A stretch of DNA of 64,000 nt from Cytophagales bacterium (GTDB lineage Bacteria; Bacteroidota; Bacteroidia; Cytophagales; Thermoflexibacteraceae): contig JAAFKA010000007.1 in assembly GCA_013299115.1 (NCBI GenBank), forward strand, positions 62,001 through 126,000, written 5' to 3'. Both the position numbers and the translations under genes were made by a program. Positions 1 through 64,000 of the stretch are shown here, piece after piece (position 1 is the stretch's first letter; each line of letters starts with the position of its first letter). Below the pieces are notes generated by a model that was given only the letters and a program-made list of their open reading frames with translations, had not been told where the DNA came from and searched no databases.

Positions 1-787
1 CGCCACAGGCAGCTATTTCGGCTATTCGGGTTAAGGTAATGCCCCCAGAGGCTTCGGTTTCGTATTTGCCCGCAATCAAAAGTACGGCTTGTCGCATTTG
101 CTCTGTTGTCATGTTGTCTAACATAATCACGTCAATTCCGCCTACTGCCAACACTTCTTTCACTTCTTCGAGGTTGCGAGTTTCTACCTCAATCCTCAAT
201 TTTCTGCCTGTTTGCTGCAAATAATTTTGGGTAGCCACAATAGCTTGCCTGATGCCACCTGCATAATCTATGTGGTTGTCTTTGAGCATAATCATGTCGA
301 ACAAACCAAAACGGTGATTAGTGCCTCCACCAATTTTGACAGCCCATTTTTCCATTAGCCTAAAATTGGGAGTAGTTTTGCGCGTATCCAAAATCTTAGT
401 TTTTGTGCCTTTGGTTTGTTCCACCGCCTTGTGTGTGTGCGTGGCTATGCCACTCATACGTTGCATACAGTTTAGCACCAACCTTTCGGCAGTCAAAATA
501 GACCTTGCCCTACCCGAAACAGTCAAGCCAATGTCACCAAATTTTACGCTGCTGCCGTCTGCCAACAAGGGCGTAACTTGCAACTGGCTATCCACTTGTT
601 TGAAAATCATTGTTGCCAACTCCATGCCCGCCAAAATACCTTCGCCTTTGATAAGCAACTTTGCTTTCTGTTGTCTATCGGCTGGAATGGCAGCCAAAGA
701 CGAATGGTCGCCATCGCCTACATCTTCGGCAAGGGCAGTGGCAATAAACTGCTCGATGGCAGCTGGGGTTAAATAGTCGTATTTCAT
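1..787 (-). CDS. nadC: Nicotinate-nucleotide pyrophosphorylase (carboxylating), 3' end cut by window
   Basis: Quinolinate phosphoribosyltransferase: converts quinolinate and PRPP to nicotinate mononucleotide, CO2 and PPi in cytoplasmic de novo NAD synthesis. Reading the minus strand from ATG at 787 gives 262 uninterrupted codons running off the left edge; about 20-25 C-terminal residues are missing. Family signatures are clear: ERLVLN at residues 101-106, TRKTTPNFR at 135-143, the glycine-rich KIGGGTNHR near 151-159, LKDNH at 168-172, an acidic E200, MLD at 222-224 and ASGGI at 246-250, which binds the phosphate of PRPP. All expected active-site positions are present, so the gene looks functional. 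It is followed upstream (to the right) by a same-strand nuclease gene 32 bp away, but the two have no evident functional link. Very sure of the assignment. Confidence 0.96.
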   Translation of the reverse strand, partial: MKYDYLTPAAIEQFIATALAEDVGDGDHSSLAAIPADRQQKAKLLIKGEGILAGMELATMIFKQVDSQLQVTPLLADGSSVKFGDIGLTVSGRARSILTAERLVLNCMQRMSGIATHTHKAVEQTKGTKTKILDTRKTTPNFRLMEKWAVKIGGGTNHRFGLFDMIMLKDNHIDYAGGIRQAIVATQNYLQQTGRKLRIEVETRNLEEVKEVLAVGGIDVIMLDNMTTEQMRQAVLLIAGKYETEASGGITLTRIAEIAACG

Positions 788-819
788 AAAAGATAATTTG
801 GCTGCAAATTAATGCACTC

Positions 820-1683
820 TTATTCCTTTGGCTCGGCTCGTAATTCCTCAATCTGTTCGACAGTCAAGCCTGTTAGGTCTGCAATAAGCTCATTATCAAG
901 CATTTTTTTGATTGCATTCTTAGCTATTTCTATTTTTCCTTCTTGTTTGGCTGTATAACTCACACTATTCTCAATTCTTCTATTTTCTTGAAAACGGTTA
1001 TACATTTTTTTGTCTTCCTCTGTCAAATTTTCATAACGTAACTTTTCTTTGGCTTTCTCCAAACCTTTTGCTTTGAAACTATCCTTTACTTCGCTGTTTT
1101 TTAAAAAATAAATCCACTCATCCAGTGTATCTTTGGCAATGTCGTTAAAGTTGTTAATTTTTAGGATATAGTATTTAGGAAAAATATCTGCTATTTTGTC
1201 CACAGCATAATTCTTCTTTTGAAAATTGGTGGGCTTCAGAATATCATTTTTGTGCATCCCCACAAATTCGCCTTTGTATTCATACACATAATCTTTGCCT
1301 TGCCCCAAACCAAAATAGACAATATTGATAGAATATATTTTTTTGATAGTGCCATAAGGTTCTCCCTCTTTGATATATTCGGTTACTAATTTAGAAACTC
1401 CATACAACATTCGTTGAAAATAATCTGATTCTGATTCGTTTTGGACTTCAATCAACATGAGTTCACCGTATTGGCTTTTTACCAAAATATCAACCCTATT
1501 GTACTTATCATATTCGTCTTGTTTATTACTTTCACTTTCCAAAACATCGACAATGGTAACATCAAAACGAAGTAACTCTGATAAAAGACCTTCTAAAATG
1601 CCAAAATTTGCTCGGTCGGCGTCCCGATTATGGCGGAGCAATTTTTTCATTGCCCAATCAAAACGAATAAGTTTGCTGCTCAT
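820..1683 (-). CDS. Rpn-family / PD-(D/E)XK nuclease family transposase-like protein
   Basis: 287 aa protein of the PDDEXK_2 (Rpn recombination-promoting nuclease) group, DNA endonucleases thought to promote RecA-independent recombination and often multicopy in Bacteroidota. The fold signature is visible as D65 (VDILV) followed by the E79-x-Q81 strand (LIEVQ), the form of the PD-(D/E)XK motif usual in this family, where Q replaces K. The C-terminus carries the typical tail EIAKNAIKKML...GLTVEQIEELR (about 250-285), a helix-turn element for dimer or DNA contact. Starts at ATG 1683. An internally deleted relic of a paralogue lies at 61692. Alternative reading as a simple restriction-like enzyme cannot be excluded. 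Confidence 0.85.
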   Translation of the reverse strand: MSSKLIRFDWAMKKLLRHNRDADRANFGILEGLLSELLRFDVTIVDVLESESNKQDEYDKYNRVDILVKSQYGELMLIEVQNESESDYFQRMLYGVSKLVTEYIKEGEPYGTIKKIYSINIVYFGLGQGKDYVYEYKGEFVGMHKNDILKPTNFQKKNYAVDKIADIFPKYYILKINNFNDIAKDTLDEWIYFLKNSEVKDSFKAKGLEKAKEKLRYENLTEEDKKMYNRFQENRRIENSVSYTAKQEGKIEIAKNAIKKMLDNELIADLTGLTVEQIEELRAEPKE

Positions 1684-1834
1684 TGTTATTAGTTTTTACT
1701 TCATGCAAATTAAAGAAAAAAGAAGAACATTTTTATCTATCTTATAAGCTATTTTTATATTTTATTGTTACTGTTTACTGCTAACTATTCACTGGTAACT
1801 ACAAAATTAATATTTAATTATTTTTGAAAATAAA

Positions 1835-1865
1835 TTTGGTTTTAATAAATAATTATTTACCTTTG
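1835..1865 (+). promoter_or_regulatory. Bacteroidota-type promoter TTTG-N19-TACCTTTG
   Basis: TTTG at 1835-1838, a 19-nt spacer and TACCTTTG at 1858-1865 match the -33/-7 consensus of the primary sigma factor of Bacteroidota. It lies 35 nt before the ATG at 1900, in an AT-rich gap, and would drive the zinc-knuckle membrane protein gene and possibly the TIR gene after it. Confidence 0.7.
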
Positions 1866-1899
1866 TTTAAATAAAAAACACTTTAAACAGTCGTAAGCC

Positions 1900-3309
1900 A
1901 TGAACTTCTTTTATCATCAACTCAAAGCAAATCTCGGCTTGAGCCTTATTCTCTTTATTGGGCTTGGCGTAGAGTTTAGTAATTTTCAGGCAATGTTTTT
2001 TCGGTTCATGTCGTCTTACAGACCGACTTGGGGGGCATTTAATCACTTACCAGCCATTTTTTTAAGTGCTTTTTTGCTCTTGTGTATCGTTATTTTTGGT
2101 ATTCGCAAACAAACAAGTTTGTCGTGGTTTTTGGCTCTGCTCACTTGTGTCATTTCTTTTTCGGTTTACAGTCGCATGAATTTGTCGTGGCAATGGGAGG
2201 AAATGCACGAAATCCACTTTGTTGTCTTAATTTTGAGTGCCATGTTGCCCATGTTGGTGGCTTACACTACTCACCAAATAGCCCAAACAGACGAAATAGA
2301 CGACTTCGACCAGTTGCCAAGTGCCGAAGAAGCCCGCCGTTTGCAACAAGCCCAACAACGGCATAGACAAGCTGCTGCCGAGCATAAACACCAGCAAAAT
2401 GCTACTCACGCACACGCCAATTCAGCCAACTTTCCGCCGCAAACCAACCAACATACGCAGCCTTACTATCATCATGCACCTACGTATGCGCATCATTTTC
2501 AGGCTGAAACAGGAACAAAACGCAAAAATTATGTGAACTACGAGGTCAATCAAATGATAAAACCCGAAAAAGAAACGCCAATGCCACCGCCACCCATTGT
2601 AGAACAGCCTTTTACGCACACCTTCGAGCATCAGGCAAACTATGCACCTGTGCAAGATTTGGTGGTGCAGCCTTGTGAGGAGTGCAACAGCCCGATGCAC
2701 AACAAACGAAAAGGCACAAAATATTGCTCTAAAACTTGCAGTTTGGCAGCACAAAAACGCCGCAAAGCTATGGAAAAAGAGGAATTGGCAAATGCAAAAG
2801 TTAGTCCTGCGGTGCAAATGCAGCCCCGAACAAAAGAAGTTGCTTTTGAGGTAGAAAATGCAAGCAATTTGGAGGGCAAAAAACAAGCAACCACGCCAAC
2901 TACACAAGAAAATGCTGAAAAAAGTCCTTCGGTTATGCAGTCTATTTTGAACTTTGCCACCAAAGAAATCAAAGAAATTAAGACCATCAGAGAAAATAAA
3001 ATAGTGGAAGAACAGCCCAAAACAGGCAATTTGCAACAAAACCAAAGCAATTTTAACTTAGCTGCAAATTTGGCTGCTTACGAAAAAGCTATGCACCAAG
3101 CCGTTGCCAACGAAAACATAGTACCAGAAACTACTTTTGTTTGCGAACACTGTGGCAAACCAACGCAACGCAAAAATATACATAGCCGTTTTTGTTCAGA
3201 AAATTGCCGTATTCATGCCCTCAAAGCACGCAAAAAATCTGACTTCTTTGTGCAGGCAGATGATTTTGATACCAATGGCGTAATTGCGTGGAAAAATCCT
3301 GCAAAGTGA
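1900..3309 (+). CDS. Multi-pass membrane protein with two C-terminal zinc-knuckle motifs
   Basis: 469 aa, family not recognised. Residues 1-125 hold about four hydrophobic segments (near 10-28, 50-68, 74-92, 107-122). A long polar linker follows, rich in Q, H and N (about 150-250). Two similar cysteine clusters come next: C259-x2-C262-x13-C276-x3-C280, and C415-x2-C418-x13-C432-x3-C436, each followed by a basic AQKRRK/ALKARK stretch. The spacing fits a treble-clef or 'CxxC...CSxxC' zinc ribbon, like those in short plasmid and phage proteins. The basic tails suggest nucleic-acid contact, so the protein may tether DNA or RNA to the inner membrane (inference). It has its own promoter at 1835-1865. 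The next gene, 123 bp downstream on the same strand, encodes the triple-TIR protein, so the two may be cotranscribed. Confidence 0.8.
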   Translation: MNFFYHQLKANLGLSLILFIGLGVEFSNFQAMFFRFMSSYRPTWGAFNHLPAIFLSAFLLLCIVIFGIRKQTSLSWFLALLTCVISFSVYSRMNLSWQWEEMHEIHFVVLILSAMLPMLVAYTTHQIAQTDEIDDFDQLPSAEEARRLQQAQQRHRQAAAEHKHQQNATHAHANSANFPPQTNQHTQPYYHHAPTYAHHFQAETGTKRKNYVNYEVNQMIKPEKETPMPPPPIVEQPFTHTFEHQANYAPVQDLVVQPCEECNSPMHNKRKGTKYCSKTCSLAAQKRRKAMEKEELANAKVSPAVQMQPRTKEVAFEVENASNLEGKKQATTPTTQENAEKSPSVMQSILNFATKEIKEIKTIRENKIVEEQPKTGNLQQNQSNFNLAANLAAYEKAMHQAVANENIVPETTFVCEHCGKPTQRKNIHSRFCSENCRIHALKARKKSDFFVQADDFDTNGVIAWKNPAK

Positions 3310-3432
3310 TAAATAGCTTAGGTTCAAAAAATATAGCATTTTCTAATTTTTCTTAATTTTTTTGCTTTTGGCTGCAATTTTGCAATATTTTCAGTTGGTT
3401 TTTGTGCAATAACTACTCAACGCCAACTGAAA

Positions 3433-5805
3433 ATGTACCAAATCAAAGACGCATTTATTTCTTACTCACGCAGAAATTTAGATTTTGCTCGCCAACTCTA
3501 TGAGGGATTGCAGCAAAATGGTTTGGAAATATGGTTTGACCAAAACGATATTCCATTGGCAGCAGATTTTCAGAATCAAATAGACGAAGGAATAAACAAG
3601 GCACACAATTTTATTTTTATCATTTCGCCTGCCTCAATTCAGTCGAGTTATTGTGCCAAAGAAATCAGCCGAGCCATAGCTTGTGGCAAACGGATTATTC
3701 CTATTCTCTATGAAATGCCCGATGCCCAAGAAATGCGGTACATAGACCCGCAAATAGAAAGGCTGAATTGGATTTATATGCGACCTCGCATAGAGGATTT
3801 TGACGAAAAATTGCGGGGCTTGCTTGCTGTGGTGCAAAGTTTTCAGGGCTACGTAGAAAAACATACTGAACTGTTAATCAAGGCTTTAGAGTGGGAAGAA
3901 CACCGAAGAAGCAACCAATTTTTGCTTATAAACAAAGACCGCCAAGCTGCCGAGCAGTGGCTCAATCAAGAGTTTGACGATTTGCCACCTTGCAGCCCAC
4001 CCGACTCTGTTTGCGAGTTTATTTGCGAGTCGAGGGAGAATGCCGAAAATTTATTGTCTGATGTTTACCTTGCCTCTACTAAAGACGATAGGCAAATGGT
4101 AGCCACTTTGCACAGGGCTTTGCAACGCTACGGCGCCACGACTTGGACTTATGAAACCGACTTTAAAATTGGTACGAACTACGAACTAACGGCAAGAGAA
4201 GGCATAGAAGGGTCTGATAATTTTTTGTTGGTAATTTCGCAACACCTCACCATTTATGACGACTGCATGAAGGAGTTGGAATATGCTTTGCTGCTCCACA
4301 AAAGAATTATACCTGTTAGCATAGACGATATGCCCACACATAACTTGCCCCCGCGTCTGCGTGAGTTGCAAACGATTAACCTTACTCATTTATTGGGCAA
4401 CCGAGAGGCACTTGCCGATGCCTTGTTTCAGTTGTTAGACGAAGAAAAGGCGTATTACCAACAGCACAAAGTTCTACTGGTGCAAGCTATCAAGTGGCAA
4501 CAGCAGCACCACAACCAGAGTATTTTGTTGCGTGGCTACAACCTCGAAAATGCTGAAACGTGGTTGCGAATTAACAGAAACCGCAAAAATCAGCCCCCTA
4601 CTGCTTTGCAAATCAAGTTTATAGAGGAAAGTAGTAGCAAAAAAGGGCAACTAAGCACCGAAGTTTTTATTTCCTACTCACGTGCAGATAGTGATTTTGC
4701 AAGGCAACTGAACAGTGAATTGCAAATTTACGGCAAAACTACATGGTTTGACCAAGAAAACATCACTTCGGGAGCAGATTTTCAGCAAGAAATTTACAAC
4801 GGCATTGCCTCTGCCGACAATTTTTTGTTTGTCATTTCTCCCGAATCAGTCAATTCGCCTTATTGTTATGACGAGGTGGCTTATGCCCAAAAACTGAATA
4901 AAAGGTTTATCACCATCAGATACCGCCAAATTATAGACAGTGAATTGCCAAAACCTTTGCGGGCTGTGCAGTGGATAGATGCCACAAAATCCGAATTTCA
5001 TCACGTATTTAGTGAGTTGATTCGGGCTTTGGACACCGACCGTATGCACGTGCAGCAGCACACCCGTTGGGCAACCAAAGCAGACGAATGGCAACAAAAA
5101 GACAAGGATAATTCTCTGTTACTCAGAGGAAATGAATTGGAATTGGCTGCTCTTTGGCTCAAAGAAACCGAAGAAAAAGAGAAAAAACCTGCCCCTACAG
5201 ATTTTCAAAAAGATTTTATAGAGTCAAGTGCAAATGCTCGCAAGGAGGAGCAAAAACGCAAAAAAGCCAGCACCCAACGGATTCGAATCATTGGCGGTGT
5301 AGTGGTAGGCGTGGCTGTGTTGGCTGCTTTTTATTTTATCAACGACCAAATAGACATCAAAAACCTGCGACACGAAAGGGAAAAATACAGCCAATTGACC
5401 TTTGAATTGATACAAGAAAGAGAAATTTTGCGTGCAAAACAAGACAGTTTGAGTGAAATGATAGCCAAAGAAAGGCAACATTTTAGCAAAGACAGCAAGT
5501 CAAAAGAAAAACAACTGCAAGGAATCAGCACCCAAAAAGAAAGTATGGAAAGTTTGTATGTGCATCAACGCAGACGCGGCGACAGCCTGCAAAACCTTGT
5601 GAACAAACATTTTTTGCCTCTCGAAAAGAAAATACACAAAATTCACTTGTTGAAAAAGAACTTAGACGATATTAATTTCAAACTAAGCCAGTTTATCAAA
5701 TTCAATCCTCGTTTGAAGAAATATCCAAATGAATTAGACGTTTTGCAAGAAATTTCTCAAAAGTTTGGGGAGGTGGAAAAAGAATTGGAAACAATGACCA
5801 AGTAA
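3433..5805 (+). CDS. Triple-TIR-domain protein with transmembrane anchor and coiled-coil tail
   Basis: 790 aa. Three TIR domains lie at about 5-135, 210-335 and 408-535. Each keeps the C-x-x-E box that holds the NADase glutamate of TIR enzymes (C74/E77, C278/E281, C478/E481). TIR1 and TIR3 start with FISYSR and have the WFDQ(N/E)xI box; TIR2 is more diverged (VYLASTKDD, TWTYETDF). Each TIR is followed by the same roughly 45-residue helical module ending in FLL(I/R)G/NxxxxxAxxWL (about 150-178, 350-378, 548-577), a spacer known from bacterial TIR-WD40/STAND proteins. One transmembrane helix lies at 617-636, then a coiled coil (640-790). Bacterial TIRs commonly deplete NAD+ or make cyclic ADP-ribose signals in defence. 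Here no separate sensor such as STAND, WD40 or SIR2 is fused. ATG at 3433 is well placed. Function is inferred, domains are certain. Confidence 0.9.
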   Translation: MYQIKDAFISYSRRNLDFARQLYEGLQQNGLEIWFDQNDIPLAADFQNQIDEGINKAHNFIFIISPASIQSSYCAKEISRAIACGKRIIPILYEMPDAQEMRYIDPQIERLNWIYMRPRIEDFDEKLRGLLAVVQSFQGYVEKHTELLIKALEWEEHRRSNQFLLINKDRQAAEQWLNQEFDDLPPCSPPDSVCEFICESRENAENLLSDVYLASTKDDRQMVATLHRALQRYGATTWTYETDFKIGTNYELTAREGIEGSDNFLLVISQHLTIYDDCMKELEYALLLHKRIIPVSIDDMPTHNLPPRLRELQTINLTHLLGNREALADALFQLLDEEKAYYQQHKVLLVQAIKWQQQHHNQSILLRGYNLENAETWLRINRNRKNQPPTALQIKFIEESSSKKGQLSTEVFISYSRADSDFARQLNSELQIYGKTTWFDQENITSGADFQQEIYNGIASADNFLFVISPESVNSPYCYDEVAYAQKLNKRFITIRYRQIIDSELPKPLRAVQWIDATKSEFHHVFSELIRALDTDRMHVQQHTRWATKADEWQQKDKDNSLLLRGNELELAALWLKETEEKEKKPAPTDFQKDFIESSANARKEEQKRKKASTQRIRIIGGVVVGVAVLAAFYFINDQIDIKNLRHEREKYSQLTFELIQEREILRAKQDSLSEMIAKERQHFSKDSKSKEKQLQGISTQKESMESLYVHQRRRGDSLQNLVNKHFLPLEKKIHKIHLLKKNLDDINFKLSQFIKFNPRLKKYPNELDVLQEISQKFGEVEKELETMTK

Positions 5806-5819
5806 AGGTTAGTTGTGAG

Positions 5820-5895
5820 GTAGTGCCACACAGGTAAAGTTGCAAACTCATTAGTACTGACATTTATCTAAAAAATGTTAGTGCTAAGTTTGTAG
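5820..5895. repeat. Palindromic repeat of the 'GTGCCACA / AACATTT-AAATGTT' family, copy 1
   Basis: A GTGCCACA box is followed by a hairpin whose arms read CTGACATTT and AAATGTTAG. Related hairpins next to GTGCCACA/GTGGCAC boxes occur at 34742-34830 and 53446-53504, all directly beyond the end of a gene. The 323-bp gap 5806-6128 holds this element, a TATCTTTG -7 box at 6005-6012, and nothing else I recognise. Confidence 0.6.
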
Positions 5896-6004
5896 TTCTG
5901 CTTTTCTTGACATTTTTATAGCCTATATGAAATCTTAATAAAAGTCCCATTGATAGACCTTTTATAAAATTTTATAAAACTGTAAAAGTAATAGTAAAAA
6001 TGTC

Positions 6005-6012
6005 TATCTTTG
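6005..6012 (+). promoter_or_regulatory. Candidate -7 box TATCTTTG before the DUF952 gene
   Basis: Matches TAnnTTTG, 117 nt before the ATG at 6129. No convincing TTTG -33 box lies at the usual 19-21 nt distance, so support is partial. Confidence 0.4.
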
Positions 6013-6128
6013 CCTGTTATTTAGTTGAACAGAACGAAACGATTGCAGGGCAAAGCGTCGGCGTACTCCCCCCAACTGCCAACATTTAAACAAAATAAAA
6101 TCAAAGGACACAAAAACCACAGTCACCC

Positions 6129-6425
6129 ATGATTTACCACATTGCAAGCTCCAAAGACCTCGACCAGATGCGGACACAAGGCTATTATAGTGTAGAATCC
6201 TTGCAAACAGAAGGTTTTATTCATTGCAGCACCGCCGAACAAGTGCATGAGGTGGGCAAAAGATACTTCGCAGGGCGTAAAGATGTGTGGTTACTACACA
6301 TCAACGAAAAGGAATTACAGCACAAACTCCGCTACGAAAATGCAACTAACAATGAGGTTTTTCCACACCTCTATGGTTTATTGCCCACTGCGGATATTTT
6401 GAAAATAGAAAAGGTGGAGTATTAA
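6129..6425 (+). CDS. DUF952 domain protein
   Basis: 98 aa small soluble protein matching the DUF952 family (whole length, residues 2-98). Recognisable features are the opening IYHIAS, the EGFIHCST box at about 32-39 that marks this family, a WLLHIN strand (57-62), and the conserved (V/E)FPHLYGLLP near 78-87. The family is widespread, often annotated as glutathione-S-transferase-domain-like, but has no proven reaction. It is followed 99 bp later by yicC on the same strand. Start at ATG 6129 agrees with the family length. Confidence 0.9.
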   Translation: MIYHIASSKDLDQMRTQGYYSVESLQTEGFIHCSTAEQVHEVGKRYFAGRKDVWLLHINEKELQHKLRYENATNNEVFPHLYGLLPTADILKIEKVEY

Positions 6426-6524
6426 TTCTCTCCAAAGCACTGAGTAGTGCAAGCTATTGTACTGAACTGTATGCAACGCATGAGTGCATAGCAAGGTTTT
6501 TAAAAAAACAAATAATTACACATA

Positions 6525-7403
6525 ATGGTAAAATCAATGACTGGTTTTGGTGCTGTGCAAATAGACACCGAAAATTATACGCTGCAAATAGAAATAAAGA
6601 CCCTGAACTCCAAGTTTTTGGACACTAATTTCAAAATTCCACACACCTTTTCAGACAAAGAAATAGAGGTTAAAAACTTGATAGGCAAGGTCTTAGAACG
6701 AGGGAAAGTAAATTTATATATGAGTTTTACAGACAAACTCAACGCAAAAGATAGAATGATAGTCAATCGGAATTTGGTGGCTCAATACTACCAAGACCTC
6801 TGCGAAACTGCCTTACAAGTGGGGGCAAGTACCGAAAACTTGTTGCCCTTAGCTTTGGCTTTGCCCCAAGCCTACATTGTGGCACCTGCTACGGCAGGGA
6901 CAGAAGAAAATTGGAAACTTATTAGCGAAGCACTCCAACAGGCTTTGACTCAATGCGATGAATTTAGGATAAGAGAAGGCAAGGTTTTGTACCAAATTTT
7001 TGTGGACAGTTTGCAAATTATTACCCAACAACTGCAAAAAATAGAGCAAAAAGACCCTGAAAGGGTACAGCACCAACGCCAACGCCTGCTGCAACACCTC
7101 CAAGAATTTACACACAACGAAAATTTTGACCGCAACCGTTTTGAACAAGAATTGATTTACTACGTGGAAAAACTGGACATCAATGAGGAAAAAGTAAGGT
7201 TGCGAAGTCATTTGCAATATTTTATGGACACCTTAGATGAGGCTGTTTCAAACGGCAAAAGATTGGGCTTTATAGCCCAAGAAATGGGTAGAGAAATCAA
7301 CACCATTGGCTCTAAGGCAAACGATGCCCAAATTCAACAATGGGTGGTGGTGATGAAAGAAGAATTGGAAAAAATAAAAGAGCAACTGAATAACATTATT
7401 TAA
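6525..7403 (+). CDS. yicC: YicC family endoribonuclease-like protein
   Basis: 292 aa, the full family length. The N-terminal YicC_N domain starts with MVKSMTGFG and contains LNSKFLD (about 28-34). The C-terminal DUF1732 domain has the hallmark GKRLGFIAQEMGREINTIGSKA (about 243-264). YicC of E. coli is an endoribonuclease linked to small-RNA decay and to stationary-phase growth; in Bacteroidota and Firmicutes the gene often lies beside gmk, but here it follows DUF952 and precedes an outer-membrane protein gene. Cytoplasmic; no signal peptide. Assignment very secure, cellular role in this lineage unproven. Confidence 0.95.
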   Translation: MVKSMTGFGAVQIDTENYTLQIEIKTLNSKFLDTNFKIPHTFSDKEIEVKNLIGKVLERGKVNLYMSFTDKLNAKDRMIVNRNLVAQYYQDLCETALQVGASTENLLPLALALPQAYIVAPATAGTEENWKLISEALQQALTQCDEFRIREGKVLYQIFVDSLQIITQQLQKIEQKDPERVQHQRQRLLQHLQEFTHNENFDRNRFEQELIYYVEKLDINEEKVRLRSHLQYFMDTLDEAVSNGKRLGFIAQEMGREINTIGSKANDAQIQQWVVVMKEELEKIKEQLNNII

Positions 7404-7454
7404 GCCTTTGCTTCCAAAAACCTACAACTTAAAGGCTATAGTACATAATCAAGT

Positions 7455-8261
7455 ATGAAAAACTTACTTTTTTTGTTTTGTTTGCTATATCATGGACAAT
7501 TTTTGTTGGCTCAAACCACCGAAAAAAGCACAAATGACTTGGAAATTTGGACAAGGCTTAACACCGAATACCAACTCAAAGGTGGAAGTTGTATCTTTGG
7601 TGAAACAAATTTGCGGAGTATAGTCGGTGATACCAAATCCAATTTAGGTTTTTTGCCTGCGTATCGGGTGCAGCAGTTGCTCGGCTACGAGCAATATTTA
7701 GATAAAAACTGGGCTTTGGGTTTTTCTTTGCGTGGAGTCATCGAAAAACCTTACAACCAGTTGTTTAGTCGTTTGTATGTGTCACACCTGAGCTTGTTGA
7801 AAGGCTACGAAATTCAAAAAGTGCTTGCTTTTGAGAGAATAGACTCTGAAAATGCAGCCGTTCAAACCGAAAGTAGAGTTTCTATTTTATTAGGGTTGGC
7901 AAAGGAATTTACGCTGCCCAACAAAGCAAAACTTCGCCCTATGGTTGCTTACCAACTTTTTATGAACCATCAATGGATACTCGAAGCTAATCCTCTTTAT
8001 ATCAATAGAGGTGTAGATAAAACAAGACTACATATAGAATTGGCGTATTTGTTCAATTCAAAATGGGCAGTTTCACTGTACTGGATAGACCAAACCGACT
8101 ACTTTTGGGTGTTAGGCGAATATGATGCCCAAAGAAACCAAATCAAACCTGATAGAAACCTCAATACCACCACGCCCATCATAGGTGTAAGGCTGTATTG
8201 GCGGTTGCTCAATAAAAATTTAGCAGATAAAATAAGGACAAGATTTTTATCTCCATTATAA
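7455..8261 (+). CDS. DUF2490-like outer-membrane beta-barrel protein
   Basis: 268 aa with a signal peptide (residues 1-20, cleavage after LLAQ). The rest alternates in short amphipathic strands. Motifs such as LEIWTRLNTEYQL, the RVQQLLGYEQYLDKNWALG segment, and W/Y-rich strands near the C-terminus (WAVSLYWIDQTDYF) resemble DUF2490 proteins, predicted small barrels of Bacteroidota. No ligand is known. The gene starts 51 bp after yicC and is followed by a perfect inverted repeat at its 3' end, probably the terminator it shares with the convergent membrane-protein gene. Confidence 0.75.
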   Translation: MKNLLFLFCLLYHGQFLLAQTTEKSTNDLEIWTRLNTEYQLKGGSCIFGETNLRSIVGDTKSNLGFLPAYRVQQLLGYEQYLDKNWALGFSLRGVIEKPYNQLFSRLYVSHLSLLKGYEIQKVLAFERIDSENAAVQTESRVSILLGLAKEFTLPNKAKLRPMVAYQLFMNHQWILEANPLYINRGVDKTRLHIELAYLFNSKWAVSLYWIDQTDYFWVLGEYDAQRNQIKPDRNLNTTTPIIGVRLYWRLLNKNLADKIRTRFLSPL

Positions 8262-8262
8262 A

Positions 8263-8335
8263 ATAATTGCAAAATTGCTAATCATGATGCCCTCCTTTAA
8301 AAAAATGTCATCTTTATTAGCAATTTTGCAATTAT
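8263..8335. terminator. 20-bp perfect inverted repeat between convergent genes
   Basis: The arm at 8263-8282 (ATAATTGCAAAATTGCTAAT) is the exact reverse complement of 8316-8335, with a 33-nt loop. It fills the gap between the stop at 8261 (+) and the stop at 8336 (-), so a bidirectional terminator is the likely role. Being AT-rich, it would be a weak intrinsic terminator. Confidence 0.55.
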
Positions 8336-9304
8336 CTAAAAATCTTCTTCCTCCTCTTTCTTCTTATCGCCGCCTACTTTGTTTATTCGGTTCATTAAGC
8401 CTACACCTTCTTTGGTTTCTACCAAATTAAAATATTGAAAAGCTATGGCAGTGAGGTTAAAAGCATTGAGAATTTGGCTACCAAACAAGTAAAATAAGCC
8501 CAACACCACATAGCCCGACATAAAAACAGCACTCGATGATTTTTCGGAGAGGGAAACTAAGGGAAACACAACAGAATAAATGAGCAGAGGAATTTGGAAA
8601 ATGTAGCCCATAAAACCTTGAATAAAGCTAATAGCCAACACATAACCAAAAGTAGCCCACCAATGTCCTTGCACAAGGGTAAAAGAACGGACTATGGAGT
8701 CCCACATTCCAATTCCTTCTATGACCCGAATAAAATAAACAAAACTCAAGGCAATGGCAATGTAAAAAAATACAGGCAAAAACACAAACAAGCCTAATAA
8801 AACCATAATGGAAGTGGTAGAAGTGCCGCCGCCTATGCTGACCAGAACCAAGACAAAACTCATGGCAAAAACCACCAAAGACAGAAAAAACAGTAAGGCT
8901 AAGGTAGTTATCAAGACAATAGAAAAATTGCGTTTGGTATAATCAAATATGGTTTGAAACTCACCTATATCGGGGTTTTCGTCTAAATAGAGTTGCAAAT
9001 AAGTGTAAATAACAGCCACCACAGCCGTATAAATGACGATGAAAAAGATGAACAAACCACCAACAGTGATAACAATGGCAGAAGGAGCTACAAGGGTGTT
9101 GGGCTCAAATAGCTGTTGGTAACTTTCCGAAAGTCGGGAGGCAAAGACTACAAAAATGCCAATACCTAACAAGATTAAGGGACCTGCAATAAAAATAATA
9201 CTTCGCAATAGGGGGCGGAAGTTGATACGCAAAAAGTCGAAGGTGGCAGATATTTTTTCGCTAAAATCACGTTGTTGGCGAAACTCAATTCTCTTGGTGT
9301 GCAT
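8336..9304 (-). CDS. Multi-pass inner-membrane protein, partner of SpoIIM-like protein
   Basis: 322 aa, not assigned to a named family with certainty. After a polar N-terminus (MHTKRIEFRQQRDFSEKISATFDFLR), six or more hydrophobic helices cover about 34-285. A highly charged C-terminus (KVGGDKKKEEEEDF) ends the protein and is predicted to face the cytoplasm. The start overlaps the end of the upstream SpoIIM-like gene by 20 bp (9285-9304), so translation is probably coupled. In Bacteroidota this pair commonly belongs to a cluster with RDD, DUF4129 and MoxR/vWA genes of unknown role; those are absent here. Role unknown. Confidence 0.8.
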   Translation of the reverse strand: MHTKRIEFRQQRDFSEKISATFDFLRINFRPLLRSIIFIAGPLILLGIGIFVVFASRLSESYQQLFEPNTLVAPSAIVITVGGLFIFFIVIYTAVVAVIYTYLQLYLDENPDIGEFQTIFDYTKRNFSIVLITTLALLFFLSLVVFAMSFVLVLVSIGGGTSTTSIMVLLGLFVFLPVFFYIAIALSFVYFIRVIEGIGMWDSIVRSFTLVQGHWWATFGYVLAISFIQGFMGYIFQIPLLIYSVVFPLVSLSEKSSSAVFMSGYVVLGLFYLFGSQILNAFNLTAIAFQYFNLVETKEGVGLMNRINKVGGDKKKEEEEDF

Positions 9305-10280
9305 AAGCAGTTTCTTGTTCTTTGTTATAATTTAGTTTGCGACTCAAAATAAGAGGATAAATAACAAAATACCAAATAATAAACGAAGCAGAGCCTAAAA
9401 TAATAAGCAATTTCATAAAAGTAGGCATTTCTGTTAGTCGAGTTACAAAACTTTCTAAGAATCCTGCCACTATAAAAATTGGTACTAACCCAATAATAAT
9501 TTTCAATCCTCTTTTTGCTCCCATCATAAAAGATTGCAAACGGCTGTAGGTGGCAGGGAACAAAATGCTATTGCCCATTGTAAAACCAGCCCCACCTGCA
9601 ATGACAATAGCCGAAATTTCCAACGTGCCATGAATCCAAATTACCAAGAAAGAATCCCACAACAAGCCATGCAACTGAAAGAAATATTGAAAAGCCCCCA
9701 ACATAATTCCGTTTCTGAACAAGTGCCACGAAGTACCCAATGAAGTAAAAATACCACTTGCAAAGGTGTAAAATGACACCATGACGTTGTTAATTGTGAT
9801 ATAAAAAAACATATTGGTTTGTTCCATTTGTTTATACACTGCCATCGGGTCATTTTTTTTGATGTTTGCAATGGTCATATTTACATAGCCATCGCCCATG
9901 ATAAGGCGAGGAAAATCGTGGTCGAAGTGAGTGGAAACAGCCCCAACAACCATAAAAAACACAAAAATTAGCATAGCCAGCGTAAGTTCTTTGCGAGCAA
10001 AATACAAAATCAGCGGCAACTCCAAAGTCCAAAACGTAATAATTCGATTACTACTTTCTTTGCGGTTTCTGTAAATAGATTGGTGCAGTCCCGCAGCCAA
10101 AAAGTTGAGATATTGGGTCGTATTGCTATCGGGGTAGTAAGTACGCGAATAAGCCAAGTCGTCTGTAACCTTAATAAAAAGGTCAGCCACCACGTCAGGG
10201 TGTACCTTGTCGGTCTGCAAAGTGCTTTCAAACTCTTCCCAACGCTGCAAATTGCGTTTGATAAAGGCTGTTTCTTTCAT
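9285..10280 (-). CDS. Stage II sporulation protein M (SpoIIM/DUF95) family membrane protein
   Basis: About 331 aa when read from ATG 10280 (MKETAFIKRNLQRWEEFE), the usual N-terminus of Bacteroidota homologues; the reading frame extends six codons further upstream but that adds an unlikely MYNFVS. The conserved N-terminal helix pair (Y-x-x-D-L-A-Y-S-R-T-Y-Y) is followed by about five transmembrane segments. The family motifs NNVMVSFYTFASGIF and HGTLEISAIVIAGGAGF (about 175-240) are present. In Bacillus SpoIIM helps engulfment peptidoglycan turnover; non-sporulating bacteria have it next to RDD/MoxR genes with unknown function. Coupled by overlap to the downstream membrane protein gene. Confidence 0.88.
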   Translation of the reverse strand: MKETAFIKRNLQRWEEFESTLQTDKVHPDVVADLFIKVTDDLAYSRTYYPDSNTTQYLNFLAAGLHQSIYRNRKESSNRIITFWTLELPLILYFARKELTLAMLIFVFFMVVGAVSTHFDHDFPRLIMGDGYVNMTIANIKKNDPMAVYKQMEQTNMFFYITINNVMVSFYTFASGIFTSLGTSWHLFRNGIMLGAFQYFFQLHGLLWDSFLVIWIHGTLEISAIVIAGGAGFTMGNSILFPATYSRLQSFMMGAKRGLKIIIGLVPIFIVAGFLESFVTRLTEMPTFMKLLIILGSASFIIWYFVIYPLILSRKLNYNKEQETAYAHQEN

Positions 10281-10422
10281 AGATACAAAATTATACAATT
10301 ATTGAAAATTTGCAAATTTTACTATCTCTTGCCAATAATTTTCATTCTATTTCAACTCTTGGCAAGCTAAGTTTATTGACCATTGCCAAGAATTCAGAAA
10401 GTAAGATTTTACTTCTGCAATA

Positions 10423-10536
10423 GAGGTTATTACGATTTGTACCGTATCCTTTGGCGGGGGTTGCCTCCAACTGCAAGGTCAATTAACTGAAAATCAACAA
10501 GTTAATTTTCTATACAAAAATTATCGTAATAACCTC
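10423..10536. mobile_element. 114-bp MITE, copy 1, flanked by TA
   Basis: Ends are inverted repeats: GAGGTTATTACGAT at the left and ATCGTAATAACCTC at the right (14/14 complementary). The element is flanked by TA on both sides (10421-10422 and 10537-10538). A near-identical 114-bp copy lies at 62603-62716, also flanked by TA, and a decayed copy starts at 11520. The TA duplication is typical of IS630/Tc1-mariner-type transposition. It encodes no protein. It sits just beyond the aguB stop codon. Confidence 0.8.
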
Positions 10537-10552
10537 TAATATTTCAGTATTT

Positions 10553-11428
10553 TTACTCACTCAAATACCTTTTCAAAATAGGTTGGTAAGTGTCAATTCT
10601 TCTGTCACGCAAAAAAGGCCAGTGTGTACGGTAATAGTCTGATTGAGTAAGGCTAATTTCCTGTACATGAACTTCCTCTTTATCGTGTGAGGCTTGATAT
10701 AAAATTTTACCAAAAGCATTAATCACAAAAGAGCCACCCCAAAACTTCATTTCGCCCTCCTCTCCTACCCTATTTACCGAAATAACAGGCACACCATTGG
10801 CTACAGAATGGCTACGTTGGATAGTTTGCCACGCATTGTATTGGTCTTGATTGACTTCTGCCTCCTGGTGCAATGCCCAGCCAATAGCCGTAGGATAAAA
10901 CAATAATTCTGCTCCCATTAAGGCTGTAATTCTTGCTCCTTCAGGATACCATTGGTCCCAACAAATTAAAACCCCAATTGTACCAAATTTAGTTTTGAAC
11001 ACTTGGTAGCCTGTATCACCAGGCGTAAAATAAAATTTTTCGTAATAGCCAGGGTCATCAGGAATATGATTTTTGCGGTATTTGCCCAAATAACTGCCAT
11101 CAGCATCTATGATTGCCGTTGTATTGTGATACAAGCCTTCTGCACGTTTTTCAAACAGGGAGGCTATAACCACAATACCCAACTCTTTGGCAAGATTCTG
11201 AAATTGCGATGTGGTTCCCATGCCATCAGCTATGGGTTCTGCCAATTTAAAGTTTTCATAGTCCTCTACATCGCAAAAATAAAGCGAGGTAAACAATTCT
11301 TGTAAACATACAATATTTGCACCTTTGGCAGCAGCCTCTCTTGTTTTTAGCAGTGCTTTAGTTATGTTTTCGTTTTTATCTTTGGTACAAGTCATTTGTA
11401 CCAAACCAACTTTTACTGTTTTTTCCAT
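10553..11428 (-). CDS. aguB: N-carbamoylputrescine amidase
   Basis: 291 aa carbon-nitrogen hydrolase that converts N-carbamoylputrescine to putrescine, CO2 and NH3, the last step of the agmatine route to polyamines. The catalytic triad is visible: E44 (LQELF), K119 (GKYRKNHIP) and C156 (LICWDQWYPE). The AguB-specific stretch IPDDPGYYEKFYFTPGD (about 122-138) and the C-terminal HWPFLRDRRIDTY support the specific name over generic nitrilase. No agmatine deiminase gene lies next to it in the window; in many Bacteroidota the two are neighbours. Starts at ATG 11428. Cytoplasmic, likely octameric by family. Confidence 0.93.
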   Translation of the reverse strand: MEKTVKVGLVQMTCTKDKNENITKALLKTREAAAKGANIVCLQELFTSLYFCDVEDYENFKLAEPIADGMGTTSQFQNLAKELGIVVIASLFEKRAEGLYHNTTAIIDADGSYLGKYRKNHIPDDPGYYEKFYFTPGDTGYQVFKTKFGTIGVLICWDQWYPEGARITALMGAELLFYPTAIGWALHQEAEVNQDQYNAWQTIQRSHSVANGVPVISVNRVGEEGEMKFWGGSFVINAFGKILYQASHDKEEVHVQEISLTQSDYYRTHWPFLRDRRIDTYQPILKRYLSE

Positions 11429-11519
11429 TTTGTTTTTTTGCCAAAAATAGTATTTTTTTTGATTTTATAACTTTATTCCAAGATTTTAAGAATTTGTGAA
11501 TAGAGTTTATCAATCATCA

Positions 11520-11590
11520 GAGGTTATTACGATTTGTAACGTACCATTTAGGGTACAAGGTCAATTAGTTAAAAAAAAAATTAAACAATT
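11520..11590. mobile_element. Decayed partial MITE copy 3
   Basis: Starts with the same GAGGTTATTACGATTTGTA terminus as the 114-bp element, followed by diverged sequence and the shared internal CAAGGTCAATTAG block, then a poly-A and no right terminal repeat. It lies 0.1 kb upstream of the 7TMR-DISM gene and 1.1 kb from copy 1. Confidence 0.6.
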
Positions 11591-11594
11591 ACTT

Positions 11595-11628
11595 TTTGGG
11601 CTTGTTCTCAAAATAATGTGTACCTTTG
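11595..11628 (+). promoter_or_regulatory. Promoter TTTG-N22-TACCTTTG
   Basis: TTTG at 11595-11598 and TACCTTTG at 11621-11628, 74 nt before the ATG at 11703. The spacer is slightly longer than the 19-21 nt optimum. It lies at the edge of the decayed MITE. Confidence 0.55.
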
Positions 11629-11702
11629 AAACCATAATTGCAAAAATATACCCAAATCCACCAAATTAAAGACTTACCATTAAAAACTTACAACTACTTA
11701 GT

Positions 11703-13070
11703 ATGTTACCAATCCATAGAATTGCTTTTGGGCTATGTTTTCTCTTTTGGCTTGCCTTGCCGTTAGCTGCCCAAAATCCTGTTCCAAAAACATCTGATAA
11801 AAAAGTGGCAGACAGCATTACCAACGCTATTGGTAGTGAACTGAATGACATGGCTGCCAAAAGTGATGATGCCAAAGAATTGGCTGAACTTATGGGAGAA
11901 AGCCCCGCTGCCGTTGCCAATGGCTACAAATTGCAAGACCTGCCCGATATGTCGGCTATTTTTCCTGCCCTCACCTATTTGGAAGACAAAGAAGGCAAGC
12001 TAACCATAGAGCAAATCACGACTGCCACTGCCTCACCATTTGTGCCTTATGGCAATGAGGCAAAAATTGCCAAAAAAGAGGTGAAAGCCTATTGGCTCAA
12101 ACTCACTTTGCTGCGAGAAGCAACCACCAGCACTGATTGGGCTTTTCTCTTCGACAGAAGTATAGACAAAGTGGAACTCTACACCCAACAAGGCACAATC
12201 TTTACCAAAACTGCCCAAACAGGCGGAGAAGTGCCATACAGCGAAAGAACTTTGGCTATCAGTGATATGTATTCCAATGTGTTGCCTATCAATGTCTATG
12301 ACAAACCAATTACTTGCTATATTCGGTTGGTTTGCAACCCTCACTTGGTAGCTGGCACAGTGCCAATTTCGCCTAATTTGATAAAATTGAGTGATTTGAA
12401 CAAATTGAGTTTAGACCGTTATTATCCACAAGGCATTTATTTTGGGGCAATGTTGCTCTTGTTTTTGCTCAATTTGGGTATCTTTGGTTTGTATAAAGAC
12501 AAGGCAAAAATTTGGTTTTTGGCAAGTTTAGTTGTTACCACTTGCTACCAATTAGCCATTAGAGGATTTTTTGACAAGTTGTTTGCCTTCAATATCATAG
12601 CACCTTTGCAACAATATTTTGGTTTTGTCTTTGGCTGTTTGTCCATTGCTTTTTTTGCCCAATTTGCAAGATTATTCCTCAAAGCAAGAGAATTTATGCC
12701 TGTTTTCGACAAAGTATTGGTAGGTCTAATCGGATTGAGTTTGTTGTTGTTAGTGGCAGGTTTCATTGCCCCGTTTAACCTCATGAACCAAGTTTTGAAT
12801 TATCTTACGCCTACTTCTTTGTTGCTTTTGTTGGTCGTTGCTTTTATCGGCGTCAAAAGAGAATACGAACCCGCAAAGTTTTTGTTTATTGGTTTGCTCA
12901 TTACCTTGATAGGTTCTTTCTTATATGCCTTGGCAGATTCAGGATTGATAGAACCTACTTTCTTTGCCAATAACTCCATACAAATTGGTGAAGTGTTTAG
13001 AGGGTTGTTGATAACAACAGGGTTGGTAGTCAGGTTGCAACGCAAAAATTTGGGTGGCAATGTGATATAA
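11703..13070 (+). CDS. 7TMR-DISM receptor-like membrane protein without output domain
   Basis: 455 aa. Signal peptide 1-23 (ends LPLAAQ). A periplasmic region to about 230 includes a 7TMR-DISMED2-type sandwich, with typical phrases KAYWLKLTLL, FLFDRSIDKVELYTQQG and LPINVYDKPITCYIRL. Seven hydrophobic helices at about 240-445 match the 7TMR-DISM bundle, beginning QGIYFGAMLLLFLLNLGIFGLYKDK. Such receptors usually continue into a histidine kinase, GGDEF or LytTR module; here the protein stops 10 residues after helix 7 (RLQRKNLGGNVI). It could be a truncated form or signal through a partner protein. No kinase gene is adjacent. Confidence 0.88.
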   Translation: MLPIHRIAFGLCFLFWLALPLAAQNPVPKTSDKKVADSITNAIGSELNDMAAKSDDAKELAELMGESPAAVANGYKLQDLPDMSAIFPALTYLEDKEGKLTIEQITTATASPFVPYGNEAKIAKKEVKAYWLKLTLLREATTSTDWAFLFDRSIDKVELYTQQGTIFTKTAQTGGEVPYSERTLAISDMYSNVLPINVYDKPITCYIRLVCNPHLVAGTVPISPNLIKLSDLNKLSLDRYYPQGIYFGAMLLLFLLNLGIFGLYKDKAKIWFLASLVVTTCYQLAIRGFFDKLFAFNIIAPLQQYFGFVFGCLSIAFFAQFARLFLKAREFMPVFDKVLVGLIGLSLLLLVAGFIAPFNLMNQVLNYLTPTSLLLLLVVAFIGVKREYEPAKFLFIGLLITLIGSFLYALADSGLIEPTFFANNSIQIGEVFRGLLITTGLVVRLQRKNLGGNVI

Positions 13071-13135
13071 TTTAGTGAAACCTTGGCAGTGGTCTTTTTC
13101 AGACCCTGCCAATGGTTGAACAGAGGGCAGGAGGT

Positions 13136-13161
13136 TGTTTTGTGAGGACACAAACAACGGC
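13136..13161. repeat. TTGTTTGTGTCCTCACAAA hairpin, copy
   Basis: Small palindrome (GTTGTTTTGTGAGGACACAA with complementary arms). Related hairpins lie at about 24996-25021, 61202-61231 and 61269-61298, in either orientation. It occurs with the 35-nt palindromic element here and at 24945. Confidence 0.5.
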
Positions 13162-13168
13162 AGAGGAG

Positions 13169-13264
13169 TACGTTGGCAATGGTCGAAGACCTTGACAATC
13201 GTACAAAAGGTTGGTACGCAAAAGGTTAGTACGATTGTCAAGGTCTTCGACCATTGCCAACGTA
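13169..13264. repeat. 35-nt palindromic element, inverted pair
   Basis: TACGTTGGCAATGG...CCTTGACAATCGTA at 13169-13203 is followed 26 nt later by its exact reverse complement at 13230-13264, making a perfect 35-bp stem. The same element recurs at 24945, 26551, 29737, 32113, 32172 and 46010. Each has conserved arms and a variable, self-complementary centre. The pair lies between the 7TMR-DISM stop and the vWA gene. Confidence 0.8.
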
Positions 13265-13309
13265 CTAAAAAAAATTAAGAATTAAAAACTAAAAATTAAA
13301 AATTTAGCT

Positions 13310-14110
13310 ATGGCTTTTTCTTTAACTCAAATAGAACAAAATGCACCTTACTTGCTCGAACACGCAGAATCGGCGACGAAGGCACTCAAACAAGCAGGAT
13401 TGACAGGACACCATGCCCATATTGCCTTGTGTTTAGACATTTCTGGGTCTATGCAAAAACTATATGCTTCGGGCAAAATACAACGATTTGCAGAAAAAAT
13501 ATTGACTTTGGGCTGTTTGTTAGACAACGACAGCACCATAGAAGTCTTTTTATTTGGCTCTCATGCCTATGATGCAGGGGCAATGAACATAGGTAATGCC
13601 CAAGGTTTTATAGACAAAGTAAGAGAAAAATACCATTTTGAGGGAGATACCAACTATGCGGAGGCTATGCGGTTGATTCGCCGTTTCTACTTCCCCGAAG
13701 GCGAAGCAGCACACAAAAATCAGCCACTGCCTGCCCAAGAACCTGTTTTGGTGATGTTTGTAACCGACGGCGACACCTTAGACAAAGAGGAAACCGAACA
13801 ACAAGTATTGTCATCTTCTTTTGAGCCTATTTTTTGGCAATTTATGGCGATTGGCAAGTCGCATAGAGATATAAAACAACGCGGCGTGTTGGGCTGGATT
13901 ATGAAAGAATTGGTTGGTGATTTCCGTTTCTTAGAACATTTGGACACCATGAATGGAAGGTTTGTGGACAACGCCAACTTTTTCAGCGTCATAGACCCCG
14001 AAGATGTAACAGACGAGGAATTGTATGGTTTGCTCATGACCGAATATCCGCAGTGGTTGGCAGCAGTGAAAAGCAAAAATCTGTTGCAAGAAACCAAAGG
14101 AAATAGTTAA
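13310..14110 (+). CDS. von Willebrand factor A domain protein, TerF-like
   Basis: 266 aa, a single vWA fold of the TerF-like subgroup. The metal-ion-dependent adhesion site is complete: D43-x-S45-x-S47 (LDISGSM), T near 116 (GDTNYAEAM) and D near 153 (FVTDGDT). An N-terminal helix (about 5-30) precedes it, as in TerF-like proteins found beside TerD-type tellurium-resistance genes, though no terD-like gene is in this window. Members bind metal and are believed to assemble protein complexes in stress or phage-resistance systems. Cytoplasmic (no signal peptide). Next gene is a 2OG-Fe oxygenase 106 bp away on the same strand, probably independent. Confidence 0.88.
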   Translation: MAFSLTQIEQNAPYLLEHAESATKALKQAGLTGHHAHIALCLDISGSMQKLYASGKIQRFAEKILTLGCLLDNDSTIEVFLFGSHAYDAGAMNIGNAQGFIDKVREKYHFEGDTNYAEAMRLIRRFYFPEGEAAHKNQPLPAQEPVLVMFVTDGDTLDKEETEQQVLSSSFEPIFWQFMAIGKSHRDIKQRGVLGWIMKELVGDFRFLEHLDTMNGRFVDNANFFSVIDPEDVTDEELYGLLMTEYPQWLAAVKSKNLLQETKGNS

Positions 14111-14216
14111 GTAGTAAATAGTTTCTCTAACTACTTATTAATCAATAATTTATAAAATTCACAACTCACAATTTAGCATTAACAACTGCTTAATTTATTA
14201 ACAACAACAAAATATC

Positions 14217-15191
14217 ATGGCTGAAATATTATATGATGAAGTGCCGTCATTAGACTTGGCAGATTTCACTTCGGGAGATGCTACCCGCAAAGCAAAATTT
14301 GTGAAAGAATTAGGCAATGCCTACGAAAATATTGGATTTGTAGCTATCAAAAATCATGGATTGAGTGATGATTTGGTAGCAAATATGTATAGTTCCATTC
14401 GCAAATTCTTTTCGCAACCAGACGAGGTCAAAAAGAAATACGAAGTGCCTGAATTGGCAGGACAACGTGGCTACATCAGCAAAGGTAGAGAAAAAGCCAA
14501 AGACCACGCCGTAGCCGACTTAAAAGAGTTTTATCACGTAGGGCAAATTGTAACAGATGACAAAGACCCTGTGAAAAAAGAATATCCCGATAATATTTTT
14601 CCAAAAGAATTGCCTGAATTTGAAAAATATACAGTAGAGGCTTACCAAACCTTAGAAAAAGCTGGGGTGCAGATGTTGCGTGCCATTGCCTTGTATTTGG
14701 GCTTAGACGAATTTTATTTTGACAACAAAGTGAAATTTGGCAACAGCATTTTAAGACCTTTGCATTATTTTCCTATTGAAAATCCCGCTGCTTTGCCTCC
14801 TGATGCCGTAAGAGCAGCAGCACATGGCGACATCAATCTCATCACTTTGCTCATGGGAGCAAGTGCAGAAGGGCTGCAAGTTCTCCGCAGAGATAACCAA
14901 TGGATACCCATCACTGCCCTGCCCGAACAAGTGGTAGTGAATGTGGGAGATATGCTCGAAAGATTGACAAACAAAAAACTGAAATCTACGATTCACCGCG
15001 TAGTGAACCCTCCAAGAGAAAAAATGGGTACTTCGCGTTATTCTATTCCGTTTTTTATGCACCCTCGTTCAGAAATGGACTTAACTTGTCTGCCAAGTTG
15101 CATTACCCCTGAAAACCCTAAACAGTTTACAGATACTACAGCGGGGGTATTTTTGCAAGAAAGGCTGAAAGAAATTGGGTTAAAAAAATAA
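14217..15191 (+). CDS. Isopenicillin N synthase-like 2-oxoglutarate/Fe(II) dioxygenase
   Basis: 324 aa, full family length. N-terminal DIOX_N domain about 8-130 (VPSLDLADF, GFVAIKNHGLSDD) and the jelly-roll core about 170-290. The iron triad reads H203-x-D205 ... H260 (AAHGDINLIT, STIHRVVNP) and the 2-oxoglutarate arginine is R274 in the RYSIPFF motif. Residue pattern is closer to bacterial generic oxygenases and plant gibberellin/flavonoid-type enzymes than to true IPNS, so the substrate is unknown. No biosynthetic cluster adjoins it. ATG at 14217 is a natural start. Confidence 0.92.
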   Translation: MAEILYDEVPSLDLADFTSGDATRKAKFVKELGNAYENIGFVAIKNHGLSDDLVANMYSSIRKFFSQPDEVKKKYEVPELAGQRGYISKGREKAKDHAVADLKEFYHVGQIVTDDKDPVKKEYPDNIFPKELPEFEKYTVEAYQTLEKAGVQMLRAIALYLGLDEFYFDNKVKFGNSILRPLHYFPIENPAALPPDAVRAAAHGDINLITLLMGASAEGLQVLRRDNQWIPITALPEQVVVNVGDMLERLTNKKLKSTIHRVVNPPREKMGTSRYSIPFFMHPRSEMDLTCLPSCITPENPKQFTDTTAGVFLQERLKEIGLKK

Positions 15192-15213
15192 AGATCATTC
15201 ATAACAAGTGGGT

Positions 15214-15281
15214 AATAAGACAAAATAGGTTTAAGCAAGCAACTGCATAAATTGCAATTTGTATCTTTATTTTGTCTTATT
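15214..15281. terminator. 14-bp inverted repeat after oxygenase gene
   Basis: AATAAGACAAAATA (15214-15227) pairs exactly with TATTTTGTCTTATT (15268-15281). It lies 22 bp past the oxygenase stop codon and before the next gene on the same strand, so a terminator is likely, though there is no clean T-run after it. Confidence 0.45.
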
Positions 15282-15386
15282 GCTTGTGTTGCACTACTAA
15301 AAACTCTAACTATCCTAAATATTTGACATTTCCGTTTTGAATTTTCATAAAAATAAGCAACTTTATACACAAAATAATTGCTTACC

Positions 15387-16295
15387 ATGTTAGCTCGTCT
15401 TATTTTACTTTGTTTCGTTTTGTGCAACACTTGGGTAGTTGTAGCTCAAAACTTGCCTGCAAATTTTGCTAATCTACCTGTTTATCAGGTATTTACTCAG
15501 AACCAAAAGCTGTTGAAACAGTTGCAAATTCGCCTGCCCCAATCAGATTTTTTGCTTGTTTATGTGAGTATAGAAAGAACTACTGACAAAGAAAATTGGT
15601 CTATTTCACCTGCTGATGGCATTGTAGCCAAGTTATTTGCCTATCATTTAAAAAACCAAACGATAGATACCAAACAAACCGACCAACTTAACAAACTATT
15701 AGGTGCTGACAAATTTTATTTCCCAAACTATTGTGGCGGTTTAGGCTCTTTTGAAAATTGGGCTGTCGAGGGCAATAAAGTTGCTTTATCACAAGTTTAT
15801 GCACCAGCTTCCGAAATTATAGATTGTAAAAATTATATATTTTTTGATGGCAAAAATATTTTAGTTTCCAACTCTCCAGCTGTAGCCACAGATGGTTTAG
15901 CAGGGATGGCAGGAAAAGAACGAAACCAAAAAAATGAGCAAGCCTTGAAATTGTTACAGACCAATAAACTCAGCGAGGCTATTAAAATTTGGGAAGAACT
16001 TTATGGCTACATCAAAAATGGTAACTATGCCACCGAAGGCAAAATAGATGAATTTATGAACAATTTGGGCTTTGCTTATTGGAAAGCCAAAAGGCACAAA
16101 GAAGCTGAAAAAGTTCTGCTCGAATGCCTGACCAGATTTCCCAGCCGCCACGTATTGTATATCAATTTGGGAGATTTATACCGAGATATGAAAAATAAAG
16201 AAAAAGCCATGACTTATTATAGCAAAGTAAAAACCTCCAAACTGACCGACAAGCAGAAAAAATATGCTGCTACAGAACAAACTAAACTGAAATAG
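15387..16295 (+). CDS. Secreted TPR-repeat protein
   Basis: 302 aa from ATG 15387 (MLARLILLCFVLCNTWVVVAQ, a signal peptide of about 21 residues); a TTG three codons upstream is less likely. The middle is unclassified. From about 185 on, helices form two to three tetratricopeptide repeats: EQALKLLQTNKLSEAIKIWEELYGY, EFMNNLGFAYWKAKRHKEAEKVLLECLTRFP, and HVLYINLGDLYRDMKNKEKAMTYYSKV. TPRs bind protein partners, so a periplasmic scaffold is likely. No operon partner is evident. Confidence 0.8.
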   Translation: MLARLILLCFVLCNTWVVVAQNLPANFANLPVYQVFTQNQKLLKQLQIRLPQSDFLLVYVSIERTTDKENWSISPADGIVAKLFAYHLKNQTIDTKQTDQLNKLLGADKFYFPNYCGGLGSFENWAVEGNKVALSQVYAPASEIIDCKNYIFFDGKNILVSNSPAVATDGLAGMAGKERNQKNEQALKLLQTNKLSEAIKIWEELYGYIKNGNYATEGKIDEFMNNLGFAYWKAKRHKEAEKVLLECLTRFPSRHVLYINLGDLYRDMKNKEKAMTYYSKVKTSKLTDKQKKYAATEQTKLK

Positions 16296-16374
16296 GCTAA
16301 ATTCCTATACCCTAAATAGTCGAATAGCAGCAATTACTCTGATGTTTTTTAGGTAAAATAACACTGTATCGAAA

Positions 16375-17181
16375 TTACTTTTGAGCAAATTGGCTCAACT
16401 TAATTTCGGTTAATTTTTGTTTGGTGTTGAGAGAAAAATCACCTTTCATCATCCAGTCGTAATAAGTAGGCTCAATTTTCAAGACCTCCAAAACCGACCT
16501 GCCTTTGTGTTTGCCAAAGTTGAAAACAGCCACCCCTTTGTCATCATAAACCATACGACCTGCAAAATCTACGATATTGGAAATTGACAATTCGTGCAAA
16601 ACTTTTACGTCATTTTTTACAGGCGTTTGCAATTTGCCGTCTTTGTCTTTGATTGTAACTCCTTCATAACGAGCCACTTGTGCGTCTAAAACTTCAAAAG
16701 TTGCTACCGTATCTGCCATAGCTGTATGGGCGTTGGTCAGGTCTTGGTTGCAATAAAATTTGTAAGCTGCCGACAAAGTGCGAGGCTCCATGAGGTGAAA
16801 AATCTTTTGGGCATCTACAATCTTGCGACTGCCCAAATCAAAGTTGATAGTTGCCCTCAAAAACTCCTCGACCAACATAGGAATATCAAATTTGACGATA
16901 TTGAATCCGCCCAAATCTGTGCCTTCCAATAGATTTGCCAAGTTTTTGGCTATGCTTTTAAAAGTGGGGGCATCTTGCACGTCTTTGTCATAGATGCCAT
17001 GAATAAGGCTGGATTCTATGGGAATGGGGACAGTAGGATTTATTTTGCTCTCAAATCGGATTTGTTCGCCATTGGGCATAATTTTGAGAACAGCTATTTC
17101 TACTATCCTGTCCGAAACGATATTGATACCTGTGGTTTCTAAGTCGAAAAACGCAAGTGGATTTCTAAGTTTGAGGTGCAT
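16375..17181 (-). CDS. DEDDh 3'-5' exonuclease (DnaQ-like) with C-terminal DUF3820/ExoX-like domain
   Basis: 268 aa. Exonuclease domain 5-170 has all DEDDh residues: D13 and E15 (FFDLETTG), D99 (NIVKFDIPML), H152 and D157 (AHTAMADT). After a linker, residues about 215-255 (VFNFGKHKGRSVLEVLKIEPTYYDWM) match the small zinc-less domain seen in ExoX-like nucleases, which helps substrate binding. Family members proofread replication or act in mismatch and repair trimming. This is not the replicative epsilon subunit proven by context; the generic name is safer. ATG 17181. Confidence 0.92.
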   Translation of the reverse strand: MHLKLRNPLAFFDLETTGINIVSDRIVEIAVLKIMPNGEQIRFESKINPTVPIPIESSLIHGIYDKDVQDAPTFKSIAKNLANLLEGTDLGGFNIVKFDIPMLVEEFLRATINFDLGSRKIVDAQKIFHLMEPRTLSAAYKFYCNQDLTNAHTAMADTVATFEVLDAQVARYEGVTIKDKDGKLQTPVKNDVKVLHELSISNIVDFAGRMVYDDKGVAVFNFGKHKGRSVLEVLKIEPTYYDWMMKGDFSLNTKQKLTEIKLSQFAQK

Positions 17182-17407
17182 CGAAAAATATTTTTTTGCA
17201 AAATAAGAAAGAAAACTTAAACAAAATAGATTTTTTGAAAGAAATAATCAAAAACATTTGCACACTAAAAAAAAAGTGTTCATATTCGTACACTCATGTT
17301 TTTTCATGTTTTTTAAAGATTTTAAGTTAGTAATGCCACAAAGGAAGTCGATTTTATCGGCTTTTTTTGTTCGAGGGTAATTCGATACAATAGACTTCTT
17401 GCAAAAG

Positions 17408-17442
17408 TACCTATCGGGTGGCTCGAAGCCACCCGATAGGTA
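17408..17442. repeat. 35-nt near-perfect palindrome CCTATCGGGTGGCTC
   Basis: Arms TACCTATCGGGTGGCTCG and its complement meet at the centre. The same palindrome with one changed central base occurs at 48263-48295. Here it lies between two divergent genes, where a terminator makes little sense. The 454-bp gap 17182-17635 also holds the tandem hairpins at 17459 and otherwise only AT-rich DNA. Confidence 0.6.
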
Positions 17443-17458
17443 TGTTTTGAGGCACGTC

Positions 17459-17504
17459 ATTTGCCTGAAGGCAAATATACGACATTTGCCTAAAGGCGAA
17501 TATA
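17459..17504. repeat. Tandem pair of TTTGCC-GGCAAA hairpins
   Basis: Two adjacent units read ATTTGCCTGAAGGCAAATAT and ATTTGCCTAAAGGCGAATAT. Each is a 6-bp stem with a 4-nt loop, followed by AC. They lie 0.13 kb upstream of the TPR-histidine kinase. Confidence 0.5.
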
Positions 17505-17635
17505 CAGTTTTATTTTTTCAAAACTATTCTTACATTTGCAACTTTCTTCTTAATTTTGCGTTTTTATAATTGGCAAATTGACTCCAAAAATAGTATCTTG
17601 CTTAGTTATAAGTTTTGGGTTAAAGATTTTTACAA

Positions 17636-19783
17636 ATGTTTAGATTCTTCCTTTTCGTATGCTTATTCATTAGTACGCAGCTCTTGCCTCTGCGTGGTTA
17701 TGCTCATCATGTGGTTACGGATAGTCTAAACAATGCGTTGACGAATCACCGCCCCGATAGTGCGAAGGCTGTACTTTATAAATTATTGGTGCAAGAAATC
17801 CGCAATACATCTCCTTATAAAGCCCTCGATTTTGCCCAACAAGGCTTAGATTTGGCATTGCAGATGCGAAATTATCCGTTGGTGGCAGATTTTTACACCG
17901 AAAAAGGGTTCATTTATCACACGCAAGGCAATTATGCTATGGCTTTGCACTATTTTTTGCAAGCCCTTCACATAGCAGACAAAAATCATTTGCTTTTGCA
18001 ACAGGCAGAGGCAGAAAGAAAAATTGCTTTGTTGTATCAAAAACAGCAAAATTTTACGCAAGCCTTAGCTTTTGCCCAACAAAGTTTACACACCTTAGAA
18101 CATTTGCGAGATAGACAACAGGTGGCGTTGGCGTTGGGCTGCATAGCCGACATTTATTTGGCACAAAACAACCACAACAAGGCTATTTATTACTTCAATA
18201 AGGCTTTGCCTATTTTGAAAACTGCAAACGAACAGCAATTATTGGCAAATATGGAGATTGACCTTTTGGAAGTCTATCTCCAAACGGCTAACTATCCAAA
18301 AGCCTTGCAATTTTGCGATGCAGCCCACAAAACTTACAAAGCCTTAGCCCATGTAAAAGGTGAGGCTTTGGCACTGCAAACCTACGGCAAAATTTATGCG
18401 GGCATGGGCAACCTAAACCAAAGCAGTCAGTTTTTCCAACAAGCCATAGCCATTTATTTGGATTTGGAGGACAACCTAAACGAAACTATTTGTTTGCAGC
18501 AGTTGGCTACTTTGTATTTTGACAACAAAAAAATAACAGAAGCCGAATTGTACGCCAATCAGTCATTGGCAATAGCAAAATCTCTCGATGCTCGCCAAGA
18601 AATTAAGGAGGCTTACCAATTATTGTATCAAATCTACAAACAGCAAGGTTTGCTGAACAAAGCCTTGTATTATTTTGAGCAAAAAACGCAAATGACCGAC
18701 AGCATTTATAACCACGAAAAAGACAATTTTTTGGTAGAAATGCACCATAATTACGAAAAAGAAAGGCACATAGAGGAAGTGGCTTTGCACAAATCTTATG
18801 CACAAAAACAGACCAAAGAAATAGAAAAACAAACTAACTTACGCAACTTGTTCATATTCAGTTCATTATTGGCACTGGCGTTGTTGTTTTTCTTGTGGAA
18901 AAGCAACCACCAAAAAAAGGCAATCAACCAAGCTTTGTTAGCACAACAAGCATTGATTTCTGCTCAAAACAGAGAATTGCACCAAATACGAACCTCATTA
19001 GAGCAGGAACAAAATGCAACTTCTGTTTTAAATACGCAACTTCAACAGAAAATAGCCAATAATGACGAGGAATTGCAAGCTACGGTAGCCAATTTGACTG
19101 TTAAAAATCAAGATTTGGCTGAATTTTCTCACATTGTTTCGCACAATCTCCGTTCTCCTATTTCTACTATCAAGGGTTTGCTCAACCTTTACCAGATAGA
19201 AGCCCAAGAAAATCAGCCCGAAAAATTGGAACAACTGCTGATGCACCTTAGCAAAAGTATCAACAAATTAGATGCAGTGGTGTATGACCTGAACGAAATT
19301 TTGGCAGTCAAGGACAGCATTACGCAAACCAATGAATTGATTGATTTTCAGACTCTTACGTGGGAAGTTTTGCATACCCGTTTGGAATATGAAATAAACA
19401 AACCGACTATACAAATTCAAACCAACTTTGCAGACAATTTGTATTTTGTGAGCATCAGGAGTTATGTAGAAAACATTGTCTATCAATTAGTTAGCAATGC
19501 TATCAAATACCAAGACCCCGATAAACCTTTGCTTATTCAGTTGAGTTCGGCGTTGGCTGAAAACAATGACGAAGTGAAACTTGCCATCAAAGACAATGGT
19601 TTGGGGATTCCTGATACCAATAAATTGTTTAAACTCTACCAACGCCAGCACTTTCACGTAGAAGGTACTGGTTTAGGGCTGTATTTGGTGGCGGTGCAGT
19701 TGCAAGCTATGGGTGGCAGAATAGAGGTGGATAGTGAACAAGGACACGGTACAGAATTTTCGGTTTATTTTAGGTTGAGTTGA
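17636..19783 (+). CDS. TPR sensor histidine kinase
   Basis: 715 aa. Signal peptide 1-24, then periplasmic tetratricopeptide repeats about 40-375 (for example ADFYTEKGFIYHTQGNYAMALHYF and ALGCIADIYLAQNNHNKAIYYF). One transmembrane helix at about 403-422, then a coiled coil. The HisKA box DLAEFSHIVSHNLRSPISTI has the phosphoacceptor at H503. The HATPase_c domain shows the N box (VSNAIKYQDP), G1 (KDNGLGIP) and G2 (GTGLGLYLVAVQLQAMGG) motifs. It is an orphan kinase: no response regulator is adjacent, so phosphotransfer is probably to a distant partner. This architecture is very common in Cytophagales. Confidence 0.93.
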   Translation: MFRFFLFVCLFISTQLLPLRGYAHHVVTDSLNNALTNHRPDSAKAVLYKLLVQEIRNTSPYKALDFAQQGLDLALQMRNYPLVADFYTEKGFIYHTQGNYAMALHYFLQALHIADKNHLLLQQAEAERKIALLYQKQQNFTQALAFAQQSLHTLEHLRDRQQVALALGCIADIYLAQNNHNKAIYYFNKALPILKTANEQQLLANMEIDLLEVYLQTANYPKALQFCDAAHKTYKALAHVKGEALALQTYGKIYAGMGNLNQSSQFFQQAIAIYLDLEDNLNETICLQQLATLYFDNKKITEAELYANQSLAIAKSLDARQEIKEAYQLLYQIYKQQGLLNKALYYFEQKTQMTDSIYNHEKDNFLVEMHHNYEKERHIEEVALHKSYAQKQTKEIEKQTNLRNLFIFSSLLALALLFFLWKSNHQKKAINQALLAQQALISAQNRELHQIRTSLEQEQNATSVLNTQLQQKIANNDEELQATVANLTVKNQDLAEFSHIVSHNLRSPISTIKGLLNLYQIEAQENQPEKLEQLLMHLSKSINKLDAVVYDLNEILAVKDSITQTNELIDFQTLTWEVLHTRLEYEINKPTIQIQTNFADNLYFVSIRSYVENIVYQLVSNAIKYQDPDKPLLIQLSSALAENNDEVKLAIKDNGLGIPDTNKLFKLYQRQHFHVEGTGLGLYLVAVQLQAMGGRIEVDSEQGHGTEFSVYFRLS

Positions 19784-19798
19784 AAATGGAAACGGTAT

Positions 19799-21244
19799 TT
19801 ATTCCACATAATTAATTCTCAATGAGAGTCCAGTGGAAGAAATTTGAAATTTGTTACTTGTTTCACCCTGCAAAGCTATACGGATAAAAGGCTCTATTTG
19901 GTAAGAAAAATGTTTGCCCAATGCTCTTTCATAGCCTAATTGTAATTGCAAACCAGCAAAGGGTGTAAACAAATTGCCTTCGATGGCAGACTTTTGTTGG
20001 GTATATTGCGAAACAATCTTTGAATTTCCTCCAAAACTTGGCGGGGCAGACGTAACCGAGTTGCTATTAACAGGCAAGGCATTGTAAACCGCCAAATTGC
20101 TTTCTTCTTTGGTGCTTTGCAACAAGAAATGATTGAGCAACAAAGCCGACACAAACCATTTGCCTTTTTCTTGGGCATCTATCACATCATAACGCAAAGA
20201 GATGGGGATAATAGCTTGCTGTATGGTATAGCTAACTTGACTTGCAGACGATACTTTTAGTTGGTTGAGGGTATCCAAAACCACTTGATTAGTCCCTGCA
20301 TCGCTAAAATTGAGTTGGTAGCCTGAAAACAAAGCTCCTGTTCCTACGCTGAATTTGCCTATTTTGTACTCTGCCAAAACCCCCATATTTAAAGCCACAA
20401 TTTGTTGCGTAAGAGTCTTGTCGGCTACTGCACCTCTTGCCGTTAAATTAGCCACAAATTGTTGTTCGTCTTTTACCCGCAAGGTCGTGTTCATGCCCAT
20501 AGCCACCACGCCTATACGAAAACGGCGAACTTTTGGAGTGGCTGCTGCTAAGAGTTGCGACCTCCTATCTGCCTGATAATGAGGCAAAATTACAAGTTTT
20601 TTAATGCTATCTTGGGGCAAGGGGGCAAGACCCATAGGCTGCAATAGCGTGATTAACTGGGGCAACTCCTCGCTGGCAACAGGCTGCACAGGAGCAGGTG
20701 TTTCGACAATTTTATTGCGGGGTTGTTGCCCTTGTTGCTGAGTTGGTTGCTTACTTACTTGGCTACTTTTTTGCTTATTTCTTTGCCCATTTTCTTGTTT
20801 ATTTCCTTGCTTGCCTTTGTACGTTTTCTGGTTATTTTTTGCTTTTACTTCCAAAAAAGATTTTTTGGCAACCATAGCTTTTTTATCAGGCATAGCTGAC
20901 AATTTATCAACCGCCAAAGTTGGTTTTGCTACTTCGTTGTTTGAGGTTGTAGTCGCAATTATTGTTTCTGTTGGTACTTGCAAAGGCTTAGTAACCAAGC
21001 CATTAGCTTGTTTACTGGTTGTGTCTTGCTGTTGCAAAACCCCGACAGGAGTACCCACCACTTTGGGGTTGCCTATCCACCAAAACAGCAAACTACCTAT
21101 TAAAGCCACCAACACAACGGCAAACTTCCACCAAAACCAACGGCGGCGGTTGTGTGTAGCCAGTCGTTGTTGGAGTTGTTCCCAATGCTGGGGATTGTAA
21201 TTGACTTTGTGCTGGTCTAATTTATGACGTAAATTTTTGTTCAT
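19799..21244 (-). CDS. Membrane-anchored outer-membrane beta-barrel-like protein, probable anti-sigma partner
   Basis: About 481 aa from ATG 21244, which lies 2 nt after the stop of the sigma-factor gene (TGATTATG arrangement); a TTG six bases upstream is possible. A cytoplasmic N-terminus of about 35 residues (NLRHKLDQHKVNYNPQHWEQLQQRL) precedes one transmembrane helix (about 37-58). A K/Q/N-rich low-complexity linker follows (about 130-175), then a C-terminal region (about 240-481) of alternating strands typical of PorT/OmpW-type outer-membrane barrels. In Bacteroidota this arrangement sits directly behind ECF sigma genes and is taken to restrain the sigma factor through its N-terminus. Function inferred from context. 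Confidence 0.82.
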   Translation of the reverse strand: MNKNLRHKLDQHKVNYNPQHWEQLQQRLATHNRRRWFWWKFAVVLVALIGSLLFWWIGNPKVVGTPVGVLQQQDTTSKQANGLVTKPLQVPTETIIATTTSNNEVAKPTLAVDKLSAMPDKKAMVAKKSFLEVKAKNNQKTYKGKQGNKQENGQRNKQKSSQVSKQPTQQQGQQPRNKIVETPAPVQPVASEELPQLITLLQPMGLAPLPQDSIKKLVILPHYQADRRSQLLAAATPKVRRFRIGVVAMGMNTTLRVKDEQQFVANLTARGAVADKTLTQQIVALNMGVLAEYKIGKFSVGTGALFSGYQLNFSDAGTNQVVLDTLNQLKVSSASQVSYTIQQAIIPISLRYDVIDAQEKGKWFVSALLLNHFLLQSTKEESNLAVYNALPVNSNSVTSAPPSFGGNSKIVSQYTQQKSAIEGNLFTPFAGLQLQLGYERALGKHFSYQIEPFIRIALQGETSNKFQISSTGLSLRINYVE

Positions 21245-21246
21245 AA

Positions 21247-21810
21247 TCAAATAAAGTTGCTGTAACTTTTTTCTATCACTTGTTTGAGTTTCTGCTTGGC
21301 ACGTGAAAGAAAAGTGCGTGATACAGACTCCGTTATACCCATTTGGGCTGCTATTTCCTCGTGAGTATAACCTTCTATTTCGTATAAGTTGAATACAATA
21401 CGGTGATTATCAGGGAGTTCTTTCAATAGTTGCAAAATTTCTTCAGTAGCAAAAGAGTCTGCCCAGTCGGGGCTTAGTTCTTCGGCTGCTTCTTGCAAGT
21501 CTTCCGTAGCAAAGGGCTGTTGTCTTTCTTTTTTTCGGCTATAATCTATGGCAGTATTTACCACTAATTTGCGAAGCCATTGTTTAAAATCAAAACTTTT
21601 GTCGTACTTATCTATTTGTGTGAATACTTTAAAGAAACTATCATTCAATATTTCGGCAGCCTCCTCTTTTTTTTGGCTGTATCGCAAACAAATGGTCATA
21701 ACATAGCCGTAGTAATGCTGGTAAAGCATTTCTTGGGCTTTGGCGTTGCCTTTTTTGCAACCGTCTATCCAATCAAGGTCAGTATCCTGTGTTTTCTTTC
21801 GGAAAAACAT
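21247..21810 (-). CDS. ECF-type RNA polymerase sigma-70 factor
   Basis: 187 aa, region organisation of an extracytoplasmic-function sigma factor. Sigma-2 at about 22-90 (MLYQHYYGYVMTICLRYSQKKEEAAEILNDSFFKVF... FKQWLRKLVVNTAIDYSRKK). Sigma-4 at about 125-180 with a helix-turn-helix (LPDNHRIVFNLYEIEGYTHEEIAAQMG-ITESVSRTFLSRAK). It directs RNA polymerase to a small regulon. Immediately followed, with 2 nt between stop and start, by the anchored barrel protein, suggesting an envelope-responsive sigma/anti-sigma unit. No autoregulatory promoter could be identified. Confidence 0.93.
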   Translation of the reverse strand: MFFRKKTQDTDLDWIDGCKKGNAKAQEMLYQHYYGYVMTICLRYSQKKEEAAEILNDSFFKVFTQIDKYDKSFDFKQWLRKLVVNTAIDYSRKKERQQPFATEDLQEAAEELSPDWADSFATEEILQLLKELPDNHRIVFNLYEIEGYTHEEIAAQMGITESVSRTFLSRAKQKLKQVIEKSYSNFI

Positions 21811-21917
21811 GAAGGCTTAAAAGTAAAGTAGTAGTAAAATGTAGTTTTTGTTGTAGGCTCCTATTATCCTATACGTCAAAATCGAGCAAAACGCAACAGT
21901 TATCAAATTTTTTTTTA

Positions 21918-21925
21918 TAACTTTG
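21918..21925 (+). promoter_or_regulatory. Candidate -7 box TAACTTTG before tspO
   Basis: Matches TAnnTTTG 70 nt before the ATG at 21995. A -33 box is not clear. Confidence 0.35.
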
Positions 21926-21994
21926 AAAAATTAGTAGGGTTTTCACTTACCTTACCCAAATTTGAACAAAACATTTGATAATTAAAAACAGCAA

Positions 21995-22465
21995 ATGAAA
22001 AACATTTTAAGTCTATTGGTTTGTTTAGCCATTTGCTTGGCGGTAGGCGGCGTAGCAGGTTATGGTACAGCAGCTTCGGTCAGTACGTGGTATCCTACGC
22101 TGAATAAGCCTTTTTTCAATCCACCTGACTGGGTTTTTGGTCCTGTTTGGACAATTTTATACACAATGATGGCTGTTGCCTTGTGGTTGGTCTGGAAATC
22201 TGACCAGCCTCAACAAGCCATACGTAAGGCTCTTGTAGCTTTTGCGGTGCAATTGATACTAAATTTCTGGTGGTCTTTTATCTTTTTTAGCTTGCAATCT
22301 GTGTCGTTGGCTTTGATAGAGATTGTTTTTTTGTGGTTTGCCATTGGTTATACTATACACCTATTTCGACAGTTAGTTCCGCTAACTGTTTGGCTTTTAG
22401 CACCTTACTTGGCTTGGGTAGGTTTTGCATGGGCATTAACCGCAAGTATTTGGTGGTTGAATTGA
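21995..22465 (+). CDS. tspO: TspO/MBR family tryptophan-rich sensory protein
   Basis: 156 aa, five transmembrane helices, the full family length. Diagnostic motifs are present: WYPTLNKPFFNPPDWVFGPVWTILY (about 30-54), NFWWSFIFFSL (about 90-101) and the tryptophan-rich C-terminus APYLAWVGFAWALTASIWWLN. TspO proteins bind and help degrade porphyrins and are linked to oxidative and light stress responses. Inner or outer membrane in bacteria. Transcribed toward the TonB receptor gene (convergent, 7-bp gap), with no room for a separate terminator. Confidence 0.95.
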   Translation: MKNILSLLVCLAICLAVGGVAGYGTAASVSTWYPTLNKPFFNPPDWVFGPVWTILYTMMAVALWLVWKSDQPQQAIRKALVAFAVQLILNFWWSFIFFSLQSVSLALIEIVFLWFAIGYTIHLFRQLVPLTVWLLAPYLAWVGFAWALTASIWWLN

Positions 22466-22472
22466 AATTTAC

Positions 22473-24884
22473 TCAAAACTTAAAGTTATAGGTTATCGAA
22501 GGAATGATAGGAAACAACGAAACCTGCTTTGCCACAAAACCCGAAGGCAGTTTGGTAACTTTGTCGGTAATTTGCTCAAAATACAAGAAAAACGCATTTC
22601 TGCGGTTATAGACGTTGTAAATGCTGAACGTAAGGTCAGACTCTCCCCAGCGAGGTTTGAATTTCCAGACCAAAGCAAGGTCTAAACGATGGTAGTCTAT
22701 GAGTCTAAACGAATTTCTTTCGGTGTATTCGGGAATTATCAACGGTGGACGAGTTACCATGTCTTGCACATAAAAACGACCAATAGGCAGCGAAACTGCG
22801 GGACCTGTGCCGTAAACCCAAGTGGCAGAGACAAAAACCCTCTTCGATAGTTTGTGCATGACCACCAATGAAACGTCATTTCTGCGGTCATAGCGGGGGT
22901 GAAAAGCCTCGCCTTTGTTTATGGCAGCAAATTGTCGCCAAGCGTAGGCGTGGGTAAAACCGAGCCAGCCTGTGGTTTTGCCTGTTTTTTTCTCCAAATA
23001 AATTTCAGTTCCATAAGCCCAACCTTTGCCAAATACAAATTCGTTATCCAAATCGGAAGTGCCTACTAATTGGGCGCCGTCTTTAAAATCTATTTGGTTG
23101 CTCATGGTTTTGTAATACACTTCGTTGCTCAAAAAGAATTTGTCGCCAAACAAAGCAAACGAAACCCCCGCAGCCACCTGCGTAGCCTGTTCAGGTTTTA
23201 CAATGGCATTGGACGGATACCACAAATCCGATGGCAGACTTGCCCCCGAACTCGACACCAAGTGTTGGTATTGGTACATTTGGGCTGCACTTGCCTTGAC
23301 TGCAATTTTGTCTGTAACCTTGTAACGAGCCGACAATCGAGGTTCTAAGCCTGAATAAAATTTGCCGCGTGAGTCGAAACCCGAATAGCGAAGTCCGCCT
23401 GTAACAGCCAATTTTTTGCTAACAGTCCATTCGTCAGATACAAAAACGCCAAATTCTAAGGCAGGAATGGTAGCTCCTTTGTTTACGTTGAGGTCTTCTC
23501 CGTTGCCGCCGCTAAACTGTGCCAACGAAAAACTGTGCAAGGTTGCCAAACCGCCAAAACTCAATAAATGTTTGTCGTTTGCTTTGTAACTCCAATCGGA
23601 TTTAAGGCTGATGTCCGCTATGCCAGAGCCTAAACGGATTTTGAAGTTGTCAAATTCATTGCGAACTAAATAATCGTAAGACGAATACAAAACAGCATTG
23701 TTGGTTGTCAATTTGTTGTTGAAACGGTGCTGCCAACCCATAACGGCTGTGGCATTGCCCCAATCTAAATTTACTGTAAATCGTTGGGCAAACTCGAAGG
23801 CATCTCTACCATAATAGCCCGAAAAATAGAACTTGTTTTTTTCGTCGAGGTCAAAAGTAATTTTGGCTGTGAGGTCGTGAAAATAGTAGGCAGGAATAGG
23901 GTCGTAATTGACCACGCCTTCGTTGTTTTTGTTGATTGCCCTTGTGAACACATCAAAATAGGTGCGTCTGCCTGAAAGTAAAATGTTCATTTTTTTCTTT
24001 CTTTTGGCAAAGTAAATCGGAATATCCAAAGCCAAACGCGAAGAAATTAGCCCAATACCTCCTGAACCACTTAGTTTTTTGGCATCGCCGTTTTTCATTT
24101 TTACATCGACTACGGAGGACAACCTACCGCCAAATTGGGCGGGGAAATCTCCTTTGTAGAGGTCGACTCTGTCTATGGCATCGGTATTGAAAACACTGAA
24201 AAAACCAAACAAATGGTTGGGATTATAGACCAAAGCCCCGTCTAACAAAACCAAATTTTGGTCGGGTCCTCCGCCACGCACATACAAGCCCGATGTGCCT
24301 TCGCCACCCGACTGCACCCCTGGTTTGAGTTGCAGAATTTTGATAATGTCGGTTTCGCCAAACAAGGCGGGCAATAATTTTGCCTCCTTTGCCGTAATGG
24401 TATTGACACTCATCTGCACTGCTTCCACTTTTTCTACGGCAGATTGTCCTGTAACCACCACTTCGGTCAGTTGTTGGTCATCGGTGGCAAGGTCAAAAAC
24501 TATTTCGGTATTTTGCTGTAAATCAAGGGTTTGCTTTTGGGTTTGGTAGCCAATAAAGGAAATAAGCAAGGTATGTTTGCCCGCAGGCAAAGCAAGGCTG
24601 AACTTACCTTTTTCGTTGGTTTGCACACCTTTTTTGCTCTCTTGGCTGTAAATAGTAGCCCCAACAAGCAATTCTCCTGTTTTGGTATCTCGCACTGCTC
24701 CTGTCAAGGTAAGCGTAGTTTGAGCATAAAGCCAACTGTTGCTAAATTGGCAACAGAGCAACAAAAGCAATAAAATTTTGGGCAAAATCCCACAAGAGTT
24801 TGAAACCCTTGCGGAGTTAAGTTTAGTAATAGCGTAGTTGGTAGTCAAAGTTGTAAATAATTTGCTGGTTGTACTGGGTAGCAA
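22473..24884 (-). CDS. TonB-dependent receptor with carboxypeptidase-regulatory-like N-terminal domain
   Basis: Up to 803 aa outer-membrane active transporter. After a hydrophobic signal (ILPKILLLLLLCCQ...LYAQ) comes a CarboxypepD_reg-like domain (LTGAVRDTKTGELLVGATIYSQ..., about 58-135). The plug domain follows (about 160-275; KPGVQSGGEGTSGLYVRGGGPDQNLVLLDGALVYNPNHLFG), then a 22-strand barrel ending in FPIIPSITYNFKF. Start is uncertain: no ATG precedes the signal peptide. The longest frame begins with TTG at 24884; a TTG at 24785 (MPKILLLLLL) would give a textbook signal peptide. No SusD partner adjoins, so the substrate is more likely a siderophore, metal or other small ligand than a glycan. 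Confidence 0.93.
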   Translation of the reverse strand: MLPSTTSKLFTTLTTNYAITKLNSARVSNSCGILPKILLLLLLCCQFSNSWLYAQTTLTLTGAVRDTKTGELLVGATIYSQESKKGVQTNEKGKFSLALPAGKHTLLISFIGYQTQKQTLDLQQNTEIVFDLATDDQQLTEVVVTGQSAVEKVEAVQMSVNTITAKEAKLLPALFGETDIIKILQLKPGVQSGGEGTSGLYVRGGGPDQNLVLLDGALVYNPNHLFGFFSVFNTDAIDRVDLYKGDFPAQFGGRLSSVVDVKMKNGDAKKLSGSGGIGLISSRLALDIPIYFAKRKKKMNILLSGRRTYFDVFTRAINKNNEGVVNYDPIPAYYFHDLTAKITFDLDEKNKFYFSGYYGRDAFEFAQRFTVNLDWGNATAVMGWQHRFNNKLTTNNAVLYSSYDYLVRNEFDNFKIRLGSGIADISLKSDWSYKANDKHLLSFGGLATLHSFSLAQFSGGNGEDLNVNKGATIPALEFGVFVSDEWTVSKKLAVTGGLRYSGFDSRGKFYSGLEPRLSARYKVTDKIAVKASAAQMYQYQHLVSSSGASLPSDLWYPSNAIVKPEQATQVAAGVSFALFGDKFFLSNEVYYKTMSNQIDFKDGAQLVGTSDLDNEFVFGKGWAYGTEIYLEKKTGKTTGWLGFTHAYAWRQFAAINKGEAFHPRYDRRNDVSLVVMHKLSKRVFVSATWVYGTGPAVSLPIGRFYVQDMVTRPPLIIPEYTERNSFRLIDYHRLDLALVWKFKPRWGESDLTFSIYNVYNRRNAFFLYFEQITDKVTKLPSGFVAKQVSLFPIIPSITYNFKF

Positions 24885-24944
24885 ATATAAGCTATTCTCT
24901 ATAAAATATGAAATTAAATAATCTCGATGGTTTGGTTTTTTTTA

Positions 24945-25107
24945 TACGTTGGCAACGGTCGCAGCCCTTGACAATCGTATAAAAATGAAGTCTATGCCGT
25001 TGTTTGTATCCTCACAAACAAGTAAAAACTTTCGGTTTTGAGAAACCGAAAGCACAACCGAAAGCACAACTAATAACTTTCGGTTTTGAGAAACCGAAAG
25101 CACAACA
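24945..25107. repeat. Repeat cluster: 35-nt palindromic element, TTGTTTGT hairpin, and two CTTTCGGTTTTGAGAAACCG units
   Basis: 24945-24979 is a single copy of the 35-nt element (centre changed to GGTCGCAGCCC). About 24996-25021 is the CCGTTGTTTGTATCC hairpin. Two direct repeats with the hairpin CGGTTTTGAGAAACCG lie near 25032-25047 and 25080-25095. Otherwise the 341-bp gap 24885-25225 holds AT-rich DNA without a gene. Confidence 0.65.
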
Positions 25108-25225
25108 TAAAACAGATTGAAAGATAACTACGGATTTTTTTAAGATAATTTAAAATCTGTGCCTATCAGCGTAATCTGTGTCATCAGTGTTCCAATAAAT
25201 TATTGATTTTCAACTACTTAATCAC

Positions 25226-26485
25226 CTACAATTTTTTGTAGCCCAGCAACCTATCCGACCTGCTTCCTGCCTGGCGGTAATAGACCAACACCTCGTAGTC
25301 GTTTTGGGTTTGTTGGTAACTTCCTTCAAAATACACCTCATCAGGTTTGGCATTGGGCTGTTTTAAGGTGTATTGGTAATTGTAAACCCCTTGTTTCAGC
25401 AACAGACGACATTCATATTGTTGGTAAGTTTCGTTGTAGGTCATTTTGTAGGAATCTGCAAGGGCAAAATCTGTGAATCCGCCTGTAACATACACATCAC
25501 CCTTTGCACGCAAAGCACGCAACCTGAATACCACGTCCATATAGTCCGACTCGGTTTTGGAGTCTTGGCTGCGAATGTTGCGGACAAAAAAACGACCATT
25601 GATGTCGGGCATGAGGTTGGTATAGCCCCCATTGCGATAGGTTTCGGTTATGAGGTAGTATTCGTTTTTCTTGGGCAGGAGCCGAAAAGTGTCTATTCCC
25701 CAGCCTCTTGCCTGTGCGTTAGACAAATCGAAAAAACGGTATTCGTTGCCACCCTGAAAAGAATTTTCTAATTGGAAATATCGAAATTCCATTTTTTTGT
25801 CAAATTCATTCACGTAGGTAGGTCGCAAGTTGTGTAGGGCGTTGTCCCAACGGTAGTTTTGGCGAATGACCACTGCCACCTCTTGCATAGGATTTTGGAT
25901 AGAATAATTGTTGTAACTAACCGCAAAATCTACTTGTTGATTTTGAAAAGTGCTGCTGCCACCTACCACAAAGTTTTGGGCTGTGCCTATGCCCACGCCG
26001 TTTTCGTGTACCATAAAACGGCGGGTAATCACCACTTTTTCGGCATTGCCCTCCTCATAAACCACCAACAGATAATTGCCCGACAACTTGACCGCAGGCA
26101 CTTGAAAAGAGAAGTGAATATATGGCACTTTGGTATTGAACGAAGTTTCTCTTTCGGTCAAATAAAATTCGTTGAACTGGTCTATAAACTCAATATCATT
26201 CAGCGTGGCGGGTTGCCAATCTGCCAAACAAGCCATAATTTTGACTGTATAACGCGGTGGACTGTCGGTCATGTCGTCAAATTCGAGGCGAAGACTCTGA
26301 TTTTGCAAAGGAATAATGGGCGGGGGCAACACAAAATCATTGCCAAAAGCAGGGTACAGCAGCACTGTTTTGATGTAAGGCGAATAGACAGCATCTTCAT
26401 AACGAAAATTGGCTGTTTGGGCTGCCAACTGTATGCTTGTCAAGCATTGCAGGCAGAAAAACAAGCATATTTTTTTGAAAGTCAT
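25226..26485 (-). CDS. Type IX secretion system plug protein (DUF5103 family)
   Basis: 419 aa secreted protein. Signal peptide 1-22 (ends IQLAAQ). The DUF5103 core covers essentially the whole chain, with family landmarks: YSPYIKTVLLYPAFGNDFVLPPPII (about 33-57), LRLEFDDMTDSPPRYTVKIMACLADWQP, NFVVGGSSTFQNQQVDFAV (about 180-198), LTETYRNGGYTNLMPDINGRFFVRN and DVYVTGGFTDFALAD (about 330-344). DUF5103 proteins plug the SprA translocon channel of the Bacteroidota type IX secretion system from the periplasmic side. The gene stands alone with its own promoter (26630-26660) and a long leader carrying a palindromic element. Confidence 0.9.
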   Translation of the reverse strand: MTFKKICLFFCLQCLTSIQLAAQTANFRYEDAVYSPYIKTVLLYPAFGNDFVLPPPIIPLQNQSLRLEFDDMTDSPPRYTVKIMACLADWQPATLNDIEFIDQFNEFYLTERETSFNTKVPYIHFSFQVPAVKLSGNYLLVVYEEGNAEKVVITRRFMVHENGVGIGTAQNFVVGGSSTFQNQQVDFAVSYNNYSIQNPMQEVAVVIRQNYRWDNALHNLRPTYVNEFDKKMEFRYFQLENSFQGGNEYRFFDLSNAQARGWGIDTFRLLPKKNEYYLITETYRNGGYTNLMPDINGRFFVRNIRSQDSKTESDYMDVVFRLRALRAKGDVYVTGGFTDFALADSYKMTYNETYQQYECRLLLKQGVYNYQYTLKQPNAKPDEVYFEGSYQQTQNDYEVLVYYRQAGSRSDRLLGYKKL

Positions 26486-26550
26486 AAATAGGTAAATAAT
26501 TTAGCTAAAATAAAGAGGATTAGGCTTTGCAATGCAGATGATGTTTTTTT

Positions 26551-26588
26551 TACGATTGTCAAGGTGCTATCACACCATTGCCAACGTA
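26551..26588. repeat. Palindromic element (38 nt) in the DUF5103 leader
   Basis: Conserved arms TACGATTGTCAAGG and CCATTGCCAACGTA around a GGTGCTATCACACC centre. It lies between the promoter at 26630-26660 and the DUF5103 start codon, so it is transcribed in the mRNA leader. Confidence 0.75.
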
Positions 26589-26629
26589 AAAAAAATACCA
26601 ACGTAAAAAAATATACGAACAAAGGTAGC

Positions 26630-26660
26630 AAATTTTTGTTAGATTGCCATTCTCCGCAAA
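26630..26660 (-). promoter_or_regulatory. Minus-strand promoter TTTG-N19-TACCTTTG for the DUF5103 gene
   Basis: On the minus strand TTTG (26660-26657), 19 nt, TACCTTTG (26637-26630): an exact match to the Bacteroidota consensus. It predicts a leader of about 140 nt before the ATG at 26485. Confidence 0.65.
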
Positions 26661-26763
26661 GTTAAGTAGATTTTTTGCCCTGTTGGTGGTTATTTTTATT
26701 GTAAATTCTTTCCTTTTTCCAAAGTTTTGCATATTTTGGCAGGTAAACCAAAAATAGATGGTT

Positions 26764-26771
26764 TATCTTTG
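26764..26771 (+). promoter_or_regulatory. Candidate -7 box TATCTTTG before the ATPase-PPR operon
   Basis: Matches TAnnTTTG 46 nt before the ATG at 26818. The nearest TTTG upstream (26735-26738) gives a 25-nt spacer, longer than usual, so the promoter may be weak or regulated. Confidence 0.45.
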
Positions 26772-26817
26772 TTTTTGCCCAAATAAAAAATAAATTTGAA
26801 ACAAAACTAAACCAATT

Positions 26818-28140
26818 ATGCTACCACAAAAAGTTACTTATGCTACCCAAAACTATCAATTTCCTGTAACAGACCGTACAGATATAAGAGAAGTGGTAGA
26901 ACCTGATTTTGATATTTTGGGCAAAGAAGATGAGCTATATGTTGATTTATCCGAAGTTCGGAGTACAGATTATTTGAATGAGATAAAAAATCAAATTAAC
27001 CTCGACGAACAAGATTGTTTAATTAAACCTGTCAAAGTTTATCCTAAAATATTGTTTTCAGGTTATAGAGGGTCGGGCAAAACTTTAGAAGTGCGGCGTT
27101 TGCAAAAAGAACTCAACCATTCCAAAGGCTATATTACTATTTTGGTAGAAACAGAAAGTGAATTGGAAGTTTCTAAATTTAAGCCTGAAGATTTTTTTGT
27201 GTTTTTAGTTGCCAAGTTAGTGAAAAGATTGTTAGAAGACCAAATACCTTTTCATTCTTTGGCTTTGTTAGATTTGCAAAAAGAATGGTTAGGAGAAAAA
27301 GAAGTTGCCGAAGAACTGAATAACACCAACAAAGACATAGCAGAAGTCAGTGCAGGTATTGGCGGAGATTTTTTAGGCTTTTTCAAATTAGGCACAAGTC
27401 TGAAAGGGCTTTTTGCGAGTGAAAGCAAAACCTCTACCACCATTCGCCAAAAAATAGATAGAAATAAACCTGAACTTATCCAACGGTTTAACCTTATTTT
27501 GATGGAAATAAGGGAGAGCCTACGCACCAACCCAAAGGTTGCCAAAGATATTTTGTTTATTTTTGATGGGTCTGAAAAAATTAGATTTGAAACCTACGAA
27601 AACCTCTTTATTAACGAGGCACAACTGATTACGAACATCAATTTGAGTATTATTGTTTCTGTCCCTATTCAAACTTTTTTTAAGGTTAGTCATAGCAATT
27701 CTTTGCAGTTCTATGATTGCAAGCTATTGCCTATGCTTAAACCTACAACTGAAACTTTTTTGAAAATGAGGGAGATTTTAGAACGAAGGGCAATTTGGAC
27801 AGATGTTATTAACCCAGATGCTTTGGAAGCCGTCATTAGGTATTCGGGTGGGTCTATTCGTCAAATGTTCAAAATAATGAGTGTAGCCATTATTGGCACT
27901 CGTGGAAAAATTATGATGGAGTATTTTGAGGAGAAAGTGCTTTATAAGCTCAAAAATCAAATGTATGAAAGCCTGACTTCTGAGCATAAACGAATACTCA
28001 AAAACAAAGAATTTATTGATGAAAATAAAAAACCCAATGTAGCAGACCCCAATATTTGGCAGTTGGTAGATGCCAATATTTTGTTGAAATACAATGGTAC
28101 TATTGACATTAATCCGCTAATAGCCGAATATTTCGAATGA
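26818..28140 (+). CDS. AAA+/STAND-like P-loop ATPase, first gene of ATPase-PPR operon
   Basis: 440 aa. An N-terminal region of 75 residues has no known domain. The Walker A loop GYRGSGKT is at 82-89 and Walker B ILFIFD at 245-250 (with FDGSEKI directly after). A sensor-1-like strand NLSIIVSVPI (about 278-288) and a winged-helix-like region with SGGSIRQMFKIM (about 348-360) give the layout of KAP/STAND or Orc1/Cdc6-like AAA+ switches. A mobile glycine segment (AEVSAGIGGDFLGFFKLGTSLKGLF, about 175-200) and an S/T-rich hinge sit between the Walker motifs. It lacks a transmembrane segment and any fused effector or sensor. The stop codon overlaps the start of the PPR gene (ATGA), so the two proteins are made together, and the second gene probably supplies the adaptor and sensor arm. 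Confidence 0.85.
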   Translation: MLPQKVTYATQNYQFPVTDRTDIREVVEPDFDILGKEDELYVDLSEVRSTDYLNEIKNQINLDEQDCLIKPVKVYPKILFSGYRGSGKTLEVRRLQKELNHSKGYITILVETESELEVSKFKPEDFFVFLVAKLVKRLLEDQIPFHSLALLDLQKEWLGEKEVAEELNNTNKDIAEVSAGIGGDFLGFFKLGTSLKGLFASESKTSTTIRQKIDRNKPELIQRFNLILMEIRESLRTNPKVAKDILFIFDGSEKIRFETYENLFINEAQLITNINLSIIVSVPIQTFFKVSHSNSLQFYDCKLLPMLKPTTETFLKMREILERRAIWTDVINPDALEAVIRYSGGSIRQMFKIMSVAIIGTRGKIMMEYFEEKVLYKLKNQMYESLTSEHKRILKNKEFIDENKKPNVADPNIWQLVDANILLKYNGTIDINPLIAEYFE

Positions 28141-29699
28141 TACAAGCCCAAATAGAGGAACTGCACAATGCTTTTTTAGACCGCAAAAGACCTACGGCGG
28201 GGTGCATAATTTTGGAAGACGACCACGCCCGAAAAAGAGTATTGCGTGAGTTTACAGAGTCTTTGCCTCCCGAAATCACAGTTCATAATGTGTCGGTGAA
28301 TGAGCCTATCAATTCCTTGTACCATTTTTTGCAAACCGAAGGATTGTTGGCTTTTGAAAGTACACCCATCAAAGATTTTGTCAATCTTTTTGATTTGGGA
28401 ATCTACCTTTTTCGTTCTCTGCCCGATGGCACGTACAGCCCTACGCCCTTGCTGGAACAGATAAATATGGAAAGGGAAATGCTGTTTCGCCAACACAACC
28501 TCGTGCTTATTTTTTGGTTTACCCAACCCGAAGCCCAAAAAGTGCAACGCCTTGCCCCTGATTTTTGGGATTGGCTGGCGTATATTTTTTATTTTGAGGA
28601 TACTGACCCCATAGAAAATCCAACTACTTACCAACTTACCGCAAGTATCAGCGAAAGCATAGACAAACAAAACGAATATGCCCAAAGAAAAGCACTGGCA
28701 GAGTTGCTGCAAAAAACCGAAGCAGCAAGCCAAGCATTGCCACAAGTGATTTACTATACTAAACTGATAAACGAAAGTCCTTATTACAGCCTTGCAAAAG
28801 GGTATTTGGAAGAAATGCGTGAAAAAGGCTTGCGACCTACACTAATTACCCTCAATGCTTTGCTCAATAAAACACCTAACTACCCTACGGCATTGCAAGT
28901 GTATCAACAGATTGAAAGATATGGCTACCACGCTGATGTATTTACCTATACGACCCTGATAAGAAAAAGCCCAAACGCAACAGAGTTAAAAAAATGGTAT
29001 GAATTGACAAAAGCTAAAAAACTAAAATTAGACGAAATTTCGTACAATACGATTTTGAATAACAAAGCATTGGATTTGCAAACAGCCTTAGCCCTATTTG
29101 AGGAAATGAAAACCAAAGGCTTGCAACCTAACGAAATTACGTACTCGACGATTTTGAATAACAAACAATTGGATTTGACAAAAGCCTTAGCACTGTTTGA
29201 GGAAATGAAAACCAAAGGCTTGCAACCTAACGAAATTACGTACAATACGATTTTGAATAACAAACAATTGGATTTGACAAAAGCCTTAGCACTATTTGAG
29301 GAAATGAAAACCAAAGGCTTGCAACCTAACGAAATTACGTACAATACGATTTTGAATAACAAACAATTGGATTTGACAAAAGCCTTAGCACTATTTGATG
29401 AAATGAAAACCAAAGGCTTGCAACCTAACGAAATTACGTACAATACGATTTTGAATAACAAAGCACTCACCTTTGCCCAACAAATGCCTTATTATCAGGA
29501 GTTTATCAAAAAATTTCCTTTGCGAAAAGGCAATTTCAAATCCGAAAAAAATTATAATTATTTGTTTGGTGCTTTGTTCAAAAAAATAAAAAACAAAACA
29601 GATTGGGATTTTGTGAAATCAGAAATTTATAGGTTGGGCTTGAAATTGAATGACTATACTAAGAGTTTTTATGATAATTCGGAGAAAATGTTTAGGTAG
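28137..29699 (+). CDS. Pentatricopeptide-repeat (PPR) protein with STAND-associated N-terminal domain
   Basis: 520 aa. Residues 1-165 resemble the small domain found beside STAND ATPases and TPR sensors in bacteria; its landmark is INMEREMLFRQHNLVLIFWF...APDFWDWLAYIFYFED (about 109-154). From about 203 to 450 come eight helix-turn-helix units with PPR consensus features: (I)TYNT(I)L..., ALALFEEM, KGLQPN. The first three are diverged (31-32 residues); units 4-7 (300-431) are nearly identical 33-mers. PPR proteins bind single-stranded RNA and are abundant in plant and trypanosome organelles but rare in bacteria. A C-terminal extension (about 450-520) is basic and unassigned. No signal peptide or membrane segment. 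Its ATG overlaps the ATPase stop. A TPR-like reading is possible, but the repeat phrases are distinctly PPR. Confidence 0.85.
   Translation: MIQAQIEELHNAFLDRKRPTAGCIILEDDHARKRVLREFTESLPPEITVHNVSVNEPINSLYHFLQTEGLLAFESTPIKDFVNLFDLGIYLFRSLPDGTYSPTPLLEQINMEREMLFRQHNLVLIFWFTQPEAQKVQRLAPDFWDWLAYIFYFEDTDPIENPTTYQLTASISESIDKQNEYAQRKALAELLQKTEAASQALPQVIYYTKLINESPYYSLAKGYLEEMREKGLRPTLITLNALLNKTPNYPTALQVYQQIERYGYHADVFTYTTLIRKSPNATELKKWYELTKAKKLKLDEISYNTILNNKALDLQTALALFEEMKTKGLQPNEITYSTILNNKQLDLTKALALFEEMKTKGLQPNEITYNTILNNKQLDLTKALALFEEMKTKGLQPNEITYNTILNNKQLDLTKALALFDEMKTKGLQPNEITYNTILNNKALTFAQQMPYYQEFIKKFPLRKGNFKSEKNYNYLFGALFKKIKNKTDWDFVKSEIYRLGLKLNDYTKSFYDNSEKMFR
29034..29429 (+). repeat. Four 99-bp tandem coding repeats (PPR units 4-7)
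   Basis: Four in-frame 99-bp units, each coding 33 residues, differ from one another by only a few bases. Such identity at DNA level means recent expansion by unequal recombination or slippage, and the copy number may vary between strains. On the opposite strand the same DNA gives a spurious 174-codon open frame. Confidence 0.9.
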
Positions 29700-29736
29700 G
29701 TAGGTTGCGTTTTTTTACGTTTTTTACGTTTTTTTT

Positions 29737-29774
29737 TACGATTGTCAAGGTGCTATCGCACCATTGCCAACGTA
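29737..29774. repeat. Palindromic element (38 nt) after the PPR gene
   Basis: TACGATTGTCAAGG, centre GGTGCTATCGCACC (5-bp stem, 4-nt loop), then ATTGCCAACGTA followed by A-runs. It lies 38 bp past the PPR stop codon. Preceded by short TTTTTTACG repeats. Confidence 0.75.
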
Positions 29775-29792
29775 AAAAAGTGAATATTCTTT

Positions 29793-30115
29793 TTAAGTAG
29801 CAGTTGGTTTTTGCATCCCTAAAACGACTTTAATTTTCCTTAGATAAGGGTCTTCCTTTCGCGCAGATTCAACTTTGAAATGACATTCCGCTTCTATTTC
29901 GCCATTATTTTTATGAACAAAATTAGAAAACTTACAATTTCATTATCTGGGTTAGCCTTTTTTACGGCTTCTGAAACAGAAACTCTAACTTTTTGCATTG
30001 CTTCAGTTAGAGAAGTAGTATTATCTACTATTAATGTTTGAGTTGTTATTTTTTCTGCTACTTCTTTTGCATTATGCCTTCTTCTGATGTATTCAAATTC
30101 GCTTGGACTTATCAA
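29793..30115 (-). pseudogene. Frameshifted fragment of unknown gene abutting the IS30 element
   Basis: One frame (30115 down to 29894) encodes MISPSEFEYIRRRH...KKANPDNEIVSF; a neighbouring frame continues naturally as NFVHKNNGEIEAECHFKVES...VLGMQKPTAT and ends at 29793. The change of frame falls in a T-rich stretch near 29928, so one base has probably been lost. The left part of the gene is missing where the IS30 end begins (30123). The product is not recognised. A 22-nt sequence inside it (29861-29882) is identical to the IS30 end. Confidence 0.45.
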
Positions 30116-30124
30116 AGATGTTGC

Positions 30125-31258
30125 GCAGATTCAACTTTGAAATGCAATTTTATTTTTGGTTAAATTTTGTATTGGACTGTCAAATTTTAGTGTTTTTCTT
30201 GGTTTATTATTCAATTTATTTTGTATCTCAGCAATATTTTCAGTAGCAAAATTGCTAAAATCCGACTTTTTTGGAATATACTGACGTATTAAACCATTTG
30301 TATTTTCACGGTTCGCCGTTGCGATTAAGTCCTCGTTCCCACGAATGATAGGGGTTGGCAAAATAAATTTTTACGCCTATTTCGTTTGTAATTTCTTGAT
30401 GATTTGTAAAGTGGAGTGCCACCCCAGTCTTTGCCATTATCAAAAGTAATAGTTTCACAGGGCATCCCTGTTCTTTTGAAGAAATTTACGACCGCATTTT
30501 CGACATTTTTTGCAGTTTTTCCATCTAATTTCTCAATGTAAGTAAATCGTGATTTTTGTTCAACTAATGTTAGAATTGCTCCCTGATGGTTAGCTCCAAT
30601 TATGGTGTCTCCCTCCCAGTCTCCATATCTTTCCCTTGTCTCAACTATTGCTGGTCTCTCAGCTATCATCACTTTATTTGGTATTATCCCTCTTTTTTCT
30701 TTGGTTAGCAACCTTTTTTTACGATATTTCCTCTTTTGTCTTAAATTTTCATAGAGTTTACCTCCATTTTTCTTATCCTGATAAATATATTGATAAATCC
30801 ACTCATGACTCATTACGGCAATATTTTCTTTTTTCAAAACACCTACAATTTGCTCTGGACTGTATTGTTTTTCAAGTAAGTTTTTAATGTAAATCTCAAT
30901 ATTTTCATTAAATTTGTACTGTTTTTTGTCTTTCCTTCGTTGTAGGGCTAAATTATGAGCAACCTCCGCATCGTACAAAGTATCACTTTTTTTGTTACGT
31001 TTTTTTTCCTTAGAAGCGGAGTGCCGCCCAATCGCACTTTCACTAGTCCCAACTTGTCGAGCTATTTCTTTTTGTGATAAATCTGTTGCAAAAAGTGCAG
31101 CAATTTCATATCTTTGTTTTAAGGTTAAGTCGGTTCTCCGCTGCGATGCCATTGTTTTTATTTTAGTTTTTTATTTTGCAATTCAAAAATAAACATAAAA
31201 TATGACATCACTTAACCTATTTTAATTTTTCCTAAATTTCGTTTCAAACTTGATTCCA
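30125..31258 (-). mobile_element. IS30-family insertion sequence, decayed
   Basis: Right end GCAGATTCAACTTTGAAATG (30125-30144) is partly complementary to the left end at 31240-31257 (about 14 of 17 positions), giving an element of about 1.13 kb, the normal IS30 size. It holds one transposase gene on the minus strand, which is broken. No target duplication could be recognised. A solo 15-nt match to the right end lies at 34221-34235. Confidence 0.7.
30131..31152 (-). pseudogene. IS30-family transposase, broken by two 16-bp insertions
   Basis: The first frame (31152 to 30325) has the IS30 helix-turn-helix N-terminus (LTLKQRYEIAALFATDLSQKEIARQVGTSESAIGRH) and the first catalytic aspartate in YGDWEGDTIIG. 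It then reaches TFDNGKD, the second aspartate, and goes astray. Removing 16 bases at 30411-30426 and another 16 at 30308-30323 restores the family sequence: DNGKDFTNHQEI ... SSWERG-like YHSWERGLNENTNGLIRQYIPKK, including the catalytic glutamate, through to IQNLTKNKIAFQS at 30131. So the gene is full length apart from two small insertions, each of which shifts the frame. As it stands it cannot make active transposase. Confidence 0.85.
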
Positions 31259-31321
31259 AGAAATAAAAAGAAATAGCAAGGAAATAAAGGAAAATAAATT
31301 AGTATTTCATAGATTTTCTCC

Positions 31322-31329
31322 TACATTTG
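31322..31329 (+). promoter_or_regulatory. Candidate -7 box TACATTTG
   Basis: TAnnTTTG match 32 nt before the ATG at 31362. No TTTG at the usual -33 distance. Confidence 0.4.
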
Positions 31330-31361
31330 TAAGCAACTAAGCACCCAAAAATCCTAATCGA

Positions 31362-32111
31362 ATGGCAAATAAATTACACGAGTTACTTGCAGTGGAGCAA
31401 GATCGAAAGCATAAAGCAACCCACGCTATTGGCGAAACAATCAAAGTATTTACTAAGCAAGATGTCCAATTTGACGGCATGATAAAAAGATATATTTCTT
31501 TGGAAGAACACGCCGAGCAGATTCCAGACGAAAGCAAAGAAATGGTTTTTACAGTCAAAGACAAATTGAGCCACGCAATAGAAACTATTATCGCAGGAGT
31601 AGATGCCCACTTATCCAAAGAAGAAACCAATGCCTCCAATACAGCCAAAGCAGAGTTATTGGTAGGGGAAAAAAGTTTTGGTACTTTTTCGGCTACTTCT
31701 TTGTTAGCCTTAGAGATGCACATCTCCAAAGTCAAAGAAATGTATCTAACCATTCCTGTTTTAGATTCTACTCGCAAGTGGACTTTCGACACCCAAAAAG
31801 GCTTTTTTCGCACAGACGAGGAAGTAAAATTTAGAAGTATCAAACGTCCAAAAGTAGTTGTGAAATACGAAGCAACCAAAGAACACCCCGCCCAGACCGA
31901 AATTTTGCAGCTTGATTTTCAAGTTGGTAAATATGAAACTGTTTATACATCAGGCAAAATTACGCCAACGCAGAAAGCCAAATTGCTAAAAAGAATAGAT
32001 GATTTGTTGGAAAGTATCAAAATTGCTCGTTCAAAAGCAAACAATGTAGAGGTAATTAACACCAAAATTGCCAAAAAATTGCTCGATTATATCAACGATT
32101 CGGTGATTTAG
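31362..32111 (+). CDS. Conserved hypothetical protein (DUF7873-like)
   Basis: 249 aa soluble protein, no signal peptide or membrane helix. Pattern resembles a conserved family that I recall from actinobacteria and other phyla (MAKLNQI(I/L)AVE...; here MANKLHELLAVEQDRKHKATHAIGETIK). Shared landmarks are LPVLD-like IPVLDSTRKWTFDTQKGFFRT (about 130-150), TKEHPAQT (about 171-178) and the C-terminal KAKLLKRIDDLLESIKIAREA-like helix. No function is known for the family and the cross-phylum spread suggests horizontal transfer. It follows the IS30 element and is bordered on its right by an inverted pair of palindromic elements. Confidence 0.8.
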   Translation: MANKLHELLAVEQDRKHKATHAIGETIKVFTKQDVQFDGMIKRYISLEEHAEQIPDESKEMVFTVKDKLSHAIETIIAGVDAHLSKEETNASNTAKAELLVGEKSFGTFSATSLLALEMHISKVKEMYLTIPVLDSTRKWTFDTQKGFFRTDEEVKFRSIKRPKVVVKYEATKEHPAQTEILQLDFQVGKYETVYTSGKITPTQKAKLLKRIDDLLESIKIARSKANNVEVINTKIAKKLLDYINDSVI

Positions 32112-32112
32112 T

Positions 32113-32206
32113 TACGCTGGCAATGGTCGAAGACCTTGACAATCGTACTTTTTGGGTACTGACATTTTTTATACGATTGTCAAGGTCTTCGACCATTGCC
32201 AACGTA
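32113..32206. repeat. 35-nt palindromic element, second inverted pair
   Basis: Copy 32113-32147 (with one change, CGCTGG for CGTTGG) and its reverse complement 32172-32206 enclose 24 nt, forming a 35-bp stem like that at 13169. It begins 1 bp after the stop codon of the preceding gene, so it may act as its terminator. Confidence 0.75.
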
Positions 32207-32248
32207 TAAAAGTTGATACCTAAAAAATTACCATAAAAAATAAAAAAC

Positions 32249-32400
32249 TTGTTTACAACCCCTTTTGAGTTGTCTAAACAAGCAAGACAGGAGTAGCCTT
32301 AGTTTTATTGTCAGTTTCAATGCTGCCGATGGTCGGTAGTAACCGACGATTGGTTGTTTATTAGTTTTAGTCTTTTGCTCCTTAGACTCAAGCTAAACAG
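32249..32400 (+). ncRNA. Candidate structured RNA upstream of tRNA 3' half
   Basis: Three strong helices follow one another. First, CTTGTTTA...TAAACAAG with inner CAAC/GTTG. Second, GGTCGG-TAGTAA-CCGACG inside CCGAT/ATTGG. Third, TTAG/CTAA enclosing AGTCT...AGACT. They run straight into the tRNA T-arm at 32437. No reading frame is apparent. This could be the extension of a permuted tRNA-like RNA, an intron fragment, or chance folding of decayed DNA. Confidence 0.3.
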
Positions 32401-32436
32401 TTTTTTTAGGCAATTCAGATAGGTTAATCTTAGTGC

Positions 32437-32461
32437 GTAAGTTCGAATCTTACCACCTGCT
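32437..32461 (+). tRNA. tRNA 3' half (T-arm and acceptor strand), no 5' half upstream
   Basis: GTAAG-TTCGAAT-CTTAC is a perfect T-arm with a canonical TTCGAAT loop, followed by the 7-nt strand CACCTGC and T as discriminator base. I find no matching 5' half before it. The perfectly complementary GCAGGTG occurs downstream at 32629-32635. Confidence 0.45.
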
Positions 32462-32498
32462 CAAAAGTAAAATAATATCAGTTGTGTAGCACCTGTAG

Positions 32499-32595
32499 AA
32501 CGGACTTTAGTCCGTTTCTTGTGAATGAAAAAATTCGATACAAAAAAACAAACTTTTAGCATCGAAAATGTCAAAAAAACGGACTAAAGTCCGTT
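32499..32595. repeat. Inverted pair of AACGGACTTTAGTCCGTT palindromes
   Basis: Copies at 32499-32517 and 32578-32595, themselves palindromic, face each other within the spacer between the two tRNA halves. The same short palindrome occurs at 42579 and 61177. Confidence 0.6.
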
Positions 32596-32628
32596 GTACA
32601 GTAGTAGGTTTCGCAACCTATAAACTAG

Positions 32629-32680
32629 GCAGGTGTAGCTCAGTGGCAGAGCAAGAGAATGATTTTATTCCTGTTTGGAG
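32629..32680 (+). tRNA. tRNA 5' half (acceptor strand and D-arm), no 3' half downstream
   Basis: GCAGGTG, TA, then the D-arm GCTC-AGTGGCA-GAGC and A53 are canonical. The following anticodon-stem region (AGAGAATGATTTTATTCC) does not form a 5-bp stem with a 7-nt loop, and no T-arm follows. The acceptor strand pairs perfectly, seven of seven, with CACCTGC at 32454-32460, which lies upstream. Confidence 0.45.
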
Positions 32681-32735
32681 GGCTGAAAAAAAGCAAAAGA
32701 GCAGTAGGTTTTGTAACAAAAACTGAACTGTATTT

Positions 32736-32806
32736 TGGTATGTAATGTAATGGTAACATGATGTGCTCATAATGCGTCAATGCAGGTTCGATTCCTGCCA
32801 TCCTAT
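32736..32806 (+). tRNA. tRNA-Met(CAT)-like sequence, degenerate
   Basis: Cloverleaf by eye: acceptor TGGTATG/CATCCTA with one T-C mismatch and one wobble, TA, D-arm ATGT-AATGGTA-ACAT. The anticodon stem ATGTG/TGCGT is mostly G-T wobbles, with loop CTCATAA (anticodon CAT). The T-arm GCAGG-TTCGATT-CCTGC is perfect. CCA is not encoded. Weak acceptor and anticodon stems suggest decay or an unusual tRNA. Confidence 0.45.
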
Positions 32807-32807
32807 C

Positions 32808-32843
32808 GGACGGAAGCCAGGAAAGTGCTTCCGTCCATTTTTG
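32808..32843 (+). terminator. Rho-independent terminator
   Basis: GGACGGAAGC and GCTTCCGTCC form a perfect 10-bp GC-rich stem with a 9-nt loop, followed by ATTTTT. It is the best intrinsic terminator in the window. It directly follows the tRNA-like sequence, which supports transcription of that locus, and ends only 14 nt before the glycosyltransferase ATG, so it may also attenuate that gene. Confidence 0.8.
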
Positions 32844-32856
32844 TAAATCACTTTTT

Positions 32857-34215
32857 ATGAAAATTATTTTAGCAACTTACAATTACTACCCTTATGCGTG
32901 GGGAGGCTCGGAGGTGTATGTGCATGGGTTAGCTAAATTTTTGCAGCAGCAAGGGCAGGAGGTATTAGTTATTGCAGCCATAGATTTGGTGCGCCAACCA
33001 CCAGCCAATCCGTTGTTTACCTATCAAGACGAGCATTTGCAAGTTTGTGAATATGTATATGAGGGTGTAAATGTGTTGGGTGCTATGCTTACTAACGAAA
33101 CCACCGAAGAAGTTTACAGCAGGTATAATACTAGTCATGTAAGTTCTTGGCAACTTATTATGCAAAAACACCATTTTTTTACTTTTTCTGTTGCTGCTTT
33201 TCATTACAACGGTTATACAACCTTGATAAGCACAGCCTTTGTGGAGGCATTGCAAACGGAACAAAAACGTAAAAACTTTGAACCTACTCGTGTATTGGCA
33301 AGTTATCATACGCCTATCAGTTGCCCAAATGGAAAGTTGCTACACTTCAAAAAACAGGCTTGTCGTGTAAAACCTTCACCCCAGCTATGCACTGCTTGTT
33401 TTCTCAATGACAAAAAAAATGTACCCAATTCTTTAGCCTCTGCTGCAGGTCTTTTATTGCCAGCTTTGAAACACAAAAAATTGCATATAGCTTTAAGAGT
33501 CAAGCACTTGATTAAATCAAGTTTGCAATCTTTTCAACAGCTTGATAATCAAGTACATCAATGGTTAGTTATGTCAGATTATATTCGCGAGGTAATTGTT
33601 TTGGCTGGTGTAAATCCAAATAAGGTGGCTTTGTTGCGTCATGGTATTCACGCAGACTTTTTGGGTTTTCAACGACCTCAAACTATTTTAGAAATACAAG
33701 AACAACCCACTATTTTTGTTTATGTTGGCAGATTTGAGTTAATTAAAGGTTTTCATACCCTGCTGCAAACGTGGCAGAGTTTGCCCATAGTACCTGAAAA
33801 AAGACAGTTGCACATCATAGGCAATATGCAAAGTGATATTCCTTTGATAGAAGCATTGCTAATAAAAGTTAAAGAAAGACCAGATGTACTATTTTTAGGA
33901 AAAAAAGACAGCAAAGAAATTCGCACTATTTTGCAAGGTGCTGCGTGCATGATTATTCCTTCGGAGTGGGTAGAAATAGGCCCCTTAGTTTTGCACGAAG
34001 CCATAGCTTGTGGAGCAAATGTGTTAGTTTCTGCTATTGGCGGCACAGCCGAATTAGCCCAGTTTTATGGCAAAGGTTGCCAAACTTTTGAGATGGGCAA
34101 CCAAGAGGATTTGCGAACTAAAATTATAAATTTTCATTATCAATCCATTGCCCATCATGTACAGTCGCAAACCAAACATTATGAACACGTGTTGGCTTTG
34201 TATCATTTGAATTAA
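32857..34215 (+). CDS. Glycosyltransferase family 4 protein
   Basis: 452 aa, GT-B fold. The N-terminal acceptor domain has the GT4 signature YYPYAWGGSEVYVHGLAKFL (about 9-28). The C-terminal donor domain (about 285-440) has IFVYVGRFELIKGFHTLLQTW (about 288-308) and the family's E-x7-E region IPSEWVEIGPLVLHEAIACGANVLVS (about 368-393). Such enzymes transfer sugars from nucleotide donors to lipids, polysaccharide or protein at the cytoplasmic face of the membrane. An internal cluster of cysteines (about 150-190: C-P-N-G-K...C-R...C-T-A-C) is uncommon and might bind metal. The gene stands alone immediately after a strong terminator, so it needs readthrough or a promoter inside the tRNA-like region. 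Confidence 0.9.
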   Translation: MKIILATYNYYPYAWGGSEVYVHGLAKFLQQQGQEVLVIAAIDLVRQPPANPLFTYQDEHLQVCEYVYEGVNVLGAMLTNETTEEVYSRYNTSHVSSWQLIMQKHHFFTFSVAAFHYNGYTTLISTAFVEALQTEQKRKNFEPTRVLASYHTPISCPNGKLLHFKKQACRVKPSPQLCTACFLNDKKNVPNSLASAAGLLLPALKHKKLHIALRVKHLIKSSLQSFQQLDNQVHQWLVMSDYIREVIVLAGVNPNKVALLRHGIHADFLGFQRPQTILEIQEQPTIFVYVGRFELIKGFHTLLQTWQSLPIVPEKRQLHIIGNMQSDIPLIEALLIKVKERPDVLFLGKKDSKEIRTILQGAACMIIPSEWVEIGPLVLHEAIACGANVLVSAIGGTAELAQFYGKGCQTFEMGNQEDLRTKIINFHYQSIAHHVQSQTKHYEHVLALYHLN

Positions 34216-34220
34216 AATAT

Positions 34221-34235
34221 TGCAGATTCAACTTT
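34221..34235. repeat. Solo fragment of the IS30 end
   Basis: TGCAGATTCAACTTT matches the first 15 bases of the IS30 right terminal repeat (30125). It lies just past the glycosyltransferase stop codon, with a short TTGTGCAATG hairpin beside it. No transposase remains. Confidence 0.4.
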
Positions 34236-34373
34236 CATTGTGCAATGTTTTCTATTTTGTATGGGTTGGTAGCTAATTTTATTACTTCCATCATATAAAC
34301 TTGCCTGTATATGGTGTAGTGAGTGGAGTTATTTTATTGATTTTGTGGGTTTTAATTTAACAAAGTGTTGCTA

Positions 34374-34721
34374 TTATCTATAGTTCCTCCACGCCCAAAA
34401 ACCTCTTTTGCTGAGGTAATCCAAATTTGTGTCATTTGCGTAAGCCTCTCTTTCAAAACAAATATTGAGATAAGCCAAGTGTCTATCCCGATAAATAATC
34501 CAGTTCACATAAAAAATAAGCAGATATAAGATATAAAACGGTAAGATACCCAATTCTAAAATCTGCTTGATGTGTATATACTCGTGATTGAGTAAGACAG
34601 GAAAGTTTTTTAGTTGTTTGTCTTTGAGTAAGATAAATGGGAATATTACCATAGCCAACGGAGGATTAGGTAAGAGAGCAAATAGCCAAGGACGGCAAAT
34701 AAAAATACCTTTAAAATTCAT
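34374..34721 (-). CDS. Membrane protein with HExxH motif (M56-like, uncharacterised)
   Basis: About 115 aa from ATG 34721. The frame is open 27 codons further to a TTG at 34802, but that part lies inside a palindromic repeat, so it is probably not coding. The core NHEYIHIKQ carries HExxH, the zinc site of many metallopeptidases, between a hydrophobic first segment and a second one (ILPFYILYLLIFYVNWIIY). It is followed by FEREAYANDTNLDYLSKR, whose E may be the third ligand. Similar short proteins are conserved in Bacteroidota without known function. Located between the glycosyltransferase and the coiled-coil lipoprotein. Confidence 0.75.
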   Translation of the reverse strand: MNFKGIFICRPWLFALLPNPPLAMVIFPFILLKDKQLKNFPVLLNHEYIHIKQILELGILPFYILYLLIFYVNWIIYRDRHLAYLNICFEREAYANDTNLDYLSKRGFWAWRNYR

Positions 34722-34741
34722 AACCAATAAATCTATATGGG

Positions 34742-34830
34742 GCAGTGCCACAGGTGCAATGTTCAGAACTAACATTTCTTTAAGTAATGTTAGTTCTAAC
34801 AAGTTTGCACCATTACCTGTGTGGCACTAC
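34742..34830. repeat. Palindromic repeat of the 'GTGCCACA / AACATTT' family, copy 2
   Basis: Nested inverted repeat: outer AGTGCCACAGGT...ACCTGTGTGGCACT, inner GAACTAACATTT...AATGTTAGTTC. Related to 5820 and 53446. It lies between two same-strand genes, just past the lipoprotein gene's stop. Confidence 0.65.
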
Positions 34831-34841
34831 TTTCAAATTAA

Positions 34842-35717
34842 TTACTTTATTACTACAGCAACATATTTGCTTTTCCAAAATTCGTCTGCATTGGTAATTT
34901 TAATAATCACTTCGCCATTTGCTTCTACCAATTCAAAACCACCACGTTTAGGCAACAACTCTATGTTTTTGGCTTTGCCTTGTCCTGCACTGATTTCTTT
35001 CAAATATCTTTTGTCGCCTTTTACAAATGCGTCATCAGTTGCACCCGCAGCCAAACCGTCTAATTTTTTAAACAAACCTCTGGTATCTATCAAACCTTTC
35101 TTTTCGAGGTCTTTTTTAGCACCTACTGCATAGAATACAGTATTCAAGGCATCAGTCGTGGCAGTTAATTTTTCGTCTGTAGCTTGTTTTTCAGCCACAA
35201 TGGTTGCGTTTTGAACTTTCAAACCTTCCACTTCTTTCGACAAATTAGCTACTTGCTCTTTCATACTGTTGATTTGCGCATCTTTGTCTTCCATTTGTTT
35301 TCTCATCTCCTCCATTGCTTTCTCTAACAAGGCATTTTTTTGACCCGACTCCGACAATTTTTTCTGCAAAGATGCAATTTTGTTTTTGTTTTGAGCCAAC
35401 AGTTTTTCGAGTTGAGCAAAACTTTCGTCTATCGTAACACTGCCTTCTTTGCCACCCATTGTTTTGGCACGCAATTTTTCACTTGCCTGGCGGATACGTT
35501 CTTCTCTTGCCCGCATAGAGTCTAAGTTGGCATAGAGTTCGTCCATTTCCGAATTCATGCTGGCTATATAGAGGCTGTCTTTCTTAGAACCAGCTTTGAG
35601 TTCCTCGTTTTGTTGCTTGAGTTTTTCAGCCTCTTCTTTCAATTCGCCGTTACAACCTGTGAAGGTAAATACAGCAGCTAACATTGGCACAGCCAAATAG
35701 GTTTTCCAATTTTTCAT
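34842..35717 (-). CDS. Coiled-coil lipoprotein, Cbp1-like
   Basis: 291 aa. Lipoprotein signal peptide with lipobox FTGC (C22), so lipid-anchored. Residues 25-190 form a long coiled coil with regular heptads (KLKQQNEELKAG, IASLQKKLSESGQ, MEEMRKQMEDKDAQINSMKEQVANLSKEVEGLK). The C-terminal 100 residues form a small globular domain (TLNTVFYAVGAKKDLEKKGLIDTRGLFKKL ... NADEFWKSKYVAVVIK). The C-terminal pattern resembles the Cbp1 collagen-binding adhesin family of Bacteroides, widespread in non-pathogens too, so an envelope structural role is as likely. A minus-strand TACCTTTG box at 35783-35790 may belong to its promoter. Confidence 0.8.
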   Translation of the reverse strand: MKNWKTYLAVPMLAAVFTFTGCNGELKEEAEKLKQQNEELKAGSKKDSLYIASMNSEMDELYANLDSMRAREERIRQASEKLRAKTMGGKEGSVTIDESFAQLEKLLAQNKNKIASLQKKLSESGQKNALLEKAMEEMRKQMEDKDAQINSMKEQVANLSKEVEGLKVQNATIVAEKQATDEKLTATTDALNTVFYAVGAKKDLEKKGLIDTRGLFKKLDGLAAGATDDAFVKGDKRYLKEISAGQGKAKNIELLPKRGGFELVEANGEVIIKITNADEFWKSKYVAVVIK

Positions 35718-35916
35718 TTTGAATGACTATTTTTTAATAGGGTTAAACTTGCAAATATGTCAAAACAATGACATAGTAAGAGCAAAGGTAGTAGTTTTTC
35801 TGAAAATTGATAAAAGAAAAGAAATTTTTATTTTGAGTGCTTATATTTTCTTAAAATTATTTCTTAGTTTACTAACATTGGACTAAATCCTATGTTATAA
35901 CTCAAAACAAAATCTA

Positions 35917-36942
35917 ATGAGAAGTTTAGCAAGTGATAACACTTCGGGGATGCACCCTGCTATTTTGGCTGCTTTAGCTATTGCCAATCACGACCATGAA
36001 GGAGCTTATGGCAACGACAGCTATACGTCGCAAGCTGTAGCCCTGTTTAAAAAGCATTTTGGCGAACAAGCCGAAGTTTTTTTTGTGTTCAACGGCACAG
36101 GAGCAAATGTTTTAGGGTTGGCAGCCTCCACCACCAGCTATGGGGCAGTGATTTGTGCCAATACTTCGCATATTTATGTGGACGAAAGCACCGCACCCGA
36201 CTCTTTTACAGGTTGTCGATTGCTACCCATAGAAACCCCCAACGGCAAAATTACGCCTGCACAGGTGGCAGAAAAAATAAAAGGTTTGGGCGTGGAGCAT
36301 CACCCTCAACCCCAAGTGGTTTCCATTACGCAAAGCACCGAATACGGCACAATCTATACCGCAGCCGAAATAGCAGCCATAGCCGAAGTTACTCACGCCA
36401 ACGGCTTGTATTTGCACTTAGACGGAGCAAGGTTAAGCAATGCGGCGGTGAGTTTGCAAAGCAATTTTGCATCTTTTACCACAGCCGTAGGGGTGGACAT
36501 TGTGTCGTTTGGTGGCACAAAAAACGGCTTGTTGTGTGGCGAAGCCATTGTATTTCTCAATCCTGCTTTGGCTCGAAATTTTAAGTACATTCGCAAACAG
36601 GGAATGCAGCTATTTTCAAAAATGCGGTTTATTGCTGCCCAATTCATTGCCCTTTTTACCAATGATTTGTGGTTACACAATGCCCAACACGCCAACCAAA
36701 AAGCACAAGAATTGGCTAAAATTTTGCAAAAACACAAGGCTGTCAAAATTACGCAAGTTGTAGAGGCAAACAGTGTGTTTGCTATTTTGCCTCCCCATTG
36801 GATTACCCCTTTGCAAGCCGAAATTTATTTTTATGTTTGGAATGAAACCACCCACGAAGTCCGTTTTGTTTGCTCTTTTGATACTACTTCGGAAGATTTG
36901 CAAAAAATAGAAAGGAAATTGGAGGAGTTGAAAACCTTGTAG
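35917..36942 (+). CDS. Low-specificity L-threonine aldolase-like PLP enzyme
   Basis: 341 aa, fold-type I PLP enzyme of the beta-eliminating lyase/threonine aldolase family. It starts SLASDNTSGMHPAIL and AYGNDSYT, as in threonine aldolases. It has the substrate-side FVFNGTGANVLGL (about 57-69), the PLP aspartate in HLDGARLSNAA (about 167-177) and the Schiff-base lysine in SFGGTKNGLLCGEA (K near 202). Threonine or allo-threonine is cleaved to glycine and acetaldehyde. Cytoplasmic; no operon partner. It ends shortly before a strong terminator. Enzyme family secure, exact stereospecificity not. Confidence 0.9.
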   Translation: MRSLASDNTSGMHPAILAALAIANHDHEGAYGNDSYTSQAVALFKKHFGEQAEVFFVFNGTGANVLGLAASTTSYGAVICANTSHIYVDESTAPDSFTGCRLLPIETPNGKITPAQVAEKIKGLGVEHHPQPQVVSITQSTEYGTIYTAAEIAAIAEVTHANGLYLHLDGARLSNAAVSLQSNFASFTTAVGVDIVSFGGTKNGLLCGEAIVFLNPALARNFKYIRKQGMQLFSKMRFIAAQFIALFTNDLWLHNAQHANQKAQELAKILQKHKAVKITQVVEANSVFAILPPHWITPLQAEIYFYVWNETTHEVRFVCSFDTTSEDLQKIERKLEELKTL

Positions 36943-36963
36943 TATTGTACTCTTAAAATCGTA

Positions 36964-36999
36964 CTTTCCAAGTTTTGAAAACTTGGAAAGTGTTTTTTT
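36964..36999. terminator. Rho-independent terminator between convergent genes
   Basis: CTTTCCAAGTTTT and GAAAACTTGGAAAG form a 13-bp stem followed by TGTTTTTTT. It ends the threonine-aldolase transcript and, being palindromic, may also act on the convergent gene whose stop is at 37003. Confidence 0.8.
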
Positions 37000-37002
37000 A
37001 CC

Positions 37003-39615
37003 CTACATTTTCCTACTTCCCATCACCACTATTTCCTCCACCTCTATCTCCTGATTGCCCCGTAATTTGAAACCCAGCGTATTGCCCATTTTTGCCCCCG
37101 AAATTTTGCCCAAATAAATGTTATTGCAATAGAAAAACAGCGAAAAGCCCTGTTTCACTATTTTCAATTTGTTTACTGCCTGATGTTCGGTGCGAATGGC
37201 TGCCGAAGGCACAAAATCCTCCTCCACCATTTGGCTACCTGCAAAAGCATATTCGGCAAAAGGCTTGCTGTTTAGCACAAAGTAAAAATACTTTTCCATT
37301 TCGGCATTGTCGCCACCAAAAACCAATCCATACGGTTCTTCGCTGTCTTCGGTACGGTGCTTTATGGTTGCCTCTATTGCAAAATCGTCATGCGTGTCTA
37401 ACTGCTGAATGGGCAACACCACCAAATACTCCTCTGCCGAATAGTTTTTCAAGAGCAACTTTCCGCCTTCTGTCCGCACTTTTAGGTTTTCGCCTGCCTC
37501 GCGGGGTGCTTTCCAAATCTGCTTGTCCGTATCGAAGGTTTCTTTGTATAAAACTCTGCGGTTGGCAACCACAGGCGAAAAATTTAAGGGTTCTTCCATT
37601 TCATAAAAACCTGTTAGGGCAAGGTCGGCAATGGCTATTTTCTCTTTGCCCTCCACCTGAAAACCAATTTCCTGCCCAAAAAATACGGTTATATTTTCTA
37701 AGGTTGCGAGTTCGGTTTCGTTTACAAATAATTTGAGTTGGTTGTTTTCCTTCGCCACTTTTAGCGTAAAATTAGCTGCCAAATCTGTCAAAACTTCATT
37801 GGTGGCGGTGAACAAGTCTTCGGATTTTGCCTTTTCGCCTTTGTATTTCCTGAAAACAAACGTATTTTGGAGTTTATCTTTCTTAATTTTTTGCGAAACA
37901 CCAAAAAAGTACCTATCTGTATTGGTTTCACTTTTGCCAAACACCAGCCCATACTCAAAACCCTCTTCTTTGGCTGCATTGCGTAAGTTGGCTGCAATGG
38001 TAAAATTTTGGTTATTCACAGGCTCAAAAGCAAGGCTTTGCAGATGCACACCTTTTTTCAACCCCTCCATAAAAAATTCGCCATGCTCTATGATGCCTTT
38101 GTTTACAGAAGTCTGAAACTCCCATTCTAAATTTTTGTTCTCAAAACTTTCTTTGAAACTATAAGGCTGAATTTGGTTGGCTGCCAAAGTTTTTTGGTCT
38201 GCGGTCAAGTCCAATTTCTTTGCCTCCCTAAAATTTTGAAAGAACAAATACATTTCGGCATCGGTCAAAACATTGCTGTAATTTGAGGCTTGCACTTCGA
38301 CTATTCGTTTGGTTTCGGCATTGTAAGTAGTTTCTACCTGTTTCAATTCCGTTTTTAGTTTCACTTCGTCCATTTTGTAAGTCAAAGCATCTTGATAAAA
38401 CACAATAGCCTGCTTATAATCTCCCTCCTCTTTCAGGCTGCGTGCATTTTGCAAAGTCCTCACAAAATTGTCTTTTTTAATTTGGGCATTGAGGTCAATT
38501 TCGGCTTTGCGGAGGTCTGCTTTTGCTTGGTTGTCGGCAGGTTTATAGGCAAGGCAGGCTTTCAACAAAGCAATAGATTGGTTGTAATCTTTGGCAGTGT
38601 AGGCTGTTTTTGCCTCCTTTATCCGTTGCTTAAAAGTTTCGGCAGAGTTCACCGTTATCACTTCGGGCTGGGCTACCTCCACAGACGCAGCCACAACCGA
38701 AGTGTTTGTATTCACAAGATTGGTAGCAACAATTTTATCTTCTGGTTTTGCTATGTTATTCTCTTTCATATATTGTTCCACAGATTTCCCCTCTTTTTCG
38801 GCTTGTTTTCTTGCTTTTTCGGCAATTTTGCGTTGCTCTTTTTCGGCTTTTTCTTTGTCTTTTTCGGCTTTTTTCAGAGCCTTTGCTTCGGCTTTGCTCA
38901 ATGTTTTGGGCGTAAAATTTGTGTAGCCAAACACAGCTTTGGTGGCAGGCGTAACATTGTAAAGGGCAGGACTTTGGCGAATTTTGAGTTCAAATTTTGC
39001 CAATATATTATCAAAAACCAAGTTGATACATTGGTCTGTTACAATCTGGTCGAGGTCTAAATTGATAGGAAAAATTTTGCCCAAAGTCTGGTTATATTGC
39101 ATCAGCAAGCCGTCAAACTGCTGTTTTACAGGTACTTGAGCAATTCCTTTGCTGATAAGAGGTTTTAGCGAAGTTGCCAAATCTGCACCCATTTTGCTTT
39201 TCAGGAGTTGTGCAACTGCATTTTCTGCCCCACTTGTGAGTTGGTTTACATCTGCTTGCGATAAATCTTTTGTTACGCTGTTCAAGGAATTAGTAATGGG
39301 TTGCAAAGCCTCGCCAAACTGCTGGTTCATCATTTTCATCAGCTCGTCCATAATTTTGTCCCCACCGGGTACATTGCGGAGTTTGCCCTCATATTTGGCA
39401 ATGGCTGCGGGCATGGGCATCTGCATTGTGCCATCAGACGACTTGCTGACCACCAACGCCTTGCCCAGCAAGTCTTGCACCACTTTTTGGGCATCGGCTA
39501 CCGAAAGTTGCAAAGTTTGGGGTTTGATTTGGGGTTGAGGCTGCATTTGTGCAAAACCCTGAAAATAGTAGCCCACCAAAAAATAGGCTACAAAGAGAAA
39601 AGTTGAGGTTTTCAT
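37003..39615 (-). CDS. Secreted DUF4197 protein with TPR and two LamG-like domains
   Basis: About 870 aa from ATG 39615 (MKTSTFLFVAYFLVGYYFQGFAQ, signal peptide); a longer frame to 39672 puts non-signal residues in front. DUF4197 occupies about 35-230 (typical phrases LTSGAENAVAQLLKSKMGADLATSLKPLISKGI and LIRQSPALYNVTPATKAVFG-like end). A K/E/A-rich coiled coil follows (about 245-290; KAEKEQRKIAEKARKQAEKEG), then TPR-like helices (about 325-430). Two copies of a LamG/DUF1080-like beta-sandwich come last (about 500-645 and 680-870), each with a LVFG-G/K-S...Y-F-F/V strand. LamG-like domains bind glycans, so surface or periplasmic carbohydrate contact is plausible. The combination is unusual. 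Confidence 0.85.
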   Translation of the reverse strand: MKTSTFLFVAYFLVGYYFQGFAQMQPQPQIKPQTLQLSVADAQKVVQDLLGKALVVSKSSDGTMQMPMPAAIAKYEGKLRNVPGGDKIMDELMKMMNQQFGEALQPITNSLNSVTKDLSQADVNQLTSGAENAVAQLLKSKMGADLATSLKPLISKGIAQVPVKQQFDGLLMQYNQTLGKIFPINLDLDQIVTDQCINLVFDNILAKFELKIRQSPALYNVTPATKAVFGYTNFTPKTLSKAEAKALKKAEKDKEKAEKEQRKIAEKARKQAEKEGKSVEQYMKENNIAKPEDKIVATNLVNTNTSVVAASVEVAQPEVITVNSAETFKQRIKEAKTAYTAKDYNQSIALLKACLAYKPADNQAKADLRKAEIDLNAQIKKDNFVRTLQNARSLKEEGDYKQAIVFYQDALTYKMDEVKLKTELKQVETTYNAETKRIVEVQASNYSNVLTDAEMYLFFQNFREAKKLDLTADQKTLAANQIQPYSFKESFENKNLEWEFQTSVNKGIIEHGEFFMEGLKKGVHLQSLAFEPVNNQNFTIAANLRNAAKEEGFEYGLVFGKSETNTDRYFFGVSQKIKKDKLQNTFVFRKYKGEKAKSEDLFTATNEVLTDLAANFTLKVAKENNQLKLFVNETELATLENITVFFGQEIGFQVEGKEKIAIADLALTGFYEMEEPLNFSPVVANRRVLYKETFDTDKQIWKAPREAGENLKVRTEGGKLLLKNYSAEEYLVVLPIQQLDTHDDFAIEATIKHRTEDSEEPYGLVFGGDNAEMEKYFYFVLNSKPFAEYAFAGSQMVEEDFVPSAAIRTEHQAVNKLKIVKQGFSLFFYCNNIYLGKISGAKMGNTLGFKLRGNQEIEVEEIVVMGSRKM

Positions 39616-39697
39616 ATTTGATATGTAGATTAAAATGTTATTTTTTGTGTAGTTGCGGGTTTTAACCCGCAATACTTCGGGTTTTGAGAAATCCTAA

Positions 39698-39804
39698 GCA
39701 CCTTTGTTATTTTTTCAAAACAGCAAAAAAATAGGGACAATACTATATGCTTATGGGTAATCGGGCAGTTTGGGCAGGTAAAACGCCAATTTTGGTGGGT
39801 AAAC
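39698..39804. repeat. About 105-bp dispersed repeat, copy 1
   Basis: The stretch beginning GCACCTTTGTTATTTTTTC, with internal ATAGGGACAATACTAT and ending AATTTTGGTGGGTA, aligns over its whole length with 52554-52658; a 50-bp partial copy is at 40245-40292. Each copy sits upstream of a gene start. No coding capacity. Confidence 0.65.
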
Positions 39805-39894
39805 TATTGGTATGCTTTTGCAGTTGTGCTTTGGGTTGTGCTTCGGGTTGTGCTTTGAGGTGTGCTTTGGGGTTCTCAAACCCCAAAGTTTTTT

Positions 39895-40203
39895 TGTAGC
39901 ATAGACTTTAGTCCAATGCTATTAAGCTAAGAAAGTATATTTACAACCTCGAAGAGGTTGAACAATAATAGCCCTACGTGCAACGTAGGGAAGTATTTGT
40001 AAACTTGCATCCAACCTCGAAGAGGTTGAACAATGACGTATTGCTACACGAATGTTCAACCCCTTCGGGGTTGTGGAGTAGCTTTGCACCTTTTCCCCTA
40101 CGTTGCACGTAGGGCTATTATTGTTCAACCCACAATGGAATTGCTCTTCGAGGTTGTAAGTTGTTTCTTAGCTTAATAGCATTGGACTAAAGTCTATACT
40201 ACA
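39895..40203. repeat. Nested 309-bp inverted repeat
   Basis: Outer arms 39895-39934 and 40164-40203 (about 40 nt with one or two mismatches) contain ACTTTAGTCCAATGCTATTA and its complement. Inside are inverted blocks with CCCTACGTGCAACGTAGGG, and CAACCTCGAAGAGGTTG motifs in both orientations, the latter occurring four times. The central hairpin is TCAACCCCTTCGGGGTTG. The 760-bp gap 39616-40375 is made almost entirely of this and the 105-bp repeats. Confidence 0.75.
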
Positions 40204-40244
40204 GTTTTTTCGGTTGTAGCAACCAAAAGCACGACTAAAACCGA

Positions 40245-40292
40245 AGCACCTTTTTATTTTTTCAAAACAGCAAATAATAGGGACAGCACTAT
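40245..40292. repeat. Dispersed repeat, partial copy 3
   Basis: GCACCTTTTTATTTTTTC...AATAGGGACAGCACTAT aligns with the first half of the 105-bp repeat at 39698. It lies 84 bp before the TPR-kinase ATG. Confidence 0.5.
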
Positions 40293-40375
40293 TTTTATTT
40301 GCTTTGCTATGATAGCTGTTGCTTTTTCGGTGTAAAAAACCTACCTTGCTTTGCTATTTTTAACCTTATCAAATT

Positions 40376-42567
40376 ATGAAAAATCTACTCATTTTTTTCG
40401 CATTTTGCTTACTCTTGCTCTTAGGCACCCCTACGTATGGGCAGGAGAAAGTGCTGGATAGTTTGAAAAGGGAGTTGGGGAGTTATAAGAAAGATGATAC
40501 AACGAAAGTAAAGTTGTATAATAAAATAGCCAAACAATATTATAGAATTGACTTAGAAAAAATGAAAGATTATGCCCACAAAAGTATACTACTATCAAAA
40601 AAGTTGAACTATACAAACGGACAAGGAGGAGCAAGAAATATTTTAGGGATTTATTATTCAGTAGTAGGAAATTCAGATAGTGCAATATTCCATCTTGATA
40701 TAGCCTATAAATTGGCAAAAGATGTAGATGATAAATGTAGTGTAAGAAATAATATAGCAACAGAACTTAGGCAAAAAGGCAAATTTAAAGAGGCTTTGGA
40801 GTATTATGAATTAAGTATTTCAGATTTAATGACAATAAAAGATACCATGTCTTTGGCAAAAACATATCAAAACATAGGTGGCGTTTATCAAAGTCAGGGG
40901 AACTATGATAAAGCTGTTGAATATGGATTAAAAGGAATGAAAATTTATGAAATATCAAAAGATACACTTGGTATTATCCAATCATTATATAACATAGGAA
41001 TAACTTATTCTACTTTTAATGGGGATAAAGCCATAGATTTCTTTGGCAAGTCTCTATATTTAGCAAGTAAAACAAGTGATTTAGTTAGCCAAGCAGAAAT
41101 ATTAAATAGTTTAGGCAGAGAATATGTAGTAAAAAAAGAATACAAAAAAAGTGAAAGTTTATTTACCAAAGCTATGAATATTGCAGAACAACTTAAACGT
41201 AAAAATATTATAGCTAAAATAAACTCCAATATGTCTTTTATGTATAGGGAAATAGAAAATTATACCAAAGCTATCAATTATCAAACGGAAGTAGTGATAT
41301 TTAATGAACAATATGGTAGTAAGTATGCAATAGCAGCAGGTTACGGTGATTTATCTTTATTATATTTCAAAATAAAGAATATAATAAAGCAAAAATATAT
41401 GTTCATAAAGGGTTGAATATTGCTGATACGCTAAAAATGAAACCTGTTATTTTGCCATTAAAACAAACCTTACTACAAACGTATATAAAAACTAATCAAT
41501 CCGATTCTGCTATAATTATTCTTCAAGAAACTTGGAAGTTACAACAAAATATACTTGATGATAAAGTAACAAAAAGTATTACAGACGCAGAAACCAAATA
41601 CCAAACCACCCAAAAAGAACTCGAAAACACCCAACTCAAAGCCGAAAAAGCAGAGGAAAAACAGGCAAAGCAGCAGCAGTTGTTTAGTTTTTTGGCTTTG
41701 GTGGTAGTTCTGGTAGGTTTGGGGGCTTTTTTGGTTTACCGCAACAGGCAGAAAGCAAAGCAAGCAGCAGTGTTGGCAGGGCTAAACAGTGCCTTATCGC
41801 AAACCAACAAAGAGTTGGGCTTGGCTCAAAACCAGCTAAAAGTTCTCTTAGAAAGCCAAAATCACGACCACACCAATCTTTTTCAGATTTTGCAAGGCTT
41901 AGGCAGACAGATAGAGCAGAGCCAAATCCTCACGCAGTCGCAAGAACTCGGCAGGCAGCTCATCAAAATAACGGGGGCTGTTAGTGAAATGGATACTATT
42001 TTGTACGGAGATTTGAAACAACTGCAAATCATAGAGCAAGATTTTGACATAGAGGCAGAGAAAAATAAATACCGCACCCCAGCCCAAATTATAGAGAAAA
42101 TTAAGGTGTTTTTGCAAAACTTTTCCTCTTTGCTACCAAGAACTTATCCTTTGGGTGGCGCTGAGTCCCCCGAAGGATTACAAGTATTGCAAATAATAAC
42201 CGAAATAGACGAAGCAAGCCAACAAATAACCCTCAACGCCTCCGAAAAAACAGCCTTCGGGGTCATTATTTTGGAAACAGTCCGCAATGCGTTGAAATAT
42301 GCTTTTCAGGATTTTGCTTGCGACCAACCAACTATTCGCATCAGTTTGGTTTTTGTGGAAACCTATACAGAAAATTACAAAACAACCAATGTCTATGAAT
42401 TGCAGGTAGCAGACAACGGAAAGGGTTTGCCCAGCATAGAGGCATACAGGCAAGGCTCGAAAGGCTTGCAACTGATACAAGACTTTGCCAAACAGTTGGG
42501 AAATTTGCCCCAAATTAGCACCGAAACAGGCAAAGGAACAAAGTATGTGTTTAGGATAGAAAGGTAA
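40376..42567 (+). pseudogene. TPR sensor histidine kinase split by a frameshift
   Basis: A single protein of about 730 residues read in two frames. Frame one (40376-41416) has a signal peptide (1-22) and TPRs (about 50-340). Frame two resumes through EYNKAKIYVHKGLNIADTLKMK and runs to 42567; its apparent start at 41413 is a TTG. The break is at the AAAA run at 41369-41372: one extra A would give FKNKEYNKAKIYVHKG, a perfect TPR continuation. Part two holds a coiled coil, a transmembrane helix (FSFLALVVVLVGLGAFLVY), and a HisKA_2-like dimerisation box with SQNHDHTNLFQILQGL. The HATPase shows N box (LETVRNALKYAF), G1 (VADNGKGLP) and G2 (GSKGLQLIQDFA). Recent single-base loss, assembly error or frameshifting are all possible. 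Confidence 0.85.
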
Positions 42568-42578
42568 TAGACTGTAGT

Positions 42579-43010
42579 AACGGACTTTAGTCCGTTTTTT
42601 TTGGTTTCGGTTTCTCAAAACCGAAACTTGCACTTGTGATGACTTGCGGTTTTGAGAACAGTACGACTGCCGACCGCAAGCACACAAACCGAAGTTTTTT
42701 TGTAGCATAGACTTTAGTCTGTGCAGACGTATAGGCACAGACTAAAGTCTATGCTACAGTTTTTTTCGGTTGTGAGCAACCGAAACCACCTTGTGTGTAC
42801 TTTGGGGTTATCAAACCCCGAAGTTTTTAGGTTTCGGTTTTGAGAAACCGAAACCACCTTGTGCGTGCTTTGGGGTTCTCAAACCCCGAAGTTTTTAGGT
42901 TTCGGTTTTCGAAACCGAAACCACCTTGTGCGTGCTTTGGGGTTCTCAAACCCCAAAGGTCTTCTACTTGCGATTTTGAGAACAGTACGACTGCCGATTA
43001 AAGCACTTTT
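42579..43010. repeat. Dense cluster of short palindromes
   Basis: The 519-bp gap 42568-43086 is almost wholly repeats. It has an ACGGACTTTAGTCCGT palindrome (42579-42600). A TAGCATAGACTTTAGTC arm and its complement (about 42704-42763) form a long hairpin. At least three rounds of a CGGTTT(T)nGAAACCG hairpin alternate with GGGGTTCTCAAACCCC hairpins (about 42800-42960). Direct copies of CGATTTTGAGAACAGTACG occur at about 42650 and 42971. No gene other than the relic at 43015. Confidence 0.7.
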
Positions 43011-43014
43011 ATAG

Positions 43015-43047
43015 TTTAAACAAAAGGCGGAGGAGAAATTTAGTTAA
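43015..43047 (+). pseudogene. Relic of the 3' end of a PD-(D/E)XK paralogue
   Basis: The last 33 bases encode FKQKAEEKFS and a stop, as at the end of the genes at 47600 and 52790 (WFKQKAEEKFS/A). The preceding codon is TAG where the intact genes have TGG. Everything upstream has been replaced by repeats. Confidence 0.75.
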
Positions 43048-43086
43048 GGTTTCTTTTGAGAAAGTTTAGGGTGTGCAAAAGGAGAA

Positions 43087-43836
43087 CTACTTAGTCAAAG
43101 TAGCAAGTTCTTTTTCTAATTCTGTAATTTGTGTTTCGTATTCCTCAATTTGTTTTTGGTATTGTTCTTGTTTTTTAGTGTTACCAATAACTTCTATTTC
43201 TTTTTCTACACACTCATCTTTTAATTTTTTATACTTTTGTATTTTACTCGTTAGCAACTCAACTGCATCAGCATTCTGGGCTGTAGTTGATTTTATATCT
43301 TTGTCCGTACCATAAGTGGATATAAGATAATTTTCCACTTTTTTAGTAAAAGTTCTTAATCTTTGATTAAAAGTTGAAGGAGTATTTCCGTAAATAAATT
43401 CCTGTCTATGTGCTTCATGAGTAGCCTTTAAATCTCCTGTTTTAGGGACTACTTCATCCATTTTTTCAAAATAGTCAGGATAATAGTTATTATCTAAACT
43501 ACTTTTAGCTTTCTCAATATGTTTTAGCCAAGTTTCTAATTTGCTTGTCTTGTTATTTTGTTTTTTTATTTCGTCATTTATTTTAGAATAATTACCAGTA
43601 CAGAAATACCAAGCAAGTGATAGTAATTTACCACTCTGGCTTTCCTCTTCAACACTCAATAATAAACTTCCTATACAAAGTTTTTGAGTTTTCTTATTTG
43701 AAACTTTACTAAAATCATCTCTTAGCATTTCAAAAGTTTGCTCATATTTAGCAAGCACTTTTGCTGCTTCTGCCTTGTAGTTCTCATTGCAATCTGTAAA
43801 AGGGATTGCATTTAGTTGTGTTATTTCCTTTTCCAT
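43087..43836 (-). CDS. Coiled-coil protein of unknown function, last gene of ATPase operon
   Basis: 249 aa, not recognised. Mostly helical and charged, with clear heptads in the last 60 residues (TSKIQKYKKLKDECVEKEIEVIGNTKKQEQYQKQIEEYETQITELEKELATL). The central part has DLKATHEAHRQEFIYGNTPSTFNQRLRTFTKKVENYLISTYG, which contains several H, E and R residues but no metal-site pattern I can name. Its ATG is 14 bp after the stop of the AAA ATPase gene, so it is in the same operon and probably acts with it, as effectors do in two-gene ATPase defence systems (inference). No HNH or TOPRIM motif is visible. Confidence 0.75.
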   Translation of the reverse strand: MEKEITQLNAIPFTDCNENYKAEAAKVLAKYEQTFEMLRDDFSKVSNKKTQKLCIGSLLLSVEEESQSGKLLSLAWYFCTGNYSKINDEIKKQNNKTSKLETWLKHIEKAKSSLDNNYYPDYFEKMDEVVPKTGDLKATHEAHRQEFIYGNTPSTFNQRLRTFTKKVENYLISTYGTDKDIKSTTAQNADAVELLTSKIQKYKKLKDECVEKEIEVIGNTKKQEQYQKQIEEYETQITELEKELATLTK

Positions 43837-43850
43837 AGCTGTTGCCTGTT

Positions 43851-45689
43851 TTAGTCTGCATTTTCTACTTCAAACTTTCCTGAAGTAATGAGATGTAAGT
43901 AGTTTTGAATGTTTTGTATTTGTTGCCTTTGTTCTATGAATGTTTTACGCAGTGCTTCCAATTCAGCTTGTTCTTTCTCTGTTGGAGTTTCTCCTATTTT
44001 TTTACGCAAATTAAGAATTGCTTGTTTTGTCTGTTCTTTGTCGGATTGCAACTTCAAAAACTTCCCATAATCCTGTTCATAGTATTTTTTGTAATCTTCC
44101 ACCTCTTTTTTATCCGCCATCTCAAAAAACTCCAGCAAAATTTCAAAAACAGAATACTCCGTTAAATCCTTTTCGGCGCGGTGAATAGTATAAGTGCGAG
44201 GGGCATCGGAATTTTCGTTACTTTCCTCTGTACGAGTAAGGTAATGTACTTCCTCTTTTTTGCGGTTTTGCACTATCAGCGGCGAATGGGCAGTAATAAT
44301 AAACTGCACATTAGGGAAAGTGTCGTGCAAAATATCTACAATTTTTAGCTGCCAAGTGGGGTGCAGGTGAGCATCTACTTCGTCTATCATCACAATAGCT
44401 TGTTGTGCTTTGATTTCTGTTTCGCTGCCTCTTTCCTTTTTCAGTGCCTCCAAAAAGTTGTAAATTGTAGAGAAAATAGACAACAAAGACAAAATACCTT
44501 GCGAAACAAGTTTGATAGACATTTTGTGTCCGCCAACTTCTACTTTAATCTTAAAACTGTTTTGGTCGCCTGTTTCCACATTTAAAAATTTCAAAGCCTT
44601 GTGCTGATTCTCCTCTTGCCCCTCTTGGTGAGAACGAAGTTGCTCAAAGACCTTTTCTAATATTTTTATTCTTTCTGAATTTTCAAAACCTTTGTCCTCC
44701 AAATATTCATCTTTGATGTCCACAAACATATCGTTGATGATGTCGCCAAAATCTTGCTTATTCAACAAAGCCTTTGCTCCTTCTACTAATAGTTTTGCTT
44801 TGGGCTTTTCAGACAGCCATTCTTCATTTGAGTTTTGAATATACCGAATGGCAGGAATAGCCAACAAAGGCACTACCAAAGGAAAAGGTTTTAAAACTAA
44901 ATAATCCGCCCCTGAAAATAGGGTAGTTTGTTTTTCTATTTGTTGTATAGGTTTATCTTCGTCTTGACATTGTATTTTACAACTTAGCACCAAATCTTTT
45001 ACATTTGGACTCAACATTTCATGCAATAAACCATATTCTGCTTGCAAAGTAGCTGCTAAACAACGGAGTAAAAAGGTTTTGCCATAAGCATTTTTGCCTA
45101 AAAGAATATTTATTTTCTCTGTAAAAATCCACTCTTTTTCAAATCTGAAAAGAAAGTTATTAGCTATATTAAATTGAGCAACCGAAATATCTTGCTTAAT
45201 AGATTTATCAAGAGAACGAATACGTAAATTTTCAATTATTTTATCATTTTGAAAGGCTAAAAAATCTGTTTGTCCATGTGTAGTATGGTCAAAAGCTCTT
45301 CTAATATTTTTACTTTCAATATTTTCATTAGTAATTTTTTCTCCTGTTGTGTCACTTGTTATTTCAAAACTAAAAGGTTTAAAATTCGTAATTTTCATTT
45401 TACCTGTCGCATTGAAATATAGGGCTTGATTATACTCTTTGTATTCTATAAAAGTGCCTATGTTTAAGCTAACCTTTTTCAATTCATCTGCTGCCAATAA
45501 CTGAGGATTGGTTTCAGAGTTGAAAAAATCAACTTGATAAAGAGTTTTCCCTTCTTTTCCCTCTTTGGGTGCTATTACCATGATATTGGTAATTGTTCCC
45601 AAATAGGCAAAAGTATCACGAATATCGTCTGCCCATACCACATCACCAATGGCAAAAGGTTGTTCAGTAGAGTTATTTATGTTTTCCAT
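43851..45689 (-). CDS. AAA_21/OLD-like ATPase with N-terminal Tudor/SH3-like domain
   Basis: 612 aa. N-terminus (about 10-56; FAIGDVVWADDIRDTFAYLGTITNI...YQVDFF) looks like a small SH3/Tudor barrel. The ABC-type ATPase core has Walker A LLGKNAYGKT (196-205), a signature-like KLVSQGILSLLSI (about 393-405), and Walker B with D-loop AIVMIDEVDAHLHP (431-444; E437 catalytic). The H-loop is FIITAHSPLI. The arms between them are helical with a short coiled coil at the C-terminus (about 540-600). This is the SMC/OLD-like class used in Septu, retron and related antiphage systems, but there is no TOPRIM. Flanked by a 70-aa gene before and a 249-aa gene after, all closely spaced. Confidence 0.88.
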   Translation of the reverse strand: MENINNSTEQPFAIGDVVWADDIRDTFAYLGTITNIMVIAPKEGKEGKTLYQVDFFNSETNPQLLAADELKKVSLNIGTFIEYKEYNQALYFNATGKMKITNFKPFSFEITSDTTGEKITNENIESKNIRRAFDHTTHGQTDFLAFQNDKIIENLRIRSLDKSIKQDISVAQFNIANNFLFRFEKEWIFTEKINILLGKNAYGKTFLLRCLAATLQAEYGLLHEMLSPNVKDLVLSCKIQCQDEDKPIQQIEKQTTLFSGADYLVLKPFPLVVPLLAIPAIRYIQNSNEEWLSEKPKAKLLVEGAKALLNKQDFGDIINDMFVDIKDEYLEDKGFENSERIKILEKVFEQLRSHQEGQEENQHKALKFLNVETGDQNSFKIKVEVGGHKMSIKLVSQGILSLLSIFSTIYNFLEALKKERGSETEIKAQQAIVMIDEVDAHLHPTWQLKIVDILHDTFPNVQFIITAHSPLIVQNRKKEEVHYLTRTEESNENSDAPRTYTIHRAEKDLTEYSVFEILLEFFEMADKKEVEDYKKYYEQDYGKFLKLQSDKEQTKQAILNLRKKIGETPTEKEQAELEALRKTFIEQRQQIQNIQNYLHLITSGKFEVENAD

Positions 45690-45715
45690 TATATAGAAAA
45701 TTGTCTAATTAAAAT

Positions 45716-45928
45716 TTATATTTCTACTAATTCTCCGTCCACATCATACACACAACCATCATCTATAATCAAAAAGCATTGATTATTCTCTTTGTCTATG
45801 CTATCTTTATGGACAGTCAAAAAACGGGGCGTAACTCTGTCTGCGTAGGTAGTTTCAATATCGCAAACAGGGTTTCCTCTTACTATATACTCTTTGAGTA
45901 TTTTACAAGGGCGGTATTCTTTTGACAT
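45716..45928 (-). CDS. Small hypothetical protein, first gene of ATPase operon
   Basis: 70 aa, acidic, no known domain. MSKEYRPCKILKEYIVRGNPVCDIETTYADRV... ends QCFLIIDDGCVYDVDGELVEI, which suggests a small beta structure. A minus-strand TAGCTTTG box (45933-45940) ends just 4 nt before the start codon, so the transcript could be nearly leaderless. The stop is 26 bp before the ATPase ATG. It may be a regulator or antitoxin-like partner, but nothing in the sequence decides this. Confidence 0.6.
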   Translation of the reverse strand: MSKEYRPCKILKEYIVRGNPVCDIETTYADRVTPRFLTVHKDSIDKENNQCFLIIDDGCVYDVDGELVEI

Positions 45929-46009
45929 GGCTCAAAGCTAAATGATAAAAATGAAATAATCAATCAATTCAATTTTTAAAAGTGGATTACTCAAACATAA
46001 ACAGTTTTC

Positions 46010-46048
46010 TACGCTTGTCAAGGTGCGAAAAGCACCATTGCCAACGTA
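46010..46048. repeat. Palindromic element (39 nt) after nhaD
   Basis: TACGCTTGTCAAGGTGCG, loop, CGCACC-compatible arm GCACCATTGCCAACGTA: stem GGTGC/GCACC with loop GAAAA. It lies 9 bp beyond the nhaD stop codon. Eighth copy of this element in the window. Confidence 0.75.
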
Positions 46049-46057
46049 GAAAAAAAC

Positions 46058-47371
46058 TTAATACACCCACCACTTCAAAGGCAGATAAACCACAGCCCCT
46101 GCACAATAGCCTATCAAAGCCAATAGCGAAATTTTGCGAAAAAACCAGCCAAACGTAATCACACGAGGCTCTTGTCCCATTACGCCTACGCCTGCTGCCG
46201 AACCTATGACCAAAATACTCCCCCCTGTTCCTGCTGTGTATGATAGGTAAATCCACAAAGGGTGGTCTATCGGATAGTCTGCCAATGAATACATACCTTG
46301 CATACCTGCCACTAAGGGAACATTGTCCACCACTGCCGAAATTAGCCCTATCACAAAATCTACTGCCAAAATATTAGGTACTGCTGCAAATAACCAATCT
46401 CCCCACGATTTGAGAATATGCGTAGCCTCCATTCCCGAAACTGCCAATAAAATACCCAAGAAAAAGAATAGGTTGGTTGTGTTTACCTTTGTCAAGGCAT
46501 GGGCAACCGAATATTGGTGGCGGGTTTCGTGGTCTTTGTTGCTATGCAAAAACTCGGAAGTGAGCCAAACCAAACCCAAACTACAAATCATGCCCATATA
46601 CGGAGGCAAATGCGTAAAATATTTGAAAACAGGCACAAACAATAGAGCAAGCATACAAACCGTCAACATGATGTTTCTATCTTTTGCAGATGTAGGCAAA
46701 GTTTGTTTTTCCTCTGCTTGTTTTTTGGCTATTTCCTCCAAATCTTGTTCGGTTGGCGTTGCCAATTTGGTTTTTAGCGTAAAACCCAAAATAGTCAGTG
46801 GCACTAAGGCACAGACCAAACTCGGAATAAACATCTCTTTCACAATATTTGCAATGCTAATTTGTCCACCCGACCAGAGCATAGTCGTTGTAATTTCGCC
46901 CAATGGCGACCATGTGCCTCCTGCATTGGCTGTAACAACAGCCATACACGCAAAAAAAGCCCTTTCTTCTGCATTTTTTACAATGTTTCGCAACAAGGCA
47001 GTCATCACAATGGCTGCGGTCAGGTTGTCGATGATAGCAGCCAAGAAGAAAGTTATCATAGACGTAACCCAAATCAATTTTCGGGGATTGCGAGTGCCAA
47101 TAAAATCTGTTATCAACTTAAACCCATCGTGTGCTGCGGTCAGTTCTACAATCGTCAAAGCCCCCCAAACAAAGAAAACAATGCCCGCAACACCACTAAT
47201 ATGCTCTACTAAGGAAGTTTCTACTACCTTTATTTCCGTATTTAAGGCATAAGCAGCCCAAATAATGGCAGCAGCCAACAAAGCAGGAATAGCCTTGTCT
47301 AATTTGGTTTTTGCCTCAAAAATAATCATTGCATAGGCAATGATGAAGGTAATAATGATAACAATAGACAT
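46058..47371 (-). CDS. nhaD: Sodium/proton antiporter of the NhaD family
   Basis: 437 aa, about 12 transmembrane helices. NhaD-type (ArsB/NhaD superfamily) motifs: IPALLAAAIIWAAYAL, the intramembrane AAIIDNLTAAIVMTALLRNIV (about 108-128) with the conserved DN pair, NAGGTWSPLGEITTTMLW (about 150-167), and the pseudo-symmetric second half LISAVVDNVPLVAGMQGMY and GSILVIGSAAGVGVMG (about 375-392). It exchanges Na+ or Li+ for H+ to control internal pH and sodium. Starts at ATG 47371 and is monocistronic. Confidence 0.95.
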   Translation of the reverse strand: MSIVIIITFIIAYAMIIFEAKTKLDKAIPALLAAAIIWAAYALNTEIKVVETSLVEHISGVAGIVFFVWGALTIVELTAAHDGFKLITDFIGTRNPRKLIWVTSMITFFLAAIIDNLTAAIVMTALLRNIVKNAEERAFFACMAVVTANAGGTWSPLGEITTTMLWSGGQISIANIVKEMFIPSLVCALVPLTILGFTLKTKLATPTEQDLEEIAKKQAEEKQTLPTSAKDRNIMLTVCMLALLFVPVFKYFTHLPPYMGMICSLGLVWLTSEFLHSNKDHETRHQYSVAHALTKVNTTNLFFFLGILLAVSGMEATHILKSWGDWLFAAVPNILAVDFVIGLISAVVDNVPLVAGMQGMYSLADYPIDHPLWIYLSYTAGTGGSILVIGSAAGVGVMGQEPRVITFGWFFRKISLLALIGYCAGAVVYLPLKWWVY

Positions 47372-47544
47372 ATTTTGTAGGTGCTAAATTGTATGGTGCA
47401 ACTAAGAAAAAGCAATTTTTTTATACTAAAAATAGGCTTGCCCTAAAATGTAAGTTTTGAGTAATTTTTATGTTAATTTTGTTTTAATTATTTAGTTATC
47501 TATTTACAATTTTTAGCAACTGCAACAAATATCTCTTTTTTTGC

Positions 47545-47576
47545 TTTGCTTTTTTGCTAAGAAAATTGTAAATTTG
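47545..47576 (+). promoter_or_regulatory. Promoter TTTG-N20-TAAATTTG of PD-(D/E)XK gene 1
   Basis: TTTG at 47545-47548 and TAAATTTG at 47569-47576, 23 nt before the ATG at 47600. The paralogous gene at 52790 has the same boxes and spacing, so the promoter was copied with the gene. Confidence 0.75.
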
Positions 47577-47599
47577 TGGTAATAAAAATTCATAAAACG

Positions 47600-48259
47600 A
47601 TGGCTAATTCTAAAAATAAACCGAAGAACAAGGAGTTCAAAAACTGGTTATATGATGATATAGAACAAAGTTTTGGACTAACCAGACTGTATGAACACGA
47701 ATTTTGGAATGAATTTGATACTTTAACAACGCCTCCAAACCATAAACACATAGCTGCCATCGAGGAACTTAGAAAAGACCTTTTAAAAGATGTAGATAAT
47801 TGGAACGAAGACGAATTAAAGTTTATGTTTATCAGTCCGTTTATCAACTTAGTTAAATATACAAGCAATAAATATAAAATTTTCACACAACGCCCAATGT
47901 CTGTGCAGTATGATAAGGGTACAAAAACAACGTCAGGCAAAGTAGAATTTATGCTGGCAACAGGAAAGCAAACTCCTCGAAAACCGTTTTTCTTTTTGCA
48001 CGAATACAAACAAGAAAACCGCAGAAATAATGACCCACTCGGACAACTCTTAATTGCTATGGTGGCTGCCCAAGTCCAAAATGCAGACAACGAAACTTTA
48101 TATGGTTGCTATGTTTCAGGCAGAAATTGGTTTTTTGTTTTCCTGCAAGGCACAGAATATGCAGTAAGTAATGCCTATAACGCAACCAGCAAAGATATTT
48201 ACCAACTTTTTGCCATTCTTTTGTGGTTTAAACAAAAGGCGGAGGAAAAGTTTAGCTAA
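47600..48259 (+). CDS. PD-(D/E)XK nuclease-like protein, paralogue 1
   Basis: 219 aa from ATG 47600; a longer frame exists (47576) but it would begin inside the -7 box, and the paralogue at 52790 has the same AAAACGATGG start context. The fold signature is SGKVEFMLATGK...KPFFFLHEYKQE: an acidic E in the first strand and H-E-Y-K on the second, which is E-x-K of the PD-(D/E)XK motif. It is followed by DPLGQLLIAMVAAQVQ, a helix with the conserved Q typical of restriction-like enzymes. About 70 percent identical by eye to 52790 and distantly related to 54384. No methylase is near, so it is not an obvious restriction enzyme; more likely a Rpn/Uma2-like solo nuclease. Confidence 0.8.
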   Translation: MANSKNKPKNKEFKNWLYDDIEQSFGLTRLYEHEFWNEFDTLTTPPNHKHIAAIEELRKDLLKDVDNWNEDELKFMFISPFINLVKYTSNKYKIFTQRPMSVQYDKGTKTTSGKVEFMLATGKQTPRKPFFFLHEYKQENRRNNDPLGQLLIAMVAAQVQNADNETLYGCYVSGRNWFFVFLQGTEYAVSNAYNATSKDIYQLFAILLWFKQKAEEKFS

Positions 48260-48262
48260 AAT

Positions 48263-48295
48263 ACCTATCGGGTGGCTCAGAGCCACCCGATAGGT
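48263..48295. repeat. Near-perfect palindrome CCTATCGGGTGGCTC, copy 2
   Basis: 33-nt palindrome, same as 17408 except for the central bases. Here it occupies the gap between the stop of the nuclease gene and the stop of a convergent HTH gene, where it can act as a two-way terminator. Confidence 0.65.
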
Positions 48296-48296
48296 G

Positions 48297-48545
48297 CTAT
48301 CTCTGCAACTTCTCATTACCCAACTCCACCAGTTGCACAAACAATTCATTCCTATTTTTAACATCGAGTTTGTCATACACCGCACTTAGCCACGTTTCTA
48401 TTGTCTTTTCACTTGGCGTGTTGTAGGCAGTGGCACACAGGGCTGCAATTTCCGTATTCGTTTTTCCTGCCACCACATACCGCAAAAGTTGTTGTTCTTT
48501 GGCGGTGAGGGTGCGGTAGTCGGGCAAAAGTTCTAGGAGGTGCAT
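48297..48545 (-). CDS. Small LuxR-type helix-turn-helix protein 1
   Basis: 82 aa that consist of little else than a GerE/LuxR C-terminal DNA-binding domain: LTAKEQQLLRYVVAGKTNTEIAALC...SEKTIETWLSAVYDKLDVKNRNELFVQL (about 13-72). No receiver or ligand domain is fused. A 4-residue insertion (ATAYNTPS) lies in the turn between helices 2 and 3. ATG at 48545 is 5 bp after the stop of the upstream 699-aa gene, so they share an operon. A second protein of this kind is at 52194. Solo LuxR domains may act as promoters' accessory factors; the target is unknown. Confidence 0.75.
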   Translation of the reverse strand: MHLLELLPDYRTLTAKEQQLLRYVVAGKTNTEIAALCATAYNTPSEKTIETWLSAVYDKLDVKNRNELFVQLVELGNEKLQR

Positions 48546-48550
48546 AGGAG

Positions 48551-50650
48551 TTAGTCTTTTTTGCGTAAATCCTCTAACTGGATTTCTTTTTTACCACCGT
48601 GATTAGTTTTTATATAATCATCTAATGCATCTTGATAAGAACCAGAATTGCCCGAACTCCCTTTGTAAGAATAATTCGAATTAGAAGGAGGTGCAACATA
48701 CTTAGTTCTTTCACTTGCTGCTGCTGCTGCCCTTTGTTTTGCCTCGTCATCTCCATAATCTCCCCAATAGTCAACCGAAGTAACCTCTACGCCAAATTGT
48801 GTCATATAGCTTTTCATTCTGTCTTGAAAACTCTCAAAACCCTCATTTTTAGAGATTAAAGCCCAAGAATTGCCACTTGTTGTGCCACTTCTGTACCACG
48901 TGCCATGCACAATGCCCATATTGCCTGTACTTCCATACGCCTTGATGTCTGTAATTAAGTCGTCTTCTATTATCCAGCCAGATTTCAAACTTCGCATCAC
49001 ACGACCCACTGTTTCCACTTTTAAGGAAGCCAACTGTCCTGCGGGTACTTTGAAAATAACAGCTACCAACTTATTACCATCATAAGTGTTTACCATTTTT
49101 TGATAATTAGCCAACATTTCTGCTTGCAAATTCCTTAATTCATTATTGGCAGTTGCAACCAAATTTTGTGGGTCATAAGAACCACGATAAGCATTGACAA
49201 ACTCTAACAACCCATTTTCTTTTTCCCAATATCCCAATCTGCTAAGGGGAGCAAAAGCATTTTGCAAAATCCCCGAAATTCTGTTTTGAACAGTGGTTAC
49301 ATATTGCCCCGAAGGAAATTTATTAAGATAAACATTATAACTCACTATGTTATTTGCCAAATTATAGGCTTTGTTGTCTGCCACGTTTGTAACTTCGCCG
49401 TATTTATCGGCTGCTGCCCTACATTCAAAAATACTTGTGCTTAACGAAGCATATTTTTCTTTGGCTTTGAGCAACTGCCTATCAGACAAATTAGAAAAGT
49501 AGTTTATCAAATTTGGAATTTCATACCTTTGCTCACCATGCAAAGCATTTTCAAACAGTTTTTCGTTTGTTGTTACGTTATCTCTGCCAAATTTCTGCAC
49601 ATATAACCGAACATCTGACAAACTTTTCACTTTGGTAAGCCCAAACTGTTTAATATCGGGGGCTTGTGCAGGATACAAATCGCAGGCTGCAAAAAATACA
49701 GCCAAAGACGGTGAACTTTCTATGTAATATTTTTTGGCTTTGTTCACCGCATCTGTTGTTGTTTTGTCATTGGCATAGAGTTCAATCAAAGTTTTTAAAT
49801 CTGAATGAGGCAAATAATTTGTACCATTTTCCACCATTGCCGAAGCATATTGACTATTTGGAAACTCTGCCCTAAAATCTTTTATATCCTGTATGCTTTG
49901 ACACAAAGAAGATGCAGACCTTTCCGCCTCTGCTCGCAATTCTTTTGGAAATCTTTTGGCTGCTGCAATACACTCCGCAACACTTTTGCTACGTTCTAAG
50001 TAGTTCATTTTGACTGCCAATACAGTTTCAGGTTTCAGCTTATTGCCAAAAGTTTCACTCATTACGCCAATTAGCTGTTCTCTGTTTACTTTTTTCATCA
50101 GTTCCAACGCAACAGCATCAAGTCGGCTGCTATTGGGGAAAGCCTTAACAAAAATTCGGGCATCTTCAACAGTTTGCACTTGATAAGTACCTTCTACGGA
50201 CATAGAAATTACTCTGTTGTTTTCCTCCAAACTGATGTAATCCGTACCATATTTGCGGTTATACAATCGAAGCCAAGAGGCAAATCTCTTGTCATTGTAG
50301 TTCACATTTACGTCTTTGCCCTGCCCTAAGCCCTTGTTTATCAAGCTACTAATTCCATATCCAACAACAGCCCCGATAGCCATATTCAAAGGTTCATTGG
50401 TATTTTGTCCGTTTTTGTCAAACACCGTTGTAGGTTTGGTTTGCTGCCCTGCATACGCACCCACACCCGCCATACCTACGGATACGCCCACGCCCAACAC
50501 CGAAATACGTTTTTTGTAGTAGGCATTGCTCACATAACTGATTTTGTTGGTGGAATTGACCACACTAAAATCGCCAAAAGGTTTTTTGACTACGCAACTT
50601 TGAAAGCCCAAAGTCAAAAGAAAAAAGATTGAGAGGATTGTAGTTTTCAT
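48551..50650 (-). CDS. Large lipoprotein, hypothetical
   Basis: 699 aa, family unknown. A lipoprotein signal peptide (MKTTILSIFFLLTLGFQSC; lipobox near C19), then a glycine-rich hydrophobic stretch (VGVSVGMAGVGAYAG, about 53-67; VVGYGISSLINKGLGQG, about 93-109) that may be a membrane hairpin. The middle (about 155-520) repeats a pattern of about 45 residues with F-P-x-S or KFGR/KYG motifs, in the manner of periplasmic helical repeats. C-terminal part contains SGKWIIEDDLITDIKAYGSTGNMG-like strands, then a low-complexity S/Y/G tail. Followed 5 bp later by the small HTH gene. Envelope-associated, role unknown. Confidence 0.72.
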   Translation of the reverse strand: MKTTILSIFFLLTLGFQSCVVKKPFGDFSVVNSTNKISYVSNAYYKKRISVLGVGVSVGMAGVGAYAGQQTKPTTVFDKNGQNTNEPLNMAIGAVVGYGISSLINKGLGQGKDVNVNYNDKRFASWLRLYNRKYGTDYISLEENNRVISMSVEGTYQVQTVEDARIFVKAFPNSSRLDAVALELMKKVNREQLIGVMSETFGNKLKPETVLAVKMNYLERSKSVAECIAAAKRFPKELRAEAERSASSLCQSIQDIKDFRAEFPNSQYASAMVENGTNYLPHSDLKTLIELYANDKTTTDAVNKAKKYYIESSPSLAVFFAACDLYPAQAPDIKQFGLTKVKSLSDVRLYVQKFGRDNVTTNEKLFENALHGEQRYEIPNLINYFSNLSDRQLLKAKEKYASLSTSIFECRAAADKYGEVTNVADNKAYNLANNIVSYNVYLNKFPSGQYVTTVQNRISGILQNAFAPLSRLGYWEKENGLLEFVNAYRGSYDPQNLVATANNELRNLQAEMLANYQKMVNTYDGNKLVAVIFKVPAGQLASLKVETVGRVMRSLKSGWIIEDDLITDIKAYGSTGNMGIVHGTWYRSGTTSGNSWALISKNEGFESFQDRMKSYMTQFGVEVTSVDYWGDYGDDEAKQRAAAAASERTKYVAPPSNSNYSYKGSSGNSGSYQDALDDYIKTNHGGKKEIQLEDLRKKD

Positions 50651-50749
50651 AAAAATTTATGGTTTTTAGTTTTTTTGTGCTTCGGGTTTCTCAAAACCCG
50701 AAGTTTTTGTTTTGTGTGCTTTGGGCTTCTCAAAACCGCAAGTATTTAT

Positions 50750-50932
50750 TTTTTGTCCCTTTAGGGACTACACATTGGTAGAAAATATGCCTCCACAACT
50801 ACTTCTGTCCCTTTAGGGACTGTATATTGGTAGCTCCAACAATTCAAAGCTGACTTGTATAGTCCCTACGGGACAAAAGAAAGATAGAAAGGCTACTCTT
50901 GCTACCAATATGTAGCCCTTACAGGGCAAAAA
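50750..50932. repeat. Repeat cluster with GTCCCTTTAGGGAC hairpins
   Basis: Direct copies at 50750-50780 and 50804-50833 read TGTCCCTTTAGGGACT..TATTGGTAG. An inverted diverged copy CTACCAATATGTAGCCC is at 50901-50932, and a half copy AGTCCCTACGGGACAAAA is at about 50861. They fill the 286-bp gap 50651-50936. Confidence 0.65.
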
Positions 50933-50936
50933 GGCT

Positions 50937-51554
50937 TTACTTTGCAAACACCCAAAAATTATAGCCAAACGAAAAATTGAGTTGGCTAAAATTTTCTGAG
51001 GCTGTTTCGGCGTTGAAACTTTGGCGGTAGGCTGCGGTTAGCGAAACTCTGCTGATTTTTGCTCTGATACCCACATTCCAAAATGGTGCTTGCATAGCAG
51101 TTCTCGACACTTCTGTATAATCTTTGCTGCCACTCTTGGCGGTTTCAAAAATCCAAGAGCTACTGGCAAAACCCGCACCTGCGTAGGGCGTAAGGTAGTT
51201 TTTCAGTTGCGGAATGAGCAAGACATTCAGGCTACCACCAATAATTTCGCTGCGGTATCGGGAGTCGAGAGGTTGTGGTAGCACCACATTTTTGACCTTA
51301 AAAGTTTCAGACAACCAAAAACCTTCGAGCATCAACACGCCATAAATTACTCGCAAACCTCCACCAATTCCGTTGCCCCTTTCCCATGTTTTTTCCTCTA
51401 TTTTGGTGGCGAAATTGGTATTCAGTCCATTCAAAATGCTGTATGCCCCATAGATTTCGGCGTAACCTCGTGCTTTTTGCGGTGTGCCATCTTGGGCTTG
51501 TGTTTGGTGGCAAAGTGCCAAAAACACAAAAAAGAATAGTGTGATTTTTTTCAT
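50937..51554 (-). CDS. Outer-membrane beta-barrel protein, hypothetical
   Basis: 205 aa. Signal peptide 1-20 (ends HQTQAQ). The rest has alternating strands and a terminal aromatic strand (LNFSFGYNFWVFAK), as expected of a small eight-strand outer-membrane barrel. Residues about 26-60 carry ARGYAEIYGAYSILNGLN. No named family fits. A 35-nt palindrome (51576-51610) separates it from the next gene upstream. Confidence 0.7.
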   Translation of the reverse strand: MKKITLFFFVFLALCHQTQAQDGTPQKARGYAEIYGAYSILNGLNTNFATKIEEKTWERGNGIGGGLRVIYGVLMLEGFWLSETFKVKNVVLPQPLDSRYRSEIIGGSLNVLLIPQLKNYLTPYAGAGFASSSWIFETAKSGSKDYTEVSRTAMQAPFWNVGIRAKISRVSLTAAYRQSFNAETASENFSQLNFSFGYNFWVFAK

Positions 51555-51575
51555 TGGTTTAGTTGGTTTTGATTT

Positions 51576-51610
51576 AAACCTTACAAGGTTTTAAAAACTT
51601 TGTAAGGTTT
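51576..51610. repeat. AAACCTTACAAGGTTTT palindrome
   Basis: AAACCTTACAA...TTGTAAGGTTT forms a long stem. It lies 12 bp after the stop of the gene at 51622 (minus strand), so it may end that transcript. Confidence 0.5.
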
Positions 51611-51621
51611 GGGGTTGTTGT

Positions 51622-52047
51622 TTACTTCACTTCTTCTAACACCACATTTGTAAAAGTCCCTTTTGCACCATCTCCTTCACCAAAACCCTCAAAAGAGCCT
51701 GAAATTTTATTGCCCTCTTTTTTGGTAATTTTTATGCTTCCAGAAAGCAACCTTTCCATTCCATAGGCATTATTGCCCGCATAGAAAACTTGTGCCGTAT
51801 CTCCTATTTCCACTTTGCCAACTTTGCAGGCTTTGGGGTCTTTTATCAAAATCATCATCACAATATTACCTTCTGCATTGAGCATAGCAAAGCCCAACCC
51901 CTTGTCGTCTTCGGCTTTCTGAAATTTGCCTTGTTTGGGTAGCTTTTGTGCTTCATTTTCTGCTAATTGAAAAGTTGCCGTCTGCCCAAAAGCCACTGTT
52001 GAAACTGCCAATAACAAGGCTGCGAATACTAATTTTACTGCTTTCAT
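51622..52047 (-). CDS. Secreted hypothetical protein
   Basis: About 141 aa from ATG 52047 (MKAVKLVFAALLLAVSTVAFGQ, a standard signal peptide); upstream in-frame codons would put a non-hydrophobic segment in front. The mature part is a small beta-rich protein (VGKVEIGDTAQVFYAGNN, GSIKITKKEGNKISGSFEGFGEGDGAKGTFTNVVLEEVK). The end resembles the 'ISGSFEGT...G..V.VTNG.F' strands found in Bacteroidota DUF6252-like proteins, but I cannot fix the family. Periplasmic or surface-located. Monocistronic. Confidence 0.65.
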   Translation of the reverse strand: MKAVKLVFAALLLAVSTVAFGQTATFQLAENEAQKLPKQGKFQKAEDDKGLGFAMLNAEGNIVMMILIKDPKACKVGKVEIGDTAQVFYAGNNAYGMERLLSGSIKITKKEGNKISGSFEGFGEGDGAKGTFTNVVLEEVK

Positions 52048-52096
52048 TTTGATAAGAATTTGGTTAAATTGTGAATAATTGAACTGTTTTTGTTTC

Positions 52097-52153
52097 TGTA
52101 GCATAGACTTTAGTCTGTGCCATACATCTGCACAGACTAAAGCCTATGCTACA
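52097..52153. repeat. TAGCATAGACTTTAGTCTG inverted repeat
   Basis: GTAGCATAGACTTTAGTCTG is followed by its reverse complement with one change, enclosing 6 nt. Same family as 39895, 42704 and the CTAAAG-core palindromes elsewhere. Confidence 0.6.
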
Positions 52154-52193
52154 TTATACTTGTGGTTGCTCACAACCGAAAGCACTTTTTTGG

Positions 52194-52424
52194 CTACACC
52201 AACGCCAGCACCTTTGCCAGTAGCACCACTTTTTTCTCTTTGGCAGTTTTTTCTATCCCTAATTGGGTGTAAATCAAGCCCAATTTTCGTTCAAGGTTTT
52301 TCTCGCCAAGACAAAGTTCGTTGCAGATGTCGGCGTTGCTCCTGCCTTGCAGCAGCAAGCCCACTATCTCCTTTTCGTCTTGACGAAGGCTGTCGTAGTT
52401 CGGTAGTTTGTGGAGGTGGCACAT
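52194..52424 (-). CDS. Small LuxR-type helix-turn-helix protein 2
   Basis: 76 aa. The sequence NYDSLRQDEKEIVGLLLQGRSNADICNELCLGEKNLERKLGLIYTQLGIEKTAKEKKVVLLAKVL matches the LuxR/GerE DNA-binding fold in helix order and key positions (E-K-E-I...L-x-G-x-S-N-x-x-I...L-x-I). It starts MCHLHKLPNYDSL, parallel to MHLLELLPDYRTL of the protein at 48297. The two are therefore paralogues of one mini-HTH family, distinct from full LuxR regulators. It may be regulated by the repeat-rich region at 52425-52789. Confidence 0.65.
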   Translation of the reverse strand: MCHLHKLPNYDSLRQDEKEIVGLLLQGRSNADICNELCLGEKNLERKLGLIYTQLGIEKTAKEKKVVLLAKVLALV

Positions 52425-52553
52425 CGTCTTTTGGTTTTAGCCTGCTGTAGTGTGGACTTCAGTCCACACAGGAAATTTGCGGTTAGCAATCGTTAGTGTT
52501 TTCACAATCGCAAGGCTTCGAGTCGGCAGCTGTTGCTGTTTGAGAAACCTGAA

Positions 52554-52658
52554 GCACCTTGTTTGTTGTTTCAAAATTGCAAAACCGTAGGGACAATACT
52601 ATGCACCAATGGGTAATTGGGCAGGTTGGGCAGGTAAAATGCCGATTTTGGTGGGTAG
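52554..52658. repeat. About 105-bp dispersed repeat, copy 2
   Basis: Aligns end to end with 39698-39804 (shared GGGACAATACTAT and ATTTTGGTGGGTAG-like end). It lies in the 365-bp gap 52425-52789 between two divergent genes, together with the nuclease promoter at 52732. Confidence 0.65.
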
Positions 52659-52731
52659 TATGGTTGCAGGTTTGAGAACTTGCAACCACATAGTAATCTA
52701 ACAAAGCACAAGACAAGTTTTTAGGTGCTTG

Positions 52732-52763
52732 TTTGGTTTTATGCAGATAAAACTGTAAATTTG
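52732..52763 (+). promoter_or_regulatory. Promoter TTTG-N20-TAAATTTG of PD-(D/E)XK gene 2
   Basis: TTTG at 52732-52735 and TAAATTTG at 52756-52763, 26 nt before the ATG at 52790. Same as 47545-47576. Confidence 0.75.
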
Positions 52764-52789
52764 CTTGTTCATTAAATTTGATAAAAACG

Positions 52790-53437
52790 ATGGAAAAAAT
52801 AAAAAACAAATCTTTTGAAACTTGGCTCTACGAGGAAGTTGGGCAAGCATTTGGCTTGACAAGACTTTATGAACACGAATTTTGGAATCAGTTTGCAGAT
52901 TTAAAAACTCCAGAAAGTTATCCCCACCTCAGCATTATAGAGGAACTGAGAAAAGACCTTTTAAAATATGCTGATACGTGGAATGAAGATGAGTTGAAAT
53001 TTTTGTTTATCAGTCCGTTTATCAATTTGGTAAAATTTACAAGTAGCAAATATAAAGTTTTTACGCAACGCCCTATGTCGGTAAAGTACGAAAATGACAC
53101 CAAAACTACTTCGGGCAAAGTAGAATTTATGCTGGCAAAGGGAATTCAAACTCCACAAAAGCCTTTCTTTTTTTTGCAAGAATACAAACAGGAAAACCGC
53201 AAAAGTAATGACCCACTGGGGCAACTTCTTATTGCAATGGTGGCTGCACAAGTCCAAAATGCAGACAACGAAACCTTGTATGGCTGCTATGTTTCGGGGC
53301 GAAATTGGTTTTTTGTGATGCTTAAAGGCAAAGAATATGCAGTAAGTAATGCTTATAACGCAACAGACAAATCTATTTACCAACTTTTTGCCATTCTCTT
53401 GTGGTTTAAACAAAAGGCGGAGGAAAAATTTGCATAA
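52790..53437 (+). CDS. PD-(D/E)XK nuclease-like protein, paralogue 2
   Basis: 215 aa from ATG 52790 (MEKIKNKSFETWLYEEVGQAFGLTRLYEHEFW). Nearly co-linear with paralogue 1 at 47600: the same LTRLYEHEFW start, IEELRKDLLK helix, NEDELKF(M/L)FISPFINLVK, and the catalytic SGKVEFMLAKG...KPFFFLQEYKQE (E-Y-K). The first histidine of the paralogue-1 motif is Q here. Conserved DPLGQLLIAMVAAQVQNADNETLYGCYVSGRNWFFV. No partner gene. Convergent with the response-regulator gene at 53509, with a palindromic repeat between. Confidence 0.8.
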   Translation: MEKIKNKSFETWLYEEVGQAFGLTRLYEHEFWNQFADLKTPESYPHLSIIEELRKDLLKYADTWNEDELKFLFISPFINLVKFTSSKYKVFTQRPMSVKYENDTKTTSGKVEFMLAKGIQTPQKPFFFLQEYKQENRKSNDPLGQLLIAMVAAQVQNADNETLYGCYVSGRNWFFVMLKGKEYAVSNAYNATDKSIYQLFAILLWFKQKAEEKFA

Positions 53438-53445
53438 AATATGAC

Positions 53446-53504
53446 GTTAGCACTAACATTTATTTGAGAAATGTTAGTGCTGAGTGTTATAGCTGTGGCA
53501 CTAC
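53446..53504. repeat. Palindromic repeat of the 'AACATTT / GTGGCAC' family, copy 3
   Basis: GTTAGCACTAACATTT...AAATGTTAGTGCTGAG followed by GTGGCACTACCC. It fills the space between two convergent genes and is likely a terminator for both. Confidence 0.6.
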
Positions 53505-53508
53505 CCAA

Positions 53509-54306
53509 TTATTTTTTATAATTTCTGTAATCTGCATCAGACAAATAAATTTTATCGGCATAACCTGCTATTGACATAATCTGTTCATCTATGCCCTTGA
53601 TGTGTGTACGGTTGGCAACAAAACTTTCACCTTGAAAAAAGAGGTTGTTGTTTTTTGCTTCTTCTTTCAGTTCTTTGAGATAGCAAGCTACTTGATATTC
53701 CTTTAAGTTGTTATTTTCCTCCACAAACAAGGCTATTCTTTCAATGGTCTTGCCTCCATTATTTTTTATAGTTCTTGCAACCAAAAAATGCTGCACAAGA
53801 ACAGATTTTATTTCTCCTCTTTTGAGATAAACTTTAAACTCTATTTTGAAGTCTTGCCCAACGGGTAGGAGGCGAATATTCCAAGTTGTGAGAGGTAGTG
53901 GTAGGTTGGCTGCAAATTTTTCTAACAAGGTTTGCAATAGGCTCAACTGCACAGGTTTGGGCAAAAACTCTACTGTAATGCCTGTTAGCTGTTTGGCACT
54001 GTTATAATAAATTTCATTATGGTATTTGCTCGTGAGGTAAACCAAATGCAGGGCTTGCTTTTGAGCTGCTGCCAATGCCTGTATTTTTTGGGCTACCGAA
54101 ATACCGTTACTATTTTCGCCACTTTCTTTGTTCAGTTCTATGTCCATTATCAAAATATTGGGTAGTCCCTCCTTTTGGCAATACGCCAACGCATCGCCGC
54201 CTTTCTCAAAGTGCAGCACTTCCCAGCCCAATTCTTCGCCAATAAAGGCAGCAAGGTTTTCGCCTGTTTGGGTTTCGTCTTCTACTATCAATACAAAAGG
54301 TGGCAT
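53509..54306 (-). CDS. Response regulator with LytTR-like C-terminal domain
   Basis: 265 aa. Receiver domain 1-125: acidic pocket E9, D10 (LIVEDE), phosphoacceptor D56 region (ILIMDIELN), switch T/S in YLTSKYHNE, and the lysine K115 in EFLPKPVQ. The C-terminal part (about 150-262) contains strands and the closing FVANRTHIKGIDEQIMSIAGYADKIYLSDADYRN. That resembles the end of LytTR DNA-binding domains (NRSxIVN...I...), though the fit is partial. A diverged receiver with a Ser/Gly-rich insertion ELNKESGENSNGI at about 57-69. The gene has no kinase beside it, so it could pair with one of the orphan TPR kinases in the window. Confidence 0.8.
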   Translation of the reverse strand: MPPFVLIVEDETQTGENLAAFIGEELGWEVLHFEKGGDALAYCQKEGLPNILIMDIELNKESGENSNGISVAQKIQALAAAQKQALHLVYLTSKYHNEIYYNSAKQLTGITVEFLPKPVQLSLLQTLLEKFAANLPLPLTTWNIRLLPVGQDFKIEFKVYLKRGEIKSVLVQHFLVARTIKNNGGKTIERIALFVEENNNLKEYQVACYLKELKEEAKNNNLFFQGESFVANRTHIKGIDEQIMSIAGYADKIYLSDADYRNYKK

Positions 54307-54357
54307 AGAAATACTATTTCATATTTCACAAAGTTATGATTTTTGTAGAAAAAATAG

Positions 54358-54365
54358 TAGCTTTG
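54358..54365 (+). promoter_or_regulatory. Candidate -7 box TAGCTTTG
   Basis: TAnnTTTG match 18 nt before the ATG at 54384. The nearest TTTG upstream is only 12 nt away, so the -33 is unclear. Confidence 0.4.
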
Positions 54366-54383
54366 TGAAAATAAAAAACTGCT

Positions 54384-55040
54384 ATGCAAAAATCAACATT
54401 CAAGATTTGGACAAGAGATGCCCTCAAAGACAGGTTTGGTTTAGAGCAAACCTTTGACCACCCTATCTTATTGGAGTGGTTGGCTGCCCATGCAGAAATA
54501 GACGCATTTGAAAAAGAAACTTTGCACCGTGTCCAACAAGCCCTGCTTCGTTATGTAGATTATTGGAATGAAGAAGAAGTAAAGCTAAAATTTATTGGTC
54601 ATTTAATTTCACTCACACAGTATGACACCAAAAACCTGTCGGCTTTTGCCGAAAGAGATTTTTCGGGTGTGGTTGATGGCGAGGAAATTAGTGGTAAACC
54701 AGATTTTATGGTGGCAAAAGGCAAGCAAACCATCAAAGCACCTATCTTTTTTGTCCACGAATACAAAAAAGAAGTCAATAATGATACCCAAGACCCCGCA
54801 GGACAACTATTGGCAACAATGTTAGTGGCTTATGAACAAAATTTGAGTATTGCCGAACTGAAAGAGAAACCTTTGTATGGGGCGTATGTAATTGGTCGTC
54901 ATTGGTACTTCACTGTTTTGCAAGCCAAACAATATTCCATCAGTGACTCTTATACAGCCACAAATGAAAATGATTTATTAGACATTTTCCGTATTTTGAA
55001 GGCAAACAGGCAACTGATTAGGGAGATTTGGGGTGAGTAA
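54384..55040 (+). CDS. PD-(D/E)XK nuclease-like protein, diverged paralogue 3
   Basis: 218 aa. The same general layout as 47600 and 52790 (FKIWTRDALKDRFGLEQTFDHPILLEWL; WNEEEVKLKFIGHLISLTQY) with low identity. The catalytic pattern is sharper here: GKPDFMVAKG (D) and APIFFVHEYKKE (E-Y-K). Then DPAGQLLATMLVAYEQN, and PLYGAYVIGRHWYFTVL as in the paralogues. It starts right after a divergent response-regulator gene. A short relic of another copy follows at 55085. Confidence 0.78.
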   Translation: MQKSTFKIWTRDALKDRFGLEQTFDHPILLEWLAAHAEIDAFEKETLHRVQQALLRYVDYWNEEEVKLKFIGHLISLTQYDTKNLSAFAERDFSGVVDGEEISGKPDFMVAKGKQTIKAPIFFVHEYKKEVNNDTQDPAGQLLATMLVAYEQNLSIAELKEKPLYGAYVIGRHWYFTVLQAKQYSISDSYTATNENDLLDIFRILKANRQLIREIWGE

Positions 55041-55084
55041 ACTGTTTTGTGAATAAAAATTGCTAACTTTATAAAACAACTGCT

Positions 55085-55147
55085 ATGCAAACAACTACAT
55101 TTAAAAGCTGGACAAGGGATAAACTCAAAGAAAGTAATTTAACCTAA
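55085..55147 (+). pseudogene. Relic of the 5' end of a PD-(D/E)XK paralogue
   Basis: ATG followed by QTTTFKSWTRDKLKESNLT and a stop: the first 20 residues of a protein like the one at 54384 (MQKSTFKIWTRDALKDRFGL). The AACTGCT-ATG leader is also the same. The rest is gone, replaced by a repeat that leads to the Uma2 array. Confidence 0.8.
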
Positions 55148-55178
55148 ATAGCCCTGCAATATTTTCTTAGCTTAATGG

Positions 55179-55210
55179 CACACGCTAAAGCGTATGTTAC
55201 ATTCACTAAC
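55179..55210. repeat. 32-nt CACACGCTAAAGCGTATGTT repeat, copy 1
   Basis: Identical 32-nt block ending ACATTCACTAAC occurs at 55179, 55976, 56103 and 56894, in front of each of the first three Uma2 genes and of the duplicated tail. An inverted piece is at 61235-61260. Its CGCTAAAGCG core is palindromic. Confidence 0.75.
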
Positions 55211-55218
55211 TAATTTTT

Positions 55219-55974
55219 ATGAAAACTTACACAAATATAGAAATCGAAAACATAGCCACTGTTCAGGAGGAAACAGTGCATACTTATCTTGTTGCCAGAG
55301 ATATGGACAAAGGCAAAACCAAACAAGAATTAGACAAAGAAATTAACGAACAGATAGAAGCAACTATCGAGGCTGCTGTGCCTTACTTTCGTTGTGTACT
55401 CAATTTTGGAGATTTGCTCGACTTGAACAACGACCACGTTTTATTGCAACTCTCTTCCCAAAATCCTAATTTAAGATTAGAAACTGATAGAAATAATAAT
55501 TTAATTGTACTCATGGCAACTCACACAAAAACAAGTAAACACAATTTGGCATTAGGTGCTAAGATTTACAATTGGAATGAAGAGCATCAATTAGGAGAAG
55601 CATTTGACTCTAATGGTGGTTTTCGTATGCCTCTTACTAACTCGGTGCTTTCTCCTGATGTAAGTTTTGTTTTGCAATCTCGTTTAGACGAATTAAAGGG
55701 AAAAGACAAAGAAGGTTTTTATAAAATTGCCCCTGATTTTGTGATAGAACTTCGTTCAGATTCTGACAGGTTGCAAGAGGTAATAGACAAGATGCTCGAA
55801 TACATAGAAAATGGTGTTCGTTTGGGTTGGTTGATAGACCCGCAAACAGAAAATGTGCATATTTATAGGCTAAACGGAAGCCATACGACCCAAACTTTTG
55901 ACGAAAAATTATCGGGAGAAGAAGTATTGCCAAAATTTGAATTGGATTTGAGAAATATTTTTAAGAAAAAATAA
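55219..55974 (+). CDS. Uma2 family nuclease-like protein, copy 1
   Basis: 251 aa, Uma2 (DUF820) family of restriction-fold nucleases, very common in cyanobacteria and patchy elsewhere. An N-terminal region of about 85 residues extends the usual core (MKTYTNIEIENIATVQEETVHTYL). The Uma2 core has NLIVLMATHTKTSKHN (about 93-108), LSPDVSFVLQSRLDEL (D near 152), APDFVIELRSDSDRLQEVIDKMLEYIENGVRLGWLIDP (about 172-209), the family hallmark, and VHIYRLNG. In this family D...E-x-R/K replaces the classic PD-(D/E)XK. Function unproven; often multicopy. It is the first of three tandem copies. Confidence 0.9.
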   Translation: MKTYTNIEIENIATVQEETVHTYLVARDMDKGKTKQELDKEINEQIEATIEAAVPYFRCVLNFGDLLDLNNDHVLLQLSSQNPNLRLETDRNNNLIVLMATHTKTSKHNLALGAKIYNWNEEHQLGEAFDSNGGFRMPLTNSVLSPDVSFVLQSRLDELKGKDKEGFYKIAPDFVIELRSDSDRLQEVIDKMLEYIENGVRLGWLIDPQTENVHIYRLNGSHTTQTFDEKLSGEEVLPKFELDLRNIFKKK

Positions 55975-55975
55975 G

Positions 55976-56134
55976 CACACGCTAAAGCGTATGTTACATT
56001 CACTAACCCATACGACCCAAACTTTTGACGAAAAATTATCGGGAGAAGAAGTATTGCCAAAATTTGAATTGGATTTGAGAAATATTTTTAAGAAAAAATA
56101 AGCACACGCTAAAGCGTATGTTACATTCACTAAC
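55976..56134. repeat. Duplicated tail of Uma2 copy 1 between two 32-nt repeats
   Basis: 32-nt repeats at 55976-56007 and 56103-56134 enclose about 95 bp identical to the end of the Uma2 gene (the CATACGACCCAAACTTTTGA region to its stop codon). This is the footprint of an unequal crossover or gene deletion between tandem copies. Confidence 0.85.
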
Positions 56135-56142
56135 TAATTTTT

Positions 56143-56892
56143 ATGAAAACTTACACAAATATAGAAACCGAAAACATAGCCACTGTTCAGGAGGAAACAG
56201 TGCATACTTATCTTGTTGCCAGAGATATGGACAAAGACAAAACTAAGCAAGAATTGGATAAAGAAATCAATGAGCAAATAGAAGCAGCTATTGATGCCGC
56301 TGTGCCTTATTTCCGTTGTGTACTCAATTTTGGTGATTTGCTCGACTTGAATGATGACTATGTTTTGTTGCGACTTTCTTCTCTAAACTCTCACTTACAA
56401 TTTGAAACAGACCGAAATAATAACTTAATCATACGCATGGGAACTAAATTTAATACCTCTAAAAATAATGCAAAATTAATCACTAAATTAAGTATTTGGA
56501 ATGAACAGTATCAATTGGGCGAAGTTACAGATTCCAATGGTGCTTTTCATCTATCTATTACTAATTCGGTAAAAATCCCTGATGTTGCTTTTATCCTAAA
56601 TACTCGGTTGGAAAATATAGACGTTGAAAATGGACTTCCAAATATAGTCCCTGATTTTGTGATAGAACTACGGTCTGATTCTGATAGGTTGCAAGAGGTA
56701 ATAGACAAGATGCTCGAATATATAGAAAATGGTGTTCGTTTGGGTTGGTTGATAGACCCGCAAACAGAAAATGTGCATATTTATAGGCTAAACGGAAACC
56801 ATACGACCCAAACTTTTGACGAAAAATTATCGGGAGAAGAAGTATTGCCAAAATTTGAATTGGATTTGAGAAATATTTTTAAGAAAAAATAA
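56143..56892 (+). CDS. Uma2 family nuclease-like protein, copy 2
   Basis: 249 aa. First 60 residues and last 70 residues are almost identical to copies 1 and 3. The middle (about 75-165) differs: DDYVLLRLSSLNSHLQFETDRNNNLIIRMGTKFNTSKNNAKLITKLSIWNEQYQ and KIPDVAFILNTRLENIDVENG. The middle resembles copy 4 instead, so the gene looks like a mosaic made by gene conversion. The Uma2 core motif VPDFVIELRSDSDRLQEVIDKMLEYIENGVRLGWLIDP is intact. Divided from copy 3 by one 32-nt repeat. Confidence 0.9.
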   Translation: MKTYTNIETENIATVQEETVHTYLVARDMDKDKTKQELDKEINEQIEAAIDAAVPYFRCVLNFGDLLDLNDDYVLLRLSSLNSHLQFETDRNNNLIIRMGTKFNTSKNNAKLITKLSIWNEQYQLGEVTDSNGAFHLSITNSVKIPDVAFILNTRLENIDVENGLPNIVPDFVIELRSDSDRLQEVIDKMLEYIENGVRLGWLIDPQTENVHIYRLNGNHTTQTFDEKLSGEEVLPKFELDLRNIFKKK

Positions 56893-56893
56893 G

Positions 56894-56925
56894 CACACGC
56901 TAAAGCGTATGTTACATTCACTAAC
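56894..56925. repeat. 32-nt CACACGCTAAAGCGTATGTT repeat, copy 4
   Basis: Fourth forward copy, between Uma2 copies 2 and 3, 8 bp before the ATG at 56934. Confidence 0.75.
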
Positions 56926-56933
56926 TAATTTTT

Positions 56934-57683
56934 ATGAAAACTTACACAAATATAGAAACCGAAAACATAGCCACTGTTCAGGAGGAAACAGTGCATACTT
57001 ATCTTGTTGCCAGAGATATGGACAAAGACAAAACTAAGCAAGAATTGGATAAAGAAATTAACGAACAGATAGAAGCAACTATCGAGGCTGCTGTGCCTTA
57101 CTTTCGTTGTGTACTCAATTTTGGGGATTTGCTCGACTTGAACAACGACCACGTTTTATTGCAACTCTCTTCCCAAAATCCTAATTTAAGATTAGAAACT
57201 GATAGAAATAATAATTTAATTGTACTCATGGCAACTTACGATAAAACAGGCAAACACAATTTAGCATTAGGTGCTAAGATTTATAATTGGAATGAAGAGC
57301 ATCAATTAGGAGAAGCATTTGACTCCAGTACAGGTTTTAAAATGCCTATTACTAACTCTATAAAATCTCCTGATGTGTCGTTTATCTTACATTCACGTTT
57401 GGAAGTTTTGGAAGATGAAAACCAATTTAGAACCATTGCTCCTGATTTTGTCATAGAGTTACGTTCAAGTACAGATAGATTGAAAGTTGCGATAGCCAAA
57501 ATGGAAGAATACATAGAAAATGGTGTAAGACTCGGCTGGTTGATAGACCCACAAACTGAAAATGTGCATATTTATAGACTGAACGGAAATCACATAACCC
57601 AAACTTTTGACGAGAAACTATCGGGAGAAGACGTATTGCCAAAATTTGAATTGAATTTGAGAAATATTTTTAAGACAAAATAA
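56934..57683 (+). CDS. Uma2 family nuclease-like protein, copy 3
   Basis: 249 aa. N-terminal 110 residues follow copy 1 almost exactly (NDHVLLQLSSQNPNLRLETDRNNNLIVLMAT), while the catalytic part is its own version: KSPDVSFILHSRLEVLEDENQFRTIAPDFVIELRSSTDRLKVAIAKMEEYIENGVRLGWLIDP. The Uma2 hallmark is intact. The C-terminus FELNLRNIFKTK differs slightly from the other copies (FELDLRNIFKKK). Followed only 4 bp later by the TetR-like gene, so the two are probably cotranscribed. Confidence 0.9.
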   Translation: MKTYTNIETENIATVQEETVHTYLVARDMDKDKTKQELDKEINEQIEATIEAAVPYFRCVLNFGDLLDLNNDHVLLQLSSQNPNLRLETDRNNNLIVLMATYDKTGKHNLALGAKIYNWNEEHQLGEAFDSSTGFKMPITNSIKSPDVSFILHSRLEVLEDENQFRTIAPDFVIELRSSTDRLKVAIAKMEEYIENGVRLGWLIDPQTENVHIYRLNGNHITQTFDEKLSGEDVLPKFELNLRNIFKTK

Positions 57684-57687
57684 AAAA

Positions 57688-58329
57688 ATGGACTACCAAC
57701 AAATTAAAAATCAATACATTAACTACGTTAATATCAAAGGCAGACGACCTTTTACAGATTTCGGTTTTCTGAAAGACGTGGGCATAGACGAAACTGTTTT
57801 TCACACACATTTTGGGTCTTGTTTGGCAGTGGAACAGGCTATTTGGGTGGATTGGTTGGAAGAAACCATAGACGATATGAACAGCGAAGCCGTTTATGCC
57901 CAATATGCTGTGAGAGAAAAAATATTGGCTCTCAACTACACTTACCTCGAAAAACTAAAAGCCCAACGCTGTTTTGCTCAACTCACTTTGCAGCCTTTGA
58001 GCAACTTCCGATTGAGTTGTGAGGTGCTGGATGAGGTAGAAAGAACTTTTGAGGATTATGTGGGCAACTTGTTGGCTGAAGGTCTGTATAGTGGCGAAAT
58101 TACAGATAGACCTTTTATTTCGCAGCACTACCAAAAAGTGTTGTGGTTTCAGTTTGTAGTTTTTTTGCGTTTTTGGGTGCAAGACAACAGCAATAATCAA
58201 GAAAATACAGATGTTTTTGTAGAAAAATCCGTCAATTTTGCCTTCGATTTGTTGGCTCGCAATGTGGCTGATTCGGCATTTGATTTCCTTAAATTTTTGT
58301 GGCAAAATACATTTGTTAAAAGTAAATGA
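57688..58329 (+). CDS. TetR-like transcriptional regulator
   Basis: 213 aa. The first 45 residues (IKNQYINYVNIKGRRPFTDFGFLKDVGIDETVFHTHFGSCLAVEQAIW) fit a TetR-type helix-turn-helix, including FYxHFGS-like FHTHFGS. The remaining all-helical part resembles the Bacteroidota TetR C-terminal family with FRLSCEVLDEVERTFEDYVGNLLAEGL and the aromatic FQFVVFLRFWVQD. In related genomes such regulators often precede genes for UbiE-like methyltransferases and quinone or lipid enzymes. Here the methyltransferase is at 59201, with a Uma2 copy between them. Confidence 0.75.
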   Translation: MDYQQIKNQYINYVNIKGRRPFTDFGFLKDVGIDETVFHTHFGSCLAVEQAIWVDWLEETIDDMNSEAVYAQYAVREKILALNYTYLEKLKAQRCFAQLTLQPLSNFRLSCEVLDEVERTFEDYVGNLLAEGLYSGEITDRPFISQHYQKVLWFQFVVFLRFWVQDNSNNQENTDVFVEKSVNFAFDLLARNVADSAFDFLKFLWQNTFVKSK

Positions 58330-58375
58330 AAAACTACCAAAAAACATTCGTATAAAGGTGAATATACAGGAAAAT

Positions 58376-59116
58376 ATGAAAACTTACACCAATAAAGAAA
58401 CTGAAAATGTGGTTGCTGTTCAGGAAACAGCAACTACTTATCTTATTGCCAAAAATATGAGCAAAACGAAACAAGAATTGGATAATGAAATTAACGAACA
58501 GATAGAAAAGAACATCGAGGCAGCAGAGCCTTATTTTCGTTGTGTGCTTAATTTTGGAGATTTGCTCGACTTCAATGATGACCATGTTTTATTGCGACTT
58601 TCTTCTCTAAACTCTCACTTACAATTTGAAACAGACCGAAACAATAACTTAATTGTACGTATGCCAACTAAATTTAACACAAGCAGAGGCAATAATGCTT
58701 TGGGTGCAAAACTCTATAACTGGAATGAAGAACACCAGTTGGGTGAAGTTACAGATTCTAATGGTGGTTTTCACCTGCCTGTTACCAATTCTGTAAAAGC
58801 ACCCGATGTTGCATTTATTCTAAATGCTCGTTTAGAAAATATAGACATTAAAAAAGGATTTCCAAATGTAGCCCCCGATTTTGTGATAGAACTTCGTTCA
58901 GATTCTGATAGATTGCAAGAGGTGATAGAAAAAATGCTCGAATACATAGAAAATGGCGTAAGATTGGGTTGGTTGATAGACCCACAAACAGAAAATGTGC
59001 ATATTTATAGATTAAACGGAAACCATACAATCCAAACTTTTGATGAAAAATTATCGGGAGAAGAGGTATTGCCAAAATTTGAATTGGATTTGAGAAATAT
59101 TTTTAAGAAAAAGTAA
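58376..59116 (+). CDS. Uma2 family nuclease-like protein, copy 4
   Basis: 246 aa from ATG 58376 (MKTYTNKETENVVAVQETATTYL), matching the starts of the other copies; a longer frame overlaps the TetR gene and has no support. Most diverged of the four in DNA, but with the same middle block as copy 2 (NDDHVLLRLSSLNSHLQFETDRNNNLIVRMPTKFNTS). Uma2 hallmark APDFVIELRSDSDRLQEVIEKMLEYIENGVRLGWLIDP is intact. It lacks the 32-nt repeat in front and lies between the TetR gene and the methyltransferase, so it probably moved there separately. Confidence 0.9.
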   Translation: MKTYTNKETENVVAVQETATTYLIAKNMSKTKQELDNEINEQIEKNIEAAEPYFRCVLNFGDLLDFNDDHVLLRLSSLNSHLQFETDRNNNLIVRMPTKFNTSRGNNALGAKLYNWNEEHQLGEVTDSNGGFHLPVTNSVKAPDVAFILNARLENIDIKKGFPNVAPDFVIELRSDSDRLQEVIEKMLEYIENGVRLGWLIDPQTENVHIYRLNGNHTIQTFDEKLSGEEVLPKFELDLRNIFKKK

Positions 59117-59200
59117 TGTGTTGAACGGCGGCGGTTGCTACTGTGCTACAATCAAACCAACACAGGGCAACATTTATGGAAAAAAAATACGAATAGACCA

Positions 59201-60010
59201 ATGAAAACCTCTGTAACTTTGCAAACTACTCTCACTCGCAAGCCTTTTCAGGGCGTAGGCAACATTGTCCGTTTTAATTGGCATTTTTACGTTTTGGCTG
59301 CTTTATTGGTGATTTTACTGCTTGCTTTGCAACTGTGGGCAGGTGCTTGGTTGCCTGCGTGGGTGCATATAGGTATGCAGATGGGTGTAGGTTTGGCAGT
59401 GGGTAGTACGTTGGTTTCGTTAGTTGTTTCTTACTATGTTTACGATTATTCGGATTTATACCAATTCCAATGGCTGGCTAACTTGCCAATCAATGCAACC
59501 AAAAGTGAAACTATCAAAGTTCCTACAATGGTCAATATTCATGCAGGATTTGACGAAACAAGTGAGGCATTGGTAGCCCACTACTCGCAAGCCACTTGGT
59601 ATGTTTTCGACTTTTATGCTGCTGCTCAACACACCGAAGTTTCAATAGAAAGAGCAAGAAAAGTGTATCCGCCCTACCCAAACACTCAAAAAATAAACAC
59701 TTCGCAACTTCCCTTGGCAAAAGACACCGTAACTTGTATTTTTTGTCTTTTAGCAGCTCACGAAATCAGAAATAATGAGGAAAGAGTAGTTTTTTTTAAG
59801 CAGTTGCAACAGGCAATTCATCCAACGGGTTGTATAGTGGTAGTAGAACACTTACGAGATATAGCCAATTTTCTGGCTTATCAAGCAGGCTTTTTTCATT
59901 TTCTATCTCGCCAAACTTGGCTAACAACTTTTGCATCTGCCGACCTCCAAATCACAAAAGAGTTTCAAATTACTCCTTTTTTGAGGGGCTTTGTAATGGA
60001 GAATAAATAA
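59201..60010 (+). CDS. SAM-dependent methyltransferase with N-terminal membrane helices
   Basis: 269 aa from ATG 59201; an extension to 59135 adds low-quality residues. Two hydrophobic helices (about 32-52 and 58-85) anchor the protein in the membrane. The soluble part has features of class I methyltransferases of the UbiE type: VNIHAGFDETSEAL (motif I region, degenerate, without a GxGxG), PLAKDTVTCIFCLLAAHEIRNNEERVVFFKQLQQAIHPTGCIVVVEHLRD (about 165-215; motifs II-III), and the FFHFLSRQTWLTTF end. The weak glycine loop means SAM binding is not certain. Similar proteins sit beside TetR-like genes in Bacteroidota. Confidence 0.75.
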   Translation: MKTSVTLQTTLTRKPFQGVGNIVRFNWHFYVLAALLVILLLALQLWAGAWLPAWVHIGMQMGVGLAVGSTLVSLVVSYYVYDYSDLYQFQWLANLPINATKSETIKVPTMVNIHAGFDETSEALVAHYSQATWYVFDFYAAAQHTEVSIERARKVYPPYPNTQKINTSQLPLAKDTVTCIFCLLAAHEIRNNEERVVFFKQLQQAIHPTGCIVVVEHLRDIANFLAYQAGFFHFLSRQTWLTTFASADLQITKEFQITPFLRGFVMENK

Positions 60011-60020
60011 TTTTTGTTAC

Positions 60021-61154
60021 CTAATCAAAATGAATATACGTATAATGATACTTTTTCACAAAACTGCCATCAGTCTTAAATATTTTTTCGGTGGTGAGCC
60101 AATCTTTGGTATAAAAATACTCAATTTGCTTTTTTTGACCATTTTTTTCCTGATAGGTATAATTGGCAAGCAAATTATGGTTGTTGTAATGGTAAGTAGC
60201 TTCGGCTACGGATTGGTTTTGTTGTTTCCACACAATACTTTTCACCTGATTGTGGCTATTGTAAGTATATTCTTGCAAGGTAGGATTTTCGGGGTCTAAC
60301 TTCGATTCTACCTTCAAAATATTGCCTTTTTTGTCAAATTCGGTGAGTTGTACAGTATGAAAAACGCCATTTTCGTCATCTTCAGCAATGGTAATTCGTT
60401 TCAAATGGTTTTTACTAAAATACTCATAATGAGTGCGTTGCACAATAGAGTCGCCAGCTTGGTAGGTAATATGATAAAAATTCAACCGACTACCATCAGC
60501 TTGATGGTCGGTAACTTCTCTTTGCACCAATTCATCGCCTTGATAAATTTTTTCCTCTACAATACTGTCGTTTTCATTGTATTTGTAGGTTTTCTGAAAT
60601 TCCCTTTTGCGGTGCATACCAGCCTCGCTGACTAATTGGTTTTTGGAATTGTAAATATATTCGTGGTATTCTTGTAAACTGTCTTCTTGGTAGGTTTCTT
60701 TTTTCAACACTTTTTTGTCTATGTCAAAATACACAATTCGGATTTGTTTCAGCCCTTGGTCGTACATAATGCTGTCTATTTCCTTGTCGTTTTCATAGCG
60801 GATACCTCTAAATTCCACTTCGCCTATGCCGTATTCGCTGCGTGAATGGGCTGTAACTCTGCCATCGAGGTCATACGTATAATAGTCGCCGCGAAAGTGC
60901 ATTTTTTCGGGGCAATAATTTTCGGTCATCGCAATCAGCCGACCTCTGGTGTCGTATTCTTTTTCTAAGTAGGTGCAACTGTCCTGATTGATGTTTTTAC
61001 CAAACTTGGTTTCGTCCCACATTGCCCTTTCCCAAACCAAAATTTTGCTTATTCGCCTCGTCTGAATTTCTTTGGCAGTATATTCTACGTCATCTTGCGA
61101 AAAAGCAGGAAAACCTAACAGCAACAGACAATAAAAAAGAATGAAGTTTTGCAT
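60021..61154 (-). CDS. Secreted YD/RHS-like repeat protein
   Basis: 377 aa. Signal peptide 1-19 (MQNFILFYCLLLLGFPAFS). The mature part is built from about 14 units with the pattern Y-x-Y-(N/D)-x2-(N/G)-x-(L/V)-x...(for example YTYDLDGRVTAHSR, YIYNSKNQLVSE, YKYNENDSIVEE, YTYNSHNQVKSI, YHYNNHNLLANY), as in YD repeats of RHS and teneurin shells. Unlike RHS toxins there is no core or toxin domain, and the length is short. Such short forms are common in Bacteroidota as secreted or surface proteins of unknown role. Convergent with the methyltransferase gene, gap 10 bp. Confidence 0.85.
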   Translation of the reverse strand: MQNFILFYCLLLLGFPAFSQDDVEYTAKEIQTRRISKILVWERAMWDETKFGKNINQDSCTYLEKEYDTRGRLIAMTENYCPEKMHFRGDYYTYDLDGRVTAHSRSEYGIGEVEFRGIRYENDKEIDSIMYDQGLKQIRIVYFDIDKKVLKKETYQEDSLQEYHEYIYNSKNQLVSEAGMHRKREFQKTYKYNENDSIVEEKIYQGDELVQREVTDHQADGSRLNFYHITYQAGDSIVQRTHYEYFSKNHLKRITIAEDDENGVFHTVQLTEFDKKGNILKVESKLDPENPTLQEYTYNSHNQVKSIVWKQQNQSVAEATYHYNNHNLLANYTYQEKNGQKKQIEYFYTKDWLTTEKIFKTDGSFVKKYHYTYIHFD

Positions 61155-61176
61155 AGAAATAGATATGAAATTGTAT

Positions 61177-61298
61177 AACGGACTTTAGTCCGTTTTTGTC
61201 TTTTTCTGCCGTTGCTTGTGTCCTCACAAGCCTTGAATGTAACATACGCTTTAGCGTGTGTAGCAATTTTTTCTGCCATTGCTTGTGTCCTCACAAGC
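61177..61298. repeat. Repeat cluster: CGGACTTTAGTCCG palindrome, GCTTGTGTCCTCACAAGC pair, inverted CTAAAG repeat
   Basis: 61177-61197 AACGGACTTTAGTCCGTTTT; 61202-61231 and 61269-61298 near-identical CTTGTGTCCTCACAAG hairpins; 61235-61260 inverted copy of the 32-nt Uma2 repeat. The rest of the 537-bp gap 61155-61691 is AT-rich and shows no gene until the Rpn relic. Confidence 0.65.
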
Positions 61299-61659
61299 AA
61301 CCACAAGTAATGAAACACACTAAATTGTATGTTACAATACTACACTTTTTTTGTTACTTTTCAAGCCATTGATAAAATTTTTGCAACAAATTAGTTCGCA
61401 AGTTGGTCGTTAGTAGCAATTTTTTTCTCTGGTGATAGACCCTGTTAGATAAGAATACAAATAATAGACCATGATTTTTGATAGTCAGCAAGTTTAAAAA
61501 TCAATAAATCTATTCGTTTGCCAAATTGTATATCCCCCAAGAGCCAAAACTAAGCAGAAATATTGCGAGTTACAAACTTTTGTATAGTAGTTTAAGGTTT
61601 ACTAAAATAAAAGACAAATGGTTTTCTATTTAAAATAATGCTTGCTTTATTGTTTTTTG

Positions 61660-61667
61660 TATCTTTG
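61660..61667 (+). promoter_or_regulatory. Candidate -7 box TATCTTTG
   Basis: Lies 24 nt before the Rpn relic and 122 nt before the Nudix gene, which it may now serve. Confidence 0.4.
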
Positions 61668-61691
61668 TATTGGTTAAGAAATAAAAATAAG

Positions 61692-61772
61692 ATGAGCAAA
61701 AAATTAATCCGCAATTTTAACAAGATTGCCAAGAACACACTCGATGAATGAATTTATTTTTTGAAAAACTAA
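61692..61772 (+). pseudogene. Internally deleted relic of an Rpn-family nuclease gene
   Basis: Codons read MSKKLIR, then NFNKIAKNTLDE, a TGA in place of TGG (W), IYFLKN and TAA. The intact gene at 820-1683 has MSSKLIR at its start and NNFNDIAKDTLDEWIYFLKN near residue 175. So about 160 codons were deleted in one event, the remainder is truncated, and one stop mutation followed. Confidence 0.8.
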
Positions 61773-61789
61773 AACTAACTATATCTTAA

Positions 61790-62434
61790 ATGAAACAACT
61801 TTTAACTCACCTGAGCCAACAACTCCGCCCTGTGGCTGCGGTTACACCCGAAAGCCCTACGATTTCACGTTTAGAAAAGGAATTGATAGCCGAAAAACAA
61901 CGACCTGCGGTGGTTTGTGCGGTGGCTGTGTTGCTGTTTCCTGTGGCGGGGAAATTGCAACTGACCCTGATTCTCCGCCCTACTTATGAGGGTGGCGTGC
62001 ATAGTGGGCAAATAGCCTTTCCTGGTGGCAAAAAAGACCCAACAGATGCCAATTTATTGGAAACAGCCCTGCGTGAGTGTTGCGAAGAAATTGGTGTAGA
62101 GATAGACCCTGCCCATTTTTTGGGGGCTTTGCCTGATATTTACATTGTGCCGAGTCATTCGGTAGTTACGCCTTTTGTGGCTTTTTTGCCCACGCAGCCT
62201 GTCTATACGCCTGACAAAAGGGAAGTTGCAAAAGTTTTGGAATTCGACTTGTCGCACTTTTTTAATCCTGATGTCTATACTTTGCAAGACATCAAGATTG
62301 GAGAAAACAAGACTTGGAAATTGCCTTGCTACCAAATAGACGAGCATATTATTTGGGGAGCAACAGCACGTATGATTCAAGATTTTACGAAATTGGTAGG
62401 AGAAGAGAATTTTAAGCAATATATCGCCGTTTAG
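61790..62434 (+). CDS. Nudix hydrolase, CoA pyrophosphatase-like
   Basis: 214 aa. CoA-pyrophosphatase (NudL/YeaB) signature LRPTYEGGVHSGQIAFPGGK at 62-81 and the Nudix box: G80 ... ALRECCEEIGVEI (R95-E96-x2-E99-E100-x-G102). It hydrolyses CoA or related dinucleotide pyrophosphates to phosphopantetheine and adenosine 3',5'-bisphosphate. The N-terminal 35 residues are a variable helix. Starts at ATG 61790, 17 bp after the Rpn relic. Cytoplasmic. The C-terminal part contains HIIWGATARMIQDF, also a feature of this family. Confidence 0.92.
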   Translation: MKQLLTHLSQQLRPVAAVTPESPTISRLEKELIAEKQRPAVVCAVAVLLFPVAGKLQLTLILRPTYEGGVHSGQIAFPGGKKDPTDANLLETALRECCEEIGVEIDPAHFLGALPDIYIVPSHSVVTPFVAFLPTQPVYTPDKREVAKVLEFDLSHFFNPDVYTLQDIKIGENKTWKLPCYQIDEHIIWGATARMIQDFTKLVGEENFKQYIAV

Positions 62435-62602
62435 CGAGGTTTTGGTTGCTCAACATGGCTTTGGTTGCTCAAAACCAAAAGTATGTTGGGAGATAGTAAC
62501 TTTTTGTTGCGTAGGAGCTACGCAAGGCAAAATAACCTATGGGCTACTAATATAAAGTCCGCAATAGAATTGACCAACGTGATAAAAATATTTCAAATAT
62601 TA

Positions 62603-62716
62603 GAGGTTATTATGATTTGTACCGTACCCTTTGGCGGGGGTTGCCTCCAACTGCAAGGTCAATTAGCTGAAAATCAACAAGTTAATTTTCTATAAAAAAA
62701 TTATCGTAATAACCTC
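62603..62716. mobile_element. 114-bp MITE, copy 2, flanked by TA
   Basis: Differs from the copy at 10423 at only a few positions over 114 bp. GAGGTTATTATGAT left end, ATCGTAATAACCTC right end, TA on both sides (62601-62602, 62717-62718). It ends 31 bp before the LRR gene start. The short reading frame that runs through it is not a gene. Confidence 0.85.
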
Positions 62717-62747
62717 TATTCAAAATTCAACATTAAAAATTAAACAA

Positions 62748-64000
62748 ATGACCCTCGCCCAAGAACTCATAGCCGAAAACAAACGCACACACAGCACCTT
62801 CTTAGACTTAGGAAACTGCGGACTAACAGAACTCCCCGAAGAACTGTTTGACTGTGTGTGGATAGAGAATTTGAATTTGAGCTATTGGTATTATGATGAA
62901 AAAGAACAGAAAAGCCAAAAAAGCAAAAACAAACCAGAAAGTAACCAACTCAAAACACTGAGTAATAAAGCTAATTTGCTATCTAAACTCAATATTTTTA
63001 GCAACAAAAAGGATATAGCTTCGCTAAAAAAGTTGCGTATTTTAACTTTTAGTTCTAATCAAGTTTCAGATATTTCTTGCCTACAAAATTTGACTAATTT
63101 AACCTATTTAGATTTTAGTGCTAATCAAGTTGTTGATATTTCTTGCTTACAAAGATTAAGGAATTTAACACATTTATATTTTAGTTCTAATCAAGTAGTT
63201 GATATTTCTTGCTTACAAGGATTAAGGAATTTAACTAATTTGTATTTTGATGGTAATCAAGTTGTTGATATTTCTTGCCTACAAGGATTAAGGAATTTAA
63301 AAGAATTAGATTTTCGTTATAATCAAGTTGTAGATATTTCTTGCTTACAAGGATTAAGTAATTTAACAAGTTTACATTTTAGTTATAACAAAGTTGTTGA
63401 TATTTCTTGCTTACAAAGGTTAAGCAATTTAACACATTTATATTTTAGTGATAATCAAGTTGTAGATATTTCTTGCCTACAAGGATTAAGCAATTTAACA
63501 TATTTATCTTTCAGTTCTAATCAAGTTGCTGATATTTCTTGCTTACAAGAATTAAGTAATTTAACACATTTATATTTTAGTGATAATCAAGTTGTTGATA
63601 TTTCTTGCTTACAAGGATTAAGCAATTTAACCTATTTAGGTTTTAGTTCTAATCAAGTTTCAGATATTTCTTGCCTACAAGGATTAAGTAATTTAACACA
63701 TTTATATTTTTATAAGAATCAAGTTGTTGATATTTCTTGCTTACAAGGATTAAGCAATTTAACTAATTTAGATTTTAGTTCTAATCAAGTTGTTGATATT
63801 TCTTGCTTACAAGGATTAAGTAAATTGGAGGAATTGTATTTTAAAGGAAACCCTGCTTTTTTGCGTTTGCCTGCTGTTTTGCAAGAAAAATATCCCAAAA
63901 GTACGATGAACCAAATAGAGTTGTTGCAATATTGGTTAGATAATTTTGGGAATGAAAACGAGCAAGAGGGGTATTTTCGTGAGGCAAAAGTGGTGTTTGT
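62748..64000 (+). CDS. Leucine-rich-repeat protein, probable Roco GTPase, 3' end cut by window
   Basis: 417 codons in frame from ATG 62748 to the window edge. Residues 1-45 (MTLAQELIAENKRTHSTFLDLGNCGLTELPEELF) are the standard cap of bacterial LRR proteins. From about 93 to 365 come 13 repeats of 22 residues of SDS22-like type (LxxLxFSxNQVVDISCLQGLxN). A capping segment follows (FKGNPAFLRLPAVLQEKYPKS...LLQYWLDNF), then EGYFREAKVVF. In bacterial Roco proteins this last phrase leads directly into a Ras-like Roc domain (VGxGxxGKT), which would lie beyond 64000. So a Roco protein is the best guess but the GTPase itself is not visible. A MITE sits in the promoter region. Confidence 0.85.
   Translation, partial: MTLAQELIAENKRTHSTFLDLGNCGLTELPEELFDCVWIENLNLSYWYYDEKEQKSQKSKNKPESNQLKTLSNKANLLSKLNIFSNKKDIASLKKLRILTFSSNQVSDISCLQNLTNLTYLDFSANQVVDISCLQRLRNLTHLYFSSNQVVDISCLQGLRNLTNLYFDGNQVVDISCLQGLRNLKELDFRYNQVVDISCLQGLSNLTSLHFSYNKVVDISCLQRLSNLTHLYFSDNQVVDISCLQGLSNLTYLSFSSNQVADISCLQELSNLTHLYFSDNQVVDISCLQGLSNLTYLGFSSNQVSDISCLQGLSNLTHLYFYKNQVVDISCLQGLSNLTNLDFSSNQVVDISCLQGLSKLEELYFKGNPAFLRLPAVLQEKYPKSTMNQIELLQYWLDNFGNENEQEGYFREAKVVF
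63025..63845 (+). repeat. 66-bp tandem coding repeats (LRR array)
   Basis: About 12 in-frame 66-bp units with a shared core GATATTTCTTGCTTACAAGG. High identity at DNA level points to recent expansion; the unit number is likely to vary among strains. Confidence 0.9.

What the first reader, a model, noticed from the sequence alone, without database searches (positions are those of the whole stretch)
32401..32690. tRNA halves in permuted order
A perfect T-arm with acceptor strand CACCTGC (32437-32460) precedes, by about 170 nt, a canonical acceptor strand GCAGGTG with D-arm (32629-32652). The two acceptor strands pair in all seven positions, and an inverted pair of palindromes in the spacer could bring them together. 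Circularly permuted tRNAs are known in some algae and archaea and permuted tmRNA in some bacteria, but permuted tRNA is not established in bacteria. The anticodon arm is not resolved.
Basis: partly seen in the sequence, partly recalled or inferred. Interest (0 to 1): 0.6.

Follow-up and report, generated by a model that had tools for sequence, protein, structure and literature searches.

The report
tRNA-mimicking RNA with protein partner DUF7873
The two swapped tRNA halves are not a broken or spliced tRNA gene but a conserved tRNA look-alike inside a larger non-coding RNA, which keeps company with one uncharacterised protein (DUF7873) in many bacterial phyla and in phages and looks like an undescribed RNA-protein machine.

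Summary
In detail: T-arm plus acceptor strand (32437-32460) precedes acceptor strand plus D-arm (32629-32652) by 168 nt; the acceptor strands pair 7/7. It is not a decayed tRNA: on 22 aligned copies 439 of 440 base-pair cells are standard and 13 of 20 pairs change on both sides. The topology is the circularly permuted tRNA-like module known from bacterial Y RNAs, here in a larger RNA with AG-rich repeats, a long basal stem and, in Bacteroidota, a complete tRNA-like element at the 3' side. Ro60 is not found in this genome; the partner is DUF7873, the gene just upstream (31362-32111). In 390 genomes of the order: both 28, RNA only 1, DUF7873 only 3, neither 358. Beyond Bacteroidota, permuted modules, often two, follow DUF7873 in other phyla and phages: 27 in 10,450 downstream bases versus 1 in 229,282 elsewhere. 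Rfam has no such family; open-licence papers searched do not describe it. The window copy carries a dispersed hairpin repeat in its cap loop. The RNA and its tie to DUF7873 are well supported; function (Y-RNA-like tether or tRNA decoy) is inference.

The parts
31362..32111 (+). gene of the DUF7873 protein (249 aa), the co-occurring partner
   Evidence: Pfam PF25283, E 7e-76, 255.6 bits against a cut-off of 27; co-occurrence
32293..32314 (+). block 1, AG-rich stretch of period 6 near the presumed 5' end of the RNA
   Evidence: aligns with the same block in 23 other copies (by eye); place
32361..32400 (+). block 2, second AG-rich conserved stretch (TTAG..TCTTTTGCTC..TTAG)
   Evidence: aligned upstream block of the other copies; place
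32391..32424 (+). basal stem, 5' strand (approximate limits)
   Evidence: duplex with about 32669-32703, -26.5 kcal/mol, z -3.8 against shuffles
32428..32431 (+). anticodon-position helix, strand pairing with 32655-32658
   Evidence: 4 of 4 pairs; 100% of cells paired in 22 copies
32437..32453 (+). T-arm
32454..32460 (+). acceptor 3' strand
   Evidence: 7/7 pairs with 32629-32635; all 7 pairs show changes on both sides among copies
32461..32628 (+). cap loop of the acceptor stem (168 nt), holding a dispersed hairpin repeat at about 32480-32604
32629..32635 (+). acceptor 5' strand
32638..32652 (+). D-arm
   Evidence: its 4 pairs never vary in 22 copies, so they say nothing for or against
32655..32658 (+). 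anticodon-position helix, second strand
32669..32703 (+). basal stem, 3' strand (approximate limits)
32736..32807 (+). complete tRNA-like element 'tRNA-Met(cat)' with irregular stems (tRNA2)
   Evidence: a complete tRNA lies 50-93 nt downstream in 43 of 46 copies
32808..32843 (+). hairpin (32808-32836) and T-run, presumed terminator
   Evidence: read; similar hairpins follow tRNA2 in the loci; the terminator scan did not list it (its loop is longer than that scan allows)

Best explanation
The window carries a two-component RNA-protein system: a gene for a DUF7873 protein and, directly downstream, a non-coding RNA of roughly 450-550 nt. The RNA has AG-rich period-6 blocks and a long basal stem crowned by a circularly permuted tRNA-like module (T-arm, acceptor, cap loop, acceptor, D-arm); in Bacteroidota a complete tRNA-like element follows. 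Shown by comparison: the permuted fold is under selection, the RNA and DUF7873 occur together, and the pair is found in many phyla and in phages. Inferred: DUF7873 binds the RNA (perhaps at the repeats or the basal stem); the module mimics tRNA to a tRNA-handling partner, tethering it as Y RNA tethers PNPase to Ro60, or serving as a decoy; the 3' tRNA-like element mainly marks the RNA's 3' end for RNase P. I give about 0.95 to a real conserved RNA, 0.9 to the DUF7873 partnership and 0.4 to the tether-or-decoy mechanism.
For: Same reversed order in 23 places of 17 of 390 genomes, none for the reversed control pattern. 439 of 440 cells paired, 13 of 20 pairs changed on both sides, 0 of 500 shuffles reach any measure. 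Basal-stem duplex z mean -2.3 over 47 copies, 43 below -1. DUF7873 in 19 of 19 RNA genomes and 0 of 9 others; over 390 genomes 28/1/3/358, p 3e-38, and 25/1/6/358, p 1e-32, with strict RNA calls. All 5 divergent DUF7873 paralogs L199, L209-L212 have the RNA directly downstream. In other phyla all 11 model hits at E<=0.05 lie directly downstream of DUF7873. Model-free scan: 27 cores in 10,450 downstream bases (17 of 19 loci) against 1 in 229,282 strand-bases elsewhere; 4 of 5 further loci, none elsewhere. Y RNA precedent for the permuted tRNA fold and for tethering: passages.
Against: No transcript or binding data. In 18 of 31 DUF7873 genomes of the order no RNA copy was found directly after the gene, and 14 of 31 close loci show none. 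A divergent paralog in G001 (L200) has no RNA nearby, nor has the Microcoleus phage locus L267; in G069 (L206) only 310 bases follow the gene. G169 has the RNA without DUF7873 (79% complete genome). No promoter was established for the window. The fold of DUF7873 has no convincing match, so RNA binding is unsupported by structure.
Confidence: 0.8

Rival explanations
1. A genuine permuted tRNA gene: the transcript is circularised or spliced in the anticodon loop, then RNase P and tRNase Z remove the spacer to give a working tRNA.
For: Halves in permuted order with tRNA-like D- and T-arms; N73 is followed by C in 49 of 49 copies, as in the tRNAs of this genome listed; cap loop free to vary, as a removed spacer would be.
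Against: The anticodon-position helix continues into a basal stem in most copies and leaves no anticodon loop; acceptors differ freely between copies without a steady identity; two modules per RNA and a fixed protein partner.
Confidence: 0.05
2. A true Ro60-binding bacterial Y RNA (YrlA).
For: Same permuted tRNA-like module and basal stem; Rfam YrlA matches 7 of 10 relatives' loci at 27.8-38.3 bits, and in other phyla its matches near DUF7873 too; YrlA-type RNAs sit beside Ro60 in all 5 Ro60 loci that I scanned.
Against: No TROVE/Ro60 match in this genome (99.99% complete) nor in 10 of 19 RNA-bearing genomes, three of these under 90% complete; all YrlA scores are below the gathering score of 69 and the window itself has no YrlA match at E<=5; the RNA is far longer and is linked to DUF7873.
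Confidence: 0.08
3. A variant two-piece (permuted) tmRNA.
For: Permuted tRNA-like part; partial sub-threshold matches to Rfam tmRNA_permuted, positions 36-95 of 213, in 4 of 10 relatives' loci.
Against: Ordinary tmRNA above cut-off in 9 of 9 genomes tested; full D-arm; variable acceptors; no steady tag frame seen by eye (not tested formally).
Confidence: 0.03
4. Two decayed tRNA genes, or one tRNA split by a repeat insertion.
For: A dispersed repeat lies between the halves; tandem arrays of true tRNAs give weak look-alike hits.
Against: Compensatory changes in all 7 acceptor pairs, and relatives without the repeat have the same order.
Confidence: 0.01

Closest known systems
Bacterial Y RNA (YrlA, Rfam RF02553) with Ro60/Rsr and PNPase
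   Same: Circularly permuted tRNA-like module on a basal stem formed by its flanks; sub-threshold YrlA matches
   Different: Partner is DUF7873, not Ro60; longer RNA with AG-rich blocks; often two modules, or a complete tRNA-like element; below the family's gathering score
Permuted (two-piece) tmRNA (Rfam RF04321)
   Same: tRNA-like part encoded in permuted order
   Different: Full D-arm, no tag frame recognised, partial sub-threshold matches only, ordinary tmRNA elsewhere in the genome
Circularly permuted tRNA genes of algae and archaea (PMC3978253, passages; PMC3218864, listing)
   Same: 3' half precedes 5' half; the acceptor ends face a spacer
   Different: No anticodon loop on joining; not a decoding tRNA on present evidence; protein partner

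Membership tests
Bacterial Y RNA (YrlA) | Circularly permuted tRNA-like module | tested here: met
   precedent in PMC11472068, passages
Bacterial Y RNA (YrlA) | Stem formed by the flanks of the module | tested here: met
   duplex energies against shuffles; the Ro60-binding site within it was not examined
Bacterial Y RNA (YrlA) | Ro60/Rsr encoded in the genome, usually nearby | tested here: not met
   No TROVE match in G000; 9 of 19 RNA-bearing genomes have one
Bacterial Y RNA (YrlA) | Rfam gathering score | tested here: not met
   Window: no match at E<=5; relatives 27.8-38.3 bits against 69
Bacterial Y RNA (YrlA) | Binding of Ro60 and PNPase | not testable with these tools
   needs biochemistry
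Circularly permuted tRNA gene | 3' half before 5' half with matching acceptor strands | tested here: met
Circularly permuted tRNA gene | Joined halves give an anticodon arm with a normal loop | tested here: not met
   Helix extends into the basal stem
Circularly permuted tRNA gene | Joined mature tRNA | not testable with these tools
   needs RNA sequencing
Permuted tmRNA | Match to the family model and role as the genome's tmRNA | tested here: not met
   partial sub-threshold matches in 4 of 10 relatives' loci; ordinary tmRNA in 9 of 9 genomes
DUF7873 (PF25283), the protein | Pfam model above cut-off | tested here: met
   window 255.6 bits against 27; 7 of 7 phage and plasmid proteins given

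The most novel reading that the evidence does not exclude
An undescribed, widespread RNA-protein machine: DUF7873 plus a large RNA with tRNA mimics (two permuted modules, or one permuted module and one ordinary tRNA-like element), used by bacteria and carried by phages, often inside their tRNA clusters. It would act on tRNA metabolism or translation: holding a tRNA-processing or tRNA-cutting enzyme, acting as decoy in phage-host conflicts over tRNA, or filling two tRNA sites of the ribosome.
Probability: 0.7. Interest if true: 0.92.

Novelty: new variant of a known kind. Interest (0 to 1): 0.85.

Why it matters
Bacterial Y RNAs are the known case of a circularly permuted tRNA mimic, tied to Ro60. 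Here another family of such RNAs has a different partner, the uncharacterised DUF7873. I saw the pair in Bacteroidota, Planctomycetes, Spirochaetes, Verrucomicrobia, Myxococcota and Actinomycetes, and in phages of Gordonia, Arthrobacter, Rhodococcus, Vibrio, Rhizobium and Klebsiella. It gives an orphan protein family an RNA, explains stretches without annotated genes after several of these phage genes, and makes a link between tRNA mimicry and phage biology testable. It also shows how a 'split tRNA' in raw sequence can be a different kind of molecule.

Tried and rejected
Permuted group I or II intron around the halves: considered; Rfam reported no intron in the window at gathering, nor in 32100-32900 at E<=5. 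tmRNA: rejected. Pseudogenes: rejected. Ro60 Y RNA in the strict sense: rejected for this genome. The AG-rich blocks as a coding frame: read by eye only; open in some copies, stopped in others. A fixed block-2 motif across phyla: my regular expression hit downstream in only 7 of 19 loci and 25 times elsewhere, so the block is claimed firmly for Bacteroidota only; in other phyla it is read by eye.

Rows dropped before counts: 68 unique cores became 49 by removing those that overlap complete tRNAs (tandem Phe, Val and Lys arrays) and those at five loci that I judged tRNA fragments by eye (L121, L141, L142, L144, L148). The duplex test also left out L128 and copies with short flanks (47 tested). 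In one search, 139 of 390 genomes had some hit at E<=0.01; I take the partial ones for neighbouring ordinary tRNAs, checked for those fetched. The table uses the 26 genomes with E<=1e-10 plus G001, G034 and G049; the strict table omits these three. G034 and G049 were accepted because their hits adjoin DUF7873, which is partly circular.

DUF7873: AlphaFold2 model of mean pLDDT 88; no PDB or viral match with E<=0.001; VIA best Z 5.5 at rmsd 11.4 over 142 residues, with SRP9/14 and PUR-domain rows at Z 2.2-2.6, not trusted. PDB sequences: one row at E 0.21. NCBIfam: only rows far below cut-off; PHROGs and PADLOC none. Ten mechanical ORFs beside DUF7873 in 7 loci of other phyla: four have Pfam matches, with no family shared between loci.

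Full report
OBSERVATION. ARAGORN and Rfam (gathering) report neither half, only a complete tRNA at 32736-32807. A structure-only scan finds this single permuted core in the window and 2 in 40 shuffled windows. The spacer holds a hairpin repeat with over 20 other long matches in the genome.

RELATIVES. A DNA search of 59 genomes led to loci of other families in which the same T-half then 5'-half order appears with different acceptor sequences. A strict pattern over 390 genomes of the order gave 23 places in 17 genomes, and none for the reversed control pattern. An alignment of 22 copies, window included, pairs in 439 of 440 cells: all 7 acceptor pairs, 4 of 5 T-stem pairs and 2 of 4 anticodon-position pairs have changes on both sides; the D-stem is invariant; none of 500 shuffles reaches any of the five measures; slid versions pair in 31-51% of cells. 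The structure was written from one copy (L078), which favours it over slid versions but does not create compensatory changes. The copies are related, so cells are not independent.

LARGER RNA. Upstream of the module lie two conserved AG-rich blocks of period 6. The flanks of the module pair into a basal stem: duplex energy z averages -2.3 over 47 copies, 43 below -1, 27 below -2; the window has -3.8. Downstream, 43 of 46 copies with enough sequence have a complete tRNA at 50-93 nt, with 15 different anticodon calls, several irregular; in the copies that I read a hairpin and T-run follow. The cap loop is 19-210 nt in these 49 copies; the long caps of the window, L143 (same genus) and L140 hold long hairpins, so the cap tolerates insertions. 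N73 is followed by C in 49 of 49.

WHAT KIND OF MODULE. The order is that of the permuted tRNA-like part of bacterial Y RNAs. PMC11472068 (passages) reports that Y RNA 6CU1 superposes on tRNAs with a circular permutation; PMC8394870 (passages) describes the stem, the tRNA-like domain and the Ro60-PNPase tether. Rfam YrlA matches 7 of 10 relatives' loci at 27.8-38.3 bits, below its gathering score of 69, and not the window at E<=5. YrlA-type matches sit beside Ro60 in all 5 Ro60 loci scanned. But no Ro60 is found in this genome or in 10 of 19 RNA-bearing genomes, three of them under 90% complete. Ordinary tmRNA is present in 9 of 9 genomes tested.

PARTNER. The gene just upstream in the window is DUF7873. 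In 28 genomes that I chose (19 with, 9 without the RNA), DUF7873 is in 19 of 19 and 0 of 9. Over 390 genomes: both 28, RNA only 1 (G169), DUF7873 only 3 (G009, G060, G069), neither 358, p 3e-38; with strict RNA, p 1e-32; neither test corrects for phylogeny. A filter-free search finds the RNA right after the divergent DUF7873 of G009, G060, G034, G049 and the second gene of G064. In 13 of the 31 genomes an RNA copy directly follows a DUF7873 gene; in the rest they are apart or on other contigs. The divergent paralog of G001 (L200) has none nearby.

OTHER PHYLA AND PHAGES. A scan of GTDB species genomes with the DUF7873 alignment gave 43 loci. Of 31 close loci (58-75% identity, nearly all named as Bacteroidota) 17 have a model hit, each just downstream on the same strand. 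Of 12 loci named as Verrucomicrobia, Spirochaetes, Planctomycetes, Deltaproteobacteria, Myxococcota, proteobacterium or Actinomycetes, 11 have one there; of 21 hits at E<=10, 18 lie downstream and 3 elsewhere, and all 11 at E<=0.05 are downstream. Reading shows block 1, a permuted module, a second AG-rich stretch and a second module in many. DUF7873 is also in 4 plasmid-collection records and 73 of 50,697 phage records, in several inside tRNA clusters. A model-free scan found 27 permuted cores in the 10,450 bases downstream of DUF7873, in 17 of 19 loci (two cores in 10 of them), and 1 in 229,282 strand-bases elsewhere, that one 603 nt downstream of a phage DUF7873; of 5 further loci 4 have cores downstream, with none elsewhere. 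Of the loci opened, 8 of 10 from phages and 2 of 2 from the plasmid collection have a core within 550 nt; in L256-L258 the RNA fills gaps of about 410-530 nt without annotated genes.

PROTEIN. The AlphaFold2 model (pLDDT 88, pTM 0.74) has no convincing match. VKYEAT..HPAQ is invariant over the 37 sequences, which lacks the divergent paralogs (one search shows it is not kept there). No shared neighbour gene was found in a small sample, so protein and RNA may be the whole system.

HOW IT WORKS. Shown: conserved permuted tRNA mimicry and co-occurrence with DUF7873. Inferred: DUF7873 binds the RNA; the mimic engages a tRNA-handling protein, as in Y RNPs, or decoys tRNA-directed nucleases, which would suit phage tRNA clusters (PMC7790460, passages, raises a decoy role for YrlA); in Bacteroidota RNase P cleavage at tRNA2 sets the 3' end. 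None of these steps is tested.

LITERATURE. Nine searches (permuted tRNA in bacteria; two-piece tmRNA; YrlA; DUF7873; Y RNA with TROVE; bacterial Y RNA with Ro60; large tRNA-like RNAs; phage Y-type RNAs; phage RNAs in tRNA clusters) showed no account of this RNA or of DUF7873 in titles, abstract starts or the passages read. The library holds open-licence papers only, and three key Y RNA papers were not held, so this is not proof of absence.

Noticed in passing
32113-32206: Almost perfect 35-nt inverted repeat directly after the DUF7873 stop codon (97% complementary, 24-nt loop); terminator or another mobile hairpin.
   Followed up: no
28137-29699: Bacterial protein with five PPR-repeat stretches, PF13041 E 5e-48; in-frame DNA repeats of one unit are seen in its sequence.
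   Followed up: no
30325-31152: Transposase-like ORF with HTH_38 and rve matches just below cut-off, seemingly of the IS30 type (family name recalled) and perhaps truncated.
   Followed up: no
L256 563-1091: Unannotated tmRNA (89 bits, cut-off 47) inside the tRNA cluster of Gordonia phage Phendrix.
   Followed up: no
L261 3507-3590: The record of Klebsiella phage Centimanus lists a 'tRNA-Stop(tta)' that overlaps the T-half of a permuted module; probably a mis-call.
   Followed up: partly
L174 2725-3398, L175 979-1381, L173 2071-3380: Groups of two or more YrlA-like matches beside Ro60 genes in Cytophagales-order genomes, all below the Rfam gathering score.
   Followed up: partly
L053 61-136 and L054 64-139: Second, unusual tRNA-Cys(gca) in two identical copies near contig ends of the window's genome.
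   Followed up: no
L267 2239-2718: Microcoleus phage DUF7873 locus without a recognisable permuted core downstream.
   Followed up: no
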